Below, in pieces: positions 1 to 64,000 of a DNA stretch of 64,000 nucleotides. The stretch comes from Ornithinimicrobium ciconiae (GTDB lineage Bacteria > Actinomycetota > Actinomycetes > Actinomycetales > Dermatophilaceae). The position numbers and the translations under genes are program-made. Under the pieces are notes generated by a model, which had not been told where the DNA came from, made no database searches, and worked only from the letters and a program-made list of their open reading frames with translations. The stretch is from positions 2,046,001 through 2,110,000 of the forward strand of contig NZ_CP041616.1 in assembly GCF_007197575.1 (NCBI RefSeq). The letters are read 5' to 3'. Each line of letters begins with the position of its first letter. Position 1 is the stretch's first letter.

Positions 1-112
1 CCCGCAGATCTCTATGGCGGAGATCGAGGACGTCAACCACTACACGATCGTCATGCTCCAGGGCGGGGTCGACCAGGTCGTCCCGCACGTACGTCAGGCA
101 CTCGCTGGCTGA
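1..112 (+). CDS. C-terminal end of an alpha/beta hydrolase (partial)
   Basis: The open frame enters from the left edge and stops with TGA at 110-112, giving about 36 residues that end VRQALAG. The stretch DVNHYTIVM resembles the end of many alpha/beta hydrolases, where the catalytic histidine of the Ser-Asp/Glu-His triad sits in a D-x-N-H-Y/F-like loop before the last helix. Nothing upstream is visible, so substrate and full length are unknown. The call rests on this short motif only. Confidence 0.45.
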   Translation, partial: PQISMAEIEDVNHYTIVMLQGGVDQVVPHVRQALAG

Positions 113-120
113 CCGGTCCC

Positions 121-153
121 GGTGACGATCCGGTTGCCTCGGGTGACGATCCG
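121..153. repeat. Two direct copies of GGTGACGATCCG
   Basis: The 12-mer GGTGACGATCCG occurs at 121-132 and again at 142-153, a period of 21 bp (two helical turns). It lies between the left-edge hydrolase and the gene starting at 200, upstream of that gene's likely -10 box at 188-193. Same-face spacing suits a dimeric regulator site, but no regulator is linked to it. Confidence 0.35.
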
Positions 154-187
154 ATAACGACCAGATGGTGGCGTCCGGGGCGGCACG

Positions 188-193
188 TAGTGT
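188..193 (+). promoter_or_regulatory. -10 box TAGTGT for a leaderless transcript
   Basis: TAGTGT is followed by six bases and then the GTG start at 200. No Shine-Dalgarno sequence precedes the GTG. This spacing places the transcription start on the start codon. Confidence 0.45.
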
Positions 194-199
194 GCGAGC

Positions 200-1861
200 G
201 TGACTTTTCGTGCCGTGGCTGCGCGGGTCGCGGTCGCGGTGTCCCTGGGGTGGTTTCTGGCACAGACGGTGCTGCCACCGCGCGGTGGTCCGGTGCCGGG
301 CCTGCCCCGCACCTTTGATCCCGACCTCGGCTTCCTGCTGTGGCCCTGGCAGTGGGCCCAGGACCCGCGGCTGCTGCCGATCCTGGCGATGGCCGTCGTT
401 GGTGCCCTGCTGGCGCGCCGGTCTGCCTGGCTGGCCGTGATGGCTGGTGTGCCGGTGCTCGTCGAGGCCTGGCAGTTCCTCGTGCCCGCTGTGGGGGAGG
501 TCGCGGCCCTGCGGGACGTGGCGCACGCCTGGATCGGCCTCGCGACAGGTGCCCTGGTGGCGCTGACCGGTTGGGCCCTGGGGCGTCTCGTCGCGCACGC
601 CGTCCGGCCGGTGTGGCCCAACGCCCGGTCCACGGCCGTCACGACAGGGTCTGCCCACCGCTCCCGCATCGTCCTGGCTGCCGGAGTCACCGCGATTGTG
701 CTGCTGGGAGTGTCCGTGGCCTGGCCCCGCGCCGACGGCGGGGCCGTTGCCGCCGCGCCACCGGTGGGCGCACAGGGTGCGTTGCAGGGTGCGGACTTCC
801 ACGGCAGCGAGCATCCCGACGCGGTGGCGCGGGAGTGGCTGGCCGCCGGCGACCTGCCGGGGGAGGGCACGGCATACGAGGACATGGCGCGGGTCGCGCT
901 CTGGGACCTGCACCTGCTGACCCGCGACCCGCTGCCACCAGCGGGGCCAGCGGCCCAGTGGGACTACTACTGGCCGCGGGACGGTGCCTTCGTGGCGGTG
1001 GCGCTGGTGCGCACCGGACACACGGGAGATGCGGTCGAGATCCTGCGGCGGCAGGCCGACCTCTATCTGGACCCGCTCTATGGTTTTGACGCGCGCTATC
1101 TGCTGGACGGTGGGCGGGTCGTTCGTGACCCTCGCGGAGCCCAGGTTGACGGTTGCGGCTGGGTCCTGTGGGCGATCCATGAGACGGCCCAGGACACCGC
1201 CCTGCCGGACGAGGTCGCTGGGCTGCGCGACCGGTGCGCCGACCAGCTGCTGCGCGCCACCGGCGGAGGCACCCATCTGGCGGCACCCAGCCCGGACTAC
1301 TGGGAGCGCGCCACCTTTGAGCGGCTGTTGGGAGCCAACGCGCCGCTGCTCCTCGGGCTGCGGTCGGCGGCGGCCGACTATCGGGCCAGCGGGTCCGTCG
1401 AGCGTGCGGACTCCTTGCTGGAGGCCGCGGACACGTTCACCGCGGAGCTGGGTCAGGAGTTTGGACCGACCTTCTCCCGCTCCACGCGCGGCGGTGGGCT
1501 GGACGCCGCGACCGCGATGCTGATGCCACCTTTTGCTGCGGAGCCGCTGCCGGGTGTTCGAGAGGCGTGGGAGGGCTATCAGGCTGGAGCGCTGCGGCCC
1601 GGCGGTGGCCTGGCGCCGGGGACCGACTGGCGGCAGGACGGCGTCTCCTGGACGCCGGAGGTCGCCCTGGTGGCCTACACGGCCGCGGCCGACGGGCAGG
1701 AGGGGATCGCCACGGACTGGCTGGACTGGCTGGAGACGCACCGCGCGCCCTGGGGATCGCTGCCGGAGAAGGTGGGACCAGACGGCACGCCCGGCGGGCC
1801 AGCGCCGCTGGGCTGGACCAGCTCCCTGGTGGTGCTGACACTGTCGGAGCTGGGGCTGTAG
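200..1861 (+). CDS. VanZ-like membrane domain fused to a GH15-like (six-hairpin) glycosidase domain
   Basis: A 553-residue protein in two parts. Residues 1-175 carry about five hydrophobic segments (around 9-27, 58-75, 79-95, 106-125 and 156-175). The segment VLVEAWQFLVPAVGE followed by RDVAHAWIGLATGAL resembles VanZ-family proteins. Residues from about 240 to the end look like the alpha/alpha-toroid of GH15 glucoamylase-type enzymes: WDYYWPRDGAF followed by repeated helical hairpins and a WVLWAIHET helix. The predicted layout is a membrane anchor with a polysaccharide-acting domain. Orientation and substrate cannot be read from sequence. It sits just before a surface-glycan cluster, which would fit trimming or degradation of that glycan. 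Start GTG at 200 is supported by the -10 box at 188. Both domain calls are by pattern only. Confidence 0.6.
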   Translation: MTFRAVAARVAVAVSLGWFLAQTVLPPRGGPVPGLPRTFDPDLGFLLWPWQWAQDPRLLPILAMAVVGALLARRSAWLAVMAGVPVLVEAWQFLVPAVGEVAALRDVAHAWIGLATGALVALTGWALGRLVAHAVRPVWPNARSTAVTTGSAHRSRIVLAAGVTAIVLLGVSVAWPRADGGAVAAAPPVGAQGALQGADFHGSEHPDAVAREWLAAGDLPGEGTAYEDMARVALWDLHLLTRDPLPPAGPAAQWDYYWPRDGAFVAVALVRTGHTGDAVEILRRQADLYLDPLYGFDARYLLDGGRVVRDPRGAQVDGCGWVLWAIHETAQDTALPDEVAGLRDRCADQLLRATGGGTHLAAPSPDYWERATFERLLGANAPLLLGLRSAAADYRASGSVERADSLLEAADTFTAELGQEFGPTFSRSTRGGGLDAATAMLMPPFAAEPLPGVREAWEGYQAGALRPGGGLAPGTDWRQDGVSWTPEVALVAYTAAADGQEGIATDWLDWLETHRAPWGSLPEKVGPDGTPGGPAPLGWTSSLVVLTLSELGL

Positions 1862-1872
1862 GTCACGCCTCG

Positions 1873-1964
1873 GTGCGCCCGGTGCCATTCTGGGCGCAGC
1901 ACAGTGCGCGCGCTGCTGTGCGCTCGGTACTTTAGGTGCGCCCGGTGTTTTGTGCGCCCGGGTG
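1873..1964. repeat. Three copies of GTGCGCCCGGTG between convergent genes
   Basis: GTGCGCCCGGTG is at 1873-1884 and 1936-1947, with a variant carrying one extra G at 1952-1964. An imperfect GCAC/GTGC-rich dyad lies between the first two. The whole 103-bp gap separates the convergent genes ending at 1861 and 1965, so it may serve as a two-way transcription end, though no T-run is present. Confidence 0.3.
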
Positions 1965-2459
1965 TTAGGTGTCGGCGGCGTGGAGGACGGTGAACTCCTC
2001 GAGGATCACCGGCAGGTCGTCCGTGACCGGCGCGCCGGAGCCGGACTGCTCAAAGAACCGGCGGTGCACGGTGCGCCACTGCTCCAGGCTCAGGTCGCCC
2101 TCACCCTCGGCGGCGGCGTGCGCCGCGTCCACCTCACCGAAGGGCACCGTGCGCACCGAGGTGGTCTGGATGAGGGCACGGGGCCGGCCGGCCCCGTCGG
2201 TGATGATCGACAGATCGCCCTCGCCGGGCACGTCCTCGTCGCCGGCCTCATAGTCGCGCAGTGCCGAGGAGGTCGCGGTCTTGGTGCCGGCCAGGACCAG
2301 GTCCAGCAGCGCGTCGGCGTCCTCGGGGCCCGCGCCGAAGGACCACGCCGGTGGGGCCAGCGCCTCACGGGCGTTGACACCCAGATAACCGGGCACCCGG
2401 TTGACCTTGGCGCGCAGCCGGGCGTCGTCCCAGAAGGACTGGATCTCGTCGTCATGCAT
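1965..2459 (-). CDS. ASCH domain protein
   Basis: A 164-residue soluble protein with the ASCH layout. After an N-terminal helical part (FWDDARLR) comes LVLAGTKTATSS, which matches the G-x-K-x-x-T-x-R/S signature of this PUA-related RNA-binding fold. It continues with beta strands such as DLSIITDGAGRPRALIQTT and ends DLPVILEEFTVLH. ASCH proteins are thought to bind RNA or act on nucleosides or amino-acyl amides; the particular ligand here is unknown. The start ATG at 2459 is preferred because AGGGAG lies just upstream. The start overlaps the end of the DUF2304 gene by 8 bp, so the two are probably translated together. Confidence 0.72.
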   Translation of the reverse strand: MHDDEIQSFWDDARLRAKVNRVPGYLGVNAREALAPPAWSFGAGPEDADALLDLVLAGTKTATSSALRDYEAGDEDVPGEGDLSIITDGAGRPRALIQTTSVRTVPFGEVDAAHAAAEGEGDLSLEQWRTVHRRFFEQSGSGAPVTDDLPVILEEFTVLHAADT

Positions 2460-2847
2460 CGTGGCTCCCTGGATCGGTCGGATCGGAGGTTGGTCGATGG
2501 TCGCGGGACTCGTGGACAGCATGGTTGAGGGCCAGCTGGCGGGCCAGCACCGTGTTCTGCTGCTCGAGCTGGCGCATCCGGCGATAGCTGGCCGCGACAT
2601 AGCCCAGGAAGGTGATGGTCAGCACATAGAGCAGCAGGTCGGCTCCACGACCGACGCCCACGATGCCCGCGACCTGGGTGAGCAGCGGCGGGAACATGAT
2701 GGCCACGGCCGCGAGCAGCACAAAGCCGACCAGCAGCAGCCGGCGCACCGCCTGGTGGCGGGCCCCTGCGGTGGACCGGGTCAGCAGCACGGTGATGCCG
2801 ATGATCCCCACCAGCAGGATGACCTTGATCAGGGGTTGGTCCAGCAC
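2452..2847 (-). CDS. DUF2304 family membrane protein
   Basis: 131 residues with three hydrophobic stretches (about 8-20, 35-55 and 65-85) and the family hallmark GRGADLLLYVL, followed by a basic/coiled tail (YRRMRQLEQQNTVLARQLAL). DUF2304 proteins are small membrane proteins usually encoded beside a family 2 glycosyltransferase of the dolichyl-phosphate-sugar synthase type. That is the arrangement here: the transferase ends 10 bp upstream. A role as membrane partner of that transferase is an inference. Start GTG at 2847 follows a GGAGG. Confidence 0.75.
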   Translation of the reverse strand: MLDQPLIKVILLVGIIGITVLLTRSTAGARHQAVRRLLLVGFVLLAAVAIMFPPLLTQVAGIVGVGRGADLLLYVLTITFLGYVAASYRRMRQLEQQNTVLARQLALNHAVHESRDHRPTSDPTDPGSHDA

Positions 2848-2857
2848 CGTGGCCTCC

Positions 2858-3538
2858 TCACTTCAGGATCGTGTCGATCAGGATATTGACCGAGTTCATC
2901 AGGGACTGGCCCTTGGCCCGGGAGTAGTCGGTGTAGACGATGTGCACCGGGTGCTCGGCCCAGGGCAGTTTGGTGCGTGAGAGCTGCAGGACGATCTCGG
3001 TGGCGTGCGCCATCCGGTTCTGCTCCAGGTGCAGCGCCCCGGCCGCGTCCCGCCGGATCACCCGCAGCCCGTTGTGCGCGTCGGACAGGCGCAGCCCGGT
3101 CTGCTGGTTGGTGATCCACACCGCGCCCTTGAGGATGATCCGCCGCAGCCAGCCTGGCTTGGTGCGACCGTCGAGGAAGCGCGAGCCGAACACGATCGCC
3201 AGGTCCTCCTCGCGGGCTCGCTCCACCATGGCCTCGGCATCCACCACCCGGTGCTGCCCGTCCGCGTCAAAGGTGACGATGTATGCCGCGTCCGTCGCCG
3301 TGAGCGCATAGTCCACCCCTGTCTGCAGCGCGGCGCCCTGGCCCAGGTTGAACGGGTGGGTCACCACCACGGCCCCCGCCGCGCGGGCCACCGCCCCGGA
3401 GTCGTCGGTGGAGGCGTCGTCGACACAAACGATGTGGGGGAAGGTCTCCCGGGCCTCGGCGATCACGTCCGCGACCACGGTCGCCTCGTTGAACAGTGGG
3501 ATCACCAGCCAGGTATCGGAGACCGGTGCGGGCGACAT
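2858..3538 (-). CDS. Family 2 glycosyltransferase (polyprenyl-phosphate sugar synthase type)
   Basis: 226 residues with a GT-A fold. It starts with WLVIPLFNEATVV, then VCVDDASTDDSG, and has the catalytic FDADGQH (DxD-like) near residue 95. It continues with FGSRFLDG and a conserved NGLRVIRRDAA. These features fit bacterial homologues of dolichyl-phosphate mannose/glucose synthase, which load one sugar on polyprenyl phosphate at the inner membrane. It has no membrane segments of its own; the downstream DUF2304 protein may supply them. ATG at 3538 is chosen over the in-frame ATG at 3547 because a CAGAAT -10-like box (3546-3551) overlaps the latter and sits 7 bases before the former. Confidence 0.82.
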   Translation of the reverse strand: MSPAPVSDTWLVIPLFNEATVVADVIAEARETFPHIVCVDDASTDDSGAVARAAGAVVVTHPFNLGQGAALQTGVDYALTATDAAYIVTFDADGQHRVVDAEAMVERAREEDLAIVFGSRFLDGRTKPGWLRRIILKGAVWITNQQTGLRLSDAHNGLRVIRRDAAGALHLEQNRMAHATEIVLQLSRTKLPWAEHPVHIVYTDYSRAKGQSLMNSVNILIDTILK

Positions 3539-3653
3539 ACGGCGCATTCTGTCAGGTGGGCACCACCGGGGCGCCCATCAGGACGGCGCGTGGCGCGGGG
3601 GGCGATAGTGTCTGCGCAGGCAACAGTGACCCGCACGCACAGCAGGAGGACAG

Positions 3654-4250
3654 GTGGGGACGCGCATCGCGCAGAGTGCCGACGTGGCCGACGGGGCCAC
3701 GATCGGGGAGGGAAGTGCTGTCTGGCACCTGGCCCAGGTGCGCGAGGACGCCGTGCTCGGCGCCGGCTGCATCGTCGGACGCGGTGCCTACATCGGCACC
3801 GGGGTGCGGATGGGCGACCACTGCAAGGTGCAGAACTACGCCCTGGTCTATGAGCCCGCGGTGCTGGGCGATGGGGTCTTCATCGGCCCCGCCGCCGTGT
3901 TGACCAATGACACCTTCCCCCGGGCGATCAACGCCGACGGCAGCCTCAAGAGCGCCGACGACTGGGAGGCGGTCGGGGTGACCATCGGCCGCGGAGCCTC
4001 GATCGGCGCGCGAGCCGTCTGCGTGGCCCCCGTGACGATCGGGGAGTGGGCGACCGTGGCAGCCGGTGCGGTCGTCACCAAGGACGTGCCCGCCTATGCG
4101 CTGGTCGTGGGAGTCCCGGCGCGTCGCATCGGCTGGGTCGGTGAGGCGGGACGCCCGCTGGAGGACGCCGGTGGCGGGCGGTGGACCTGCCCGGTGACTG
4201 GCAGGGCATACGAGCAGATCGAAGAGACCTTGCGGAAGGTGGAGCAATGA
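3654..4250 (+). CDS. wbpD: UDP-2-acetamido-3-amino-glucuronate N-acetyltransferase (WbpD-like)
   Basis: 198 residues made of left-handed beta-helix hexapeptide repeats, such as IAQSADVADGATIGEGSAVW and later VTIGRGASIGARAVCVAPVTIG. It ends in a short tail with a CPVTGRAYE element. The layout matches WbpD/WlbB enzymes, which transfer acetyl from acetyl-CoA to the 3-amino group of UDP-GlcNAc3NA. An AGGAGG precedes the GTG start. The aminotransferase that would make its substrate starts inside its stop codon (ATGA overlap), and the dehydrogenase follows, so this is a WbpD-E-B operon. Regio-specificity is inferred from that context; other sugar-nucleotide acetyltransferases share the fold. Confidence 0.78.
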   Translation: MGTRIAQSADVADGATIGEGSAVWHLAQVREDAVLGAGCIVGRGAYIGTGVRMGDHCKVQNYALVYEPAVLGDGVFIGPAAVLTNDTFPRAINADGSLKSADDWEAVGVTIGRGASIGARAVCVAPVTIGEWATVAAGAVVTKDVPAYALVVGVPARRIGWVGEAGRPLEDAGGGRWTCPVTGRAYEQIEETLRKVEQ

Positions 4251-5362
4251 GCGAACTGGCCATGATCCCGGCGGCCAAGCCGATCATCGGTGACGAGGAG
4301 CGAGAGGCCGTCGACCGTGTCATGCGGTCGGGCATGGTCGCCCAGGGGCCGGAGGTCGCGGCCTTTGAGCAGGAGTTCGCCGACCAGATGGTGGGTGGGC
4401 GCACGTGCGTCGCGGTCAACTCGGGCACCTCGGGGCTGCACCTCGGGCTGCTGGCCGCAGGCGTGGGACCGGGCGATGAGGTGATCGTGCCGTCCTTCAC
4501 CTTCGCCGCCACCGCCAACTCGGTGGCCCTGACCGGCGCAACCCCGGTCTTTGCCGACATCGAGCCAGACACCTTCAACCTGGACCCGGAGAGCGTGCGC
4601 GCGGCGATCACCGACAACACCGCCGCGATCATGCCGGTGCACCTCTACGGTCACCCGGCCGACATGACCGCGCTGCAGGAGATCGCTGACGACGCCGGCG
4701 TGCAGATCTTCGAGGACGCTGCCCAGGCGCACGGGGCGCAGTATGCCGGGGCACCGGTCGGCAGTTTCGGCACCTTCGCGATGTTCAGCCTCTATCCGAC
4801 CAAGAACATGACCTCCGGTGAGGGCGGCATGGTGGCGTGTGAGGACGAGGACATCGCCCGTGGCATCAGGCTGCTGCGCAACCAGGGAATGGAGCAGCAG
4901 TACGCCAACGAGATCGTCGGGCTGAACAACCGGATGACCGACATCCACGCCGCCATCGGCCGGGTGCAGCTGACCAAGGTCGGCGCGTGGACCGCCCAGC
5001 GCCAGGAGAACGCGGCCTGGTTGGACGCCAACCTGGCCGGTGTCGTCGTGCCGCCGGTGCGGGAGGGCTGCACGCACGTCTATCACCAGTACACGATCCG
5101 CCTGGCCGGCGCCTCGGGTGCCGAGCGGGACACGGTGGTCACCGCGCTGCGCGAGGAGCACAAGGTGGGCTGCGGGGTCTATTACCCGATCCCCAACCAC
5201 GAGCTGGTCTCGCTGCACCGGTTTGCCCCGGCGCACGAGCTGCCGGAAACCGCCCGCGCTGCTGCTGAGGTGATCAGCCTGCCGGTGCACCCGTCGCTGA
5301 GCCAGGAGGACCTGGAGCGGATCGCGACGGCTGTGAACACGGTCGTCGGAGCGGGGGCCTGA
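4247..5362 (+). CDS. wbpE: DegT/DnrJ/EryC1 PLP aminotransferase (WbpE-like)
   Basis: 371 residues of the sugar aminotransferase family. Visible family features are NSGTSGLHLGLLA (PLP phosphate binding), PSFTFAATANSV, FEDAAQAHGA with Asp157, and SLYPTKN with the PLP lysine at Lys186, followed by GEGGMV. In the WbpE role it transfers the amino group of glutamate to C3 of UDP-3-keto-GlcNAcA. The start ATG overlaps the stop of the acetyltransferase, and its own stop overlaps the next start (ATGA at both ends). This implies translational coupling with its two pathway partners. The assignment to the 3-amino step is from neighbours. Confidence 0.82.
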   Translation: MSELAMIPAAKPIIGDEEREAVDRVMRSGMVAQGPEVAAFEQEFADQMVGGRTCVAVNSGTSGLHLGLLAAGVGPGDEVIVPSFTFAATANSVALTGATPVFADIEPDTFNLDPESVRAAITDNTAAIMPVHLYGHPADMTALQEIADDAGVQIFEDAAQAHGAQYAGAPVGSFGTFAMFSLYPTKNMTSGEGGMVACEDEDIARGIRLLRNQGMEQQYANEIVGLNNRMTDIHAAIGRVQLTKVGAWTAQRQENAAWLDANLAGVVVPPVREGCTHVYHQYTIRLAGASGAERDTVVTALREEHKVGCGVYYPIPNHELVSLHRFAPAHELPETARAAAEVISLPVHPSLSQEDLERIATAVNTVVGAGA

Positions 5363-6414
5363 TGAGTGAGGAGCTCGGTGCCATGAGTGGTGCGGACGTG
5401 ACGGGTCAGGGTCCGGCGATCCCGGAGGGCCAGCCGATCCGGATGGGTCTGATCGGGCTGGGGGCGATGGGCCGCCACCATGCCCGGGTGATCCGTGAGG
5501 TCGAGGGCATGGAGCTGGTCGCCGTCGCCGACGCGAACGGCGACAAGCACGGTGTGGCCCGCGAGCTGAAGGTGCTGCCGGACGTCCAGTCCCTCATCGG
5601 GGCCGGGATCGACGCGGCGATGGTGGCGGTGCCGACCTATCTGCACGAGCAGGTCGGACTCGCTCTGGCTGCGGCCGGGGTGCACGCCATGATCGAGAAG
5701 CCGATCGCCGCGACCGTCGAGGAGGGGGAGCGCGTCGCCGCGGCCTTCGCGGACGCCAGCCTGGTGGGCTGTGTGGGCTTCGTGGAGCGGTGCAACCCGG
5801 CCCTGCTGGAGATGCGTCGCCGCATCGAGGCGGGGGAGCTGGGCGAGGTCTATCAGATCACCACCTCGCGGCAGGGTCCGTTCCCGGCGCGCATCGCCGA
5901 CGTCGGCGTGGTCAAGGACCTGGCCACCCACGATGTGGACCTGACTTCCTGGATCGCCCAGTCGCCCTATGCGACGGTCAGTGCCCAGGTGACCCACCGC
6001 TCGGGCCGTGAGCACGAGGACATGGTGGTGGCCGCCGGGCGCCTGGCCAACGGCATCATCGTCAACCACGTCGTCAACTGGCTCTCCCCGCTGAAGGTGC
6101 GCGAGACCGTCGCGACAGGTGAGAAGGGCTCCTTCATCGCCAACACGCTCTCGGGCGACCTGACCTTCGTGGCCAACGGCGACGTCCGCTCGGACTGGGA
6201 TCGGGTCACCGTCTTCCGGGGAGTCTCCGAGGGCGACTCGATCCGCTATGCCATCGCCAAGCGCGAGCCGCTGCGCGTGGAGCAGGAGAACTTCCGGGAC
6301 CGCCTGTGGGGCAGGGAGTCTGAGGCGGTGAGTATGTCGGAGGGCGTGCACGCGCTCCGGGTCGTCGAGGCGATGCTCGAGTCCGCGAACTCAGGCACCA
6401 CCGTCGCACTGTGA
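5362..6414 (+). CDS. wbpB: Gfo/Idh/MocA sugar-nucleotide 3-dehydrogenase (WbpB-like)
   Basis: 350 residues: an N-terminal Rossmann domain with MGLIGLGAMGRHHARV (about 28-43) and the conserved EKP motif at 112-114, then an alpha/beta C-terminal domain with KDLATHDVDL. In the WbpB role it oxidises the C3 hydroxyl of UDP-GlcNAcA with NAD+, giving the substrate for the aminotransferase encoded just upstream. A 27-residue N-terminal extension precedes the Rossmann motif, so translation could instead begin at the ATG at 5383 or the one at 5443. Coupled to both neighbours by ATGA/GTGA overlaps. Confidence 0.8.
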   Translation: MSEELGAMSGADVTGQGPAIPEGQPIRMGLIGLGAMGRHHARVIREVEGMELVAVADANGDKHGVARELKVLPDVQSLIGAGIDAAMVAVPTYLHEQVGLALAAAGVHAMIEKPIAATVEEGERVAAAFADASLVGCVGFVERCNPALLEMRRRIEAGELGEVYQITTSRQGPFPARIADVGVVKDLATHDVDLTSWIAQSPYATVSAQVTHRSGREHEDMVVAAGRLANGIIVNHVVNWLSPLKVRETVATGEKGSFIANTLSGDLTFVANGDVRSDWDRVTVFRGVSEGDSIRYAIAKREPLRVEQENFRDRLWGRESEAVSMSEGVHALRVVEAMLESANSGTTVAL

Positions 6415-7601
6415 GCGACCCCCGGGGGCCTCGCGTCGCGCTCGTCTCACGGATCTTCGCCCCCGAGGCTGCCGCCGCGACCTTCCGACTGGCCGCGCTG
6501 GTGCGCGGGCTCGTCGCGCGCGGGGCCGAGGTCGAGGTCCTCACCGCGAGGGCTCCAGCCGGACTGCAGACCCCGGAGGAGGACCGCCTGCCCGGGGTGC
6601 GCGTGCGCCGCGCGCCGGTGCTGCGTGACGCCACCGGCTACGTGCGCGGCTACCTGCCCTACCTGTCCTTTGACCTGCCCGCTGCGGCGCGGCTGCTGCT
6701 CACCCCGCGTCCTGACGTGGTGGTCGTGGAGCCGCCCCCGACGACCGGTGCCGTCGTGCGGGTCGTGACGGGGCTGCGCTCCCTGGTCGGTGGGCGGATC
6801 CCTTACGTCTACTACGCCGCGGACGTGTGGTCGGACGCCTCGGAGTCCGTCGGGGCCCCCGGTGTGGTGGTCTCTGTGCTGCGTGCGCTGGAGAAGTTTG
6901 CGCTGCGCGGAGCCCGCGACGTCGTTGCCGTCTCCCAGGGGGTGGCGGAGCGGGTGCGTGAGCTGGGGGCCGATCCGGTCACCGTGGTGCGCAACGGGAT
7001 CGACACCGAGGTCTTCACCCCGCACGGGCCGTCGCCGGCGGACGCCCCCACGGGACCGTTCCTGGTGTATGCCGGCACCGCCTCGGAGTGGCAGGGCGCC
7101 GAGGTCTTCGCCGAGGCGATGCGCCTGGTGCTCGCCCAGGTGCCCGGAGCCCGCCTGGTGATGCTCGGCCAGGGCAGCTCCTGGCCGGCGCTGACGCGGC
7201 TCGCTGGCACGGTGCCGCCAGGCACTATCGAGCTGCGGCCTCTGGTGCCACCGGAGGAGGCCGCGGCGTGGCAGCGTGCCGCAGCCGGGGCACTGGTGTC
7301 GATCAAGCCCGGGCTGGGCTATGACTTCGCCTATCCCACCAAGGTGCTCGCAGCGCTGGCCTGCGGCACGCCCGTGGTCTATGCGGGACCGGGCCCGGCC
7401 CGCGCCGACCTGAGCGAGCACGACCTCGGCGAGGCCGTCGACTATGACGTGCCCGCCGTCGCGGACGCCATGGTCCGCGCCCTGCTCGCACAGCCCACCG
7501 GCGCCGAGCGGGAGCGGCTGGCCGGGTGGGTCGTGGAGCACCGCTCCCTCGCCCGCACCGGGGCGGAGGCTGCCCAGGTGGTGCTGCGCCTCGCCGACTG
7601 A
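6411..7601 (+). CDS. Family 4 glycosyltransferase
   Basis: 396 residues with the GT-B layout of family 4. The N-terminal domain begins VALVSRIFAPEAAAATFRLA, with a PYVYYAADVWSD acceptor-side segment. The C-terminal domain has VVRNGIDTEVF, VYAGTASEWQGAEVF and a KPGLGYDFAYPTKVLAALACG donor-binding region; the usual E-x7-E is less clear. It is fused translationally to the WbpB gene (GTGA overlap), so it probably transfers a sugar in the same glycan. Donor and acceptor cannot be assigned. Confidence 0.82.
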   Translation: MSDPRGPRVALVSRIFAPEAAAATFRLAALVRGLVARGAEVEVLTARAPAGLQTPEEDRLPGVRVRRAPVLRDATGYVRGYLPYLSFDLPAAARLLLTPRPDVVVVEPPPTTGAVVRVVTGLRSLVGGRIPYVYYAADVWSDASESVGAPGVVVSVLRALEKFALRGARDVVAVSQGVAERVRELGADPVTVVRNGIDTEVFTPHGPSPADAPTGPFLVYAGTASEWQGAEVFAEAMRLVLAQVPGARLVMLGQGSSWPALTRLAGTVPPGTIELRPLVPPEEAAAWQRAAAGALVSIKPGLGYDFAYPTKVLAALACGTPVVYAGPGPARADLSEHDLGEAVDYDVPAVADAMVRALLAQPTGAERERLAGWVVEHRSLARTGAEAAQVVLRLAD

Positions 7602-7643
7602 GGCGACCCGACCGCTGTCAGGAGCGAGCGGCATACTGCAGGC

Positions 7644-8486
7644 ATGTTCGGGGCCAGGCGTCGCAGGCAGCGTGAGATGGAGCGTCGCCTGCGTGAGCTG
7701 GACTGGCTCGACCAGAACTATGGGCTGGGTTATCTGCCACCGGTGCCGCCTCCGCCACCGCGCAAGGACCCGTCCCGTCTGGCGGGCGCCATCGCACTGG
7801 TCATCGTGGCCGGCGTGACCACGTCGGCCGTCTTCGCGATGCAGCCGGGCATCTTTCCCGACCGGGTCCACGAGCTGCTCGGCACCTCCCCCGAGCGGCT
7901 CCTGCCGGCCCGGGACATCCCGAGCGGGCCCGGCGAGTTCAGCTTCATGGCCACGCAGCCGGAGAGCGACGATCCGGTGGGCTACGACCCGTGCCAGGTC
8001 ATCGAGGTCGCCCTGAACGTCGAGGGCGCTCCGGAGGACGCGCAGCACCTCGTCGAGACGGCGATCGACAACACCAGCCAGGCCACCGGTCTGCGGTTTG
8101 AGTTCATCGGCACCACCGAGGACCGCGACTTCGAAAACATGGGCATGGACGACCCGGTGCTGGTCATGTGGTCCGACGAGGACGAGGCTCCGGACCTCGC
8201 TGAGGAGATCGCGGGTGTCGGCGGGAGCTATCGGGTGTCCCCGTTCGGCGGCGGCAAGCAGCGCTATGTCACCGGTTTTGTCATCCTGGACCGCGACGCC
8301 TACGACGACATGCGGTCCGGGGCGATGCGACAGGCCATCGTGGACCACGAGTTCGGGCACCTGGTCGGGCTGGGGCATGTCGACGACCCGCGCCAGCTGA
8401 TGCATGAGCGTGGGGGATTCGTCACCGCGTATGGCGATGGGGACCTTGCCGGACTGGCCCAGTTGGGAGCGATTGACTGTCGATGA
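7644..8486 (+). CDS. Membrane-anchored zincin (matrixin-like metalloprotease)
   Basis: 280 residues. A basic, Arg-rich cytosolic start and a proline run (PPVPPPPP) precede one hydrophobic segment at about 46-67, then an extracellular domain. The zinc motif HEFGHLVGLGH begins at His235 and matches HExxHxxGxxH of metzincins; LMHE about eight residues later could be the Met-turn. CQVIEVALNVEG and the beta-strand pattern before it suit a matrixin-like fold. Predicted to cleave a surface or secreted protein. A CATACT box six bases before the ATG suggests a leaderless mRNA. The stop overlaps the next start. Confidence 0.72.
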   Translation: MFGARRRRQREMERRLRELDWLDQNYGLGYLPPVPPPPPRKDPSRLAGAIALVIVAGVTTSAVFAMQPGIFPDRVHELLGTSPERLLPARDIPSGPGEFSFMATQPESDDPVGYDPCQVIEVALNVEGAPEDAQHLVETAIDNTSQATGLRFEFIGTTEDRDFENMGMDDPVLVMWSDEDEAPDLAEEIAGVGGSYRVSPFGGGKQRYVTGFVILDRDAYDDMRSGAMRQAIVDHEFGHLVGLGHVDDPRQLMHERGGFVTAYGDGDLAGLAQLGAIDCR

Positions 8487-9262
8487 GTGCTGTCTGGGAC
8501 CCGGGGCTCTATCTGCGCTATGCCGACGAGCGGGGCCGACCCTTCACTGACCTCGTCTCGCGCATCACCGGTGACGCCGACACGGTCGTCGACCTCGGGT
8601 GCGGGCCCGGGCAACTCACCCCTGTGCTGCGGGCGCGGTGGCCCGAGGCCCAGATCACCGGACTGGACTTCTCGGCGGAGATGATCGCCCAGGCACAGGA
8701 GCACAACAGCGACCCTCGTGCGACGTATGCCGTGGCGGACGCCGTGACCTGGCACCCCGACGGGCTGGTGGACGTGCTGGTGTCCAACGCGATGCTCCAG
8801 TGGATTCCGGACCACGCGGACCTGCTGCAGCCCTGGACCGAGCACATCGCTCCTGGCGGCACCCTCGCCTTCCAGGTCCCCGGCAACTTCGACGCCCCCA
8901 GCCACCAACTCCTGTGGGAGATCGCTGCGCGGCCGGCCTACGCGTCCTTCACGGCCGAGCTGGGCCCGAGAGCCGCGACCCGTGACCCTGCGGACTACCT
9001 GGGCCTGCTGAGCCGGCCAGGGTGGAGCGTCGACGCGTGGGAGACCACCTATCTGCACGTGCTGGCAGGCGACGACCCCGTCTTTGAGTGGATCTCTGGC
9101 ACCGGCGCGCGACCGGTGCTGCAGGCCCTGCCCGCCGACGTGCGGTCACTGTTCGAGAGGGACTACAAGGCAGCCCTGCGGGCGGCCTATCCGCGACGGG
9201 ACCACGGGACCGTGCTGCCCTTCCGCCGGATCTTCGTGGTGGCGCACAGGAGTGGTTTGTAA
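8483..9262 (+). CDS. tam: Trans-aconitate 2-methyltransferase
   Basis: 259 residues of a class I SAM methyltransferase. It begins WDPGLYLRYADERGRPFTDL, a typical Tam N-terminus, followed by motif I VVDLGCGPGQLT, TGLDFSAEMI, VSNAMLQWIPDH and YHVLAGDDPV-like C-terminal features (YLHVLAGDDPVFEWISG). Tam methylates trans-aconitate, a by-product of aconitase that inhibits the TCA cycle. It starts inside the stop of the zincin gene (ATGA), but no functional link between the two is evident. Confidence 0.85.
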   Translation: MSAVWDPGLYLRYADERGRPFTDLVSRITGDADTVVDLGCGPGQLTPVLRARWPEAQITGLDFSAEMIAQAQEHNSDPRATYAVADAVTWHPDGLVDVLVSNAMLQWIPDHADLLQPWTEHIAPGGTLAFQVPGNFDAPSHQLLWEIAARPAYASFTAELGPRAATRDPADYLGLLSRPGWSVDAWETTYLHVLAGDDPVFEWISGTGARPVLQALPADVRSLFERDYKAALRAAYPRRDHGTVLPFRRIFVVAHRSGL

Positions 9263-9295
9263 ACTAGGCACTCCCACGGAGGGAGGGCGGAGCTG

Positions 9296-9985
9296 ATGAG
9301 CACACCGACCGGAGCAGGCCCCGAACGGGAGACTGGGCATGTCGGGCGGGAGTCGGACGAGAGTCCGGTCACCGAGCAGGTCCAGCGTGTCCGGGAGGCG
9401 GAGCGGCGAGGTCAGGCGGGGGAGGCGCGGCCTCGGATGAATGTCCAGCAGATCCACTCGTGGGTCGACCTTGAGATCCAGCAGGCGCTGCGGCGCGGTG
9501 AGTTCGACAACCTGCCGGGCGCGGGGCAGCCGCTGAAAAACCTGGACCAGAACGACCCTGACTGGTGGCTCAAGGGACTCATTGAGCGGGAGAAGCTCGA
9601 CCTGAGTGCGGCCCTGCCGACCGTCATGGCGCTGCGGCAGGAGCGCCGGAGCTTCCCAGAGTCGCTGGCCCGGATCTCCGATGAGGTGGCGGTGCGTGAG
9701 CGGCTGGCCGACTACAACGCCCGGGTCCTCGAGGATCGGCGCAAGCCAGTCGTCGGCCCCAACTCGCCCGCCGTCGCCGGACGGGTCGACGTGGACGAGA
9801 TGGTGGCGCAGTGGCGCGAGCTGCGGGCGGATCGTGAGCGACGGATCTCCGAGATGGTGGAGCCTGCCGTCGACCCCGAGCGGGCCGCGGAGGACACCCG
9901 CACACGGTGGTCCCCGGGTGGTGTCATGGCTGGCGTCGCCGTGGTGCTGCTCCTCATGGCGCTGCTCTTGTGGGTCCTGCTCTGA
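9296..9985 (+). CDS. DUF1992 (DnaJ-C28-type conserved domain) protein with C-terminal membrane anchor
   Basis: 229 residues. The central part MNVQQIHSWVDLEIQQALRR with FDNLPGAGQPL matches the DUF1992 domain found in bacterial YhdN-like proteins and in eukaryotic DNAJC28. After a charged helical stretch the protein ends in one strongly hydrophobic segment (GVMAGVAVVLLLMALLLWVLL, written here as adjacent parts of one helix at about 208-229), so it is probably tail-anchored. Function of the family is unknown. A GGAGGGAGGG run lies before the ATG. Confidence 0.75.
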   Translation: MSTPTGAGPERETGHVGRESDESPVTEQVQRVREAERRGQAGEARPRMNVQQIHSWVDLEIQQALRRGEFDNLPGAGQPLKNLDQNDPDWWLKGLIEREKLDLSAALPTVMALRQERRSFPESLARISDEVAVRERLADYNARVLEDRRKPVVGPNSPAVAGRVDVDEMVAQWRELRADRERRISEMVEPAVDPERAAEDTRTRWSPGGVMAGVAVVLLLMALLLWVLL

Positions 9986-9997
9986 ACTGCGGAACAC

Positions 9998-10020
9998 CTG
10001 ATGCGTGATGTCTGATGCGT
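9998..10020. promoter_or_regulatory. Direct repeat CTGATGCGT before vapBC
   Basis: CTGATGCGT at 9998-10006 is repeated at 10012-10020, abutting the -10 box TAGAAT at 10021-10026. TA operons are usually repressed by the antitoxin at such promoter-proximal repeats, so this is a candidate VapB operator. Confidence 0.4.
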
Positions 10021-10026
10021 TAGAAT
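10021..10026 (+). promoter_or_regulatory. -10 box TAGAAT for leaderless vapBC mRNA
   Basis: TAGAAT, six bases, then the ATG at 10033. There is no ribosome binding site between them. Confidence 0.55.
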
Positions 10027-10032
10027 GACGGC

Positions 10033-10263
10033 ATGCGCACCACTGTTGACATTGATGACCGAGTCCTGGCAGTTGCCCGGAGTCGGGCCCGCACGCACCG
10101 GATCACCCTGGGCCGGGCCATCTCAGAGTTGGCGCTGAAGGGTTACGAGGCGCAGGAGGCCGAAGTGGCGCTCGGTGGCGACGACTTCCCGATGCTTCCT
10201 GAGGTCGATGGCCACGTCATCACCGACGACATGGTCGAGCGGGCACTGGCGGACGATGCCTGA
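10033..10263 (+). CDS. vapB: VapB-type antitoxin
   Basis: 76 residues. The N-terminal MRTTVDIDDRVLAVARSRA followed by ITLGRAISELALKGY has the ribbon-helix-helix pattern of VapB antitoxins that regulate their own operon. The acidic C-terminal tail (TDDMVERALADD) would wrap around the toxin. It overlaps the toxin gene by 8 bp. The -10 box ends six bases before the start codon. Confidence 0.8.
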   Translation: MRTTVDIDDRVLAVARSRARTHRITLGRAISELALKGYEAQEAEVALGGDDFPMLPEVDGHVITDDMVERALADDA

Positions 10264-10696
10264 CCAGCCGGGCGAGCTGTTCGAACTGCCGGATGTCAAC
10301 GTCCTGGTGGCGCTGACGAACCCGTCCCACCAGCACCACGGCGCCGCCCACAGCTGGCTCTCACGGGTCGAGCGGTTCGCCACTACCCCCATCACTGAGA
10401 GTGGCCTGGTCAGGCTCCTGCTGAACCGCTCGGTGACCGGGCAGGAAGTCACCGGACGACAGGCTGTTGACCTCCTGCACAGACTGCGTGCCCATCAGCG
10501 AACGACCTTCCTCCCGGACGACTCGACCCTGGCTTCGGCCGTCATCGACCTCGCGGGACTCGGGGGTCACACACAGACAACTGACTTCCACCTGGTCAAC
10601 CTCGCAGCCGCCCACGGTGGCGTGCTGACCACCTTCGACGGTCGACTTCCGAAGCAGCTCACCGGGCAGGACCAGCGCCACGTCCGCGTCCTCTAA
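10256..10696 (+). CDS. vapC: VapC-type PIN domain ribonuclease toxin
   Basis: 146 residues of a PIN domain. The acidic metal-binding residues are visible in ELPDVNVLVAL (first Asp), TESGLVRLLL (Glu), and TTDFHLVNLAAAHGG with a final LTTFDGRL. VapC toxins cut structured RNA, most often tRNA or 23S rRNA, until neutralised by VapB. The pair appears intact and is inserted among unrelated housekeeping genes, as TA modules often are. The target cannot be predicted from sequence alone. Confidence 0.83.
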   Translation: MPDQPGELFELPDVNVLVALTNPSHQHHGAAHSWLSRVERFATTPITESGLVRLLLNRSVTGQEVTGRQAVDLLHRLRAHQRTTFLPDDSTLASAVIDLAGLGGHTQTTDFHLVNLAAAHGGVLTTFDGRLPKQLTGQDQRHVRVL

Positions 10697-10758
10697 GCGG
10701 GCCACTGGTCTACCCCGACGACGCTTCCTGGCGGGCGCAGCTCACCAGTGACGAGATG

Positions 10759-10764
10759 TAGGTT
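10759..10764 (+). promoter_or_regulatory. -10 box TAGGTT for leaderless lipoprotein mRNA
   Basis: TAGGTT is six bases before the GTG start at 10771. Confidence 0.4.
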
Positions 10765-10770
10765 GGTCGA

Positions 10771-11475
10771 GTGGACGCACGGTGGACCGGAACCATCGCA
10801 CTCGGCGTGCTGCTGCTGGCAGCATGCACCTCCGCCCCGGGTGGCGCCGGGAATCCGGACCCCACCACGGACGCTCCTGTCGTCGGTGAGGCTCCCGGAG
10901 GTGCTGCCTCTGGCGATCCGGTCGGGATGGATCCCGAGTCGGCCGCGGAGCGGGCCGAACACCTGGGCATCGAGGACCTGCCCGACGTCGAGCCCATCCG
11001 CAACATCGCCCCCGACGGTTCCGGCCTGCGGGTGCTGGCCGAGTGCATGGCCGATAAGGGCTACGACTACACCATGGATCCGAGCGGCGAGGCGGTCAAC
11101 ATCGACCTGCAGGGCTTCAGCGAGGAGCAGCACAATCTAGACACCTACATCTGCGAAATGCAGTACCCGGTCGAGACGCGGTTCCGGGGCGAGAACGGTG
11201 AGCGCGAGTGGCGGCTCATCTATGACCACTTCGCCGAGGAGTACATCCCGTGTGTGCGCGAGCAGGGCTATGTCGTGCAGCCCGTGCCGACCGTCGAGTC
11301 CTATCTTGAGGGGATCCGGGCCGGCCGGGTGCCACACACACCGGTCACCGAGGTGTGGGACCAGGTGCAGGTCGATGTTGACGCGGGACGGTATGGCTCG
11401 GTGGACGAGTTCCACCGCACCCTCTGCCGGGACACCGTGGATCTGGACGTGTTGTTCCCGGCCGGAGAGAGGTGA
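10771..11475 (+). CDS. Secreted lipoprotein of unknown function
   Basis: 234 residues. A lipoprotein signal peptide ends in the lipobox LLLAAC with the acylated Cys at 19, followed by a Gly/Pro-rich linker. The mature part contains LGIEDLPDVEPIRNIAPDG, CMADKGYDYTM, ICEMQYPVETRF and CVREQGY, with several cysteines that could pair outside the cell. I do not recognise the family. The next gene, 3 bp downstream, encodes a shorter relative, so they form a tandem pair. Confidence 0.7.
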   Translation: MDARWTGTIALGVLLLAACTSAPGGAGNPDPTTDAPVVGEAPGGAASGDPVGMDPESAAERAEHLGIEDLPDVEPIRNIAPDGSGLRVLAECMADKGYDYTMDPSGEAVNIDLQGFSEEQHNLDTYICEMQYPVETRFRGENGEREWRLIYDHFAEEYIPCVREQGYVVQPVPTVESYLEGIRAGRVPHTPVTEVWDQVQVDVDAGRYGSVDEFHRTLCRDTVDLDVLFPAGER

Positions 11476-11478
11476 CGC

Positions 11479-11787
11479 GTGGTTGCCAACCGGACGGTGG
11501 TCGCGGCATACGCGGTCCTGGTGGCCGCCCTCGCGGCGTGCACTTCGGAGCCTCCGGATGAGGCCGCCGGGGTCTCGGCGACCGGCGTCTCGCACGAGCA
11601 GCAGATGCGGGAGATGGCCGAGGAGTTCGGCGTCACCGACCCGCCGGAGGTCGAGGTGGTCCGCGAGGTCTCGCCCGACGAGAGCGTCATCGTCGTCGCA
11701 GCCTGCATGGAAGACGCCGGATGGCACTCGGAGGTCGTCGACGGCGCTGCCGGGTATGACTACCGGGCCGAGCCCGCAGCTCGCTGA
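11479..11787 (+). CDS. Short lipoprotein, paralogue of the upstream gene
   Basis: 102 residues. The signal peptide ends at the lipobox ALAAC (Cys21). Residues FGVTDPPEVEVVREVSPDES and ACMEDAGWHSEV line up with LGIEDLPDVEPIRNIAPDGS and ECMADKGYDYTM of the preceding lipoprotein. It then stops where the longer protein continues for about 120 residues. It could be a truncated duplicate or a minimal version; I found no clear continuation of the homology in another frame downstream. It starts 3 bp after the previous stop, so it is co-transcribed. Confidence 0.6.
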   Translation: MVANRTVVAAYAVLVAALAACTSEPPDEAAGVSATGVSHEQQMREMAEEFGVTDPPEVEVVREVSPDESVIVVAACMEDAGWHSEVVDGAAGYDYRAEPAAR

Positions 11788-11889
11788 CCGAGTTGCTCCG
11801 GCAGTGGCAGCACGCGGCACTGGTGACGGAGTGACGGTCCGCGAAACCTTTATCAAAATTCGGGTTGGACCGACGAAACCACTACGAAA

Positions 11890-13098
11890 TTAGGGGGCGG
11901 TGAGCCAGTCGCTGAGCACCGAGGCTGCGCGGGTGCCGTCGTGGTTGCGGCGCGCCCAGGCCGGACCCTGTGCGGCCAGCGAGGAGTATGCCGTGCGGTC
12001 GCGGATGACCTCTCGCAGCACCTCCTCGAGGGTGGCGGGGTCGGCCTCGACCACGGGTGGGGCAAGGCTCTCGTCGTCGAGACGGGTCATCAGCTCACGC
12101 ACGTGGGGCAGCAGGTGGGCGATCACCAGCCGACCCGCCGCCGTCGCCTCGGCGGTCAGGGTCGCGGGGTTGCCGAGCACGATCTGGTCGATCACGACGT
12201 CGGCATCCTGCAGGAAGGTCGGCATCTCGTCGTTGGGCACCCCCTGGAGCCTGCGATAGGTCACCAACCCCTCGCCCTCGAGTCGGTGCAGCACCTGCTC
12301 GACCGCGTCGGTGCCCTTCAGCCGTGGGTTGGTGGGCGCGTGCAGCACCACGGGTCGGTCCCGCTCGAGGACCCGGACAGCGGGCCCGCCGGCCGGGACG
12401 GCGAACCGGTCGACGTCGACGACGATCGGCAACATGGTCGCGCCCGGCACGAAGTCCAGCATGTCGGGTGTCGGCACGAAGACCGGCCCGTCAAAGTCCG
12501 CCACGATGGCCCGGGTGTGCTCCACCGTGGCCTGCATCCGCTCCCACCGCTCGTCCCACTCGCCATGGAACGGAGAGTGGGGATAGGTCTCCGCGTGCCG
12601 ACGCAGGTCGCGCATCTCGGATCCGTGGATCAACAGCCCGACATCGACTCCGGCAGCACGCAGCCGGGGGAGGTCCTCGATGATCGTCCGGTCGAGAGGC
12701 TGGTCGAGGACTGCCCGCCCCGACTCGGCCAGCACGTGCGTCAGGGCCAGCACCCGCTCCTGGTAGGGCCGCATGCCCCGCAGCTGGACCTTCCTGCTCA
12801 GGAACCAGTCCGTCTCGTAGCCATAGCCGGTGAAGCCCCGAACTCGTCGCTCCACGGTCAGGCTGCGCGCCTCGACTCCTGGCACCTTGTCCGCGGCACG
12901 CGCCCAGCGCTGCGCCTGTCCGGCCGTGTTCAGCGGACCGATCAGCAGGCGACGCGAGGTGGGCCCGAATCCACTCAGCTTCCTGGCCTGGCGCTCGGCA
13001 CTGAGCCGCAGGACCGCCTCACCCGCGGCGTGCACGGGACCCGGGAGTGCCTGATAGGTGCGATACGCCCAACTCGCGGGTCCTCGCAGCGCAGCCAC
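11890..13098 (-). CDS. Glycosyltransferase-like protein (GT-B type)
   Basis: 402 residues. The first half has LLIGPLNTAGQAQRWARA and VDVGLLIHGSEMRDLRRH. The second half has VPTPDMLDFVPGATMLPIVVD, VLHAPTNPRLKGTDAV and DVVIDQIVLGNPATLTAEATAAGR, a pattern like the donor-binding C-terminal domain of family 1/4 glycosyltransferases. It is the only gene on the minus strand between two runs of plus-strand transferases and is divergent from the gene at 13135. GTG at 13098 follows TAGTCT at a six-base spacing, which supports this start. Substrates are unknown. Confidence 0.7.
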   Translation of the reverse strand: MAALRGPASWAYRTYQALPGPVHAAGEAVLRLSAERQARKLSGFGPTSRRLLIGPLNTAGQAQRWARAADKVPGVEARSLTVERRVRGFTGYGYETDWFLSRKVQLRGMRPYQERVLALTHVLAESGRAVLDQPLDRTIIEDLPRLRAAGVDVGLLIHGSEMRDLRRHAETYPHSPFHGEWDERWERMQATVEHTRAIVADFDGPVFVPTPDMLDFVPGATMLPIVVDVDRFAVPAGGPAVRVLERDRPVVLHAPTNPRLKGTDAVEQVLHRLEGEGLVTYRRLQGVPNDEMPTFLQDADVVIDQIVLGNPATLTAEATAAGRLVIAHLLPHVRELMTRLDDESLAPPVVEADPATLEEVLREVIRDRTAYSSLAAQGPAWARRNHDGTRAASVLSDWLTAP

Positions 13099-13104
13099 AG
13101 ACCG

Positions 13105-13127
13105 AGACTACCTGCCCCACGTAGGAT
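13105..13127. promoter_or_regulatory. Back-to-back leaderless promoters
   Basis: On the minus strand TAGTCT (13105-13110) lies six bases before the GTG at 13098. On the plus strand TAGGAT (13122-13127) lies seven bases before the GTG at 13135. The two starts are only 36 bp apart, so the -35 regions overlap the opposite promoter and the two directions may compete. Confidence 0.45.
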
Positions 13128-13134
13128 GCGAGCC

Positions 13135-14310
13135 GTGACTGACACCCGCCCCCGACTGCTCATCCTGTCCTTCTCGCAGCTCTATCGGGACGCGCGGCTG
13201 CTCCGTCAGATCAACCTCTTCTCGACGGAGTTTGCCGTCACGACCTGTGGTTATGGCCCCGCTCCCGAGGGCGTCGTGGCGCACCACGAGATCCCATCTC
13301 ACCTCACGGCTCGGCAGCTGGACCGCAAGCTGTTGGTGGCGCGGCGCTATCAGCAGGCCTACGACCGGCTGCCGATCACCCGCCAGGTCCGGGGCATGCT
13401 CGGCAGCAGTGAGTTCGATGTGATCCTGGCCAACGACGTCGACGCCGTTCCCATCGCCGTCGGCCTCCAACCCGTCGGCGGGATTCATGCCGATCTCCAC
13501 GAGTACGCCACACGCCAGCAGGAGGAGTTCTGGAGGTTCCGGTGGTTCATCGCTCCCTACCTGGCCTTCCTGATCCGCACCTACGTCCGGCAGGCCGACT
13601 CCGTCACCACGGTCGGTGCCAAGCTGGCGCAGCAGTATGAGGAGGAGTTTGGGGTCCCGTGCGGGGTCGTGCTGAACGCACCGCACCGGGCGGACCTTCC
13701 GGTGGGTCAGGTCGGGGACCCGATCAGACTCGTGCACGCCGGGGGCGCCACTCCCGCTCGGTTGGACACGATGCTGGCCGCGATGGATCTCGTGACCACT
13801 GACACCACCCTCGACCTTTTTCTCGTCGACTCCGGGGGTGGGTATGTCGAGCAGGTACGCCAGCGTTACGTGGGACACCCGCGAGTCTCGGTGCATGAGG
13901 CCGTGCCGACGAACGAGCTGGTCGCCACGCTGAACGCGTTTGATGTGGGGATCCACATCCTACCGCCGATCTCGTTCAACCACCGTTATGCGATGCCCAA
14001 CAAGCTCTTTGACTTTGTCCAGGCACGCCTAGGGGTGCTGACCGGCCCCAGCCCCGAGATGGCTGCCCTCGTGCGCGAGCACGACATCGGATTCGTCACC
14101 TCCGACTTCACCCCGGAGTCGGTGGCCCAGCAGATCGATGCGCTGACTCCCCAGGTTGTGCAGACCGCCAAGGAACACAGCGACCACGCGGCCCAGTTCC
14201 TCTGCGCAGAGGAGCAGGTCGTGGGGTGGGTCGCTCCGGTGAAGGCGCTGGCCGAGCAGGCGGCCACCCGCGGCCAGGTGGCGCACGACACGCCTGACCA
14301 GAAGGGCTGA
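13135..14310 (+). CDS. Family 4-like glycosyltransferase, paralogue of the gene at 17626
   Basis: 391 residues. It begins RPRLLILSFSQLYRDARLLR, and later has VDAVPIAVGLQPVGGIHADL, VVLNAPHR, LVHAGGATPARLDTMLAAMD and HRYAMPNKLFDFVQARLGVL, with EMAALVREHDIGFV. This is a GT-B fold with the donor site in the C-terminal half. The same motifs in the same order appear in the protein at 17626-18774, so the two genes are duplicates flanking the ABC exporter. The ATG at 13126 overlaps the -10 box TAGGAT, so the GTG at 13135 is preferred. Ends 3 bp before the exporter gene. Confidence 0.78.
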   Translation: MTDTRPRLLILSFSQLYRDARLLRQINLFSTEFAVTTCGYGPAPEGVVAHHEIPSHLTARQLDRKLLVARRYQQAYDRLPITRQVRGMLGSSEFDVILANDVDAVPIAVGLQPVGGIHADLHEYATRQQEEFWRFRWFIAPYLAFLIRTYVRQADSVTTVGAKLAQQYEEEFGVPCGVVLNAPHRADLPVGQVGDPIRLVHAGGATPARLDTMLAAMDLVTTDTTLDLFLVDSGGGYVEQVRQRYVGHPRVSVHEAVPTNELVATLNAFDVGIHILPPISFNHRYAMPNKLFDFVQARLGVLTGPSPEMAALVREHDIGFVTSDFTPESVAQQIDALTPQVVQTAKEHSDHAAQFLCAEEQVVGWVAPVKALAEQAATRGQVAHDTPDQKG

Positions 14311-14313
14311 CGG

Positions 14314-16131
14314 ATGCTCTCCCTGTTCCGCACCGTGCGGCAACTGTTGGCCGTGCTGCCGGCAGGCACGCGCCGATTCATCATCGTCTTCGCCGTGCTG
14401 CAGAGTCTCCTGGCGGTGCTCGACGTGGCAGCGCTCGGTCTGCTTGCGGTCACCCTGGCCCCGATGCTCACGGGCAACGAGATGACCCTGCCCGTGGTGG
14501 GGACGCTGAGCGAGCCAGGCGACTTCCGCAACATCCTGATCCTCGTCGGACTTCTGATCATCCTCAAGAGCGTTCTGGCCATCGGCCTGCAGTACTGGGC
14601 CACTCGCCGGTTTGCGCGCTTCGAGCAGGTGCTCGGCGCGCGGTTGCTGGAGACCACCTTCAAGGCGCCGTGGATCGAACGGCTGACTCGCAACTCCAAT
14701 GATCTGGTGCGGGCCACGGACGTCGGCGTGGGCGCCACGGTCGCCGGGGTGCTGATCCCCTTTGCCCAGCTGTCCGGTGAGCTCTTCACGTTCCTGGCGG
14801 TGCTGATCGTGCTCGTGGTCGCCGAGCCGCTGCTGGCCACGGCCACGATCATCTACTTCGGCCTGGTGGCCTCCGTGCTCTACGTCTGGGTCCTGCGCAA
14901 GGCTGTCAAGGCGGGTCAGGACAACCGGACCTACTCCAACAAGGCGGTGCGCCTGCTCAGCGAGATGGTGCACTCTCTTAAGGAGGTCACCCTCCGCAAC
15001 AAGTCCTCCGAGGTCGCCGAGGTCGTCCTCTCAGTGCGCAAGCGGGCGTCGGAGGCCAGAGCCAACCAGAGCTTCCTCGGGGCCATCCCGCGATACGTCC
15101 TGGAGGCCGGGCTCATCGGTGGGCTCGGCATCGGGGGCGCCATCGGATGGTTCCAGGCGTCTGCAGCCGGGGATGCCAACCCGGTCAATGGTGCGCTGGC
15201 CGCAGTCGCGTTGTTCGGTGTCGCGGGCTTCCGCATCGTCCCCTCGCTGACCCGCTTCCAGACCATCATGGGTCAGACGGGCGCCAACCTGCCGTTCGCT
15301 CAGGACGTGATCAAGGAGATCGGGCGCGGCCAGCGTTATGTTGCAGCGGAGCAGGCCGCCGGTGACACCAACCTGCCCGAGGGCGTGCACTCGCTGAGGC
15401 TGGACCATGTGACGTTTTCCTATCCCGACACCGAGGTGCCCGCAGTGCGGGACGTCAGTCTCGAGCTGCCGTTCGGGCACACCCTGGCGCTGGTCGGCGC
15501 CTCGGGGTCCGGCAAGACCACGCTGGTCGACATCATCCTCGGGCTGCTGATCCCGCAGGAAGGGCAGGTGCTGGTGGGGGAGACGCCGCTCCCGCAGGTG
15601 CTCCAGGGCTGGCGTCGTCGCGTGGGCTACGTCCCCCAGGACGTCTCCCTCTTCGATGCTTCCGTCGCCCGCAACGTCGCGCTGAGCTGGAAGGACGATC
15701 AGGTTGATGAGGACGCGGTCCGTCGTGCCCTGGCCCGGGCCCAACTGCTCGACGTCGTCGAGTCCCGACCCGGCGGCATCCACGGCAAGGTGGGGGAGCG
15801 GGGCCTCAACCTCTCCGGCGGTCAGCGACAGCGGCTCGGGGTGGCCCGCGCGCTCTACACCGACCCGCTCGTGCTGGTAATGGACGAGGCCACCTCGGCC
15901 CTGGACACCTCCACCGAAGCTGCCGTCACGTCCGCGATCCGTGAACTGGCCGGCGAGGTCAGCGTCATCGTGGTTGCACACCGACTGGCCACCATCCGAC
16001 ACAGCGAGCAGGTCTGCTTCATGCGCGACGGGCGCATGATCGCCAACGGCACCTTCGATGAGGTCGTCGCGGCCGAGCCCGACTTTGCCCAGCAGGCCGC
16101 CCTGGCCGGACTCACCGGGAAGAGCTCATGA
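14314..16131 (+). CDS. ABC exporter (fused membrane and ATPase domains), candidate glycan flippase
   Basis: 605 residues. The N-terminal half has six predicted membrane helices. The ATPase half contains Walker A GASGSGKTT (about residue 395), Q-loop YVPQDVSLF, signature LSGGQRQRLG (about 500), Walker B LVLVMDEATSALD and the H-loop VAHRLATI. This is the MsbA/PglK half-transporter layout. Placed in the middle of a glycosyltransferase operon and overlapping the next transferase by 4 bp, it is best read as the flippase that moves a lipid-linked oligosaccharide across the membrane, as PglK does. Export of another lipid or peptide cannot be excluded. Confidence 0.85.
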   Translation: MLSLFRTVRQLLAVLPAGTRRFIIVFAVLQSLLAVLDVAALGLLAVTLAPMLTGNEMTLPVVGTLSEPGDFRNILILVGLLIILKSVLAIGLQYWATRRFARFEQVLGARLLETTFKAPWIERLTRNSNDLVRATDVGVGATVAGVLIPFAQLSGELFTFLAVLIVLVVAEPLLATATIIYFGLVASVLYVWVLRKAVKAGQDNRTYSNKAVRLLSEMVHSLKEVTLRNKSSEVAEVVLSVRKRASEARANQSFLGAIPRYVLEAGLIGGLGIGGAIGWFQASAAGDANPVNGALAAVALFGVAGFRIVPSLTRFQTIMGQTGANLPFAQDVIKEIGRGQRYVAAEQAAGDTNLPEGVHSLRLDHVTFSYPDTEVPAVRDVSLELPFGHTLALVGASGSGKTTLVDIILGLLIPQEGQVLVGETPLPQVLQGWRRRVGYVPQDVSLFDASVARNVALSWKDDQVDEDAVRRALARAQLLDVVESRPGGIHGKVGERGLNLSGGQRQRLGVARALYTDPLVLVMDEATSALDTSTEAAVTSAIRELAGEVSVIVVAHRLATIRHSEQVCFMRDGRMIANGTFDEVVAAEPDFAQQAALAGLTGKSS

Positions 16132-17636
16132 GCTCACCGAGCACCGACGACACGGGGCCGATCCCGACCGTCCTGCACGTGCCCGCGGACGAGTTGGTCC
16201 ACCTGCCGTCCGTCTCTGGCCGCCCGCCCCGGGTGGCAGTCCTGGTCTATCGAGACCCCGACACCGACTCACGCGTCCTCAAGACCACTGCAACACTGCG
16301 CGATGCCGGCGCGGACGTGCTCATCATCGGGTCCACCCCGCGGGGGTCGGAGCGTCCGCCCGGTCACGCGACCGGCCCGGACGGGCTGCCGATCTATCGT
16401 GCTCCGGACCTGGACCTGGTCCGGTCCTTCTCCGCCGCCGCGAGGGTATGGCGCCGCTTGCGTGGGCGGGACCCCAAGACGGGGGCGGTGCTCACCGAGG
16501 CGCACCAGCAGGACTCAGGTGCGCAGGAGGCTGCTGCCCCGGCGACCCGCACCCCACCGACAGCCGAGGACCAAGGGGCCCCCCGGCATACGTCAGATGT
16601 CGTTGTCCCGCAGTCCTTTCTGACTCGCGCCAAGACCTTAGCGGTCGATGCCTACATGCGGACCTACCAGGCCGGGCGCCTTAGCTACTATTGGCTCGGT
16701 GCGGTGCGCGAGACGCGCCGCTTCGCCCCCGACGCCGTGCACGCCAACGACGGCAACACGCTCGCCCCCGCGATGCTGCTCAAGGTCCTCGATGGCGCTC
16801 GGATCGTCTATGACTCCCACGAGCTGTGGCTGCGTCGCAACGTGCGCCAGGACCGGTGGTTCGCCCCGGCGGTCGAGGCGCTGACCGAGCGCGTCGGTGT
16901 CGCCATGTCCGACGGCATCATCACCGTCTCGCCGTCGATCGTGCGCTGGCTGCAGGACACCTACCGCCTGCGCGCCGCCCCGAGCCTGGTGCGCAACATC
17001 CCGCTGCGCGAGGGTGCTCCGCCGGACCCCGCCGACGGGCGGCTGCGCGAGCTCACCGGGCTGAGGCCGGGGGACCGGATCGTCTCCTATGTCGGTGGCA
17101 TCACCAGCGGGCGCGGCCTTGAGGAGACGGTCGAGGCGCTGACCCTGCTGCCGGACCACGTGCACCTGGTGCTGCTCGGGTTCGGCAGCGCGGAGTATGT
17201 CGACGGGCTGGTCGCGCTCGCCGCGGAGCGAGGTGTGGGGGAGAGGATGCACCTCGCGGGACAAGTTCCTGGGCCGCAGGTGCCGCAGACCCTGGCGGAC
17301 GCGGACGTGGCTGTCGTGTTCGTGCGGCCGATCGTGCTGTCCTATCTCTACTCACTGCCCAACAAGCTGTTCGAGTCGATCCACGCCGGGCTGCCGATCG
17401 TGGCCGCGGACCTGCCCGACACTGCTGCCGTCGTGCGCGAGCACGGGGTGGGCGAGGTCTTCGACGCGCGGACCCCGGCCGAGCTGGCTGAGGCGATCAG
17501 TGACGTCCTCGCCGACCCGGCAGCGTTCCGGGCGGCATCGCGACGGGCCGCCGAGCGCCTCGACTGGCGCTTCGAGGCCCATGAGCTGACCGACCTCTAT
17601 GCCCGAGTCCTGCGAGGAGCCCGCCGTGGCCGGTGA
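16128..17636 (+). CDS. Family 4 glycosyltransferase with a disordered insert
   Basis: 502 residues. The N-terminal domain starts RVAVLVYRDPDTDSRVLKT. A low-complexity Ala/Pro/Thr/Gln stretch at roughly 125-165 lengthens it compared with usual 380-420-residue relatives. The acceptor-side motif VHANDGNTLAPAMLLK, then IVYDSHELWLR, and the donor domain ISYVGGITSGRGLEETVEAL-like segment, SLPNKLFESIHAGLPIVA and VREHGVGEVFD are visible. Translationally coupled to the exporter (ATGA) and overlapping the next transferase, so it acts in the same pathway. Confidence 0.82.
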   Translation: MSSPSTDDTGPIPTVLHVPADELVHLPSVSGRPPRVAVLVYRDPDTDSRVLKTTATLRDAGADVLIIGSTPRGSERPPGHATGPDGLPIYRAPDLDLVRSFSAAARVWRRLRGRDPKTGAVLTEAHQQDSGAQEAAAPATRTPPTAEDQGAPRHTSDVVVPQSFLTRAKTLAVDAYMRTYQAGRLSYYWLGAVRETRRFAPDAVHANDGNTLAPAMLLKVLDGARIVYDSHELWLRRNVRQDRWFAPAVEALTERVGVAMSDGIITVSPSIVRWLQDTYRLRAAPSLVRNIPLREGAPPDPADGRLRELTGLRPGDRIVSYVGGITSGRGLEETVEALTLLPDHVHLVLLGFGSAEYVDGLVALAAERGVGERMHLAGQVPGPQVPQTLADADVAVVFVRPIVLSYLYSLPNKLFESIHAGLPIVAADLPDTAAVVREHGVGEVFDARTPAELAEAISDVLADPAAFRAASRRAAERLDWRFEAHELTDLYARVLRGARRGR

Positions 17637-18774
17637 CCGCCCGAGCCTGCTGATCATGTCGTTCAGCCCGCTCGTCTCGGACGCACGTGTGCTGCGGCAG
17701 ATCCGGCTCTTCCAGCATGAGGGGCATGCGGTCACGACCCTTGGCTATGGGCCGGCACCCGATGGTGTGGTCGAGCATCTCCAGCTCCCGGACGAGGCCA
17801 TCAGCTGGCATAAGGACCGCCGGTTGCTGATCCTGCGCCGGTTCGAGGCGGCATACCGCACCTCTCCCGTCGTGGTCGCGGCGACTGCCTTGCTGGGGGG
17901 ACGACGGGGACGCTACGACGTGGTGCTGGCCGACGACATCGACACGCTCCCGCTGGCTCTGGACCTGGCTCCGCGCGGTGGCGTCCACGTCGACCTGCAC
18001 GAGTATCACCCGCGGCAGAACGAGGAGCTGCGTCGCTGGGCGCTGTTCGTCGCGCCCTACTACCGGTGGCTGGTGCGGACCTATGGAGTGCAGTCGGATT
18101 CGGCGACGACGGTCGGGCAGGGGATCGCGCGGGAGTACGAGCGTGAGTTCGGCCTGGCCTGCGGGGTCGTCATGAATGCGCCCTATCGACGTGACGACCT
18201 GTCACCGACGCCGGTCTCCTGGCCCCCGCGGCTGGTCCACGCCGGCAACGGTGTGGCCGCCCGGCTCGAGGTGATGCTCGAGGCGATGTCGCAGGTGACC
18301 AACGGTGCGACGCTCGACCTCTATCTGATCGACCAGGGCAACGGCTATGTGCCGGTGCTGCGGGAGCGATTCGCCGACAGCGACCGGGTGAGGATCCACG
18401 ATCCGGTCCCGACCGCCGAGATCGTCTCGACGCTGAACTCCTATGACGCCGGCGTCTATTCGCTGCCCCCGATCTCGTTCAACTTCAGATGGGCGATGCC
18501 CAACAAGTTCTTCGACTTCGTGCAGGCCCGGCTCGCGCTGGTGATCGGCCCGAGCCCGGAGATGGCGGGCCTTGTGGAGAAGCACCAGCTGGGGGTTGTC
18601 GCCCAGGACTTCACGCCCGAGGCCTTCGCGGCAGCGATCAATGCGCTGACGCCGGAGACTCTGGCGGCTGCCAAGGCGGCGAGCCACGAGGCGGCGCGGG
18701 TCCTCTGCGCCGAGGAGCAGGTGCACCGCTGGACCGAGCCGGTGGCCGCGCTGGCCGCACGCGCTCAGCGCTAA
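17626..18774 (+). CDS. Family 4-like glycosyltransferase, paralogue of the gene at 13135
   Basis: 382 residues. Its motifs, RPSLLIMSFSPLVSDARVLR, DIDTLPLALDLAPRGGVHVD, VVMNAPYRRDD, LVHAGNGVAARLEVMLEAMS and FRWAMPNKFFDFVQARLALV, mirror those of the transferase at 13135-14310. GTG at 17626 is chosen because AGGAG lies about seven bases before it; a longer frame from ATG 17599 would lie deeper inside the previous gene. Overlaps the preceding stop by 11 bp. Confidence 0.8.
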   Translation: MAGDRPSLLIMSFSPLVSDARVLRQIRLFQHEGHAVTTLGYGPAPDGVVEHLQLPDEAISWHKDRRLLILRRFEAAYRTSPVVVAATALLGGRRGRYDVVLADDIDTLPLALDLAPRGGVHVDLHEYHPRQNEELRRWALFVAPYYRWLVRTYGVQSDSATTVGQGIAREYEREFGLACGVVMNAPYRRDDLSPTPVSWPPRLVHAGNGVAARLEVMLEAMSQVTNGATLDLYLIDQGNGYVPVLRERFADSDRVRIHDPVPTAEIVSTLNSYDAGVYSLPPISFNFRWAMPNKFFDFVQARLALVIGPSPEMAGLVEKHQLGVVAQDFTPEAFAAAINALTPETLAAAKAASHEAARVLCAEEQVHRWTEPVAALAARAQR

Positions 18775-18800
18775 TCCACGACACCAAAATCCACGACACC

Positions 18801-18872
18801 AACCTGGGCACGGTTATGTGGGATGCGCGACGGATATATCACGCGCTCAGCGTCGATAAGCGTGCCCAGGTT
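18801..18872. repeat. Palindromic element A
   Basis: A 72-bp element with perfect 12-bp arms: AACCTGGGCACG (18801-18812) and CGTGCCCAGGTT (18861-18872). The core contains GCGCG/CGCGC arms around GATATATC. It fills the gap between convergent genes, its last base lying in the stop codon of the epimerase gene. A related element lies at 19956-20024 on the other side of that gene. Just before it, ATCCACGACACCA occurs twice in tandem (18776-18803). Confidence 0.65.
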
Positions 18873-19924
18873 CAGCTGAGCGCGTCCAGCACCGCCGCCG
18901 CGGCCTCGCCGGTGCCGTAGGGCGCGGCGTCCGTGGGCTCCGGAGCCGGTCGTGAGGCGGCGGCTGCCACGGCGGGGCCCGGCTCGGCCAGCACGTTCCA
19001 GCCCAGTTCGACGGTTTCGACCCACTCGGTCTCGGTGCGCACGGTGGTGCAGGGGGTGCGCAGGACGAAGGCTTCCTTCTGCAGGCCGCCGGAGTCGGTG
19101 ATCACCCCGCGCGCGGCGTCGACCGCGGCCACCAGGTCCGGATAGGCCAGCGGGTCTCGGGTGGTTAGCGAGCCACCGTCGAGGTCCAGCCCGTGCTCGG
19201 CCGCCTTGGCGCGCAGCCGTGGGTGGGCCAGCAGCACGACCGGGTGATCGACCTCCTGCAGCGCCGTCACGATGGCCGACAGCCGGGCCGGGTCGTCGGT
19301 GTTCTCCGCGCGGTGGATCGTGGCGATCGAGAACCCGCCGTTGCTCAGACCGAGCCGCTCCAGCACCGCGGCGGTGTCGGCCAGCCGCTCACGCACCAGC
19401 ATCAGCACGTCCACCATCACGTCGCCCACCTGCACCGACCGCTCCGCCAGGCCTTCCGCGGCCAGGTGGTCCATCGCGACCTGCGTCGGCGCGAGCAGCA
19501 GGTCGGCGGCGTGGTCGGTCAGCACCCGGTTGTGCTCCTCGGGCATCCGCCGGTTGAACGAGCGCAGCCCCGCCTCCAGGTGCGCCACCGGCAGGTGCTG
19601 CTTCACTGCCGACAGGGTCCCTGCCAGGGTGGAGTTGGTGTCGCCATAGACCAGCACCCAGTCCGGCCGGTGCTCGTCCAGGACAGCGTCCATCGCTCCG
19701 AGGATGGCGCCGGTCTGGACCCCGTGCGTGCCGGAGCCGACACCGAGGTGGACGTTGGGGTCGGGGATGCCCAGGTCGGTGAAGAAGACGTCGGACAGCA
19801 TCGGGTCATAGTGCTGTCCGGTGTGCACGATCACGTGCTCCACCCCGCGCCGACGGCACTCGTCAGCGATCGGAGCGAGCTTGACGAACTGCGGGCGGGC
19901 ACCAACGACACTCAGGATCTTCAC
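18872..19924 (-). CDS. Non-hydrolysing UDP-GlcNAc-type 2-epimerase (WecB/WbpI family)
   Basis: 350 residues with all main family signatures: KILSVVGARPQFVKLAPI at the start, HTGQHYD, YGDTNSTLAG, AHLEAGLRSFNRRMPEEHNR, DHAADLLLAPT, IATIHRAENTD and ITDSGGLQKEAF. WecB interconverts UDP-GlcNAc and UDP-ManNAc; WbpI does the same at C2 of UDP-GlcNAc(3NAc)A to give the manno-sugar. Because the WbpB/E/D genes are 12-15 kb away in the same locus, the WbpI role is attractive, but sequence alone does not separate the two. GTG at 19924 is preferred: TAGGCT (19932-19937) is seven bases upstream. Confidence 0.85.
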   Translation of the reverse strand: MKILSVVGARPQFVKLAPIADECRRRGVEHVIVHTGQHYDPMLSDVFFTDLGIPDPNVHLGVGSGTHGVQTGAILGAMDAVLDEHRPDWVLVYGDTNSTLAGTLSAVKQHLPVAHLEAGLRSFNRRMPEEHNRVLTDHAADLLLAPTQVAMDHLAAEGLAERSVQVGDVMVDVLMLVRERLADTAAVLERLGLSNGGFSIATIHRAENTDDPARLSAIVTALQEVDHPVVLLAHPRLRAKAAEHGLDLDGGSLTTRDPLAYPDLVAAVDAARGVITDSGGLQKEAFVLRTPCTTVRTETEWVETVELGWNVLAEPGPAVAAAASRPAPEPTDAAPYGTGEAAAAVLDALS

Positions 19925-19931
19925 GGCGCCC

Positions 19932-19937
19932 AGCCTA
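19932..19937 (-). promoter_or_regulatory. -10 box TAGGCT for leaderless epimerase mRNA
   Basis: On the minus strand TAGGCT is followed by seven bases and the GTG at 19924. This fixes the start well inside a longer open frame that reaches 20167. Confidence 0.45.
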
Positions 19938-19955
19938 CGGCGCACCCCCCTCGGG

Positions 19956-20024
19956 AACCTGGGCACGGTTCTTCGCGTGGTGCGAGCGATATCTCTGTCG
20001 CACAGCACGCGGCGGCGTGCCCAG
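19956..20024. repeat. Palindromic element B
   Basis: Outer arms CTGGGCACG and CGTGCCCAG (left side AACCTGGGCACGGTT, identical to element A over 15 bp). Nested inside are CGCGTG/CACGCG and GTGCGA/TCGCAC around GCGATATCTC. It lies between divergent genes, so it cannot be a simple terminator. Its right arm falls in the -35 region of the glycosyltransferase gene at 20048. Confidence 0.65.
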
Positions 20025-20035
20025 TGGGGGCGAGA

Positions 20036-20041
20036 TAGTTT
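20036..20041 (+). promoter_or_regulatory. -10 box TAGTTT for leaderless mRNA
   Basis: TAGTTT is six bases before the ATG at 20048; no Shine-Dalgarno sequence is present. Confidence 0.5.
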
Positions 20042-20047
20042 GGCACC

Positions 20048-21178
20048 ATGCGCATCCTCGCCGTGACCACCTGGCTGCCGACGCCGGCCAGCCCGTCGAC
20101 CGGTGCGTTCGTGGTCCGGGATGCGCAGGCGATCGCCGGGCTCGGGCATGACGTGCGCCTGGTGCATCTCGTACCGCCGTCGCAGTATGCCGAGGGGTTG
20201 CCGGAGCGGGACACCGTCGGGGGAGCCGCCGGCTCAGTGGGCGCCCTGCCGGTCACCCGGGTCCCGATGGCGACCTCGAACCCTGGTCAGATTGCTCGGG
20301 CGGGTCGTGTGCTGCGAGGCCTGGCCGAGCACGCCGACCTGGTCCACACCATGGCGTTCTCCAGTCTGCTCCCGTTCGGGTTCCGTCGGCCGAGTGCGCC
20401 CTGGGTACACACCGAGCACTGGTCCGGGCTGACGGCCCCGCAGACTCTGCCCCGCTCGTGGCAGGTGGCTCTCCCGGTGCTCAAACCGCTCCTCGGCCGC
20501 CCGGATGTCGCGACGGCCGTGTGCGACTACCTGGCGGCCCCGATCCGGGACGTCCGGGGTGCCAAGCTGACCACGGTGGTGCCGTGCATCGTGCCGGTGC
20601 CCGACCCGGTGCCGCCCAGGCCGGCGGACGACCGGAAGCTTCGCCTGGTCTCGATCGGTGGTCTCATCGAGCGCAAGGACCCGCTGCTGGCGGTCGACAC
20701 CCTCGCCGAGCTCCTCGTCAGAGGCCATGACGCACGGCTCACCTTCGTCGGGCAGGGCCCGCTGGAGGGCGACATCCGGGTGCATGCCGAGGCGCTGGAC
20801 ATCACCGACCGGGTCAGGCTGACCGGGTCCCTTGACCGGGACGGGGTCCTGGATCAGTTGGCCCGGGCGCACCTGTTCCTCGGCCCGACCCGGGGGGACA
20901 ACTTCTTCGTCTCGTGCGCGGAGGCGCTGGTTGCCGGCCGACCCGTGGTGGTCGGCTCGACCGGGGGACAGGGGGAGTACATCGATCCCCGCGTCGGTCA
21001 GACGGTCGCGACACAGAACGCCACTGCCTATGCCGACGCCGTTGAGTCCGTTGTCGACCGCACGCGCAGCCTGACCGCCCAGCAGATCTCCGACACGGTG
21101 GGGCAACGGTTCTCGGTCTCGGCGGTAGCCGCCGGCTATCAGGATGCCTACGACCGCGCTGGACGGGGCCGGCGGTGA
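20048..21178 (+). CDS. Family 4 glycosyltransferase
   Basis: 376 residues. The N-terminal domain starts RILAVTTWLPTPASPSTGAF, with WVHTEHWSGLTAPQTLP as acceptor side. The C-terminal domain has LVSIGGLIERKDPLLAVDTL, LTFVGQGPLEGDIR, and a donor site FFVSCAEALVAGRPVVVGSTGG with the family E-x7-E-like glutamate. Its stop overlaps the start of the next transferase (GTGA). Promoter and epimerase promoter diverge from the region of palindromic element B. Confidence 0.85.
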   Translation: MRILAVTTWLPTPASPSTGAFVVRDAQAIAGLGHDVRLVHLVPPSQYAEGLPERDTVGGAAGSVGALPVTRVPMATSNPGQIARAGRVLRGLAEHADLVHTMAFSSLLPFGFRRPSAPWVHTEHWSGLTAPQTLPRSWQVALPVLKPLLGRPDVATAVCDYLAAPIRDVRGAKLTTVVPCIVPVPDPVPPRPADDRKLRLVSIGGLIERKDPLLAVDTLAELLVRGHDARLTFVGQGPLEGDIRVHAEALDITDRVRLTGSLDRDGVLDQLARAHLFLGPTRGDNFFVSCAEALVAGRPVVVGSTGGQGEYIDPRVGQTVATQNATAYADAVESVVDRTRSLTAQQISDTVGQRFSVSAVAAGYQDAYDRAGRGRR

Positions 21179-22257
21179 GGGTCGAGGTCGTCATCGCGGT
21201 CCACACGCCGAGCCGTCCGGTCGGCCGGGCTGTGGCCAGCGTGCTGGACGGCAATACCGGTCCGGATCCAGCCGCACCACACACCGGCGTCACGGTCGTC
21301 TGCCACAACATCAGCGGCGAGGAGATCGCACCCGGCGTCGACGCTCAGCACCGGGACCGGGTGCGCTTCCTCGAGCACCACGACGGGATCCGCTCTGCTG
21401 CGGGCCCCTTCAACGCTGGCATGCGTGCCGCTCGCAGCGAATTCGTCTCGATCATGGGCAGCGACGACTCACTCCAGCCCGGCGCCATCGACGCCTGGCT
21501 CGACCTGGCCGACCGCACCGGGGCCGAGACCGTGATCTCCCGGCTCGTCATCGGCGAGTGCCACCGCCCGGTGCCCACCCCGCCCACCCGGCCCTGGCTG
21601 CGTGGCCGTGCCGACCCCGTGGCTGATCGCCTGGCTTATCGCAGTGCCCCGCTCGGGCTGGTCTCCACCCAGGCTCGCGAGCGCCTCGGTGCGGAGCTGG
21701 TCGAGGGGCTGCCGGTCGGTGATGACGTCCCCTACGTCACCCGGCTCTGGGCCGAGACGAGGGTCGCCTGCCAGCGGCGTGGCCCTGCATACGTCATCGG
21801 TGAGGACGCGACAGACCGGGTGACGCTGGCCCCGCGACCCATCAGCAGGGAGCTGATGTTTCTGCGGCACCTGCTCGAGCAGCAGTGGTTCCTCGACTAT
21901 CCGCAGTCGGTGCGTGAGGCGGTGGTGATCAAGGCGATCCGCGTCCACCTGTTTGGTGCGGTCTTCTATCGGAGCGAACCGGACCACTGGACCGCCGCGG
22001 AGCGCGAGGATTTGCGGGCGGTCGCCGTGCAGCTAGCCCGGTCGGCCCCGGGGGCGGCACACGTCCTCTCCCGTGCTGACCGCGACGTGGTGGATGCCAT
22101 CCTCGACCTGTCCGTGCCCGCCGACGAACTCATCCGCCGCGCTCAGGCCAGGCGCCGCCACGGCACCCCGGGGACGGTGTTGACACGTGACCTTCGTCAT
22201 CTCCTGCGCCGGGAGGCGCCGCCACGATTCATGGCGGCCTCGCTGCTCACGCGCTGA
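21175..22257 (+). CDS. Family 2 glycosyltransferase
   Basis: 360 residues. GT-A fold start VEVVIAVHTPSRPVGRAVAS, FLEHHDGIRSAAGPFNAGMR and the metal-binding region SIMGSDDSLQPGAID at about 97-111. The C-terminal 150 residues have no match I recognise and are largely helical and basic. Coupled to the preceding transferase. Sugar specificity is unknown. Confidence 0.78.
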   Translation: MRVEVVIAVHTPSRPVGRAVASVLDGNTGPDPAAPHTGVTVVCHNISGEEIAPGVDAQHRDRVRFLEHHDGIRSAAGPFNAGMRAARSEFVSIMGSDDSLQPGAIDAWLDLADRTGAETVISRLVIGECHRPVPTPPTRPWLRGRADPVADRLAYRSAPLGLVSTQARERLGAELVEGLPVGDDVPYVTRLWAETRVACQRRGPAYVIGEDATDRVTLAPRPISRELMFLRHLLEQQWFLDYPQSVREAVVIKAIRVHLFGAVFYRSEPDHWTAAEREDLRAVAVQLARSAPGAAHVLSRADRDVVDAILDLSVPADELIRRAQARRRHGTPGTVLTRDLRHLLRREAPPRFMAASLLTR

Positions 22258-22275
22258 GAGTTCGACACCGCACCG

Positions 22276-22323
22276 TTGTGTCAGGCACTCACAGGGTCAG
22301 CACCGCGCCAGTGCCTGACACAA
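22276..22323. repeat. Long inverted repeat (14-bp perfect arms)
   Basis: TTGTGTCAGGCACT (22276-22289) and AGTGCCTGACACAA (22310-22323) enclose a 20-bp loop. It lies 18 bp after the stop of the family 2 transferase and before the dehydrogenase gene on the same strand. A terminator without a T-run is possible; so is an intergenic palindromic element akin to A and B. Confidence 0.5.
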
Positions 22324-22446
22324 GTGATCCGTGATGGCGCCTAAACTCGGACGCGTGGGGAGCACCCCTCGCTACTGCGGAACACCAGCACAGACCAGCA
22401 CGTTGGACCCCGGCACCCGCACCGAGCTGTCGAGCACAGGAGAACC

Positions 22447-23778
22447 ATGAAGATCGCCGTTGTCGCCCTGGGCAAGATCGGCCTGCCGTTGGCGGTGCAG
22501 TTCGCCGACGCCGATCCGAGCCACGAGGTCGTCGGCGTCGACGTCAACGCCACCGTGGTCGACCTCGTCAACCAGGGCACCGAGCCGTTCCCGGGGGAGG
22601 CCCACCTGGCCGAGAAGCTGGCCGAGCTGGTCCCGGCCGGTCGACTGCGCGCCACCACGGAGTATGCCGACGCGATCCCGGGCGCCGACGCGGTCGTCCT
22701 CGTCGTCCCCCTGTTTGTCGACACGGACGGTCAGCCGGACTTCGGCTGGATGGACGACGCGACCAAGAGCCTGGCGCAGCACCTGACCCCCGGCACCCTG
22801 ATCTCCTACGAGACGACCCTGCCGGTGGGCACCACCCGCGGCCGGTGGAAGCCGATGATCGAGGAGCTCTCCCGCCTCACCGAGGGGTCCGACGAGGGCT
22901 TCCACCTGGTCTTCAGCCCCGAGCGGGTGCTCACCGGGCGGGTCTTTGCCGACCTGCGCCGCTATCCCAAACTGGTCGGTGGCCTCACCGAGGCCGGCAC
23001 CGCGCAGGCGATCGAGTTCTATGAGTCCGTCCTGAGCTTTGACGAGCGGGACGACCTGCCGCGCCCGAACGGCGTCTGGGACATGGGATCCGCCGAGGCG
23101 GCCGAGATGGCCAAGCTCGCCGAGACGACCTATCGCGACGTCAACATCGGCCTGGCCAACCAGTTCGCGCGCTATGCCGACACCGTGGGCATCGACGTGC
23201 AGCGGGTCATCGAGGCCTGCAACTCCCAGCCCTACAGCCACATCCACCAGCCCGGCATCGCCGTCGGCGGCCACTGCATCCCGGTCTATCCGCGCCTCTA
23301 TCTGTCCACCGACCCCGACGCGACCGTCGTGCGCAACGCACGCGAGGCCAACGCCGCCATGCCGGAGTATGCCGTCGCGCGCGCCGAGTCCCTCCTGGGC
23401 TCGCTGCAGGGGATGCGCGTCGTGGTGCTCGGAGCCTCCTACCGCGGCAAGGTCAAGGAGACCGCCTTCTCCGGGGTGTTCGGCACCGTCGAGGCCCTGC
23501 AGGAGCGCGGTGCGCGGGTGCTGGTGCACGACCCGATGTTCTCCGACGAGGAGCTGACGGCGTTCGGGTGGGAGCCCTACCACTGGACCCCGGGCCAGGC
23601 CGGCGAGCCGGTGGACGTCGCCATCGTCCAGGCCGACCACCCGGAGTATGCCGAGCTGTCGGCGGCCGACCTGCCGGGCCTGAAGCTGCTGCTGGACGGC
23701 CGGCGCATCACCGACCCTGCCGCGTTCACCGGGGTGCCCCGGCTGACCATCGGCGGGGGTGAACCGGTCAGCGTATGA
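22447..23778 (+). CDS. UDP-N-acetyl-hexosamine 6-dehydrogenase (WbpA/WecC family)
   Basis: 443 residues of the UDP-glucose/GDP-mannose dehydrogenase family. The NAD-binding start is MKIAVVALGKIGLPLAVQFA, followed by SYETTLPVGTTRG, VFSPERVLTGRVFADL, and the active-site region GIAVGGHCIPVYPRLY with the catalytic cysteine at Cys277. The C-terminal UDP-binding domain has VVLGASYRGKVKETAFSG. It carries out two NAD-dependent oxidations turning C6 into a carboxylate. In this locus it would start the diacetamido-uronate route (WbpA role) or make UDP-ManNAcA (WecC role). A clear AGGAG precedes the ATG, and there is an ATGA overlap with the next gene. Confidence 0.85.
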   Translation: MKIAVVALGKIGLPLAVQFADADPSHEVVGVDVNATVVDLVNQGTEPFPGEAHLAEKLAELVPAGRLRATTEYADAIPGADAVVLVVPLFVDTDGQPDFGWMDDATKSLAQHLTPGTLISYETTLPVGTTRGRWKPMIEELSRLTEGSDEGFHLVFSPERVLTGRVFADLRRYPKLVGGLTEAGTAQAIEFYESVLSFDERDDLPRPNGVWDMGSAEAAEMAKLAETTYRDVNIGLANQFARYADTVGIDVQRVIEACNSQPYSHIHQPGIAVGGHCIPVYPRLYLSTDPDATVVRNAREANAAMPEYAVARAESLLGSLQGMRVVVLGASYRGKVKETAFSGVFGTVEALQERGARVLVHDPMFSDEELTAFGWEPYHWTPGQAGEPVDVAIVQADHPEYAELSAADLPGLKLLLDGRRITDPAAFTGVPRLTIGGGEPVSV

Positions 23779-25748
23779 GCTGGTGGGGGGTGCTGCCCGG
23801 CATCGTGCTGATGGCCGGACTCTGGCTGGTGCCGGGCTATCTGTTCCTGCGTGCCCTCGGGGTGCGCGGACTCCTCGCGCTGGGCGCGGGAGGTGGGGTG
23901 ACCTCCGGCCTGGCCGGAGTGCTGGCGATCGGCTACGACATCATCGGCATCCGATGGGGTCTGGTGACCTTCCTGGGCGGGTGCGTGGCCGCCATACTCG
24001 TGGCGCTGCTGGTCGGTCGCCTGCTGGGCACCACCACCCATCCGGCCGGCGAGGTCATCGCTGGTCAGCGACGTCTGGCGACCAGCGAGCGGGGCTGGTT
24101 GGTCGTGACCGGCACCGTCGCGGCCACCGTGCTCGCGATGGCGATGATGACCGGCATGAAGCGGGCCGACATGCCGCTGCAGGTCTGGGATGCCGTCTAT
24201 CACCTCAACGCGCTGTGGCACATCCAGGACTCGGGCAACGCGTCCAGTCTGGGTGCCCTGTCGGCGATGTATGCCGAGACGACCGCACCGTACTATCCGA
24301 CCGTCTGGCACTCGATCGTGGCGATCGCCCCAGGCTTCGACAATGTCACGCAGGCCTCCAACGCCTCCTCGATCGTGCTCGGCACCGCCGTCTGGATGTG
24401 CGGGCTGGTCGCGCTCAGCCGTGTGGTCTGGCCCGCTCGGGCGCTGCCGGTGGTGCTGACCCCGATCATCGCCTCGACCTATGTCGCCTTCCCGGCGGTC
24501 GCGGTGTCCATGCTCGGCGTGTGGCCGTTCGCGGTGAGCGTCGCCTGTCTGCCCGGTGCACTGGCGCTGATGATCGCCTCGCTGCGGGGCAACCAGACCT
24601 GGCAGATCCACCTGGCCCACGGCCTGGGTTTCGCCGCCTCGGCGGCCGGTGTCGTGCTGGCCCACGGCTCGGGGCTGTTCTCTCTGGTGCTCCTCGCGGC
24701 GCCGCTGCTGGGCGTCCTGCTGTTCCGGCAGGGGCGGCGCTACTGGCGGCGCGGCTACCAGGTCCCGGTCGGTCTGGCGCTGGCGGTGCTGGTGCTCGCC
24801 ATCCTGGTGGGCGGCTACTGGCTGATCAACTTCCCCCCGGTGCAGGCCATCGTGGACTACGAGCGCGGCGGTCAGCAGAGCTACTTCCCGGGCATCGGCA
24901 GCCTGCTGATCGACCACCCGCTGATCTACGTCTACTCCGTCACCTCGGTCAACCTGGTGATCACCGCGATGGCGTTCGTGGGGGTCTATCTGACGATCAC
25001 CCGCAAGCACGCCCGCTGGTTGGTCGTGGCGCTGGCGGCGTCGGCGATCCTGACCCTGCTGGCGGCCGGCCCGCCGGAGAACATCTTCCGGCCGCTGGCC
25101 GGCTTCTGGTATACCCAGGCCTCGCGCCTCAACCAGCTGTTCGTCATCCCGATGATCGTGCTGGCCGCCGGCGGTCTGTCCTGGACCTGTCGCACGCTCG
25201 CCGACCGGTGGCGTCTGTCGATCACCGGAACCACCGCGGTGGTCCTCGTCGGGGTGGCTCTGGCGACGTTCGGGCTGCGCTGGCCGTCGCAGGTTGAGGT
25301 GATGTCCTCGGTCTACAGCAACTGGCCGATCGCCTGGGGCACGATGATCGACTCGGAGGACGAGCTGGCGATGATCGACCGCGCCGCCGAGACCCTGCCG
25401 GACGATGCTGTGGTGCTGGGGGAGCCGGTCAACGGCTCGCCCTACCTGCTGGCCCGCAGTGATGTGCAGGTGGTCTTCCCCCAGCTCACCCCGATCGCGG
25501 CCTCGCCCGAGCGGCTCCTGCTGGCCGAACGGTTCAACCGCTGGTACTTCGACACCGACGTCTGCCAGGCGGTGCGCGATCTCGGAGTGACCCACGTCTA
25601 TGTCGACGACCTCAGTTTTGAGGAGGGCGGCAAGTGGGAGGACACCACCCAGGGCCTGCACGTCATCTCCACGGACCGCCCGGGTTTCGAGCTGGTCGAC
25701 CGTGGTGGGCAGGCGTCGCTGTGGCGCTTCACGGGGTGTGACGACTAG
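23775..25748 (+). CDS. Polytopic membrane protein, GT-C-like (DUF6541-like)
   Basis: 657 residues with roughly 12-13 hydrophobic segments and a C-terminal soluble domain of about 170 residues (VEVMSSVYSNWPIAWGTMID onward). The first outside loop after the second pair of helices contains WDAVYHLNALWHIQDSGN, whose acidic/His residues sit where GT-C enzymes carry catalytic acids. The layout fits the large actinobacterial DUF6541-type proteins in surface-glycan clusters. A role as polymerase or lipid-linked-sugar-using transferase is an inference. Starts inside the stop of the dehydrogenase gene, and shares a CTAG stop with the converging gene. Confidence 0.65.
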   Translation: MSWWGVLPGIVLMAGLWLVPGYLFLRALGVRGLLALGAGGGVTSGLAGVLAIGYDIIGIRWGLVTFLGGCVAAILVALLVGRLLGTTTHPAGEVIAGQRRLATSERGWLVVTGTVAATVLAMAMMTGMKRADMPLQVWDAVYHLNALWHIQDSGNASSLGALSAMYAETTAPYYPTVWHSIVAIAPGFDNVTQASNASSIVLGTAVWMCGLVALSRVVWPARALPVVLTPIIASTYVAFPAVAVSMLGVWPFAVSVACLPGALALMIASLRGNQTWQIHLAHGLGFAASAAGVVLAHGSGLFSLVLLAAPLLGVLLFRQGRRYWRRGYQVPVGLALAVLVLAILVGGYWLINFPPVQAIVDYERGGQQSYFPGIGSLLIDHPLIYVYSVTSVNLVITAMAFVGVYLTITRKHARWLVVALAASAILTLLAAGPPENIFRPLAGFWYTQASRLNQLFVIPMIVLAAGGLSWTCRTLADRWRLSITGTTAVVLVGVALATFGLRWPSQVEVMSSVYSNWPIAWGTMIDSEDELAMIDRAAETLPDDAVVLGEPVNGSPYLLARSDVQVVFPQLTPIAASPERLLLAERFNRWYFDTDVCQAVRDLGVTHVYVDDLSFEEGGKWEDTTQGLHVISTDRPGFELVDRGGQASLWRFTGCDD

Positions 25749-26887
25749 CGCCGGCTCGCCCGCCACCGCGTCAGGCTGACCTGGCCGAGCAGCCAGAACA
25801 GGCCCGTCACGGCCACGGAGATCAACGTCGGCAGGGCGCCGTCGGTGGTGATCCAGACCGCCATCGTGACGAGGAGACCGAGGAAGACCATCACGAAGGC
25901 GCTGCACAGCCCGAAGAACCAGAAGTTCTCGCGGGCCTGGGCGGCGATGGGTCGTGACAGGGACCGGGACTCGAGCAGGGTCACCAGGTGCAGCAGGCCG
26001 AACCAGCCCCAGATCAGGAAGGGGCCGACGAGGGCCGATCCTGCGCCGAGGGAGACCGCCCACTCGTGGTCATCGATGTCCGGCCCGACGCCGGCGTCAC
26101 TGACGCCCCGCCAGACCAGCAGCAGGACCACGAGCCCGACCAGGACGGCGATCAGCACCCACCCCACCCGGGCGAGCGTCCGGCGTGCCGGGCCGTGCGG
26201 GACGGTGAGCGCCGGCGATCCTGGCTGGCTCTCGCCGTGGTCGGAGCCGGCCGACACTGGCGCGGCTGCCACATCGGCGTCACCAGCGCCGATGTCCGGA
26301 TCCCCAGCGACGGGCTCCAGCTGCCCGGCCTCTGCCCCGCCCTGGGACGGGCGAGCCAACAGTTCGTCGACGATCGACCGCAGCGTGCCCTGCGAGGCGG
26401 TGAGGGCGGCGATCCCGCGGGCGGTCAGCTCGTAGTTGTCGTCGGAGCCGATGGCCAGCCTCCGATCGACATCGGTGAGCTCGTCGAGCAGCGGGACATC
26501 ACTCGGCTCCAGCTCGTGAGCCCGCACCAGGGTGACATCCGGGCTGGCGGCCTCGGGCAGCTGGAGCGAGACCTGCGTGACCGGGCCGGCCTCCTCACGC
26601 AGGAAGGTCAGCCAGACCCGGGCGCCGGCCGGAAGGTCGCCCTTCTTGTGTCTCGGCCCGCGGATCTCGTGGATCAGGATCGGCACCGCGATGCCCGCCA
26701 TACAGAGGGCAAACCACACCCAGAAGGTGGGCAGGTGCAGATCAGGCTCCTGCTCGCGCTCCACGAGCATCCGGGTGAGCATCGTCAGTGCGACGGCCAG
26801 CATCGCCATGAGCGGGGTCAGCACCACGACGGACCCGATGATGGCGACCGGTCGGGGCAGGACGAAGGAAGCCTTCGCTGACTGCAT
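25745..26887 (-). CDS. Membrane protein of unknown function
   Basis: 380 residues. Two hydrophobic segments near the N-terminus (about 12-35 and 50-68) and four in the C-terminal half (from WVLIAVLVGLVVLLLVW on). Between them is a soluble domain with LPAGARVWLTFLREEAG and a LTDVDRRLAIGSDDNYELTARGI-like winged-helix-like stretch, then a low-complexity acidic linker rich in Ala/Gly/Asp. I do not recognise a family. ATG at 26887 has AGGAGG three bases upstream. The stop codon shares the CTAG at 25745-25748 with the opposing gene. Confidence 0.6.
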   Translation of the reverse strand: MQSAKASFVLPRPVAIIGSVVVLTPLMAMLAVALTMLTRMLVEREQEPDLHLPTFWVWFALCMAGIAVPILIHEIRGPRHKKGDLPAGARVWLTFLREEAGPVTQVSLQLPEAASPDVTLVRAHELEPSDVPLLDELTDVDRRLAIGSDDNYELTARGIAALTASQGTLRSIVDELLARPSQGGAEAGQLEPVAGDPDIGAGDADVAAAPVSAGSDHGESQPGSPALTVPHGPARRTLARVGWVLIAVLVGLVVLLLVWRGVSDAGVGPDIDDHEWAVSLGAGSALVGPFLIWGWFGLLHLVTLLESRSLSRPIAAQARENFWFFGLCSAFVMVFLGLLVTMAVWITTDGALPTLISVAVTGLFWLLGQVSLTRWRASRR

Positions 26888-27074
26888 GCGCCTCCTGCCG
26901 TGGGTCGGTCCTGGTGGTCGGACGTGCCGACCGGTCGTCTCGGTCCTCCAGCCCCCTCGTCTTGAGTCTGGAGCGGCCGGAACGTAGCGTATGGCACCCG
27001 TCGCACGCCGTCGGGCCCACCCCGCGGCGGTGACGATCGCGCTGCCCGGACCGTCCGACATACAGGGGAAGTCA

Positions 27075-29042
27075 GTGGAACCCGTCGTCTATCTCGCGGT
27101 GGTCCTGGTCGTCGGGGCGCTGGCTCAGTGGTTTGCCTGGGCGGTCCGGGTGCCCTCGATCCTGGTGCTGCTCGTGGTCGGGTTCCTCGGTGGCATCGTG
27201 GTGAGTCCCGATGAGGTGCTGGGACGCGACGTGCTCTTTGCCGGCGTGACGCTCGCCGTCGGCATCATCCTCTTTGAGGGGAGCATGTCCCTGCGGCTGG
27301 CGCACGTGCGCGATCTCGGCCGGCCGGTGGTGCGGCTGAGCACCGTCACGGTCCTGCTCGCCTGGGCGATGATCACCGCGGCCGGCTGGGTGGTGGGGCT
27401 GGACCTGCAGCTCGCGCTCCTGGTGGGCGCGATCCTGGTGGTCACCGGTCCGACGGTGATCAACCCGATCCTGCGCCAGTTGCGCCCCACCCGCCGGATC
27501 TCCTCGCTGTTGCGCTGGGAGGGCATCGTCGTCGACCCGATCGGGGCGATCCTGGCGGTGCTGGTCTATCAGGCGGTGCTCGTGGGCAACCGGGAGGACG
27601 CCTTTGGCACCGCCCTGCTCACCCTGCTCATCTCGGTCGGGGTGGCGCTTGGCTTCACGGTCGTGCTGGCCGTGCTGATCGAGGTAGTGATGCGCCGCCA
27701 CCTCGTGCCGGACTATCTGCACGGCACCCTCTTCATGGCGGTGGCCGCGGGGGCCCTGGTGGGGTCCAACCTGATCCAGTCGGAGAGTGGCCTGCTCACC
27801 GTGACGGTCCTGGGCATCGTGCTCGGCAACCGCCCGCACCTGCATCTGGAGCACGTCAAGGAGTTCTACGAGCACCTGCAGGTGCTGCTGATCGGGGTGC
27901 TCTTTGTCATCCTGGCCGGGCGGATCTCGCCCGAGCAGGTCCGGGACGTGCTGCCGATGGCGCTGCCCTTTGCGGCGCTGCTCATCCTGGTGGTGCGGCC
28001 GGTCAGCATCTGGCTCGGCCTGATGGGGACGGAGACGACCCGCAAGGAACGCCTGCTGCTGTCCGGCATGGCCCCACGAGGCATCGTCGCCGCGGCCGTG
28101 ACCAGCATCTTCGCCCTGGAGCTGGAGCATGCTGCCGAGACGGCCCAGGGAAGCCGGACCGAGGCCCTCACCAGGCTGGCTCAAGGAGCAGAGTCGATGG
28201 TGCCGTTGGTCTTCGTCACGATCGTGGTCAGCGTCGCTGTCTACGGCCTGGGTGTGGGGCGTCTGGCGGAGCGGTTGGGACTGGCCACGACCAATCCGCA
28301 GGGCGTTGTCTTCGCCGGCTCGCAGACGTGGGTGCGTCAGGCTGCAGGTGCCTTGGGAGAGCTCGGCGTGCCCACGATCCTGGTGAGTCAGGAGTCGAGG
28401 GAGCTGCAGCAGGCCCGGATGGCGGGTGTGCGCACGGAGCGCACCAACATCCTGTCCGACTACGCCATCAACGATCTCGATCTGGCGGGCATCGGCAGTT
28501 TCCTGGCAGCGACGGACGACGATGGCACCAATGGCACCGCGGCACGGGAGTTCACGCACACGCTCGGACGCGCCCACGTCTTTCAGTTGCGTCGGCAGGA
28601 CGCGCGGCCGACGGATGGGGAGGGGAGTGAGAGCAGTGGTGGCGCCGGGGGTGCTGACCGGAAGGCGCCCGCTGGGGGACCGAGGAGTGCTGACACCAGC
28701 GCGCACGGCACGCGCGCCAAGGCGAAGACGCGGGGTGCCAGCACGACGACGGCACGCAGCCAGAGCGCGGACCATGTCTCCGCTCGGGCGCCCTTCCACC
28801 CGGCTCTGACCTACGAGCAGTTGGAGGAGCGGGTTGCGGCGGGGATGAGTGTGCGCCGCACGACGCTGACCGAGGCGTTCACCCTCCAGGACTATCTGGA
28901 GCGCAACCCGGATGCGGTGCTGATGTTCACGCACGACGGCACCAGTGCCTCGGTGCTCACCGAGGACACGGACGTGGCCGAGTCCGGAGTCACTCTGATC
29001 GCGCTTGCGCCCCCACGGGAGGTCCGCCGGAACTCCCAGTGA
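27075..29042 (+). CDS. CPA1-type Na+/H+ antiporter with an RCK-like C-terminal domain
   Basis: 655 residues. About 12 membrane helices occupy residues 1-390, with FAGVTLAVGIILFEGSMSL, VTGPTVINPILRQLRP and EGIVVDPIGAILAVL; the last holds the conserved acidic exchanger residue. A cytosolic part follows: VVFAGSQTWVRQAAGALGEL resembles a TrkA-N/RCK nucleotide-binding unit. After this comes an unusual 50-60 residue Ser/Gly/Ala/Arg-rich linker, then a C-terminal module (LTYEQLEERVAAGMSVRRT). It probably exchanges Na+ or K+ for H+ under ligand control. GTG at 27075 has GGGGAA six bases upstream; the earlier ATG at 26991 directly abuts a TAGCGT -10 box and is unlikely. Confidence 0.82.
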   Translation: MEPVVYLAVVLVVGALAQWFAWAVRVPSILVLLVVGFLGGIVVSPDEVLGRDVLFAGVTLAVGIILFEGSMSLRLAHVRDLGRPVVRLSTVTVLLAWAMITAAGWVVGLDLQLALLVGAILVVTGPTVINPILRQLRPTRRISSLLRWEGIVVDPIGAILAVLVYQAVLVGNREDAFGTALLTLLISVGVALGFTVVLAVLIEVVMRRHLVPDYLHGTLFMAVAAGALVGSNLIQSESGLLTVTVLGIVLGNRPHLHLEHVKEFYEHLQVLLIGVLFVILAGRISPEQVRDVLPMALPFAALLILVVRPVSIWLGLMGTETTRKERLLLSGMAPRGIVAAAVTSIFALELEHAAETAQGSRTEALTRLAQGAESMVPLVFVTIVVSVAVYGLGVGRLAERLGLATTNPQGVVFAGSQTWVRQAAGALGELGVPTILVSQESRELQQARMAGVRTERTNILSDYAINDLDLAGIGSFLAATDDDGTNGTAAREFTHTLGRAHVFQLRRQDARPTDGEGSESSGGAGGADRKAPAGGPRSADTSAHGTRAKAKTRGASTTTARSQSADHVSARAPFHPALTYEQLEERVAAGMSVRRTTLTEAFTLQDYLERNPDAVLMFTHDGTSASVLTEDTDVAESGVTLIALAPPREVRRNSQ

Positions 29043-29062
29043 CGCATGGCTACCCGAACTCC

Positions 29063-29131
29063 TTCTGCTGATGGTCTGCCAGGTGTTCTGCTGATGGTCT
29101 GCCAGGTGTTCTGCTGATGGTCTGCCAGGTG
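29063..29131. repeat. Three perfect tandem copies of a 23-bp unit
   Basis: The unit runs 29063-29085, 29086-29108 and 29109-29131 with no mismatch. Each contains CTGATGGTCTGCCAG, whose TGG..CCA makes a small dyad. The array fills the gap between the converging antiporter and glycerophosphodiesterase genes. Confidence 0.85.
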
Positions 29132-29142
29132 CTGGGTGCGGG

Positions 29143-29919
29143 TCAGCTCCAGAGGCCGCGCTCCTGGAGGACCTTCTTGAGCAGGTCCGCCCGATCCGTG
29201 ACCAGTCCATCGACTCCGAGATCGAGCAGCTGGTGCATCTGCGTTGGGTCGTTGACCGTCCACACGTGCACGAACTTGTCCGCCGCGTGAGCGGCGGCGA
29301 CGGTCGCTGCGGTCACCACGGGGATGCCTTGGTGGCTGACCGGCACCTGTAGGCCATCCGCGTCGCGCAGGGTTGCCGAGACCAGTCTCTGGCCCCTGCC
29401 CCGAGCCAGGGTCGCCAGACGGAACTGTGCCGTCCGGGTCTGCCCGGCGGATGTCACGACCGGCCGGGTGAGCCGACTCAGGGCCGCGCGACGTCGAACG
29501 TCGGAGAAGGACGTGACACACACCCGGTCATGCGCTCTCGCCCGTTCGATGACCCTGACGAGGGGGCCGATTGCCGCCGGAGCCTTGATGTCAATGTTGA
29601 ACCGGGCCGTGGGCCAAGCGTGCAGCATCTGCTCCAACAGCGGGATCTGCTCGGTCCCACCGATCTTCGCTTCAGAGACCTGCGACCACGGCATCCGGGC
29701 TATCTCGCCGGCATGGTCGGTCGTACGGTCCAGAGTCGCGTCGTGAAAGGCCACCAGCACACCGTCGGAGGTCGCGTGGACGTCCGTCTCGAGATACTGA
29801 AAGCCCAGGTCGATGGCTGACTGGAAGGCCTTCATCGAGTTCTCGAGACCGTGCAGGTCGAAACCCCGGTGCGCGAGCGGGATGGGACCCTCGTGCTCGA
29901 GATATGCGGTGTGGCTCAC
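29143..29919 (-). CDS. ugpQ: Glycerophosphodiester phosphodiesterase
   Basis: 258 residues of a GDPD TIM barrel. Visible motifs are AHRGFDLHGLENSMKAF (catalytic His-Arg and Glu), ETDVHATSDGVLVAFHD (metal-binding Glu, Asp and catalytic His), FNIDIKAP, and VHVWTVNDPTQM near the end. It hydrolyses glycerophosphodiesters to glycerol-3-phosphate and an alcohol. No signal peptide is seen, so it is probably cytosolic. GTG at 29919 follows TAACGT (29927-29932) by seven bases; a longer frame from 29943 would read through this promoter. Confidence 0.85.
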   Translation of the reverse strand: MSHTAYLEHEGPIPLAHRGFDLHGLENSMKAFQSAIDLGFQYLETDVHATSDGVLVAFHDATLDRTTDHAGEIARMPWSQVSEAKIGGTEQIPLLEQMLHAWPTARFNIDIKAPAAIGPLVRVIERARAHDRVCVTSFSDVRRRAALSRLTRPVVTSAGQTRTAQFRLATLARGRGQRLVSATLRDADGLQVPVSHQGIPVVTAATVAAAHAADKFVHVWTVNDPTQMHQLLDLGVDGLVTDRADLLKKVLQERGLWS

Positions 29920-29926
29920 ACCGGGC

Positions 29927-29932
29927 ACGTTA
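29927..29932 (-). promoter_or_regulatory. -10 box TAACGT for leaderless GDPD mRNA
   Basis: Minus-strand TAACGT, then seven bases, then the GTG at 29919. Confidence 0.4.
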
Positions 29933-30037
29933 GCCGACGGCACATCCGCGGTGAATGTTGCGCGAACGTGACCTCAGGTCGGGCAAAGGTGGCTACGTTG
30001 GGAGGTACCGCAGGATCACCCTTCGAAGGAGTTCATT

Positions 30038-31444
30038 GTGAAGAGATCTATCGGAATCGTGTAGGCCATCGCCATGGTGCTTGCCCTGGCCGCGTGCGGA
30101 GGCGACACGGCCACCGACACCCCGGCCGAGGATGACACGGCGGCGGAGGACACCAGCGAGGAGCCCCCTGCTGACACCGGCGACGACACCGCCACCGGGG
30201 ACGACGCGCAGGAGACCACCGCCCCGGAGGAGGGCGGTCTGGCACTTCCTGACCTGTCGGGCGAGGAGCTCGAGGTCGCGGCCGTGTGGACCGGCACGGA
30301 GGAGGAGCGGTTCAACCTCGTGCTGGACGCCTTCGAGCAGGAGACCGGCGCCACCATCCAGTACACCTCCACCGGTGACGACATCGCCCCGGTGCTGACA
30401 CCGCGCGTAGCCGGTGGCAACCCGCCGGACGTCGCCATGCTGCCCCAGCCCGGACTGCTCTCGGAGTTCGCTGGCCAGGACGCCCTGCAGCCGCTGACCA
30501 GCGACGTCGAGGCCAACATCGACGCCAACTACGACGCGGTCTGGAAGGACCTCGGCAGCGTCGACGGCGAGCTCTATGGCGTGTGGTTCAAGGCCGCCAA
30601 CAAGTCGACGGTCTGGTATGACGTGGAGGCGCTGGACGCTGCCGGTGTCACCGCGCCGGCGACCTGGGACGACCTGGTGACCGCCTCGCAGACGATCTCC
30701 GACTCCGGCCTGACGCCCTGGTCGATCGCCGGTGCCGACGGCTGGACGCTGACCGACTGGTTCGAGAACGTCTATCTGTCCCAGGCGGGCGCAGAGATGT
30801 ATGACCAGCTGACCAACCACGAGATCCCCTGGACTGACCCCTCGGTCGAGGAGGCCCTCAACACCCTGGCGGAGATCTGGGGCGCGGACGGGTTCGTGGT
30901 CCCCGGCGCCCTCCAGAACGACTTCCCCACCTCGGTGACGACGGTCTTCAGCAGCGGTGATGCCGCGATGGTCTACGAGGGTGACTTCGTAGCCGGCGTG
31001 ATCAGCGGTGAGACCGACGCGGTCGTGGGGGAGGACGCCAACTTCTTCCCGTTCCCGGCTGTGGGTGACGCACCGGCCGTGGTCGGTGGCGGAGACGTCG
31101 CGGTGGCCTTCACCGACACCGAGGCCACGATGGCCCTGATGGCCTACCTCGCCTCCCCGGAGGCGGCCGAGATCTGGGTGGCCGAGGGTGGCTTCACCTC
31201 GCCCAACAAGAGCGTGGACACCTCGCTCTATCCCGATGAGCTGTCGATGGGGATCGCCGAGGGCCTGATCGCGGCGGGCGACGCGTTCCGCTTCGACATG
31301 TCCGACCAGATGCCGTCGGCGTTCGGTGGCACCCCCGGTGCCGGCATGTGGCAGGACCTGACCGACTTCCTGAGTGACCCGACGGACGTCCAGGGCACGA
31401 TGGACAGTCTGGAGGCCAACGCGAGCGAGGCCTACGGGCGCTGA
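30038..31444 (+). pseudogene. Sugar ABC transporter substrate-binding lipoprotein with an in-frame amber codon in the signal peptide
   Basis: A good AAGGAG lies upstream of GTG 30038, which opens MKRSIGIV. Codon 9 (30062-30064) is TAG, and the same frame continues AIAMVLALAAC with the lipobox Cys at codon 20 (30095-30097) and then 448 more codons. The mature part is a family 1 solute-binding protein: EEERFNLVLDAFEQETGA, GNPPDVAMLPQPG, ANKSTVWYDVEALDAAG and a long helical C-terminus, closest in style to alpha-glucoside binding proteins. If translation began at ATG 30074 instead, the signal peptide would have only seven residues before the Cys, with no basic n-region, which is too short. Either the gene is inactivated, or the codon is read through, or the base is a sequencing error. 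The rest of the frame is undamaged, so the change is recent or compensated. Confidence 0.75.
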
Positions 31445-31472
31445 CCTTCGCAGGTGAGCGAACGGCATACGC

Positions 31473-32825
31473 GTGACTGACACCACGACCGGGACGCGGT
31501 CGGGGGCGGGGTCAACCCGCACCCGACCGCGCTCTCGGCCATCTCAGGAGGGGCGCTGGCTGGCCTGGGTCTTCCTGGCCCCCGCGTCGGCCGTGCTGCT
31601 GGCCCTGGTGCTGTGGCCCATCGTCTACTCGATGTGGCGCAGCCTGTTCGACCGCACGGGCAAGTCGTTCATCGGGCTGGGCAACTACCAGCGGATCTTC
31701 ACCGACCCGGACACTTTCACCGCGCTGAAGAACAACCTGATCTGGGTGATCGTCGCGCCGATCCTGGTGACCGTGCTCGGGCTGATCTTTGCGGTGCTGA
31801 CCGAGCGGATCCGGTGGGGCACGGCGTTCAAGCTGGTCGTCTTCATGCCGATGGCGATCTCGTTCCTGGCCGCCGGCATCATCTTCCGGGTGGTCTATGA
31901 GGAGGACCCCAACCGCGGCCTGGCCAACGCCATCGTGACCAGCGTGCATGACATCTTCAACGACTCGTCGCAGTATCCAGGCGCGCGCCCCCGGGACGCC
32001 GGCGCACTGCCTGCCGCAGACGCCGGCGGGTTTGCCTCCGCCGCGCAGGTGGAGCCGGGCACCGTCCTGCAGATCCCGCTCGTCGGCGTGGGAGCCGACA
32101 CGCTCCCGGAGGACCCCACAGTGGCCGCCCCACCCGGGGAGGCTGCGGCGGACACGGTCACCGGCACGGTGTGGTTCGACTTCGTGCGCGGAGGGGGCGG
32201 GACACCCGGTGAGATCGACGACGGAGAGGCGGCGCTGCCTGGCGTCGTGGTCCAGGCGGTCCGCGACGGTGAGGTGGTGGCGGACACCCTGACCGATGAC
32301 AGCGGCCAGTTCACCCTGGAGGGACTCGACTCCGGCGCTGTCCAGATCGTGCTGCCGGCGGAGAACTTCGCCCCACCGTTCCGGGGGGTCTCGTGGCTCG
32401 GCCCCGGACTGGTCACGCCCTCGATCATCACGGCATACGTCTGGATGTGGGCAGGCTTTGCGATGGTCCTCATCGGTGCCGGCCTGTCGTCAATCCCGCG
32501 CGACGCCCTGGAGGCGGCGCGCATCGACGGGGCCAACGAGTGGCAGGTCTTCCGGTTGATCACCGTGCCGCTGCTGGCACCGGTGCTCACGGTGGTCCTC
32601 GTGACGATGATCATCAACGTGCTCAAGATCTTTGACCTGATCTACATCATTGCGCCCGGCTCGTCGGCCCCGGCGGCCAACGTCATCGCGGTGCAGATGT
32701 GGGCTGTGTCGTTCGGCGGCGCACAGGACTTCGGGATGGGCAGTGCGCTCGGCGTCTTCCTCTTCCTGCTCGTCCTGCCGGCAATGCTCTTCAACATCCG
32801 TCGCTTCCGGCAGGAGCAACTATGA
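31473..32825 (+). CDS. Sugar ABC transporter permease (MalF/AglF-like) with an inserted extracytoplasmic domain
   Basis: 450 residues; ordinary relatives have about 300. Membrane segments at about 29-55, 90-110 and 120-142 are followed by an insert of about 160 residues (150-310), then further helices from about 316. The coupling loop EAARIDGANEWQVFRL identifies it as a type I importer permease. In the insert, residues 228-300 (VTGTVWFDF...GVVVQAVRDGEVV...DSGQFTLEGLDSGAVQIVLP, shown with gaps) look like a carboxypeptidase-regulatory or Cna-B beta sandwich. The position, after the third helix on the outer side, resembles the P2 loop of MalF that touches the binding protein. No ATPase gene is nearby, so a shared MsiK-like ATPase is likely. 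Confidence 0.8.
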   Translation: MTDTTTGTRSGAGSTRTRPRSRPSQEGRWLAWVFLAPASAVLLALVLWPIVYSMWRSLFDRTGKSFIGLGNYQRIFTDPDTFTALKNNLIWVIVAPILVTVLGLIFAVLTERIRWGTAFKLVVFMPMAISFLAAGIIFRVVYEEDPNRGLANAIVTSVHDIFNDSSQYPGARPRDAGALPAADAGGFASAAQVEPGTVLQIPLVGVGADTLPEDPTVAAPPGEAAADTVTGTVWFDFVRGGGGTPGEIDDGEAALPGVVVQAVRDGEVVADTLTDDSGQFTLEGLDSGAVQIVLPAENFAPPFRGVSWLGPGLVTPSIITAYVWMWAGFAMVLIGAGLSSIPRDALEAARIDGANEWQVFRLITVPLLAPVLTVVLVTMIINVLKIFDLIYIIAPGSSAPAANVIAVQMWAVSFGGAQDFGMGSALGVFLFLLVLPAMLFNIRRFRQEQL

Positions 32826-33754
32826 GTGTGGCCACCGGCGGCGGTGCCGCCGCACTGCCCGAGGACGTCGACCTCAAGGAGAGGTCGACCCCCGCGGTGC
32901 GCAAACCGAGCGTCGGATCACGTGTCAGCGAGTTCCTGGGCCGGGGCGTGGTCTCGGTCGTGCTGGCCCTGATCGCGGTCTTCTGGCTGATGCCGACGAT
33001 CGGGCTGTTCGTCGCCTCGTTGCGCACGGCGCAGGACAACAACACCACGGGCTGGTGGACGGCGCTGACCCGGCCGGCGCAACTGACCGTTGACAACTAC
33101 CAGAAGATGCTCAACAACGACGGCATGGTCAACGCCTTCTTCAACACGGTCTGGATCACCGTCCCCGCCACCCTGCTCGTGGTGCTACTGGCGTCCCTGG
33201 CGTCCTACGCGTTTGCGTGGATGAAGTTCCCTGGGCGGGACTGGCTGTTTATCGTCATCGTCGGGTTGCTGGTCGTGCCGGTGCAGGTGGCGCTGATCCC
33301 GGTCGCCAACCTCTTCGGTGACGTGGGCATCTATGGCTCACGCATCTCGGTGATCCTGTTCCACGTCGCGTTTGGTCTGCCGTTCGCGGTGTTCCTGCTG
33401 CGCAACTTCTTTGCCGGCATCCCCCTGGAACTGATGGAGGCGGCGCGGCTGGACGGAGCGGGGGAGTGGCGCATCTTCCGCAGCGTCGCCCTGCCGCTCG
33501 GCCTGCCGGCGATCGCCTCGCTGGGGATCTTCCAGTTCCTGTGGGTGTGGAACGACATGCTCGTCGCGCTCGTCTTCGCCGACAGCTCGGCGGCGCCGCT
33601 GACGGTGGCGCTGCAGTCACAGACCAGGCAGTTCGGGTCCAACATCGACGTGCTGGCCACCGGTGCCTTCCTGTCTCTGGTGGTGCCGTTGGTGGTCTTC
33701 TTCTCGTTCCAGCGCTACTTCGAGCAGGGCGTGCTGGCCGGGTCGGTGAAGTAA
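32822..33754 (+). CDS. Sugar ABC transporter permease (MalG/AglG-like)
   Basis: 310 residues with six membrane segments, a cytosolic N-terminal tail of about 40 residues and the coupling loop EAARLDGAGEWRIFRSVALP. It pairs with the upstream permease (ATGA overlap) to form the membrane channel of the importer. FQFLWVWNDMLVALVF near the end is typical of MalG-type subunits. The operon is binding protein, permease, permease; no sugar hydrolase or regulator follows. Confidence 0.86.
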   Translation: MSVATGGGAAALPEDVDLKERSTPAVRKPSVGSRVSEFLGRGVVSVVLALIAVFWLMPTIGLFVASLRTAQDNNTTGWWTALTRPAQLTVDNYQKMLNNDGMVNAFFNTVWITVPATLLVVLLASLASYAFAWMKFPGRDWLFIVIVGLLVVPVQVALIPVANLFGDVGIYGSRISVILFHVAFGLPFAVFLLRNFFAGIPLELMEAARLDGAGEWRIFRSVALPLGLPAIASLGIFQFLWVWNDMLVALVFADSSAAPLTVALQSQTRQFGSNIDVLATGAFLSLVVPLVVFFSFQRYFEQGVLAGSVK

Positions 33755-33773
33755 CTCGAACCCCCTGCCCAAA

Positions 33774-34200
33774 ATGGGTCAGATGTCGCGGAAGGTCTGG
33801 ATGTCGGCGCCGGGGCGCAGGGCGGGCGGGCACATGATTTCGCCGGCGCGCCACTTCGTCGGGCCCTCGACCATGACGCGGTGCGGGTCCATCAGGTGCA
33901 CCTTGGCGCCCAGGGTGGTCAGCTCCGTGAGGTAGATCGCGCGGTTCTCATAGACCCAGTCGTGGATCAGCGTCGAACCCTCCGCCATCGCCGCGATGAT
34001 CGCAAAGAAGGGCAGGTTGTCGATGTTGAGCCCTGGGAAGGGCAGTGGGTGGATCTTGTCGAGGGGGGCCTTGAGCGGGCCCGGAATCGTGCGCAGATCC
34101 ACGAGACGGGTGTGGCCGTTGGCGGAGAGGTACTCCTCGGAGAGTTCGTAGCGCAGACCCATCGTGTCGAGGACAGCCAGCTCGATCTCCATGAACTCGA
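33774..34200 (-). pseudogene. Duplicated 3' fragment of the XRE-murA fusion gene, internally deleted
   Basis: This 427-bp segment matches 35480-36017 of the intact gene, but lacks 111 bp (37 codons, in frame) between the residues RPG and ADIQTFRDI. At the deletion joint the sequence CGCCG is present at both ends in the intact copy, so the loss probably arose by short-homology slippage. A few substitutions separate the copies, and the stop is TGA here against TAA there. The N-terminal two thirds, including the catalytic Cys, are missing, so it cannot be a working enzyme. Confidence 0.85.
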
Positions 34201-34399
34201 GACGCTACCGACCGATGTCGTATGCCGTGACGCCGGGCTTCTCCGACTGAAGCAGAAGGCGACCGCGTCGGTCATCGTGCGCGCTGCCCGCATGCTTTCG
34301 CAGCGCTTGGGTCAGGTGAGCGCCGTCGATGGTCAGGAGTCGACGAGCCTGCTCTGCGCGGCCGGCCAGCGGCACATCCGGACGATGCTACTGGGGTAG
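34201..34399 (+). pseudogene. Unrecognised coding remnant
   Basis: Directly after the murA fragment, a plus-strand frame ending TAG at 34397-34399 keeps strong G/C at third positions and encodes about 65 residues with RAARMLSQRLGQVSAVDG and LLCAAGQRHIRTMLLG. It has no start of its own: the open frame runs back into the antisense of the murA fragment. It looks like the 3' end of a gene cut by the rearrangement. I do not recognise the family. Confidence 0.35.
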
Positions 34400-34432
34400 C
34401 AATTGCGGTCCTGCCCGAGCAGCATGGGGTGT

Positions 34433-34663
34433 ATGAAGGTGAGTGTGAGTCTGAGCGAGGGGGACCTCGCGGCCCTCGACCGGTATGTCGAGCAAGCCGG
34501 CCTCGAGTCGAGGTCAGCTGTCATCCGGCAGGCCATCCGTCGCTTGCAGGACCCACAACTGGAGGCCGCGTATGCCGCCGCCTGGGAGGAGTGGGCTGTC
34601 GCAGGGGATGAAGACGCGTGGGCCGCAGCCTCCTCGGACGGGCTCACGGATGCTGCGCGGTGA
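34433..34663 (+). CDS. MazE-type ribbon-helix-helix antitoxin (toxin partner deleted)
   Basis: 76 residues. KVSVSLSEGDLAALDRYVEQ and LESRSAVIRQAIRRL give a ribbon-helix-helix DNA-binding unit. The tail LEAAYAAAWEEWAVAGDED is the acidic helix that binds a MazF toxin. The overlapping mazF gene downstream is broken, so this antitoxin is now an orphan. No clear promoter or ribosome site is seen at the ATG. Confidence 0.72.
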   Translation: MKVSVSLSEGDLAALDRYVEQAGLESRSAVIRQAIRRLQDPQLEAAYAAAWEEWAVAGDEDAWAAASSDGLTDAAR

Positions 34664-34791
34664 AATCCAAAGCCCAGGCTGAGCAAATGCGTTCGGTCGC
34701 CGTTGGGCAAGTTGGCTCTGCCGTGGGCCGAGTTCCGCCTCGCGTCATGGCTGCGGTCGACGAAGCGCTGCGCCTCCATCTGCATTTGTGA
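34650..34791 (+). pseudogene. Relic of a mazF toxin gene
   Basis: ATG at 34650 overlaps the antitoxin gene and reads MLRGEI, the usual first residues of MazF. The frame then shifts: the frame of the last 40 codons before the TGA at 34789 reads KSKAQAEQMRSVAVGQVGSAV and VMAAVDEALRLHLHL, the usual C-terminus of MazF. About 60 central codons are missing and the two ends are out of frame. The ribonuclease cannot be made. Confidence 0.72.
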
Positions 34792-34827
34792 CCGCGCGAC
34801 GCTCGGCAATTGAGTGCGTCTGGTGAG

Positions 34828-35166
34828 TTACAGATCCATGAGTAGCGCCAGCGTCTCGCGGACCTCGCCGAGGACGACCGGGCCTACGTTTCCTGCGCGC
34901 TCGTGGATGCGCGCCGTGGCGACGGAGCGCACATGTTGGCACTGCGCCGACGAGGGTGCCGCCAGTTGATTTCCCTCGTCGGGGTCGATGATTACCTCGG
35001 CGCTGCTCTGACGGATCGTCCGGGTCAGGGGCACGACTTGAATGACGTTCGGTTCCCCCCTCAGGACCCGACGCGCAGTCACGACGATGGCAGGTCGCCG
35101 AAGTCCCGCCTCACTGCCGGAAGGCATACCGAGATCAAGCTGGACGACATCACCCGGCGTCAGCAT
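34828..35166 (-). CDS. mazF: MazF-type mRNA interferase toxin
   Basis: 112 residues. It starts MLTPGDVVQLDLGMPSGSEA, with RRPAIVVTARRVL carrying the conserved Arg, VIQVVPLTRT carrying the conserved Ser/Thr position, and VRSVATARIHERAGNV plus GEVRETLALLMDL at the C-terminus. This is the SH3-like fold of MazF/PemK toxins, which cut single-stranded RNA at short motifs. It overlaps the antitoxin gene by 17 bp. Unlike the relic 40 bp away on the other strand, it appears complete. Confidence 0.85.
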   Translation of the reverse strand: MLTPGDVVQLDLGMPSGSEAGLRRPAIVVTARRVLRGEPNVIQVVPLTRTIRQSSAEVIIDPDEGNQLAAPSSAQCQHVRSVATARIHERAGNVGPVVLGEVRETLALLMDL

Positions 35167-35347
35167 CCAGCCACTCAGCCTCTTCGTCGGTCAGGGCCGC
35201 CGCAAGGTCTCGAGCCATGGCGTCCTGGCGTAACGCTCGGATCGCTTTGCCCACGGTCTGGTCAATCGTCTCGTGCCGCTGGGCCGCCAGTCGAGTCACC
35301 CGCGCGTGTGTGTCCCGACTGATACGGATCGTCGTCGTTTCGCCCAT
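35150..35347 (-). CDS. mazE: MazE-type antitoxin
   Basis: 65 residues. TTTIRISRDTHARVTRLAAQ and ETIDQTVGKAIRALRQD form a ribbon-helix-helix domain; DLAAALTDEEAEWLDADAG is the acidic toxin-binding tail. ATG at 35347 is chosen because TATGCT (35354-35359) sits six bases upstream, giving a leaderless mRNA. A perfect palindrome adjoins that box and is the probable autoregulatory operator. Confidence 0.8.
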   Translation of the reverse strand: MGETTTIRISRDTHARVTRLAAQRHETIDQTVGKAIRALRQDAMARDLAAALTDEEAEWLDADAG

Positions 35348-35353
35348 CTCACC

Positions 35354-35359
35354 AGCATA
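35354..35359 (-). promoter_or_regulatory. -10 box TATGCT for leaderless mazEF mRNA
   Basis: On the minus strand TATGCT is followed by six bases and the ATG at 35347. Confidence 0.5.
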
Positions 35360-35390
35360 GTCGGTGTAGACGAATTCGTCTACACCGACT
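35359..35390. promoter_or_regulatory. Perfect 32-bp palindrome, probable MazE operator
   Basis: Each half-site reads AGTCGGTGTAGACGAA towards the dyad centre (GAATTC), with no mismatch over 16 bp. It begins at the upstream edge of the mazE -10 box and covers the spacer and -35 region, where a repressor would block transcription. Confidence 0.75.
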
Positions 35391-35412
35391 GGCGCTGCCC
35401 AGAACATCCATC

Positions 35413-35478
35413 ATGAGCAACATCACCATCGAGGGGAACCTGGCCGACGAGGTGGAACTGCGGCTCACGCCCCCCGAG
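35413..35478 (+). pseudogene. Stub of an ssb-like gene
   Basis: ATG 35413 opens MSNITIEGNLADEVELRLTP, which resembles the first beta strand of bacterial single-stranded DNA-binding proteins. After about 22 codons the sequence passes, at about 35479, into the 3' flank of the murA fusion gene on the other strand. Only the N-terminus remains. The match is short, so the identity is tentative. Confidence 0.45.
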
Positions 35479-35484
35479 CATGGG

Positions 35485-37014
35485 TTAGATGTCGCGGAAG
35501 GTCTGGATGTCGGCGCCGAGGTTGTTGAGGCGGGTGGCCAGGTCCTCGTAGCCGCGGTGGATGACGTAGACGTTGCGGAGCACGGACTCGCCGGGAGCGG
35601 CGAGCATCGCGAGCAGGATCACGACGCCGGGGCGCAGGGCCGGCGGGCACATGATCTCCCCGGCGCGCCACTTCGTCGGGCCCTCGACCATGACGCGGTG
35701 CGGGTCCATCAGGTGCACCTTGGCGCCGAGGGTGGTCAGCTCCGTGAGGTAGATCGCGCGGTTCTCATAGACCCAGTCGTGGATCAGCGTCGAACCCTCC
35801 GCCATCGCGGCGATGATCGCGAAGAAGGGCAGGTTGTCGATGTTGAGACCGGGGAAAGGCAGTGGGTGGATCTTGTCGAGGGGGGCCTTGAGCGGGCCCG
35901 GAATCGTGCGCAGATCGACGAGACGGGTGTGGCCGTTGGCGGAGAGGTACTCCTCGGAGAGTTCGTAGCGCAGACCCATCGTGTCGAGGACAGCCAGCTC
36001 GATCTCCATGAACTCGATCGGGACTCGCTTGATCGTGATCTCGCTTCCGGTGACCACGCCGGCGGCGAGCAGGCTCATCGCCTCGATGGGGTCCTCGGAG
36101 GGTGAGTACTCGATGTCCTGGTTGATCGACTCGACACCGGTGACGGTGAGCGTGGTGGTGCCGAGCCCCTCGATCGTGACACCCAACTGCTGGAGGAAGA
36201 CGCACAGGTCCTGGACCATGTAGTTGGAGGAGGCGTTGCGGATCACGGTGGTGCCTGGGTGGCGGGCGGCCGCGAGCAGGACGTTCTCAGTCACGGTGTC
36301 GCCGCGCTCGGTCAGCACGATCGGACGCTGTGGTGCCTTCTCACGGTCGATGGTCACGTGATAGCTGCCCATCGTGGCGGTCACGTCAATGCCGAAGTGC
36401 CGCAGGGCGACCATGTGCGGCTCAACCGTGCGGGTGCCCAGGTCGCAGCCGCCGGCATAGGGGAGTTCGAACTCGTCCAGCTCGTGCATGAGCGGACCGA
36501 GGAACATGATGATGGTGCGGGTGCGGCGTGCGGCTGCCTCGTCGATCGAGCCCAGGTTGATGGTGGCCGGGGGGTTGATCTCCAGGTCGGATGAGTCCGG
36601 GAGCCAACGGATCTTGAAACCGATGCTGGTGAGCACCTCGACGATGCGGTTGACCTCCTCGATGCGGGCCAGGTTGCGCAGGGTGGTGCGGCCCTTGTTG
36701 AGCAGCGCGGCGCACAGCAGCGCGACGGCGGCATTCTTGGAGGTGCGCACGTCGATCTCGCCCGAGAGACGCTTGCCGCCGTTGATCCGCAGGTTCTGGG
36801 GCAGTGAGCTGCCCACGGAGACGATCTCGGAGTCAAGGCTCTCGCCGATGCGCGCCAGCATCTCCAGGGAAAGGTTCTGCTTGCCCTGCTCGATGCGGGC
36901 AACCGCGGACTGACTGGTGTTGAGCAGAGCCGCCAGCTCGGCCTGGGTGAGGTCCTTGTGGCGGCGGGCGTCACGGATCAGGGCGCCGATACGGGACAGG
37001 TAGCTCTCAGTCAT
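35485..37014 (-). CDS. XRE helix-turn-helix domain fused to a MurA-like enolpyruvyl transferase
   Basis: 509 residues. Residues 7-62 are an XRE-type helix-turn-helix (LTQAELAALLNTSQSAVARI). Residues from about 75 form the two-domain EPSP-synthase/MurA fold: SGEIDVRTSKNAAVAL (Lys93-Asn94, as in the substrate-binding KN of MurA), RTRTIIMFLGPLMHE, and AGGCDLGTRTVEPHM with Cys190 at the place of the catalytic Cys of MurA. MurA transfers enolpyruvate from PEP to UDP-GlcNAc; because the key residues are kept, this protein may be active or may sense the same ligands. The DNA-binding domain suggests a regulator controlled by peptidoglycan precursors. ATG 37014 lies six bases after TACAGT. Confidence 0.85.
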   Translation of the reverse strand: MTESYLSRIGALIRDARRHKDLTQAELAALLNTSQSAVARIEQGKQNLSLEMLARIGESLDSEIVSVGSSLPQNLRINGGKRLSGEIDVRTSKNAAVALLCAALLNKGRTTLRNLARIEEVNRIVEVLTSIGFKIRWLPDSSDLEINPPATINLGSIDEAAARRTRTIIMFLGPLMHELDEFELPYAGGCDLGTRTVEPHMVALRHFGIDVTATMGSYHVTIDREKAPQRPIVLTERGDTVTENVLLAAARHPGTTVIRNASSNYMVQDLCVFLQQLGVTIEGLGTTTLTVTGVESINQDIEYSPSEDPIEAMSLLAAGVVTGSEITIKRVPIEFMEIELAVLDTMGLRYELSEEYLSANGHTRLVDLRTIPGPLKAPLDKIHPLPFPGLNIDNLPFFAIIAAMAEGSTLIHDWVYENRAIYLTELTTLGAKVHLMDPHRVMVEGPTKWRAGEIMCPPALRPGVVILLAMLAAPGESVLRNVYVIHRGYEDLATRLNNLGADIQTFRDI

Positions 37015-37020
37015 CCGACC

Positions 37021-37041
37021 ACTGTAGATCACATATGAGAT
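37021..37041 (-). promoter_or_regulatory. Leaderless promoter and near-palindrome before the XRE-murA gene
   Basis: TACAGT (37021-37026, minus strand) is six bases before the ATG. Immediately upstream, ATCACATATGAGAT (37028-37041) is a near-perfect dyad centred on CATATG. An XRE dimer binding here would autoregulate the gene. Confidence 0.45.
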
Positions 37042-37102
37042 AAGTCTATGCGGGCGCGCCACGGCCTGTGCCCGTTGCCGGAGCGGTCCCTTGTGCGTGC
37101 GG

Positions 37103-38434
37103 CTACTCCTGCTCGGGCTCGGCCTGCAGGGCCTCCGCCACGAGGGGACCGACGAGTTCACGCTGCCACTGTCGCGCCCCGTGCTGAGCGAGGGCCGCGT
37201 CCACGGAGTCGGTGTCGAAGCTCTCCGGTGGCTTCCACAGCACCCGACGCAGCGTGTCGGGGGTGAGGAGGTTCTCGACCGGGACGGTCACCTTCTCGGA
37301 GAGGGCAGCGATCGACTCCCGGGCGTGGGCCAGCCGCGCAGCAGCCGCCGGATCGCGGTCCACCCAGGCCCGCGCGGGCGGCGGGGCGTCACTGCGCCGG
37401 GCAATCTCCGGCAGCTCGTCCTCAGGCAGGCTGGCGGTGGCGCTGATGGCGTCGAGCCACTGGCGCTGATAGCGAGCAAGCCCCTGGTGGGCCCGGCGCT
37501 GCCGAGACCTGCCGGCTTCCACCGAGCGCTGGGAGGTCAGATCAGCAGGAGTGCGCGGCTGACGGACGGCCAGGTCCACCAGGGTCGCATCAGGAAGAAC
37601 CCGCCCCGGAGCGGTGTCCCGCTGCTGGGCGATCTGGTCGCGGACCTGCCAGAGTGCACGCACCTGGGCAGCGACCCGGCGATTGCGCACCTTGTGCATC
37701 CCCGACGTGCGCCGCCACGGGTCCTGCCGCGGCTGGTGACCGGTGAACTCCACCTCGGCGGCAAACTCCTGGAGCGCCCACTCCGTCTTGCCCTGCTGCT
37801 CAAGGTCGGCCGCCACGGCGTCCCGCAGCTCGATGAGGAGCTCGACATCGAGCGTGGCATAGAGCAACCAGGGCTCAGGCAGAGGCCGGGTCGACCAGTC
37901 GACCGCGGAGTGCTCCTTGGCCAGGGTGACGCCGAGATAGTGCTCCAACACGGCGGCCAGACCCACCTTGGGTCGCCCGGCCAGCCGGGCACCGAGCTCT
38001 GTGTCAAACAGGGTCGAGGGCCTCAGTCCCACCTCAGCCAGGCAGGGGATGTCCTGGGTGGCCGCGTGGAGCACCCACTCGACACCGTGCAGCGCGTCGT
38101 TGACTGCCCCGAGGTCGGGCAGGGCGACGGGGTCGATCAGGACACTGCCGGCTCCCTGCCGGCGCAGCTGGACCAGATAAGCCCGCTGGCCATAGCGGTA
38201 CCCAGAGGCCCGCTCGGCATCCACCGCGACCGGTCCCTGTCCGCCAGCGAGAGCGGTGACGACCTCGTCCAGGGCTCCCGCGTCGCTGGTCACCGGGGGG
38301 ACACCGCCGGAGGGCTCGGTCAGCTCCTCAACGTCCGGAGCGGCGTCGGCAACATCGGTGAGCTCCTGGTGGTCAGAGGCCGATCCGTCGGCGGGTTCGA
38401 TAAAGGTGGGATGCACGTCCGGGGAGTCTGCCAT
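37103..38434 (-). CDS. rnd: Ribonuclease D-type 3'-5' exoribonuclease
   Basis: 443 residues. The DEDD nuclease domain has VAVDAERASGYRYGQRAYLVQL (first Asp and Glu), LHAATQDIPCLAEVG (second Asp) and LLYATLDVELLIELRD (Tyr and final Asp). An HRDC domain at about 245-325 follows (KVRNRRVAAQVRALWQVRDQ). RNase D trims the 3' ends of tRNA precursors and other small RNAs. It is a common neighbour of DUF3000, which is encoded just upstream (12-bp gap). Confidence 0.87.
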   Translation of the reverse strand: MADSPDVHPTFIEPADGSASDHQELTDVADAAPDVEELTEPSGGVPPVTSDAGALDEVVTALAGGQGPVAVDAERASGYRYGQRAYLVQLRRQGAGSVLIDPVALPDLGAVNDALHGVEWVLHAATQDIPCLAEVGLRPSTLFDTELGARLAGRPKVGLAAVLEHYLGVTLAKEHSAVDWSTRPLPEPWLLYATLDVELLIELRDAVAADLEQQGKTEWALQEFAAEVEFTGHQPRQDPWRRTSGMHKVRNRRVAAQVRALWQVRDQIAQQRDTAPGRVLPDATLVDLAVRQPRTPADLTSQRSVEAGRSRQRRAHQGLARYQRQWLDAISATASLPEDELPEIARRSDAPPPARAWVDRDPAAAARLAHARESIAALSEKVTVPVENLLTPDTLRRVLWKPPESFDTDSVDAALAQHGARQWQRELVGPLVAEALQAEPEQE

Positions 38435-38446
38435 CGGGAGGCGACC

Positions 38447-39010
38447 TTATCGTCGCTGGGGGAGTGCGACGACCCCTTCGGGCAGCGGCGGCAGCCCAGC
38501 GACCGTGCACAACAGGTCACCCCACGCCTGGAGATGTCGGTCGATCCGCCCGTCGAGCGGGGTCCAGGACGCGCGGATTTCCATCTCCACCGTCGGCTCC
38601 CGATCAGAGAGCGCCCCAAAACTCTCGCTGAGAACACAGGTCACTGCCCCCGCCTCGGCGCCCCACTGCAGGTCACGGGCGTCCAGGGCGTCGGTCAACC
38701 AGGACCAGCCGACGCGTCCGACATAGGGATCGTGGCCCACCTCGGGCTCGACGGCGGCCTTGGCATAGGTGACGACCCGCCAGGGGCCCTCCCACGGCTC
38801 CGGCTCCTCCGGGTCGTGCAGCAGGACGAAGCGTCCGGTCGCGATCGGCTCGTCGTCCGCGTTGCGGCTGGGGATCACCTCGCCGGAGAGTGCCAGCGCC
38901 GAGGGGGCCAACCGGGTCGGCGCCGGGACCTCTTCGATGAGGACCTCCGGGCGCAGCACAGCAGCGTGCACGGACGCCAGCGCCTGAGCGAAGGTCGATT
39001 CGTCGCGCAC
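38447..39010 (-). CDS. DUF3000 family protein
   Basis: 187 residues with RLAPSALALSGEVIP, ATGRFVLLHDPEEPEPW, YVGRVGWSWLTDALDARDL and SWTPLDGRIDRHLQAWGDLLC. This is an actinobacterial family without a known role that commonly sits beside the RNase D and hemE genes, as here. GTG at 39010 is preferred because GGAGGTGA lies seven bases upstream; a longer frame reaches 39058. Confidence 0.78.
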   Translation of the reverse strand: MRDESTFAQALASVHAAVLRPEVLIEEVPAPTRLAPSALALSGEVIPSRNADDEPIATGRFVLLHDPEEPEPWEGPWRVVTYAKAAVEPEVGHDPYVGRVGWSWLTDALDARDLQWGAEAGAVTCVLSESFGALSDREPTVEMEIRASWTPLDGRIDRHLQAWGDLLCTVAGLPPLPEGVVALPQRR

Positions 39011-39142
39011 GATCTCACCTCCGGACGCCTTGCGCGGCCGGGACTGAATGCGGCTCACCACTCGTTCAGAGTAGGGGCGCCCACCGACATGTCCCGGCAG
39101 GCCACGCCGACGACGCGCGGACGCATGACAGGATCGGGGATC

Positions 39143-40267
39143 GTGACCACCCATCCCATCGCGCAGCCGACCCCGGACCCCGTCCCCGCCGGGAGCCCCA
39201 CCCACACCCCTGACACCCCGCCGAATGCCGACACGACCGCCAGCGCCGACCCTCGCCACAGCGCTCTGGTCACCGCCGCGCGGGGCGGCAGGGCACGGCA
39301 TACCCCCGTCTGGTTCATGCGGCAGGCGGGTCGGTCACTGCCGGAGTACAAGAAGGTCCGCGAGGGCATCCCGATGCTCGAGTCGTGCGCGATGCCCGAC
39401 CTGGTCACCGAGATCACCCTGCAGCCCGTGCGCCGGCACGGGGTGGACGCCGCGATCCTGTTCAGCGACATCGTCGTCCCGCTCAAGGCCATCGGCGTCG
39501 ACCTGGACATCGTGGCGGGCACCGGTCCCGTGGTGGCCGAGCCGTTCGCGACCCGCGCTGACCTGGACCGGCTCCCGGCGCTGACTCCCGAGCACGTGCC
39601 TTACATCACCGAGGCCGTCGGCTCGCTCGTCGCGGAGCTGGGTCCGACACCGCTCATCGGCTTCACGGGTGCCCCCTTCACGCTGGCGAGCTATCTGGTC
39701 GAGGGTGGTCCGTCCAAGACGCACCAGCGCACCAAGGCGCTGATGCACGGGGACCCCGAGCTGTGGCACGACCTGTGCGCACGTCTGGCGCAGATCGCCG
39801 GCACCTTCCTGCAGGTGCAGATCGACGCCGGGGCCTCCGCGGTCCAGGTGTTCGACTCCTGGGTGGGGGCACTGCCGCGCACGGACTATCTGCGTTTCGT
39901 CGAACCGCACTCACGCGCGGTGCTGGAGACGGTCGCGGGCCAGGTTCCGCGGATCCACTTCGGTGTCGGCACCGGCGAGCTCCTGGCCGACATGGCTGCT
40001 GCGGGGACGGAGGTGATCGGCGTGGACTATCGCCTATCCCTCACCGACGCGGTCCAGCGCACAGGCGGGGCGTATGCCGTCCAGGGCAACCTTGATCCTG
40101 CGCTGCTGTTTGCTCCGTGGCCGGTCATCGAGGCCCGGGTCATCGAGATCGTGGAGGAGGGGCGTGCCGCCCCGGGACACATCTTCAACCTGGGCCACGG
40201 CGTCCTGCCGGACACCGACCCGAGCGTGCTGACCCGGGTGGTCGAGCTGGTGCACTCGCTCGGCTGA
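39143..40267 (+). CDS. hemE: Uroporphyrinogen decarboxylase
   Basis: 374 residues. The two family signatures are present: TPVWFMRQAGRSLPEYKKVR (substrate-binding arginines) and GFTGAPFTLASYLVEGG. FSDIVVPLKAIGV carries the catalytic Asp region, and HFGVGTGELLADM and NLGHGVLPDTDP lie near the end. HemE removes four acetate carboxyls to give coproporphyrinogen III, the branch point of the coproporphyrin-dependent heme route completed by the oxidase and HemQ genes at 45-47 kb. The first 45 residues are Pro/Thr-rich and disordered. GTG 39143 is preferred; ATG 39125 in frame is an alternative. Confidence 0.92.
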   Translation: MTTHPIAQPTPDPVPAGSPTHTPDTPPNADTTASADPRHSALVTAARGGRARHTPVWFMRQAGRSLPEYKKVREGIPMLESCAMPDLVTEITLQPVRRHGVDAAILFSDIVVPLKAIGVDLDIVAGTGPVVAEPFATRADLDRLPALTPEHVPYITEAVGSLVAELGPTPLIGFTGAPFTLASYLVEGGPSKTHQRTKALMHGDPELWHDLCARLAQIAGTFLQVQIDAGASAVQVFDSWVGALPRTDYLRFVEPHSRAVLETVAGQVPRIHFGVGTGELLADMAAAGTEVIGVDYRLSLTDAVQRTGGAYAVQGNLDPALLFAPWPVIEARVIEIVEEGRAAPGHIFNLGHGVLPDTDPSVLTRVVELVHSLG

Positions 40268-40275
40268 CCGCCCCG

Positions 40276-40956
40276 TCAGTCGCGAGCGGGCGGGTTGACC
40301 TTGACGACCAGCGGCGGGAGGAAGAGCTGCGTCAGGGGGCCGATCGTCAGCGCGAAGAGGACTGTGCCGAGCCCCACGAGACCGCCCAGAAGCCACCCGC
40401 TGGCGACGACCGCGACCTCGATGGCGGTGCGGATGGATCGCACGCTGAAGCGGGTGCGGTGCGCCAGGCCGGTCATCAGGCCGTCACGCGGCCCAGGTCC
40501 GAGCTGAGCGCCGATATACATCGCGGTGGAGAAGGCGTTGAGCACGATGCCGGCCACCATCATGAGGATCTGCAGCACGAGCGGCTCCGGCTCGCTGAAG
40601 ATCCTGAGCCCGGCGTCGGCCGCGAGACCGACCACGATCGCGTTGGCCACCGTCCCCACGCCCGGCATCTCCCGCAGCGGGATCCACAGCAGCAGCACGC
40701 AGAGGGCGACGATGATCGTGATCGTGCCAAAGCTCAGCGGCACGTGCGTGGCCACGCCGTAGTGGAAGACGTCCCAGGGGATCATCCCCAGGCCGGCCCG
40801 GATCACGATCGCCATGGACAGCCCGAAGAGGACCAGGCCGATAGCGAGCTGGATCAGCCGGTGGGGGAGTCGTCCGGCCCGGAGTTGCTGGCGTGGCGTC
40901 ATGCGCTGCAGGCCGAGGACGGAGCGCGGCTCAGCGGGGTCGATGGGGGGTGTCAC
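40276..40956 (-). CDS. YczE/YitT-like integral membrane protein
   Basis: 226 residues with five or six hydrophobic segments. RLIQLAIGLVLFGLSMAIVI, GLGMIPWDVFHYGVA, and AQLGPGPRDGLMTGLAHRT are typical of the YczE family. YczE proteins have been linked to antibiotic (surfactin) production in Bacillus, but their molecular role is unknown. The gene converges on hemE with only 8 bp between stops and is divergent from the endonuclease gene. GTG at 40956 is the likeliest start; a CATGAT box lies six bases upstream. Confidence 0.75.
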   Translation of the reverse strand: MTPPIDPAEPRSVLGLQRMTPRQQLRAGRLPHRLIQLAIGLVLFGLSMAIVIRAGLGMIPWDVFHYGVATHVPLSFGTITIIVALCVLLLWIPLREMPGVGTVANAIVVGLAADAGLRIFSEPEPLVLQILMMVAGIVLNAFSTAMYIGAQLGPGPRDGLMTGLAHRTRFSVRSIRTAIEVAVVASGWLLGGLVGLGTVLFALTIGPLTQLFLPPLVVKVNPPARD

Positions 40957-41004
40957 TGAGCCATCATGAGGCACGGGCCGTCGGTATCCGTCGGTGGGGG
41001 CGCC

Positions 41005-41010
41005 TACGGT
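41005..41010 (+). promoter_or_regulatory. -10 box TACGGT for leaderless nfo mRNA
   Basis: TACGGT, six bases, then ATG at 41017. No ribosome binding site is present. Confidence 0.5.
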
Positions 41011-41016
41011 AGAGCC

Positions 41017-41814
41017 ATGGCACACCCGATTGGCGCACACGTGGGACAGACCGACCCGATCGCCGAGGCACAGGCCCGTGGCGCGGACGCGGTCCAGTTC
41101 TTCCTGGGCGACCCGCAGAGTTACAAGGGACCCGTGGTGGAGTATGCCGGGGGGCCGGCCGCGCTGAAGGCTGCGGCTGAGCAGGCGGGCGTGGATCTGT
41201 ATGTCCACGCCCCCTATCCCATCAATGTCGCCTCGCTCAACAACCGGATCCGCATCCCCGGGCGCAAGCTGCTCCAGCAGCACGTCACCGCCGCGGCGCA
41301 GATCGGTGCCAAGGGGATCGTGGTGCACGGCGGGCACCTCGGGGTCGACGAGGACGCTGCCAAGGGCTTCGACAACTGGCGCAAGTGCATCGACGGCCTC
41401 GACATGCCGATCCCGGTGCTCATCGAGAACACCGCGGGCGGCGACAACGCGATGGCTCGCCGGCTCGAGGCGCTCGACCGGCTGTGGGAGGCGATCGGCC
41501 AGGCCGAGGGCGGCGACACCGTCGGCTTCTGCCTGGACACCTGTCACGCCCACGCTGGCGGCATCGATCTCAGCGACGTCGTCGACAGGGTGCGGGCGAT
41601 CACCGGGCGGATCGACCTGGTCCACGCCAACGACTCCCGCGACGCCTTCGACTCCGGTGCCGACCGGCACACCAACCTCGGCTCTGGCCTGATCGCCGGT
41701 GACGCGGTGGCTGAGGTGGTGCGCGCCGCCGACGCCCCGGCCGTCGTGGAGACCCCGGGCGGGGCCCAGGAGCAGGGCGCCGACATCACCTGGCTGCGTG
41801 AGCGGGTGGGCTGA
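41017..41814 (+). CDS. nfo: Endonuclease IV (AP endonuclease family 2)
   Basis: 265 residues, a TIM barrel of the xylose-isomerase-like/Nfo family. Metal-binding residues are visible in VHAPYPINVAS (His), GIVVHGGHLG (His), VLIENTAGG (Glu), CLDTCHAHAGG (Asp, His) and HANDSRDAFDSGADRH (His, Asp, His). Nfo cuts DNA 5' of abasic sites in base-excision repair. It is slightly shorter than E. coli Nfo (285). Transcribed away from the YczE gene. Confidence 0.87.
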   Translation: MAHPIGAHVGQTDPIAEAQARGADAVQFFLGDPQSYKGPVVEYAGGPAALKAAAEQAGVDLYVHAPYPINVASLNNRIRIPGRKLLQQHVTAAAQIGAKGIVVHGGHLGVDEDAAKGFDNWRKCIDGLDMPIPVLIENTAGGDNAMARRLEALDRLWEAIGQAEGGDTVGFCLDTCHAHAGGIDLSDVVDRVRAITGRIDLVHANDSRDAFDSGADRHTNLGSGLIAGDAVAEVVRAADAPAVVETPGGAQEQGADITWLRERVG

Positions 41815-41843
41815 GCCGGCAGCGGTGCGTGGCCGGTGCGTGC

Positions 41844-42536
41844 CTAGGGCCGTTCGTGGCGCCGTGCCTGCAGGCTGCTAAACCGCTCGACGTCGGGGAT
41901 GGTGCCAGCGACGATCAGCTCGTCACCGCGGGCGACCGGGGTGTCCGGTAGGGCGTAGGTGAAGCTGTCCCCAGGCCGCTTGACACCGACGACGGTGATG
42001 CGGTGGCGGGTGCGGATCGCGGACTCGCCCAGGGTCTTGGCCCAAGTCTCCGGCGGTGCATAGGTGCGAGCGATGGCATAGCCGCCCTCGAACTCGATGT
42101 AGTCGTTCATCAGGCCGGTCACCATGTGGCCGACGCGCTGGCCCATCATCAGCTCGGGATAGATCACGTGGGTCGCGCCGATCCTGTCCAGGATCTTGCC
42201 GTGCTTGCGGGTGATCGCCTTGGCCCAGATCTGCTCGACCCCGGCCTCGACCAGGGTGATGACCGCCAGCACGCTGGCCTCGATGTCGTTGCCGATCGCG
42301 ACGACCGCCCTGTCGAACTGCCCGACGCCCAGCTGGCGCATGGCATCGCCGTCGGTGGCGTCGGCCTGGACGGTGTGGGTGAACTGCCCTGCGAAGTGCT
42401 GGACCCGCTCGGCGTCCTCGTCGACGCACAGCACCTCCACGTCCTGGTTCACGAGGGTCTCGGCGACAGCGGAGCCGAACCGCCCGAGGCCGATGATGAG
42501 GACGGTGGGCCGTGCGGTCCGGTTTCTAGCCAACAA
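41844..42536 (-). CDS. trkA: TrkA/KtrA family K+ uptake regulatory subunit
   Basis: 230 residues. An RCK-N domain begins PTVLIIGLGRFGSAVAETL (GxGxxG) with CVDEDAERVQHF and TDGDAMRQLGV. An RCK-C domain follows (about 150-225: ITVVGVKRPGDSFTYALPDT). It forms the cytosolic ring that gates the TrkH channel in response to NAD(H) or ATP/ADP. The apparent start is TTG at 42536, overlapping the end of the trkH gene by 11 bp, so the two subunits are translationally coupled. Confidence 0.88.
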   Translation of the reverse strand: MLARNRTARPTVLIIGLGRFGSAVAETLVNQDVEVLCVDEDAERVQHFAGQFTHTVQADATDGDAMRQLGVGQFDRAVVAIGNDIEASVLAVITLVEAGVEQIWAKAITRKHGKILDRIGATHVIYPELMMGQRVGHMVTGLMNDYIEFEGGYAIARTYAPPETWAKTLGESAIRTRHRITVVGVKRPGDSFTYALPDTPVARGDELIVAGTIPDVERFSSLQARRHERP

Positions 42537-43914
42537 TGGGGCGCTCCTCGGGATAGCGGTAACGGCGGGTGCGGGTGTTGAGAGCCAGGGCTGAGGCGAC
42601 CGTGATGCTGCCGACCCGGCCGATAAACATCAGGGCCATCAGAACCAGCTGGGCGGCGACCGGCAGGTCCGGCGTGATGCCCGTCGACAGGCCCACCGTG
42701 GCGAACGCGGAGACCACCTCAAATATGACATCGAACACGGGCAGAGAGGTCACAGCGAGGGTGATGACGGTGGCGACCGCCACCAGACCCACGGCGAGCA
42801 GGGCGACGGTCAGTGCCTGTCGCTGCACGTCGGTGCCGACCCGGCGACGGCCGATGGTCACGTCGGATTGGCCGCGAATCTCCGCAGCGATCACGGCGAA
42901 CAGGATGAGGAAGGTCGTGATCTTGATGCCACCGGCGGTGCCGGCGCTGCCACCACCGATGAACATCAGCCCGGTCGTGATCGCCTCGGTCTCGTCCCGG
43001 ACCTGGCCGTAGTCGACGCTGTTGAACCCCGCGGTGCGTGGAAAGACGCCGCCTCCGAGGGCGCCAACAGCCTGCCCTCCGGGACTCAGGCCGTCCAACG
43101 TGCCACCGGGAAGGCCCTCGACGATCCAGAACAGGGCGATGCCCAGGACCAGCAGCGCGACCGTGCCCCATACGGTCAGCGTGGTGTGCAGACTCCAGCG
43201 TCGTGGAGACCGCCAGCGGTGCCAGAGCTCGCGCAGCACGGGGAAGCCCAGGCCGCCCAGGACGATGGCGAGGCAGATGGGTCCGATGATCCAGATGTCG
43301 GTGACCATGCCCATGAGATTCGTGCTGAACAGGGCAAAGCCCGCGTTGTTGAAGGCCGAGCCAGCGTGAAAGATGCCGTGCCACAGGGCGCTGCCCCAGT
43401 CGTCGTCGTAGGCGGCGCGGAAGCGCAGGGTGAGCCCGATGGCGACGACCGTCTCGATGGACAGCATCAGGATGACCATGCGGCCCAGCACGACCCGGAC
43501 GTCTCCGAGCGACGTGGAGTGTGTGTCTGCCTGCGCGACCAGGGTGGTGCGCAGCCCGAGCCTGCCTCGCACGGCGAGGGTCAGCAGGGTCGCCAGGGCC
43601 ATCACCCCGAGCCCGCCGACCTGGATGAGGGCGAGGATGACGACCTGCCCGAAGCCGGTCCAGTAGGTCGCGGTGTCCACCGTCGTCAGGCCGGTGACGC
43701 AGACCGCCGACACGGTCGTGAACGCAGCGACCATCACATCCGGGGGAGTGCCCGGTGCCCGAGAGATCGGCAGGAGCAGCAGGAGGGTGCCGACGATCAC
43801 CGCGAGAGCGAAGGCCCCCGTGATCAGCCGGGCCGGCGACACGGGCGCCCGTGTGCCGACAGAGGCTGTGCGTGGCCGTCCTAGGGCGACGATCCAGCGC
43901 AGCACAGTTGGCAA
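42526..43914 (-). CDS. trkH: TrkH/KtrB family K+ channel subunit
   Basis: 462 residues with about ten membrane segments and the four pore-loop repeats of the family: CVTGLTTVDTATYW, HAGSAFNNAGFALF, GVFPRTAGFNSVDY and SAFATVGLSTGITPD. Each conserved Gly contributes to the K+ filter. The start is uncertain: TTG 43914 has no clear ribosome site and GTG 43905 is an in-frame alternative. Lies directly before the regulatory subunit gene. Confidence 0.88.
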   Translation of the reverse strand: MPTVLRWIVALGRPRTASVGTRAPVSPARLITGAFALAVIVGTLLLLLPISRAPGTPPDVMVAAFTTVSAVCVTGLTTVDTATYWTGFGQVVILALIQVGGLGVMALATLLTLAVRGRLGLRTTLVAQADTHSTSLGDVRVVLGRMVILMLSIETVVAIGLTLRFRAAYDDDWGSALWHGIFHAGSAFNNAGFALFSTNLMGMVTDIWIIGPICLAIVLGGLGFPVLRELWHRWRSPRRWSLHTTLTVWGTVALLVLGIALFWIVEGLPGGTLDGLSPGGQAVGALGGGVFPRTAGFNSVDYGQVRDETEAITTGLMFIGGGSAGTAGGIKITTFLILFAVIAAEIRGQSDVTIGRRRVGTDVQRQALTVALLAVGLVAVATVITLAVTSLPVFDVIFEVVSAFATVGLSTGITPDLPVAAQLVLMALMFIGRVGSITVASALALNTRTRRYRYPEERPIVG

Positions 43915-44001
43915 TCATCCGCCGTCTGGCCTGATTGTCAATTCCCCTGGTGAGAGGGGTGAGCCGGCGCACTTTCGGGGACGCGTGCGGTTGCTGCGGT
44001 C

Positions 44002-44991
44002 CTACTCGGTGTGGGTCGGGGCTGGGTCGGGAGACCGGTCCCGACTGTTCCCCGCGTTCACCGCACGCCGCCGGCGCCACCAGAGCACGGGGACCGCGAT
44101 GATGGCCGCGACGATGATGAACGGGAGCAGGGCGCCGATGGCGGTGAGCACGAAGGTCACGGCTCCCAGGAACGCCTGCCACCCGCTGTCCAGACCCGCG
44201 GCGAAGCCCGTGCTGGCCTTGTCTGGCTCCTCCACCGGAGCGGCGGGGTCGGCCTCGCGCAGGGTGACCGTGATGCTGGAGCGTTGGACGTCGTTCTCCA
44301 GACCCTCGGCCAGACCCTTGAGGGCGTCCAGGTCGGCCTCCCGCTGCGCGAGCTCGCGCTCGAGGGCGACGATGTCGTCGATGCCGGTCGCGTCCTCCAT
44401 CAGACCCCGCAGCCGGGTGATGCTCGACTCGAGGGTCGCGATCCGCGCGGTGGTGTCGGTGAACTGCGCTGTCACGTCCTCGCTGGTCAAGGTGCTCTCA
44501 GTGACCTGACCGATGGGACCGATGGCGGTCAGCGTGCTGTCCAGCTTCGTGCTCGGCACCGAGATCACCAGCACGGCATAGCCGTCATAGGTGTCTGGGT
44601 CAGTGTCCGGTGCAACGTCCTCGCTGACCACCCACCCCTCGGCAGCCGCCGCAGCCGCCCGCACCTCGGCCGCGGCCCGGTCGACGTCCTCCACCGCAAC
44701 GCTCAGGGTGGCGTCGCGCGCGATCATCCGCCCCTCGGGCAGGGCCTGCGTCACCTGCTCGGCCTGCTCGCCCGCGCCGAGACCACCCCTGCCCTCCTCC
44801 CCACCGGAGTCGTCAGCCGCGCCTGCGTCACCACCGTCCATGGCGCTATCGCTCATCTCCGAGGCGGGCTCCTGCAGGTCCGCGCCCTCGTCACCGGAGC
44901 TCGTTGAGCAGCCGGTGGCCAGAAGCAGGGTCAGGGCGACGGCACTCGCGGCGGCCGCCAGTCGTCCACGGGGTCGGGTGGGAAGCGACAT
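44002..44991 (-). CDS. DUF4349 lipoprotein
   Basis: 329 residues. A lipoprotein signal ends LLLATGC (Cys28), followed by an acidic linker. The DUF4349 domain begins about residue 95 (RDATLSVAVEDVDRAAAEVR, EGWVVSEDV). It includes a coiled-coil helix (LESSITRLRGLMEDATGIDD, then LERELAQREADLDALKGLAE) and ends with a membrane segment (LTAIGALLPFIIVAAIIAVP) and an Arg-rich tail. It is anchored at both ends, by lipid and by helix. Function unknown. GGAGATCG lies before the ATG. Confidence 0.8.
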   Translation of the reverse strand: MSLPTRPRGRLAAAASAVALTLLLATGCSTSSGDEGADLQEPASEMSDSAMDGGDAGAADDSGGEEGRGGLGAGEQAEQVTQALPEGRMIARDATLSVAVEDVDRAAAEVRAAAAAAEGWVVSEDVAPDTDPDTYDGYAVLVISVPSTKLDSTLTAIGPIGQVTESTLTSEDVTAQFTDTTARIATLESSITRLRGLMEDATGIDDIVALERELAQREADLDALKGLAEGLENDVQRSSITVTLREADPAAPVEEPDKASTGFAAGLDSGWQAFLGAVTFVLTAIGALLPFIIVAAIIAVPVLWWRRRRAVNAGNSRDRSPDPAPTHTE

Positions 44992-45147
44992 ACTCGATCT
45001 CCTTGATCACTGAGCGCCGGCGGGCGCGACTGACGCTGGGTGTGCCGCCGGGTGGTTGAGCACCCTGGTGGGACCCCTGATCCTTGCCCAGAGTTCCGCT
45101 GCAGGGGTCACGATCGGGTCTCTGTTCGGACGTGATTGGGTAACACC

Positions 45148-46554
45148 GTGCGGTATCTCGTGATCGGCGGCGGCATCAGTGGTCTGGCAGCGGCGTGGGA
45201 GCTGGTGCAGCACGTCCCGGCAGCCGAGGTGACGGTCCTGGACGCCTCCGACCGGCCGGGCGGCAAGCTGCGTGGAGCGCGCGTGAGCGGCGTCGGCGTC
45301 GACGTGGGTGCTGAGTCGGTCCTGGCGCGCCGCACCGAGGCCCTGGACCTGATCGCGGAGGTGGGGCTCGGCGAACGACTCGTCCACCCGACCGGTGCCA
45401 GCGCCGCGATCTGGAGCCGCGGCGAGCTCCACCCCATCCCGCGCCAGACCCTGCTGGGCGTGCCGGCCGACCCCGCCGACCTCGGCAGTCTGCTGACCCC
45501 GCAAGAGATTGCCAGGATCAGCGCAGAGGTGCCCGATCCAGTTGCAGCCCAGGACATCTCGGTCGGCGAGTTGGTGGCCGCCCGGCTCGGTGACGCTGTC
45601 GTGGACCGCCTGGTCGAGCCACTCCTCGGAGGGGTGTATGCCGGGCACGCCCGCCGGATCTCTGCCGCGGCCGCCGCTCCGGCGCTGTTGACGGCCGCCC
45701 GGGCGGGGGAGTCACTGGTGTCGACGGCTGCCCGCGCCGTGCCCGCACCCCCGACGGAGAGCGCCAGCCCCCGCCCACCCGTCTTCGCCGGGCTCGAGGG
45801 CGGCCTTCACCAGCTCCCGGCAGCACTGGTGGAGCGGTTGACCGAGCGCGGGGTCGTGGTGCGCAGCGGCACCATCGTCCGGGAGCTGCACCGGACCGAT
45901 CAGGGCTGGCAGGTGGTCAGCGGTCCGGTGCCCAGCCCCGAGGTGCACGAGGCGGACCGGGTCGTCCTGGCACTGCCGCCGGCCCCGGCTGCGCGACTGC
46001 TCCGCGACGTGGCACCAGAGGCCTCGGGTGCGCTCAGCATTGTCGAGACGGCGTCGATGGCGGTGCTGACCTTCGCGTTCGCTGCCTCGGAGTTGCCGAC
46101 GCTGAACGGTTCGGGCTTCCTCGTGCCACCGCGTGACGGCCGGTTCATCAAGGCTGCGACGTTCAGCGCCGCCAAGTGGGACTGGGTGCGCGCGCACGGC
46201 GTCGGGGCCGGACTGGACGGCGAGGACGTCGTGCTCCTGCGGGCGTCGGTCGGTCGCCATCGTGAGGAGGCCTCCCTGCAGCATCCGGACCCGGTGCTGC
46301 TGGACCGCGCCCTGGCGGATCTCAGCCTGGCCATCGGGTCGGCGCTCCCGACCCCCGTGGCCCGTCACGTGCGGCGGTGGGGCGGCGGACTGCCGCAGTA
46401 TGCCGTGGGCCACCTCGACCTGGTGGCCACCGTGAAGGCAGGCGTCGCTGCCTGTCCCGGACTGGCCGTGGCGGGCGCCGCCTATGACGGCGTCGGCATC
46501 CCCGCGTGCATCGGCAGCGGTCGCGCGGCGGCACGTCAGGTGCTCAGCACCTGA
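45148..46554 (+). CDS. hemY: Coproporphyrinogen III oxidase / protoporphyrinogen oxidase (HemY/CgoX family)
   Basis: 468 residues, an FAD-dependent oxidase. The nucleotide-binding start is RYLVIGGGISGLAAAWELVQ, followed by VTVLDASDRPGGKLRG and, at the C-terminus, ACPGLAVAGAAYDGVGIPAC. GGVYAGHARRISAAAA and FAGLEGGLHQLPAAL are typical family motifs. In bacteria that also have HemQ, as here 138 bp downstream, this enzyme oxidises coproporphyrinogen III to coproporphyrin III (CgoX). The GTG at 45148 is preferred to the TTG at 45136. Ferrochelatase is not in the window. Confidence 0.87.
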   Translation: MRYLVIGGGISGLAAAWELVQHVPAAEVTVLDASDRPGGKLRGARVSGVGVDVGAESVLARRTEALDLIAEVGLGERLVHPTGASAAIWSRGELHPIPRQTLLGVPADPADLGSLLTPQEIARISAEVPDPVAAQDISVGELVAARLGDAVVDRLVEPLLGGVYAGHARRISAAAAAPALLTAARAGESLVSTAARAVPAPPTESASPRPPVFAGLEGGLHQLPAALVERLTERGVVVRSGTIVRELHRTDQGWQVVSGPVPSPEVHEADRVVLALPPAPAARLLRDVAPEASGALSIVETASMAVLTFAFAASELPTLNGSGFLVPPRDGRFIKAATFSAAKWDWVRAHGVGAGLDGEDVVLLRASVGRHREEASLQHPDPVLLDRALADLSLAIGSALPTPVARHVRRWGGGLPQYAVGHLDLVATVKAGVAACPGLAVAGAAYDGVGIPACIGSGRAAARQVLST

Positions 46555-46691
46555 CCTTGCGATTGCGACCATGCTTTCTCGCCGACGGGCGCGCAGAGTC
46601 AAGGTCGAACTCGCGAGGTCGGGGCGACTGATCCCCACAGACGGGCGTGACGGCATACCCGGTGGCTGGGCCAGCTCCTCCGGAGAGGACA

Positions 46692-47435
46692 ATGAGGGCC
46701 ATGACCGAGCACCCCCAGGCCCCCGCCCAGTCCGCCGCCGACCCCCAGGCAGGTCTGGACACCGAGCGCATCAACGAAGAGATCCGCTATGTCATGTATT
46801 CGGTCTTCCGCACCGTCGGTCCGATCGGTGACGACCGCGACGACCTGGCGCACGAGATCGAGGTGCTGCTCTCCACCCTGGAGGGCGAGGGGGTCGTCGT
46901 CCGTGGGCTGTATGACGTGTCGGGCCTGCGCGCGGACGCGGACTTCCTGGTCTGGTGGCACGCGGAGTCGGTCGAGCTGCTGCAGTCGGCCTACCAGCGG
47001 CTGCGCCGCACCGAGCTCGGGATGCAGATGGAGCCGGTCTGGAGCAATGTCGGGCTGCACCGTCCCGCCGAGTTCAACCGGGGGCACATCCCGGCCTTCC
47101 TGGCGGGGGAGGAGCCGGGGGCCTACATCTGCGTCTATCCGTTCGTGCGGTCCTACGACTGGTATGTCCTGCCCCAGGAGGAGCGCAGTGCCATGCTGCG
47201 CGAGCACGGCATGGCCGCCCGCGACTACAAGGACGTGCGGGCCAACACGGTGGCCAGTTTCGCGCTGGGGGACTACGAGTGGCTGCTGGCTTTCGAGGCC
47301 GAGGAGCTGCACCGGATCGTGGACCTGATGCGGGAGCTGCGGGCGGTGGACGCGCGCCGGCATGTCCGGGAGGAGATCCCGTTCTTCACCGGTCCGCGCG
47401 TCACCGCCGCTCAGCTAGTGGCCAGCCTGCCCTGA
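46692..47435 (+). CDS. hemQ: Coproheme decarboxylase HemQ (chlorite-dismutase family)
   Basis: 247 residues. [18 protein letters not shown] begins the ferredoxin-like dimeric barrel. The active-site region [17 protein letters not shown] carries the conserved catalytic Tyr, followed by [20 protein letters not shown]. HemQ converts coproheme to heme b by removing two propionate carboxyls. GGAGAGG is well placed before ATG 46692; ATG 46701 is an in-frame alternative. With hemE and the oxidase gene it marks the coproporphyrin-dependent pathway. Only 2 bp separate it from the converging msrB. Confidence 0.9.
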
Positions 47436-47437
47436 CC

Positions 47438-47917
47438 TCAGAAGGTGCCGCCCACGCTGGTGGACTGCTTGCCCAGGTCCGCGGCGGCCGCGGGCTTGGT
47501 CGCGGCGACCGTCGGCTTGAGGGTCATCGCGATGGAGTTCATGCAGTAGCGCTGGTCGGTCGGGGTGTCATAGCCCTCCCCCTCGAAGACGTGGCCCAGG
47601 TGCGAGCCACAGGTGGCGCAGCGCACCTCGGTGCGGGCGCGGCCCAGGGAGTTGTCCTCGATGTACTCCACGGTGTCCTTGGCCAGCGGCGCATAGAACG
47701 AGGGCCACCCGCAGTGGCTCTCAAACTTGGTCTCACTGCGGAAGAGCTCTGCATCGCAGGCTCGGCAGGAGTAGACGCCCTCGGTCTTGGTGTCGGTGTA
47801 CTCCCCGACGAAGGGGCGCTCGGTGCCGGCCTGGCGGAGCACCGCGAACTCCTCAGCGGAGAGCTGCTCGCGCCACTGCTGGTCGGTCTTGCTGACGGGG
47901 TAGTCGTTCTCGGTCAT
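47438..47917 (-). CDS. msrB: Peptide methionine-R-sulfoxide reductase
   Basis: 159 residues. Two CxxC pairs bind zinc (CRACDAELF and CATCGSHLGHVF). HCGWPSFYAP and RYCMNSIAMTL hold the substrate pocket and the catalytic Cys. MsrB repairs methionine-R-sulfoxide in proteins. A TACGGT box lies seven bases before the ATG, and GAGG also lies just upstream, so either leaderless or led translation is possible. Confidence 0.92.
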   Translation of the reverse strand: MTENDYPVSKTDQQWREQLSAEEFAVLRQAGTERPFVGEYTDTKTEGVYSCRACDAELFRSETKFESHCGWPSFYAPLAKDTVEYIEDNSLGRARTEVRCATCGSHLGHVFEGEGYDTPTDQRYCMNSIAMTLKPTVAATKPAAAADLGKQSTSVGGTF

Positions 47918-47963
47918 ATACCTCACCGTACGCCTGCTCGTGCAGATCACCGAACATGCCGGT

Positions 47964-48341
47964 TCAGGCGGGAGGCGGGGTCGGTCGGGTGTCCCTGACG
48001 AACCCCTGATACCAGCTGCCCTGATGGGTGAGACGTCCTGTGTCCCCGACCGCCAGCATCCCAAACTCCGGTCCCTCCACCTCGAGCTCGAGACGCTGCA
48101 GATCCAGGCGTTCGAAGGTGACGTAGTAGTGCGTGCGCGTTGAGTTGTTGCCCCCGCTGACGCTGTCCCGCTTGCCGATCACCCGCGCAGGGAAGGCCAG
48201 CACCGGCTCTGACTCGTTGGAGCGACGCTGGTCCCATGCCTTCCAGACACGCCACCCGATGGTGCCGAGGATGATCAGCCAGATGAGCCCGATGAAGGCG
48301 GGCACCCCGATAAACATCCAGGAGAAGACGTGCATGTCCAT
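47964..48341 (-). CDS. DUF2500-like single-span membrane protein
   Basis: 125 residues. One hydrophobic segment at about 8-30, then a short basic stretch and a beta-rich domain: LAFPARVIGKRDSVSGGNN, YYVTFERLDLQRLELEV, FGMLAVGDTGRLTHQGSWYQ. This order matches DUF2500. The role is unknown. TGGAGG precedes the ATG. Confidence 0.7.
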   Translation of the reverse strand: MDMHVFSWMFIGVPAFIGLIWLIILGTIGWRVWKAWDQRRSNESEPVLAFPARVIGKRDSVSGGNNSTRTHYYVTFERLDLQRLELEVEGPEFGMLAVGDTGRLTHQGSWYQGFVRDTRPTPPPA

Positions 48342-48498
48342 CGTGCCTCCAGGCGGCTAGGTGGGCGGTCCGGTGTTGGAGGCTACTCATCGGCGCGTGG
48401 TTCCCCCGCATCGGTGTCGTATGCCGCGTGCCCCGTCTCGGGACACCGTGGGTGAGAGTCACCCCCGAGGGGACCACCTCAGGGCCGGAGGCCCTCGG

Positions 48499-50130
48499 TC
48501 AGCCGAGATGCTCTGCCAGGAAGGCTCTGGCGTGCTCGAGGAACAGCCCCCACGCACGCTCGTCCGCAGTGAGCAGGTGGTTGCGGCTGGGGAGGGGGAC
48601 GAAGCGGCTCCCCGGGATCAGCGCGGCGAGCTCCAGGCCGACCTCAACCGGTTGGCGCACCTCCTCCTGGGAGTGCATGACCAGCGTCGGGCAGGAGACG
48701 CGCGTGGCGGCATCGACGACGTCGATGGTGCCGAAGGCCTCCATGAACCGGACCGCGTTCTCCGGTGAGCAGGTCCGGGCCTGCAGCGCGTTGAACGAGG
48801 CCCAGAGCTCCTGCGTCCCGTCCGGGATGATCTGGGAGGTGAAGACCTGCCGGAACGCAGGATCGTCACGCCCCCACCCGACGCGCGCGAGCTCCAGGTG
48901 CAGACTCGCCTCCCGGCGGTCCTCCTCCGTGACCGCCCGGAGGGTGCGCCCCCGCGCGTAGCCGCCGTAGAGCAGCAGGACGCTGACCCGCTCGGGGTGG
49001 CGCGCCGCATAGGCGATCGAGACAGCGGCGCCCTGGGACAGCCCCAGCAGCGGGAAGGTCTCCAACTCCTCAGCGTCGACCACGGTCTCCAGGTCGTCGA
49101 CCCAGGCCTCGAAACTGATGTCGGCGACGTCCCACTCCGACAGACCGCAACCGCGCTCGTCATACCGCAGCAGCGTGTGCGTGGCACTGAGTCCAGCCAG
49201 CCAGTGGTGCCACACCGGGCTGTCCCAGTCGTGGGTGAGGTGGGTCAGCCAGGTCGCGGCCTTCACCAGCGGCGGGCCGTCGCCCGAGGTGGCGTAGGCC
49301 AGTCGGGTGCCATCCCGGCTGCGGCAGAAGCGGATCCGCTGCGTGGCTGGTGAGTCAGGATGTGGGACACCGTTTCTGGTGCTCCCCGGTGGTTGCGTGC
49401 TGCCGGTCACGACGAGCTCGTGGCGCAGGATCGACTCTTCGAGGTCACGCAGGCCCTGGGAAGGGTCCAGGCCCAACTCGTCCGCCAGCTGCTCCCGGTG
49501 CACCGCGAACCGACTCAGCGCAGCAACCTGCTGCCCGGTCGCATACAGCCCCGTCATCAGGGCGGCCAGGACGGATTCGTCGTGGGGTCGTCTGCTGAGG
49601 AACTCCTCGGCCAGGGCCACCGTCTCGTGGTGCCGCCCCAGCCTCAGGTTGGCCTGGACCAGCCCGGTGCGCGCCTCGTCGGCGAGGGCGAGCAAACGCC
49701 CGCGCTCGGCGACCAGGTCCACGTGGTCCAGGTCGGCATAAGGCTCGCCCTGCCAGAGTCCCAGCGCCGCCGTGAGCAGGACGAGTGTCTTCTGGGGCTC
49801 GACATCTCGGGCCGCGCGGACCTGCTCCTCAAAGAGCAGGACGTCGAGACCCTCCGTGGGCGCCACCAGGCGGTAGCCGGCACCGGAGGTCTCGATCGAG
49901 GTCGGTGGTGACAGTGACCGGCGCGCTCTGTGGACCAGGGTCTGGATGGCGGCGCCCGGATCGGCAGGTCCCTGATCGCCCCACATCCAGTCAGCGAGGG
50001 TCCCGACGGGCACCACCTGTCCGGGCCGAGCCGCCAGGGCTGCGAGCAACTGCCGTTGACGGCGGGAAGGCCGCCCCTGGTGATCATCGTCGCCGTCCTC
50101 GAGACGTGCCGGTCCGAAGACCCGGAGCAT
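48499..50130 (-). CDS. BTAD-type transcription regulator fused to an alpha/beta hydrolase
   Basis: 543 residues in three parts. Residues 1-90 form a winged-helix OmpR-type DNA-binding domain (MLRVFGPARL...QRQLLAALAARPG). Residues 95-240 form a bacterial transcriptional activation domain of TPR-like helices (ALGLWQGEPYADLD, LGRHHETVALAEEFLSRRP). Residues 265-543 form an alpha/beta hydrolase: RYDERGCGLSEW, the nucleophile elbow LLGLSQGAAVS and a late SRNHLL histidine. SARP/BTAD proteins normally lack a catalytic domain, so the hydrolase may sense or process a signal ester or lactone. TAGAAT sits six bases before the ATG. Divergent from a methyltransferase gene. Confidence 0.82.
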   Translation of the reverse strand: MLRVFGPARLEDGDDDHQGRPSRRQRQLLAALAARPGQVVPVGTLADWMWGDQGPADPGAAIQTLVHRARRSLSPPTSIETSGAGYRLVAPTEGLDVLLFEEQVRAARDVEPQKTLVLLTAALGLWQGEPYADLDHVDLVAERGRLLALADEARTGLVQANLRLGRHHETVALAEEFLSRRPHDESVLAALMTGLYATGQQVAALSRFAVHREQLADELGLDPSQGLRDLEESILRHELVVTGSTQPPGSTRNGVPHPDSPATQRIRFCRSRDGTRLAYATSGDGPPLVKAATWLTHLTHDWDSPVWHHWLAGLSATHTLLRYDERGCGLSEWDVADISFEAWVDDLETVVDAEELETFPLLGLSQGAAVSIAYAARHPERVSVLLLYGGYARGRTLRAVTEEDRREASLHLELARVGWGRDDPAFRQVFTSQIIPDGTQELWASFNALQARTCSPENAVRFMEAFGTIDVVDAATRVSCPTLVMHSQEEVRQPVEVGLELAALIPGSRFVPLPSRNHLLTADERAWGLFLEHARAFLAEHLG

Positions 50131-50136
50131 GACCTG

Positions 50137-50142
50137 ATTCTA
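50137..50142 (-). promoter_or_regulatory. -10 box TAGAAT for the leaderless BTAD-hydrolase mRNA
   Basis: Minus-strand TAGAAT, six bases, then ATG at 50130. The heptamers CTGACAG at 50160 and 50169 and GAGACAG at 50191 (22 bp from the second) lie upstream and could be a SARP-type direct-repeat site. Confidence 0.45.
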
Positions 50143-50262
50143 GGGCTCCACGGGCCTGCCTGACAGGGCTGACAGCCAGATGAAAGTCACGAGACAGCGA
50201 CGGTCTGGAGTGTTGGTGTCGTCGCAGCACGACGACGGCGCGGCGCAACGAAAGGAAACACC

Positions 50263-51333
50263 ATGGAGGGGACCACCCCTGAAGCAGACTTCGGTGAGCG
50301 GGTGTTCGGGTCGATGCTCGGCACCTTCGAGGTGCTGGCCATCGCCATCGGTGACGAACTGGGACTCTACGAACCGCTGGCGGGGCAGTGGCTCACCGGC
50401 CCGGAGCTCGCCGCCCGGGCCGGCATCCACGAGCGCTACGCCCGTGAGTGGCTGGAGCAGCAGTGCGCGACCGGGATCCTCGAGGTGGCCGACCCGACCC
50501 AGCCAGAGGCCGGCCGGCTCTTCACCCTTCCCCAGGACAGGGCGGAGGTGCTGGTGGCCAGTGACAGCACGGCATACATCACGCCGTTTGCACGGGTCAT
50601 CGCCAGCGCCGCGGCGCAGTTGCCTCGGCTGGTGGAGGCCTACCGCACCGGCGGGGGTGTCCCGTGGGCCGCGTTCGGCGAGCGGATGCGGACCGGGCAG
50701 GGCGACGCCAACCGGGCCCTCTTCCTCGAGTCCCTGGCCGGCGACTGGATCCCCACGATCCCCGGCGCCAGTGAGGCGTTGCGGGCCGGTGGCGACGTGC
50801 TGGACGTCGGGTGCGGAGAGGGCTGGTCGAGCATCGCCTTGGCGATGGGCTATCCGGACGCGCAGGTCGTCGGCGTCGACGTCGACGAGTCATCGATCGG
50901 CGCCGCGCGCCAGCACGCCGCTGAGCTCGGGGTGAGCGACCGGGTCACCTTCACCCTCACCGACGCTGCGACCACGGATGAGGCTGGGTATGACCTGGTC
51001 CTGGCCTTCGAGTGCGTCCACGACATGCCCGACCCGATCTCCGTGCTGCGAGCCATGAGAGCCGCCGCCCGGCCCGGCGCGCCGGTCGTGGTGATGGACG
51101 AGCGCGTGGGAGAGCACTTCGTGGGGCGCGCCGACGAGGTCGAGCAGCTGATGTATGGCATGTCGCTGCTGATCTGCCTGCCGGACGGCATGTCACACCC
51201 CGACTCGGTCGGGACCGGCACCGTGATGCGCCCCGACACGCTGCGGGCGTATGCCGTGGCGGCTGGCTTCGGTGGGGTCGATGTGCTGGACATCGAGAAC
51301 GACCTCTTCCGCTTCTACCAGCTGGTCGGCTGA
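50263..51333 (+). CDS. SAM-dependent methyltransferase with N-terminal winged helix
   Basis: 356 residues. The N-terminal 90 residues form a dimerisation/winged-helix part (LTGPELAARAGIHERYAREW). The class I Rossmann fold begins GDVLDVGCGEGWSSIALAMG, with VVGVDVDESSIGAARQ and VLAFECVHDMPDP. The layout is that of small-molecule O/N-methyltransferases. It is transcribed away from the BTAD-hydrolase gene, its likely regulator. The substrate is unknown. AAAGGA precedes the ATG. Confidence 0.78.
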   Translation: MEGTTPEADFGERVFGSMLGTFEVLAIAIGDELGLYEPLAGQWLTGPELAARAGIHERYAREWLEQQCATGILEVADPTQPEAGRLFTLPQDRAEVLVASDSTAYITPFARVIASAAAQLPRLVEAYRTGGGVPWAAFGERMRTGQGDANRALFLESLAGDWIPTIPGASEALRAGGDVLDVGCGEGWSSIALAMGYPDAQVVGVDVDESSIGAARQHAAELGVSDRVTFTLTDAATTDEAGYDLVLAFECVHDMPDPISVLRAMRAAARPGAPVVVMDERVGEHFVGRADEVEQLMYGMSLLICLPDGMSHPDSVGTGTVMRPDTLRAYAVAAGFGGVDVLDIENDLFRFYQLVG

Positions 51334-51337
51334 CCGT

Positions 51338-51343
51338 TACGCT
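51338..51343 (+). promoter_or_regulatory. -10 box TACGCT for leaderless ligD-pol mRNA
   Basis: TACGCT is six bases before the ATG at 51350, although the gene starts only 17 bp after the methyltransferase stop. Confidence 0.4.
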
Positions 51344-51349
51344 CGTGCC

Positions 51350-52411
51350 ATGGCGAGCGCCCTGATGCTGACTGTGCCCGGCCCGGAGGGGGACCGGGAG
51401 GTGCGGCTGAGCAGCCCGGACAAGACCGTGTGGCCGGCCACCGACGCGGGTGAGGTGATCACCAAGGCCGACCTCGCGGCATACCTGATGGCGGTGGGGG
51501 AGCCGCTCCTGCGCGCGCTGGCCGACCGTCCGTTGACCCTGCAGCGGGTGCGCGACGGCATCGAGGGGGAGATCTTCTACTCCAAGAACCCTCCCAAGGG
51601 GGTGCCGGAGTGGGTGCGCACGACGATGGTGACCTATCCGTCCGGGCGCAGCCACCCGCAGCTGGTCATCGACGAGCTCGCGGCGGCCGTGTGGGCGGCG
51701 CAGATGGGGACGGTGACCTTCCACCCGTGGCCGGTGCGCAGCGGCGACAACGACCACCCCGACGAGATTCGCATCGACCTGGACCCGCAGCCGGGCCTCG
51801 GGTTCGCCGAGATCGTCGAGGTCGCCCGCGGGCTGCGCGAGGTGATGATCGAGGTCGGCCTGACGCCGTTCGTGAAGACCACCGGTAGCCGTGGGGTGCA
51901 CGTCTTCGCCGCGATCGTGCCGCGCCTGGAGTTCCTGGAGGTGCGGCACGCCGTGATCGGGATCGCGCGGGAGCTCGAGCGCCGCATGCCGGACCTGGTC
52001 ACCACCTCCTGGTGGAAGGAGGAGCGGGGGCAGCGGATCTTCGTCGACTTCAACCAGGCGACCCGGGACCGCACGCTGGCGGCCGCCTGGTCGCCACGGG
52101 TGCTGCCCGGCGGTCCGGTGTCGGTGCCGATGACCTGGGAGCAGCTCGGTGAGATCGGCCCCGACGAGCTGACCGTGCGGACGGCGCCGGAGTGGTTGGC
52201 CGAGCACGGCGATGCCTGGGAGCACCTGCACGACGAGGCGGGGTCGATCGACGGGGCCTATGCGCTGTGGGAGGCGGACCTCGAGCGCGGACTGGGCGAG
52301 CTGAACTTTCCACCCGACCACCCCAAGATGCCCGGGGAGCCCCCGCGGGTGCAGCCGAGCAAGAAGGTCGCTGAGCACTGGGACGAGGACGGCAACCGGA
52401 TCGAGGACTAG
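51350..52411 (+). CDS. Stand-alone LigD-type polymerase (AEP primase-polymerase)
   Basis: 353 residues, the polymerase domain of LigD without ligase or phosphoesterase modules. Typical stretches are LSSPDKTVWPATDAG, LADRPLTLQRVRDGIEGE, the catalytic metal site DEIRIDLDPQPGLGF, VKTTGSRGVHVF, and IFVDFNQATRDRTLAAAWSP with the third acidic residue. Such enzymes fill gaps in non-homologous end joining or base-excision repair and prefer ribonucleotides. The next gene encodes an ATP-dependent ligase of the LigC type, with a 46-bp gap, so the two form a split repair unit. No Ku gene is in the window. Confidence 0.87.
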   Translation: MASALMLTVPGPEGDREVRLSSPDKTVWPATDAGEVITKADLAAYLMAVGEPLLRALADRPLTLQRVRDGIEGEIFYSKNPPKGVPEWVRTTMVTYPSGRSHPQLVIDELAAAVWAAQMGTVTFHPWPVRSGDNDHPDEIRIDLDPQPGLGFAEIVEVARGLREVMIEVGLTPFVKTTGSRGVHVFAAIVPRLEFLEVRHAVIGIARELERRMPDLVTTSWWKEERGQRIFVDFNQATRDRTLAAAWSPRVLPGGPVSVPMTWEQLGEIGPDELTVRTAPEWLAEHGDAWEHLHDEAGSIDGAYALWEADLERGLGELNFPPDHPKMPGEPPRVQPSKKVAEHWDEDGNRIED

Positions 52412-52457
52412 GCCTAGCCTGCGCACCCTGGGACGGGCGATCGTGCAGACTGACGTC

Positions 52458-53516
52458 ATGGATCTGCCCGTCATGCCACCGGTCAAGCCGATGCTCGCCA
52501 AGCCGGTCAAGGGCATCCCCGAGGGGCAGTTCTACGAGCCCAAGTGGGACGGCTTCCGCTCGATCATCTTCCGCGACGGCGACGAGGTCGAGATCGGCTC
52601 GCGCAACGAGCGGCCGATGACGCGCTACTTCCCCGAGGTCGTCGAGGCGGTGCTGGCCAACTTCCCGGAGCGCGCGGTGATCGACGGGGAGATCATCTGC
52701 GTCGAGCCCGACGGCAGCCGGCTGGACTTCGAGGCGCTGCAGCAGCGCATCCACCCGGCCGACTCCCGGGTGCGCAAGCTCTCGGTCGAGACGCCGGCGA
52801 GTTTCGTGGCCTTCGACCTGCTGGCTCTCGGCGACGAGGACCTGATGGGGCGCCCACTGGAGGAGCGGCGGGCAACCCTGCAGGAGGTCCTGGCGCAGGC
52901 CCAGCCTCCGATCTATCTGACCCGACTAACCCGCGACACCGCCGAGGCCCAGGAGTGGTTTGAGCAGTTCGAGGGGGCCGGGCTCGACGGGCTGATCGCC
53001 AAGGACCCGGCCGGTGTCTATCAGCCCGACAAGCGGGTCCAGTCCAAGATCAAGCACGTGCGCACCGCCGACTGCGTCGTCGCCGGCTATCGCGTCCACA
53101 AGTCCGGCCCCGACGCGCTGGGGTCCCTGCTGCTCGGGCTCTATACCGAGGACGGCACGCTTGGCTCCGTCGGTGTCATCGGCGCCTTCCCGATGGCCCG
53201 TCGCCGCGAGCTCATCGAGGAGTTGCGGCCGCTGGTGACCGACATCGAAAGCCACCCGTGGAACTGGGCCGCGACCTTCGAGGGCACGCCGCGCAAGAAC
53301 GAGACGAGCCGCTGGAATGCCGGCAAGGACCTCTCCTTCGTCCCGCTGCGACCAGAACGGGTGGTCGAGGTCAGGTACGACTACATGGAGGGCGCGCGCT
53401 TCCGGCATACGGCGCAGTTTGTGCGGTGGCGGCCCGACCGGGAGCCAGAGTCGTGCACCTATGCCCAACTGGACCAACCGGACTCCTTCGACCTCTCGGA
53501 GGTGCTCCGTGGTTGA
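52458..53516 (+). CDS. ligC: ATP-dependent DNA ligase, LigC type
   Basis: 352 residues. Motif I is YEPKWDGFRS with the adenylated Lys29; further motifs are VIDGEII, FVAFDLLALG, GLDGLIAKDPAG and SKIKHVRTADCVVAGYR (motif V). An OB-fold with SLLLGLYTEDGTLGSVGVIG follows. It seals nicks using ATP. LigC enzymes act with AEP polymerases in excision repair and backup end joining, which matches the upstream gene. ATG 52458 gives the common start MDLPVMPPVKPMLA; GTG 52443 is an alternative. Confidence 0.9.
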   Translation: MDLPVMPPVKPMLAKPVKGIPEGQFYEPKWDGFRSIIFRDGDEVEIGSRNERPMTRYFPEVVEAVLANFPERAVIDGEIICVEPDGSRLDFEALQQRIHPADSRVRKLSVETPASFVAFDLLALGDEDLMGRPLEERRATLQEVLAQAQPPIYLTRLTRDTAEAQEWFEQFEGAGLDGLIAKDPAGVYQPDKRVQSKIKHVRTADCVVAGYRVHKSGPDALGSLLLGLYTEDGTLGSVGVIGAFPMARRRELIEELRPLVTDIESHPWNWAATFEGTPRKNETSRWNAGKDLSFVPLRPERVVEVRYDYMEGARFRHTAQFVRWRPDREPESCTYAQLDQPDSFDLSEVLRG

Positions 53517-54708
53517 GGTGCGGGTGCGACCCAAGATCAGCACGGTCCTGGCGGTCGGAGGAGTGGGCAGTGCGGTCGGCGCAGCCCTGGCCTCGCTGGG
53601 GGTGGCGACCTACTTCGCCCGGCGCGTGGTGACCCCCGAGCACGAGAAGAAGGACGACACCGAGATCCGGGCCGTCGACGACGGGGACGGCCCGCGCACG
53701 ATCACGCTGGTCGCTGCGCCGCACACGCTCTCTCCCGGCCGCTACGGGCTCTGGCTCGAGCGCGGCGCTGGCCACGCCCGGGTCGGTGAGGTGATCTCCA
53801 GCGACCTCGCGCCACGGAGGGCCCACGACCGCACGGTGGTGCGTGAGCTGATCGGTGTCGACGACGGCCTTCTCGAGCCGGGGCCGGCCCGGTGGAACTC
53901 CTACTACTACTGCGGCGACCCGCACAGCGCCGTTGGGCTGGACTTCGACAACGTCGAGGTGCCGGCCGAGATCGGCGACCTGCCGGCCTGGCAGGTGCCG
54001 CCGCGCTCGGCACAGGACCGCCCCGGCCAGTGGGCGATCTGTGTGCACGGCCGCTCCGCCAAGCGCGAGGAGACCATCCGCGCCCTGCCCCTGCTGCACG
54101 ACCTCGGCTACACCACCCTGGTGCCGATGTACCGCAACGATATTGGCGCACCCCGCAGCGTGGACGGGCGTTACAACCTCGGGCTCTCAGAGTGGCGTGA
54201 CGTCGAGGCCGCGATCGCGTATGCCGTCAGCCAGGGCGCCAAGACGGTCACCCTGGTCGGGTGGTCGATGGGCGGGGCGATCGTGCTGCAGACCCTCGAC
54301 CGCTCGGACTATGCGCGCTATGTCGACAAGGTCGTGCTGGACTGCCCGGTGATTGACTGGGGTGTGGTCCTCACACACAATGCTGACCTCAACAAGATCC
54401 CGCGCGCGGCCAGCATGCTGGGCAAGCTGCTGATGGGCCGCAAGGCCACCCGGCACTTGGTCGGAGTGGCCGAGCCGCTCGACATCGCCGTCACCAACTG
54501 GGTGGCGCGCGCGGATGAGCTCTCCCACCCCATCCTGCTCATGCACTCCCGCACCGACGACGTCGTGCCCTATGGCCCGTCCGAGCAGCTGGCCGAGAAA
54601 CGCCCGGACCTGATCACGCTCGACCTGTGGGACGGTCCCATGCACTGCCGGGAGTGGAACACGGACGCGGAGCGCTGGGAGCGCACCGTGCGTGAGTTCT
54701 TGAGCTGA
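53509..54708 (+). CDS. Membrane-anchored alpha/beta hydrolase
   Basis: 399 residues. One hydrophobic segment at about 10-30 is followed by a beta-rich part of about 120 residues and then an alpha/beta hydrolase fold: AICVHGRSAKREETIRALPL, nucleophile elbow LVGWSMGGAIVLQ, LMHSRTDDVVPYG (acid) and GPMHCREWN (His). It may act on lipids or peptides at the membrane; nothing identifies a substrate. GTG 53509 has GGAGG about seven bases upstream and overlaps the ligase stop, so it belongs to the same operon. Confidence 0.78.
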   Translation: MVEVRVRPKISTVLAVGGVGSAVGAALASLGVATYFARRVVTPEHEKKDDTEIRAVDDGDGPRTITLVAAPHTLSPGRYGLWLERGAGHARVGEVISSDLAPRRAHDRTVVRELIGVDDGLLEPGPARWNSYYYCGDPHSAVGLDFDNVEVPAEIGDLPAWQVPPRSAQDRPGQWAICVHGRSAKREETIRALPLLHDLGYTTLVPMYRNDIGAPRSVDGRYNLGLSEWRDVEAAIAYAVSQGAKTVTLVGWSMGGAIVLQTLDRSDYARYVDKVVLDCPVIDWGVVLTHNADLNKIPRAASMLGKLLMGRKATRHLVGVAEPLDIAVTNWVARADELSHPILLMHSRTDDVVPYGPSEQLAEKRPDLITLDLWDGPMHCREWNTDAERWERTVREFLS

Positions 54709-54770
54709 CACGCTCGGGCCACGACGTCCGTGGCCCCCACTGGCGGCCCTGTCTCGGCCGACCTACACGC

Positions 54771-55315
54771 TGGCAGTTCGTCGGGCCTGACACGGGGTCG
54801 CAGCCGCTCCGCACTTCCGCTGGCAGTTCATCGGGCCGGCTATTCGGGCAGGGCGCTGACCTGCGGATATGCCGAACTCCACCCGCCGAGGCGCGCGAAC
54901 TGCCACCGGTTCTGCAGATAGCGGCGAGAGGAGCGCCGAGACCGCCCGGTCCGGTGCGCGGCATGCAGGGTCGCAGCCGCTCCATCTGCACTTCCGTTGG
55001 CAGTTCGCCGGGTCGGCCAGTCGGGCAGGGCGCTGACCTGCGGAAATGCCGAACTCCACCCGCCGAGGCGCTCGAACTGCCAGCGATTCTGCAGATGGCG
55101 GCGAGAGGAGCGCCGAGACAGCCCGGTCCGGACCACAGCGTTCTGCAGGTGAGTGGCATGCAGGGTTCGCAACCGGTCCATCTGCACATCGGCTGGCAGT
55201 TCATCGGGCCGGCACGTCGGGCAGGGACGCTGACCCGCGGATATGCCGAAGTCCACCCGCGACGACGGGCGAACTGCCAGCAGTTCTGCAGGTGGTGGCG
55301 AGAGGAGTGCTGACC
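54771..55315. repeat. Block of three and a half imperfect 180-196-bp repeats with internal inverted arms
   Basis: Copies are anchored by TGGCAGTTC at 54771 (partial), 54821, 54998 and 55194. Each full copy contains TCGGGCAGGG, CGCTGACC, ATGCCGAACTCCACCCG or close variants, then GAACTGCCA (54897-54905 in the first), CTGCAG and GGCGAGAGGAGCGC. TGGCAGTTC and GAACTGCCA pair, so every copy can fold into a long hairpin. The 699-bp gap 54709-55407 has no credible gene; minus-strand frames across it are by-products of the repetition. Confidence 0.75.
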
Positions 55316-55370
55316 GGGGCGAGGGGTGGTGACAAGCGCCCTTGACACGGCGGAGTCACGTCAAGTACCT

Positions 55371-55382
55371 TTGACATGTCAA
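55371..55382. promoter_or_regulatory. Palindrome TTGACATGTCAA before the XRE gene
   Basis: A perfect 12-bp dyad 25 bp upstream of the GTG at 55408. Half-sites TTGACA (55342) and GTCAA (55359) lie just upstream, so the region holds four related half-sites. It is a candidate operator for the small XRE regulator. Confidence 0.5.
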
Positions 55383-55407
55383 GGACGCTAGACACCGGGA
55401 GGCAATC

Positions 55408-55602
55408 GTGCGCAATGACGTGCGTGAGCTCAGGCTCGCAGCGGGCCTGTCCCAGCGTGAGCTGGGGGAGGCGCTGCAGGTCTCGCGCCAAACCGTGAAC
55501 TCCATCGAGACGGGCCGCTATGACCCGTCACTGCCGCTGGCCATCAGCATCGCCCGGCACTTCCACCGCACCGTAGAGGAGATCTTCCATGTCGACGACT
55601 GA
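55408..55602 (+). CDS. Small XRE-family regulator
   Basis: 64 residues, almost all helix-turn-helix: VRELRLAAGLSQRELGEALQ, VSRQTVNSIETGRYDPSLPL, ending TVEEIFHVDD. This minimal Cro-like family is often paired with a small membrane protein in the same operon. Here the partner gene begins 14 bp before its stop. GGGAGG precedes the GTG. The upstream palindrome suggests autoregulation. Confidence 0.85.
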   Translation: MRNDVRELRLAAGLSQRELGEALQVSRQTVNSIETGRYDPSLPLAISIARHFHRTVEEIFHVDD

Positions 55603-56017
55603 GCTCACCGGACGCCAGAAGGCCATCGCGCTGCTGGTGATGATGCTGGCCCTCGGCGCCATCATCGTCGTCGGACTCCTGCTGCGCGAGTACGGGCCGG
55701 GCAATATGGGCACCGGCTTCCTGCAGGGTGCCGCCGTGGGGGTCATCGGCGTTGCCATCGTCGCCTGGCGCGTGACGCGGAGTCCGGACCGAGCCACGAG
55801 CTTTGAGCGGGCGTTCACCCAACAGGGTGACGAGCGTGACGACGTCGTGCTGACTCGCGCCCTGGCCGTGCTGGGCCTGCTGGCGTTCCCGCTGACCGGC
55901 GCCGCCGCGGTGGCTATCGGTCTGGGGGCCTCGGTGGAGATGGTGCTCGCGCTGTTGCTGATTGGTCAGGTGCTCGTGGGGGCTGTGGCGTATGCCGTGC
56001 AATCCCGCCGGCACTGA
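55589..56017 (+). CDS. Small four-helix membrane protein (DUF2178-like)
   Basis: 142 residues with four hydrophobic segments arranged as two pairs (about 12-32, 42-60, 88-108 and 115-135). Between the pairs is a polar loop RAFTQQGDERDDVVLTRALA. The XRE plus membrane-protein pairing is frequent in Gram-positive genomes and may form a membrane-sensing switch, but no ligand is known. Confidence 0.65.
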   Translation: MSTTELTGRQKAIALLVMMLALGAIIVVGLLLREYGPGNMGTGFLQGAAVGVIGVAIVAWRVTRSPDRATSFERAFTQQGDERDDVVLTRALAVLGLLAFPLTGAAAVAIGLGASVEMVLALLLIGQVLVGAVAYAVQSRRH

Positions 56018-56131
56018 CCAAGCGCGGTGGAGCAGCAGTTCCCCGGATTCAGGACGCTCTGCGAGTCGTCCTGCCCAGGGGCCCCGCCGGAGACTTTGTG
56101 GTCGTGGGCAGTGAGGCGGTTTGCTCGGTGC

Positions 56132-56878
56132 TCAGTCCGGGGTGGCGACGTAGCGCAGCATGAGGTCGCTCTCGATTGCCAACGCATGACGCAGGTCGAA
56201 GTGCGCCAGCTCGCCGGTGCGCCCGATCGGGGCCTCCACGATCCGGGGACCGGTGCCGCCGACGACCACCGGCCGGATGGTCAGGCACAGCTCGTCCACC
56301 ACCCCGGCCTGCAGCCAGCCGCCGAGAAGGTGCGGTCCGCCCTCGGTCAGGACGTGGTCCAGGCCGCGTTCGTGGAGGGCCTCGACAGCCAGACTCGGCT
56401 CCACCAGGTCCGCGCCCGCCGGGACCACGGCGTCCGCGCCGATCCGCTCGGCGAGGTCGTCGCTGACCGCGCGGGCGCACAGCACCAGCAGGGCGCCCCC
56501 GTCCGGATCGTCGACCATGACCTTCTCGGGGAGGTCCCCTGAGGCGGTGACCACGGCGAGCGTGGGATGGTCAGCCCGGCCGGCCGCACGGCGCACCTGC
56601 ACCAGGGCCGGATCCTCCGTCCGCAGTCGGCCGTATCCCTCAGCGCGGATCGTCCCCGCGCCCACCACGACGACGTCGGCCAAGGCCCGCAGCACGTCAA
56701 AGACCTGCTTGTCCGCCGAGGAGTTGATCGAGCCGGAGAGTCCGTCACCCCCGGTGGCGTGACCGTCCAGGGTGCTGACGAAGTTGGCGCGGACCACGGG
56801 ACCTGGCCCCACGGCATACGCCTCGAGGAGCTGGTCCAGGGAGTGGGAGCCGGAGAGCATCGTGACCATGCCCCCCAT
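56132..56878 (-). CDS. RibD C-terminal-domain reductase (pyrimidine reductase family)
   Basis: 248 residues with a DHFR-like fold: VVRANFVSTLDGHATGGDG, VVVVGAGTIRAEGYGRLR, LTEGGPHLLGGWLQAGVVDE and LTIRPVVVGGTG. These match the reductase half of RibD, which reduces the ribosyl group of a riboflavin precursor with NADPH. There is no deaminase domain and no rib gene nearby, so it may act on another substrate. The start could be ATG 56878, or ATG 56869, which has a G-rich stretch just upstream. Confidence 0.82.
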   Translation of the reverse strand: MGGMVTMLSGSHSLDQLLEAYAVGPGPVVRANFVSTLDGHATGGDGLSGSINSSADKQVFDVLRALADVVVVGAGTIRAEGYGRLRTEDPALVQVRRAAGRADHPTLAVVTASGDLPEKVMVDDPDGGALLVLCARAVSDDLAERIGADAVVPAGADLVEPSLAVEALHERGLDHVLTEGGPHLLGGWLQAGVVDELCLTIRPVVVGGTGPRIVEAPIGRTGELAHFDLRHALAIESDLMLRYVATPD

Positions 56879-56907
56879 CGTGGCCCAATTGGTGAAAGGA
56901 TGCGGCG

Positions 56908-57777
56908 ATGAGCAAGAAGAAGTCGAAGAAGAAGGCCTCGACCACGCCGTTCACCGATGCGCTGCGGGTGGGGGAGGGATTCCAACTCAGCGACGTCGAC
57001 TCCCGCTCGACCCCCGCCTTCGACGGGGACAAGGACGCCGGCAAGGAGGCCCTGGCCGCTGCGGACGCCGAGATGGACGACCTGCAGGAGCGGCTCTACG
57101 CTGACGGCAGTGCCGGGGGCACGGAGAAGTTGCTGTTGGTGATCCAGGGATTGGACACGTCAGGCAAGGGCGGCATCATGCGCCACGTGGTCGGAGCGGT
57201 GGACCCGCAGGGGACCGAGATCACGGCCTTCAAGGCACCGACCAAGGAGGAGTTGTCCCACCCGTTCCTGTGGCGCATCCGCAAAGCGCTGCCGGGCCCG
57301 GGCATGATCGGCGTCTTCGACCGCTCGCACTACGAGGACGTGTTGATCGTGCGGGTGCACAACCTGGTCGAGCCTGCCGTGTGGGGCCGCCGCTACAGCA
57401 CCATCAACGATTTTGAGCAGAGCCTGGTCGATGACGACACGACCGTGATCAAGGTGATGCTGCACCTGTCCCATGAGGAGCAGGGTGAGCGCCTGGCCGA
57501 GCGGCTGGACAACCCGGAGAAGTATTGGAAGTACAACCCCGGTGACGTTGACGAGCGGCTGCACTGGGACGACTACATGGAGGCTTACCAGGCCATCATG
57601 GACAAGACCTCGACCGAGGCCGCCCCGTGGTTCGTGGTGCCCGCCGACCGCAAGTGGTATGCCCGGCTGGCGGTCCAGCAGCTCCTCCTGGAGCAACTGC
57701 GCGCCCTCGACCTGCAGTGGCCGGAAGCCGACTTCGACATCAAGAAGGAGCAGAAGCGGCTCGCTGAGACGCGCTGA
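56908..57777 (+). CDS. ppk2: Polyphosphate kinase 2 family protein
   Basis: 289 residues. A disordered Lys-rich start precedes the P-loop kinase fold: Walker A LVIQGLDTSGKGGIM, lid-proximal RIRKALPGPGMIGVFDRSHY (Walker B region), VLIVRVHNLV, and NPEKYWKYNPGDVDERLHWD. PPK2 enzymes phosphorylate nucleotides using polyphosphate; this short single-domain type is usually class III (AMP and ADP to ATP) or class I. The class cannot be fixed by eye. AAAGGA lies before the ATG. Confidence 0.87.
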   Translation: MSKKKSKKKASTTPFTDALRVGEGFQLSDVDSRSTPAFDGDKDAGKEALAAADAEMDDLQERLYADGSAGGTEKLLLVIQGLDTSGKGGIMRHVVGAVDPQGTEITAFKAPTKEELSHPFLWRIRKALPGPGMIGVFDRSHYEDVLIVRVHNLVEPAVWGRRYSTINDFEQSLVDDDTTVIKVMLHLSHEEQGERLAERLDNPEKYWKYNPGDVDERLHWDDYMEAYQAIMDKTSTEAAPWFVVPADRKWYARLAVQQLLLEQLRALDLQWPEADFDIKKEQKRLAETR

Positions 57778-57780
57778 TCC

Positions 57781-57865
57781 GGTCGACGGTGATCCGGTCC
57801 CGGTCGACGGTGATCCGGTCCCGTGCGACGGTGACCCGGTCCCCGTGCGACGGTGACCCGGCCCC
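57781..57865. repeat. Four tandem 21-22-bp repeats after the PPK2 gene
   Basis: Two perfect copies (57781-57801 and 57802-57822) containing GACGGTGATCCGGTCCC are followed by two copies of a variant with GCGACGGTGACCCGG (57823-57844 and 57845-57865). They lie between the convergent ppk2 and glgX genes. Confidence 0.8.
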
Positions 57866-57880
57866 GGACTCCAGAGGGCG

Positions 57881-60001
57881 TCAGGCGAGGCCAGGCTGCG
57901 GTGTTGCGGTCAGCACGATGACCGACGCCGGTGGCACCGGGTAGGTCTGCCCCGTCTCCCAGTCACCGTTGTGGGCCGCTCCCGTGGTGTCGACCACGAC
58001 GGTCCAGGACATCGCGTCGATCCCGTCGGGGAGAGTGAAGTCCACGCTCTCGTGGCTGGCGTTGAACAGCAGCAGGAAGTGGTCGTCGGTCACCGGTCGG
58101 CCCCGCTCGTCCGGGGCCGCGATCGCCTCGCCGTTGAGGAAGACCATGATCGAGCGGGCGAAGTGGGAGCGCCACGCGCCCTCGTCCATGACCAGGCCCA
58201 TCGGGGCATACCAGACGATGTCGCCCAGCTCGCTCTGACCACCGTGGTCGGCGTCGCCGGCAAAGAACCGGCGCCGGCGGAAGACCGGGTGCTTCTTGCG
58301 CAGCGCGATGAGCTGGGTGGTGAAGTCCAGCAGGTCGGTCTCGTCCGGATCAAGGTTCCAGTCGATCCAGGACAGCTCGTTGTCCTGGGCATAGACGTTG
58401 TTGTTGCCCAGCTGGGTGCGGCCCAGCTCATCCCCGTGCGCGATCATCGGCACGCCCTGGCTCAGCAGGAGGGTGGCCAGGAAGTTCTTCTGCTGCTTGA
58501 GGCGCAGCGCATTGATCTCGGGGTCGTCGGTGGGACCCTCCGCCCCGCAGTTCCAGGACCGGTTGTGGCTCTCCCCGTCCTGGTTGCTTTCGCCGTTGGC
58601 CTCGTTGTGCTTCTCGTTGTAGGACACCAGGTCTCGCAGGGTGAACCCGTCGTGCGCCGTGACGAAGTTGATCGAGGCGATCGGGCGTCGTCCGCTGTGC
58701 GCATACAGGTCCGAGGAGCCGGTGATGCGTGAGGCGAACTCGCCGAGCGTGGAGGGCAGGCCGCGCCAGTAGTCGCGCACCGTGTCGCGGTACTTGCCGT
58801 TCCACTCGGTCCACAGCGGGGGGAAGTTGCCGACCTGATAGCCCCCGTCGCCCAGGTCCCAGGGCTCGGCGATCAGCTTGACCTGTGAGATCACCGGGTC
58901 CTGCTGGATGATGTCGAAGAAGGCGGACAGCTTGTCCACTTCGTGGAACTGCCGTGCCAGGGTCGCCGCCAGGTCGAACCGGAAACCGTCGACGTGCATC
59001 TCGGTCACCCAGTAGCGCAGCGAGTCCATGATCATCTGCAGCACGTGCGGGCTGCGCATGAGCAGGCTGTTGCCGGTGCCCGTGGTGTCGTAGTAGTGCG
59101 ACTGCTCGTCATCGACGAGCCGGTAGTAGCTCTTGTTGTCGATGCCCCGGAAGGCCAGGGTCGGACCCAGGTGGTTGCCCTCGGCGGTGTGGTTGTAGAC
59201 CACATCGAGGATGACCTCGATGCCGGCGGTGTGCAGGTTCTTGACCATCGTCTTGAACTCGGTGACCTGCTGGCCTCGCGTGCCGTTGGCGGCATAGCCG
59301 TTGTGCGGGGCCAGGAAACCGATCGTGTTGTAACCCCAGTAGTTGGTCAGCCCCTGGTCGAGCAGGGTGCGCTCCTGCACGAACTGATGCACCGGCAGCA
59401 GCTCGACCGCGGTCACGCCGAGGGAGGTGAGGTGCTCGATGACCGCCGGGTGCCCCAGCGCCGCATAGGTGCCGCGGATCTCCTCGGGCACGTCCGGGTG
59501 CAGCATCGTCAGACCCTTGACGTGGGTCTCGTAGATGACGCTGTCGTGGTATTCGTGACGCGGTGGCCGGTCGTGCGACCAGTCAAAGAACGGGTTGACC
59601 ACGACCGAGAGCAGGTTGTGCCCCAGCGAGTCCTCCTCGTTGCGCGAGTCAGGATCGTCGAAGTTGTAGGAGAAGACCGGCTGCTCCCCGGAGACCTGCC
59701 CGTCAAAGGCCCGCGCATAGGGGTCGAGCAGCAACTTGGCTGGGTTGCAACGGTGTCCGTTGTCGAGGTCGTAGGGGCCGTGTACCCGGAAGCCATAGCG
59801 CTGACCGGGCTCGACATGCGGCAGGTAGCCGTGCCAGACATAGGCATCCACCTCGGTCAGCGAGACCCGCTGCTCGGCACCCTCATCGTCGATCAGGCAC
59901 AGCTCCACCGCCGTGGCGACCTCGGAGAAGATCGCAAAGTTGACCCCGGTGCCGTCATAGGTCGCACCGAGGGGGTAGGGCTTGCCGGGCCAGATGTCCA
60001 T
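57881..60001 (-). CDS. glgX: Glycogen debranching enzyme
   Basis: 706 residues, normal for GlgX. An N-terminal CBM48/isoamylase domain ([20 protein letters not shown]) precedes the GH13 barrel. The barrel shows [21 protein letters not shown] (nucleophile Asp), LIAEPWDLG (acid/base Glu) and [10 protein letters not shown] (third acid). GlgX removes short side chains from phosphorylase-limit glycogen by cutting alpha-1,6 bonds. ATG 60001 has AAGGAC just upstream. No other glg gene is in the window. Confidence 0.93.
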
Positions 60002-60174
60002 CGAGGTCCTTCTGCTGGGGGCGGTGCGGCCAGGACCACATCGTCCGCGCACCAGGCTCCAGTATGCCGGGAGGCACCGACTCCCGACTCCTCACCCGGG
60101 ACGTGGCGCGTCCAGGAAGGCAGTCCACGAGTGACTACGCTGACCACACGGCGCCGGTCGAGGAGAGGTTGCGC

Positions 60175-60939
60175 ATGATCGAGCACGAGGGACGATTTGC
60201 CGGGCGGGTGGCCCTGGTCACCGGCGCCAGCAGAGGCATCGGACTGGCCGTGGCACACCGGATCGTGCGTGAGGGCGGTCAGGTCTGTGTGACAGGTCGC
60301 AAGCAGGAGGGCCTGATGGAGGCCGTGGCCGAGCTTGGTGGGGCGGACGTCGCGCTGGGGGTCGCCGGGTCTGCGGACGACCCTAAGCACCAGGACGCGA
60401 CGGTGGCCGCAGTGCTGGAGCGGTTCGGGGCGCTTGACGTGCTGGTCAACAACACCGGTATCAACCCGGCATACGGGCCCCTGAGCGAGGCCGACTTCGG
60501 TGCGCTGCGCAAGATCCTTGAGGTCAACGTCCTGGGTGCGCTGGCCTGGACCCGCAAGGCGACTGCTGCGGCGCTGGGGGAGCGCGGCGGTGCGGTGGTC
60601 AACCTGGCCTCTGTCGCCGGTCTGCGGCACGCGGCCGGCATCGGCTTCTATGGCACGAGCAAGGCCGCCCTGATGCACCTGACGCAGCAGTTGGCCGTCG
60701 AGCTGGCCCCGCAGGTGCGGGTCAACGCCGTCGCGCCGGCGATCGTCAAGACCCGGTTCGCGGCCGCGCTCTTCGAGGGCCGGGAGCAGGAGGCCGCTGC
60801 GGCCTACCCGCTGGGCCGCCTCGGAGCACCCGACGACATCGCTGCCGCCGTCGCCTTCCTCGCCTCTGAGGACGCCGCGTGGATCACGGGGCAGACTCTG
60901 GTCGTCGACGGTGGGCTGACGCTCACCGGCGGCATCTGA
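60175..60939 (+). CDS. Short-chain dehydrogenase/reductase
   Basis: 254 residues of a classical SDR: ALVTGASRGIGLAVAHRIV (cofactor site), VNNTGINPAYGP, catalytic NLASVAGL with Ser and YGTSKAAL with Tyr-x-x-x-Lys, and a C-terminal ITGQTLVVDGG. The basic residues after strand 2 (VTGRKQEG) suggest NADP(H). It resembles FabG-type and 2-deoxygluconate-type reductases; the substrate is not predictable. GGAGAGG precedes ATG 60175. Confidence 0.87.
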   Translation: MIEHEGRFAGRVALVTGASRGIGLAVAHRIVREGGQVCVTGRKQEGLMEAVAELGGADVALGVAGSADDPKHQDATVAAVLERFGALDVLVNNTGINPAYGPLSEADFGALRKILEVNVLGALAWTRKATAAALGERGGAVVNLASVAGLRHAAGIGFYGTSKAALMHLTQQLAVELAPQVRVNAVAPAIVKTRFAAALFEGREQEAAAAYPLGRLGAPDDIAAAVAFLASEDAAWITGQTLVVDGGLTLTGGI

Positions 60940-60969
60940 GACGGAGCCACAGCGGCTGCCGTTGCGCCG

Positions 60970-61019
60970 CAGGCGGGCTCGACGCCGACGCCTGGCTGCT
61001 CGACGCGGACGCCCGCCTG
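60970..61019. repeat. Inverted repeat after the SDR gene
   Basis: CAGGCGGGC (60970-60978) and GCCCGCCTG (61011-61019) are perfect 9-bp arms. The loop between them contains a CTCGACGCCGACGCC-like direct repeat. It may end the SDR transcript; no T-run follows. Confidence 0.35.
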
Positions 61020-61043
61020 GCTCGCTGACTGGGGCGCGCGCCA

Positions 61044-61049
61044 TACCGT
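61044..61049 (+). promoter_or_regulatory. -10 box TACCGT for leaderless mRNA
   Basis: TACCGT, six bases (ending in a G-run), then ATG at 61056. The G-run could also serve as a weak ribosome site. Confidence 0.35.
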
Positions 61050-61055
61050 AGGGGG

Positions 61056-62054
61056 ATGACGGTGCGGCGCAGGGTCAGGGCGGTCCTCGCCCCGGTGCCC
61101 GGAGCCCTGCCCTTTGCCCGGCTGGTCGTCGAGGTCTTCCGGATCTGCTTCCGCTATCGGGTGACTGGCCTGTCAGCAGAGGCAGCCTTCTTCATGCTGC
61201 TGTGCCTGCCGCCGCTGATCCTGGGACTCTTCGCCGGCGTGGGCTTCTTTGCGGGACACTTTGACCCGGGAGCCGTGGCCAACGTCACCGGTGCGATCGA
61301 GCGGTTCAGTGAGCAGTTCCTGACTCCCGAGGTGGTCAGCCAGATCATCGTGCCCACGGTGGAGGACGTGCTGGACGGGGGCCGCGCGGATCTGCTGTCC
61401 ATCGGCTTCCTGCTGAGCCTGTGGTCCGGCTCGCGGGCCCTGCACGTCTTTATGGACGCCATCCAGATCATGTATGCCCAAAGTGGTGAGCGCAGCATCG
61501 TCGGGGCCCGGGCGATGTCGCTGGGGCTCTATCTGGGCTCCATCGTCTTCGCCAGCCTACTGGTGCCGCTGGCTATCATCGGTCCGCGGCTGCTACGGGA
61601 CTGGCTGCCGGACAGTCTCGACGTGCTGGTCACCGCCTACTGGCCGGTCGTCGCGGGGCTGTGCCTGATCGGGTTGACCGGGCTCTATCACTACGCGCCG
61701 AAGGAGAAGACGCCGTTCTATCGCGACTTCGCGGGGGCCGGGGTGGCCGCCATCATCGTGATCCTCAGCGCCTTGGGTGTCCGGGCCTGGGCGTCGGTCG
61801 CGGTGGGCGGTGTCACGATCTTTGGGCCGCTCACGGCTCCCATCATCGCGCTGACGCTCTTCTATCTGGTCGCCCTCGCCATCCTGATCGGCGCAGCGAC
61901 CAATGCTGCGATCCGGCGGCTGTGGCCAACGCAGGACTATCGCGGCCCGATCGAGCGTGCGGGGGAGTGGTGGGACCAGGTCCGCACCAACGAGGAGCCG
62001 CCCCGGCCGCTGTCCGCGATCGAGGACCGGGAGGCACCTGATCACCGCCAGTGA
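61056..62054 (+). CDS. YihY/BrkB family membrane protein
   Basis: 332 residues with about six membrane segments. It begins VFRICFRYRVTGLSAEAAFF and has LLSLWSGSRALHVFMDAIQI, typical of the YihY (formerly called ribonuclease BN) family, and ends in a cytosolic tail with proline-rich residues. The family has been linked to permease or envelope functions without a settled activity. It is the last protein gene before the tRNA cluster. Confidence 0.83.
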   Translation: MTVRRRVRAVLAPVPGALPFARLVVEVFRICFRYRVTGLSAEAAFFMLLCLPPLILGLFAGVGFFAGHFDPGAVANVTGAIERFSEQFLTPEVVSQIIVPTVEDVLDGGRADLLSIGFLLSLWSGSRALHVFMDAIQIMYAQSGERSIVGARAMSLGLYLGSIVFASLLVPLAIIGPRLLRDWLPDSLDVLVTAYWPVVAGLCLIGLTGLYHYAPKEKTPFYRDFAGAGVAAIIVILSALGVRAWASVAVGGVTIFGPLTAPIIALTLFYLVALAILIGAATNAAIRRLWPTQDYRGPIERAGEWWDQVRTNEEPPRPLSAIEDREAPDHRQ

Positions 62055-62171
62055 CGCATGTGACGCATGGGTCTCAGGACCGCGCGCCTCCAGCGGAGGT
62101 CTGGATTTGGTTTCGCGGCCTTCCGTCAGATAATGTTCCGTGACGCCTGAGGGGAACACCCGAGGGAAGAT

Positions 62172-62244
62172 GCGGACGTAGCTCAGTTGGTAGAGCGCAA
62201 CCTTGCCAAGGTTGAGGTCGCCGGTTCGAACCCGGTCGTCCGCT
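62172..62244 (+). tRNA. tRNA-Gly (GCC)
   Basis: A 73-nt cloverleaf: acceptor GCGGACG/CGTCCGC, D-loop AGCTCAGTTGGTAGAGC, anticodon loop CTTGCCAAG with anticodon GCC, T-loop GGTTCGAACCC. No CCA is encoded. Confidence 0.97.
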
Positions 62245-62272
62245 CGGAGGCACAACCACCAGATGCCTCTAC

Positions 62273-62343
62273 GGTGGCGTGGCCGAGAGGCGAGGCAACG
62301 GCCTGCAAAGCCGTGTACACGGGTTCAAATCCCGTCGCCACCT
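62273..62343 (+). tRNA. tRNA-Cys (GCA)
   Basis: A 71-nt cloverleaf: acceptor GGTGGCG/CGCCACC, anticodon loop CTGCAAA with anticodon GCA, T-loop GGTTCAAATCC. It lies 28 bp after tRNA-Gly. Confidence 0.96.
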
Positions 62344-62366
62344 CGCAAGCAGCACCATCAGATTTA

Positions 62367-62438
62367 GGGCGATTGGCGCAGTGGTAGCGCGCTTCCTTGA
62401 CACGGAAGAGGTCACTGGTTCAAACCCAGTATCGCCCA
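62367..62438 (+). tRNA. tRNA-Val (GAC)
   Basis: A 72-nt cloverleaf: acceptor GGGCGAT/ATCGCCC, anticodon loop CTTGACACG with anticodon GAC, T-loop GGTTCAAACCC. CCA follows directly at 62439-62441. Its 3' end borders the mobile-element debris and is a likely attachment site. Confidence 0.96.
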
Positions 62439-62456
62439 CCATATAACCGCAGGTCA

Positions 62457-62476
62457 GAGGCCCTTTCGAGGGCCTC
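62457..62476. terminator. Stem-loop with TTCG tetraloop after the tRNAs
   Basis: GAGGCCCT, TTCG, AGGGCCTC form a perfect 8-bp stem with a very stable tetraloop 15 bp after the tRNA-Val CCA. It lacks a T-run, but many actinobacterial terminators do too. Confidence 0.6.
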
Positions 62477-62539
62477 GACTTGTCTCCGAGGAACACACGA
62501 GGAACAACGGGCGGGTCCTTCTGGGCACCTCCGGGCCGC

Positions 62540-62749
62540 TCACCCAGCCCTCCGGCACCCGCCGACTGGTCGGGCGTCGATGAATCTCTCGATCGAGTCG
62601 AGCTTGATCCGCAACGTCTTGCGCCCGAGCCGTACGGCGTCGAGGTGCCCGTCGGCGATGTAGCGGCGCACGGTCTTCGTCGAGACCGCAAGGATGTCGG
62701 CCGCCTCGGTCAGCGACACGAGTTTGCGGGTGGTGATGGTGGCAGCCAT
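62540..62749 (-). CDS. Excisionase-type DNA-binding protein
   Basis: 69 residues: LVSLTEAADILAVSTKTVRR, YIADGHLDAVRLGRKTLRI and DSIERFID form the MerR-like winged helix of the excisionase (HTH_17) family. Such proteins direct excision of integrative elements, and here it lies about 100 bp from the 3' end of tRNA-Val. AGGAGA precedes the ATG. No integrase gene is found between it and the tRNA, so the element is probably a remnant. Confidence 0.8.
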   Translation of the reverse strand: MAATITTRKLVSLTEAADILAVSTKTVRRYIADGHLDAVRLGRKTLRIKLDSIERFIDARPVGGCRRAG

Positions 62750-63223
62750 GGTCTTCTCCTGGGTCGGTGGCGGCCCGTGTGGGCGCACTCATCCCCCAAG
62801 GCCGCGGAGTAACCATGAGTGGCCACCGGCGTCTCCCGCGGTACCACTTCTCTGGGGGAGCGGCCATCCTGAAGGGCGGCACGGACAACCCGCGAGGCGG
62901 AGGGTGTCCCGGGCATTCGCTTCCGCGTTGCTCATGGGAAGAGGCGACGGCGGTGGCCTGGCGACGCCTCCGGGCGAACGGGCCAGCGGCATCCCCTCGA
63001 CAGCCGCGCGATGCGGCAAACGCGTGCGTCACTGGCGGCGAAATGACGCACCGCGACGGGGTAAGCCAAGGCGCGCCGCGCGGCAGATCCGTGCGGGGTG
63101 ACGCCGGACTCGCTCGCACGGGAGTGTCGTATCGACCCCCGGCTTTCGCAGGGCCGGTAGGGGCGGACATCAGGTCGGCCCGCTGAATGGGATGGGGCTT
63201 TTGCAACAGGTGAGGGTGATTGC
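62750..63223. other. Intergenic stretch without a supported gene
   Basis: 474 bp between the excisionase and the IS remnant. Frames on both strands are open for 100 codons or more, but they are low in family-like features, rich in Arg/Pro/Ala and lack ribosome sites. I see no recognisable protein. It may be degraded element DNA. Confidence 0.5.
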
Positions 63224-63337
63224 TCACGCAGCCTGATCGGCTGCTGTGGTCATGATGGTCTCGTATTCGACGGGAATGAATCGACCGAGGGCGTCCTGGC
63301 GTCGGCGGCGGTGGTAGGTGCGCTCGATCAGGTGACG
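63224..63337 (-). mobile_element. 3' remnant of an IS3-family transposase gene
   Basis: The minus strand ending TGA at 63224-63226 reads LIERTYHRRRRQDALGRFIP then VEYETIMTTAADQAA. This is the C-terminal pattern of IS3-family transposase OrfB (Y-x-R-R-x-x-x-x-L-G-x-x-P-x-E-Y/F-E). Sequence further into the transposase is missing, since the stop of the next gene is only 17 bp away. The catalytic domain is absent. Confidence 0.65.
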
Positions 63338-63353
63338 ATCGCGATGCGGAGGT

Positions 63354-64000
63354 CTAGGCGTCCCAGTTGGCTGGCGGCTCGTACCCGTCGATAGGCCAGG
63401 TGTAATCAGCGATCAGTGACCCGTCATTCCGTCCGTTTCGGTCAGCAATTTGTTGTAGAACATCGTTCAGTGCTCGATCCCGGTTGCCGTCAAGCTTGAA
63501 TCCACTGCTGACGTTCAACCGTTCGCGTGGCGGGCGAGGCACGACCGTTCCCTCCGCAATCGGGTCGTCGTCGGGGTGAAAATAGACGAACCGCTCCGCG
63601 GCGCCGATCGCAGACTCATTGTGCGCAGCAGCGAATGCCTTCGTTGCCTGCAGGTCCATGTCCTCCTCAGGACCGCCGGGGCCCGCCAGCGCAAGCCACA
63701 GCAGAGTGTGCCGATCCAGTGGCACCGTGATCGCCCGAGCGCCACCAAGGCCGCCCCCTGCCCATAGCTCTACGGAGTCCCGGACTAGGCCCACAGGAAC
63801 GTCAGAAACCGCCAACGCACATTGCCTGAAGCGCATCCGGCCCCAGGTGCGCCCGAGGATCTGCTCTGCTGCCTGAGGAAAGGTCTGCAGAAGCAGTTTC
63901 ATATGGTCCTCGCCGCGGACCTTGATCGTCGGCCCTTCCTCCTTCATGATGTCGTCCCATACGCGCTCGGCCCGTCCCGGCGGGACGGGGCGCCCGAGGT
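63354..64000 (-). CDS. DUF4238-like protein (partial, runs off the right edge)
   Basis: The frame is open from the stop at 63354-63356 to the window end, about 215 residues. It contains EDHMKLLLQTFPQAAEQILG, WGRMRFRQCALAVSDVPVGL, ITVPLDRHTLLWLALAGPGG and AERFVYFHPDDDPIAE. The strand LAVSDVPVGL resembles the TSDxPV motif in the centre of DUF4238 proteins, a family of unknown role often found in accessory regions. ATG 63947 is an internal methionine rather than the start, because the frame upstream also reads as protein (LGRPVPPGRAERVWDDIM). Confidence 0.5.
   Translation of the reverse strand, partial: LGRPVPPGRAERVWDDIMKEEGPTIKVRGEDHMKLLLQTFPQAAEQILGRTWGRMRFRQCALAVSDVPVGLVRDSVELWAGGGLGGARAITVPLDRHTLLWLALAGPGGPEEDMDLQATKAFAAAHNESAIGAAERFVYFHPDDDPIAEGTVVPRPPRERLNVSSGFKLDGNRDRALNDVLQQIADRNGRNDGSLIADYTWPIDGYEPPANWDA

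Follow-up and report, generated by a model that had tools for sequence, protein, structure and literature searches.

A premature stop codon in the signal peptide of a sugar-binding lipoprotein gene of Ornithinimicrobium ciconiae, probably a recent null allele

Recent strain-specific nonsense pseudogenes of nutrient transporters are a known kind of allele, in which one premature stop interrupts a frame that still bears constraint and close relatives keep intact alleles. A second point of reference is the CUT1-type sugar ABC transporters, whose binding lipoproteins combine an SBP_bac_1 (PF01547) domain with a lipobox and are encoded beside two permease genes. A third is programmed UAG readthrough or reassignment, where a single in-frame UAG is followed by a long open frame. 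The locus studied here lies in a stretch of 64,000 nucleotides of Ornithinimicrobium ciconiae (the window; NZ_CP041616.1, positions 2,046,001 to 2,110,000) and resembles each of these in part, as it encodes a sugar-binding protein and two permeases and has an in-frame TAG within the signal peptide of the binding-protein gene. We found no direct parallel in the available portions of the literature on signal peptides interrupted by premature or amber stops, on readthrough, on young nonsense pseudogenes, on reinitiation or on lipoprotein signal peptides. The features of the locus are listed below, with G014 denoting the sister species and P0001 the best database match.

30026..30031, plus strand: AAGGAG, the Shine-Dalgarno sequence of the binding-protein gene, seen in the sequence and the same in G014
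30038..30061, plus strand: GTG start (30038) and first eight codons, MKRSIGIV, forming the n-region of the signal peptide; the start is common to relatives
30062..30064, plus strand: in-frame TAG at codon 9, seen in the sequence; serine in the homologues P0001 and G014
30074..31444, plus strand: remainder of the sugar-binding protein frame from ATG 30074, the only nearby ATG; an ORF of 456 codons plus TGA with the SBP_bac_1 domain
30086..30097, plus strand: lipobox LAAC
31473..32825, plus strand: first permease gene, intact (PF00528, E 2.9e-17), 96.4% identical to G014
32822..33754, plus strand: second permease gene, intact (PF00528, E 6.9e-17; dN/dS 0.085), its start overlapping the preceding stop

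Read from GTG 30038, the signal peptide is interrupted by the TAG at codon 9. The same frame then reads AIAMVLALAAC, with the lipobox cysteine at 30095-30097, and runs open to the TGA at 31442-31444. It matches SBP_bac_1 with an E-value of 5.6e-28 (99.3 bits against a cut-off of 26), and homologues of the protein are labelled alpha-glucoside or ABC-type sugar transport. Judged by this match and by the relatives that are open through the stop position, the frame is more than a chance ORF. The sister species shares all 35 bases from AAGGAG through the second base of codon 8, and this agreement speaks for GTG 30038 being the conserved start. Both downstream permease genes carry a BPD_transp_1 domain without an internal stop, and a permease from Ornithinimicrobium cryptoxanthini is 96% identical to its counterpart here. 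The arrangement is as an earlier note on this DNA had described it, from the Shine-Dalgarno sequence and start through the TAG, the lipobox and the open frame to the two intact permease genes. Residues 245-301 of the first permease (31473-32825) resemble CarboxypepD_reg/SdrD_B domains at scores below the Pfam cut-offs, and PF13620 is listed for many homologues of this permease. No Rfam family scored above threshold within 29000-34500.

P0001 is a predicted protein of 468 residues and represents a cluster of 6 member sequences with 5 contigs, the longest of 8,389 bases. Of its 468 positions, 465 agree with the window frame. The three exceptions are the start residue, V or M depending on translation; codon 9, where the window has a stop and P0001 has Ser; and codon 11, where the window has Ile and P0001 has Thr. 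From ATG 30074 on, all 456 residues are identical. In the sister species, the closest relative compared (chromosome of 3,771,308 bases), the DNA is 93.2% identical over 1,545 bases, the binding protein is 95% identical, and codon 9 is again serine. We further compared 81 relative loci as DNA, namely G014 and 80 others, the best-ranked of 192 that encode a relative. A signal peptide with lipobox is visible in 80 of them (L037, where it is cut off by a contig end, was excluded), and all 80 are free of stops within it. The TAG is therefore a premature stop at a place where close relatives have a sense codon. As P0001 and G014 both have serine there, the lost codon was serine; a leucine (TTG) ancestor, as suggested earlier, is not borne out, and a leucine-to-stop origin was rejected. 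A point against the null-allele reading given below is that the change is more than one simple point mutation: P0001 differs at codon 11 as well as at codon 9, and the first differences from G014 inside the gene, at 30061, 30063 and 30069, place three bases within nine.

A copied patch was considered as the source of this clustered change and set aside. The 11-mer at 30060-30070 has an exact direct copy at 29348, about 710 bases upstream, and its 10-mer core has an inverted copy at 31138, about 1,080 bases downstream. The flanks of these copies are unmatched, the G014 region lacks the direct copy, and the k-mers were picked post hoc, so we make no claim from them. Across the window as background, a direct copy within 720 bases is seen for 0.8% of 11-mers and an inverted copy within 1,100 bases for 1.1% of 10-mers; 0.07% of 10-mers have both kinds within 1,100 bases. 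The 5' stretch of the gene had no match among the viral contigs scanned.

Relative to the sister species, the binding protein has a dN/dS of 0.104, counted from codon 21 on, and the first and second permeases have 0.093 and 0.085; the binding-protein gene is thus under strong purifying selection. Past codon 11, no residue has changed relative to P0001. Taken together, the strong selection and this identity suggest that the break is very young and that the gene was under constraint until very recently. As a further point against a null allele, the gene has no sign of decay besides the TAG, so that the loss of function is predicted from a single codon. At synonymous sites the three operon genes (30000-33754) diverge from G014 by 0.22-0.24, against 0.39-0.88 for four other genes compared, a pattern that would fit a recent exchange of the operon between the two species. 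When G014 frames were followed through the aligned stretch of the window, 13 of 46 hit stops, including those of the binding-protein gene and a murA fragment; some of the 13 have over-extended starts or are likely spurious, and the count cannot serve as an error rate for the genome.

In the neighbouring region, the 3' part of murA is duplicated over about 340 bases or more (within 33774-35521 and onward), with 33799-34098 being 96% identical to 35616-35915 and 33774-33815 being 95% identical to 35480-35521. The duplication comes with an insert that is absent from G014 and carries two genes.

34403..34663, plus strand: ribbon-helix-helix gene, inside the insert
34828..35166, minus strand: PemK/MazF-like toxin gene, inside the insert
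35488..37032: intact murA

The interrupted signal peptide is best explained by a recent nonsense null allele of the sugar-binding lipoprotein gene, a reading that we consider probable from sequence comparison, and an ordinary recent loss-of-function mutation is likely rather than a regulatory switch. In the mechanism that we propose, the TAG at codon 9 would be a very recent nonsense mutation that leaves the ABC transporter without its binding protein. Ribosomes starting at GTG 30038 would release after eight residues; a fraction of them may resume at ATG 30074, which lies nine bases past the stop. The restart product, beginning MVLALAAC, would have no charged n-region and little hydrophobic core; it would stay in the cytoplasm, and the permeases would not be fed. 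The permeases may still be made, yet they would have no partner to serve them if no other sugar-binding protein of the genome steps in. When the genome (a single contig of 4,092,907 bases) was searched with the N-terminal 86 codons, no second intact copy emerged, and the match next in rank was 44% identical. Eight places in the genome match SBP_bac_1, counting this gene and one place that is matched in two pieces; the seven other loci make the loss of one system plausible. The available part of PMC9973731 describes strain JCM 33221T as coming from bird faeces, and its Table 1 gives positive results for maltose, fructose and galactose and a negative one for glucose, results that are not tied to this transporter.

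The earlier note had left four options side by side. A fresh null mutation gains most from the intact P0001 and the purifying selection, whereas a readthrough switch finds no support; a restart is possible but predicts a product without a usable signal peptide, and a base-calling error is a lesser possibility. The last of these is the main rival to the null allele, ahead of leaky readthrough and then of a functional restart product. It holds that sequencing or assembly introduced the TAG into the reference and that the living strain has an intact gene, which we regard as unlikely. Beyond the start residue, codons 9 and 11 are the only residue differences from P0001, and two random differences fall within two codons of each other with a chance of 0.0085; packed differences of this kind can mark a local assembly fault. 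P0001 is of unproven origin as an allele of another strain and could be a second reading of the same strain. The O. ciconiae genome is nevertheless listed at 349x coverage as one contig in Table 1 of PMC9973731, and close-packed differences occur elsewhere in the gene as well, with at least three differences from G014 in 33 of its 1,399 nine-base windows. As such packing is not rare against G014, the cluster at 30061, 30063 and 30069 is by itself weak evidence.

Leaky expression, in which UAG is misread often enough to yield a little full-length lipoprotein and the transporter works at a low level, we regard as decidedly improbable. The frame is open past the TAG and the permeases are intact, and TAG readthrough is measurable in E. 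coli reporters according to the available part of one study (PMC10959953). Against it, we found 45 tRNA genes with RF00005 and one tRNA-Sec (anticodon tca), 46 in all; Table 1 of PMC9973731 also gives 46 for O. ciconiae JCM 33221T. None of the 46 has the anticodon CTA, although an unrecognised odd tRNA could be missed, and the amber suppressor tRNA that the earlier note had proposed looking for in the genome was accordingly rejected. The tRNA-Sec gene lies outside the window, at G000:C1:2022554-2022645. Release factor 1 is present (TIGR00019, 450.9 bits against a cut-off of 423.25), and TAG also terminates 2 of 21 hand-picked window genes. The RNA of 30015-30100 folds no better than its shuffles as far as local structure is concerned (z 0.94; 162 of 200 shuffles fold as well). 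The stop itself is not conserved, being absent from all 80 loci with a visible signal peptide, which together with the tRNA set and RF1 argues against an amber switch. The lack of a CTA tRNA, the presence of RF1, the use of TAG as a terminator and the lack of RNA structure or an Rfam match make dedicated or structure-driven readthrough unlikely; basal misreading of UAG is possible.

Weaker still is the proposal that translation terminates at codon 9 and restarts at ATG 30074 to give a functional cytoplasmic binding protein under an eight-codon leader, which we consider highly improbable. Reinitiation after termination has been described in prokaryotes, as stated in the available part of PMC5972666. 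Here the ATG is nine bases past the stop, and AGG at 30063-30065, the only possible Shine-Dalgarno core before it, ends eight bases before the ATG. The predicted product MVLALAAC has no K or R before its hydrophobic stretch and its cysteine is residue 8, so that a restart, possible as an event, would yield a protein with no charged n-region, with the bulk of its hydrophobic core missing and with no usable signal peptide. The lipobox cysteine is at residue 18 or later in 103 of the 120 listed homologues, at 14-15 in seven and at 7-8 in five, and five are without a motif match; among the 29 closest listed homologues, 25 have it at residue 18-25. The five with the cysteine at 7 or 8 (P0004, P0006, P0056, P0078 and P0095) are predicted from internal starts and form the chief exception to the overall picture. 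They are predicted proteins and may be start choices of the gene caller or further broken signal peptides. By contrast, all 80 DNA loci with a visible signal peptide are open through a K/R-bearing leader, and the adjoining permeases imply an exported partner. An internal start as the native start was rejected for these 80 of the 81 DNA relatives on the same ground. Five of the 80 have no ATG, GTG or TTG 15 to 40 codons before the cysteine, and in those five the K/R-rich leader is open for at least 40 codons. That one clustered mutation converted the export signal into an eight-codon leader and restart site, shifting the protein from surface to cytoplasm with a trace of surface form made by UAG misreading, and so created a leaky, easily reversible off-state of the transporter, would be just as hard to credit.

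If the null allele is true, the locus is a small, clean case of a transporter just switched off, in an operon that still bears its old constraint. It is also a warning for annotation, as the gene in the reference genome is either broken or misread and ATG 30074 should not be taken as a real start. The case has no bearing on the genetic code or recoding. As in programmed UAG readthrough and reassignment, one UAG lies in a frame that stays open for long after it, but here the stop is not conserved and there is no dedicated tRNA or local structure. It has the domain, the lipobox and the two adjoining permeases of the CUT1-type binding lipoproteins, but its signal peptide is broken by the TAG. The proposed null allele resembles the recent nonsense pseudogenes of nutrient transporters but differs from them in that the stop lies inside a signal peptide, an ATG follows just after it, and the closest intact protein departs from it at two neighbouring codons.
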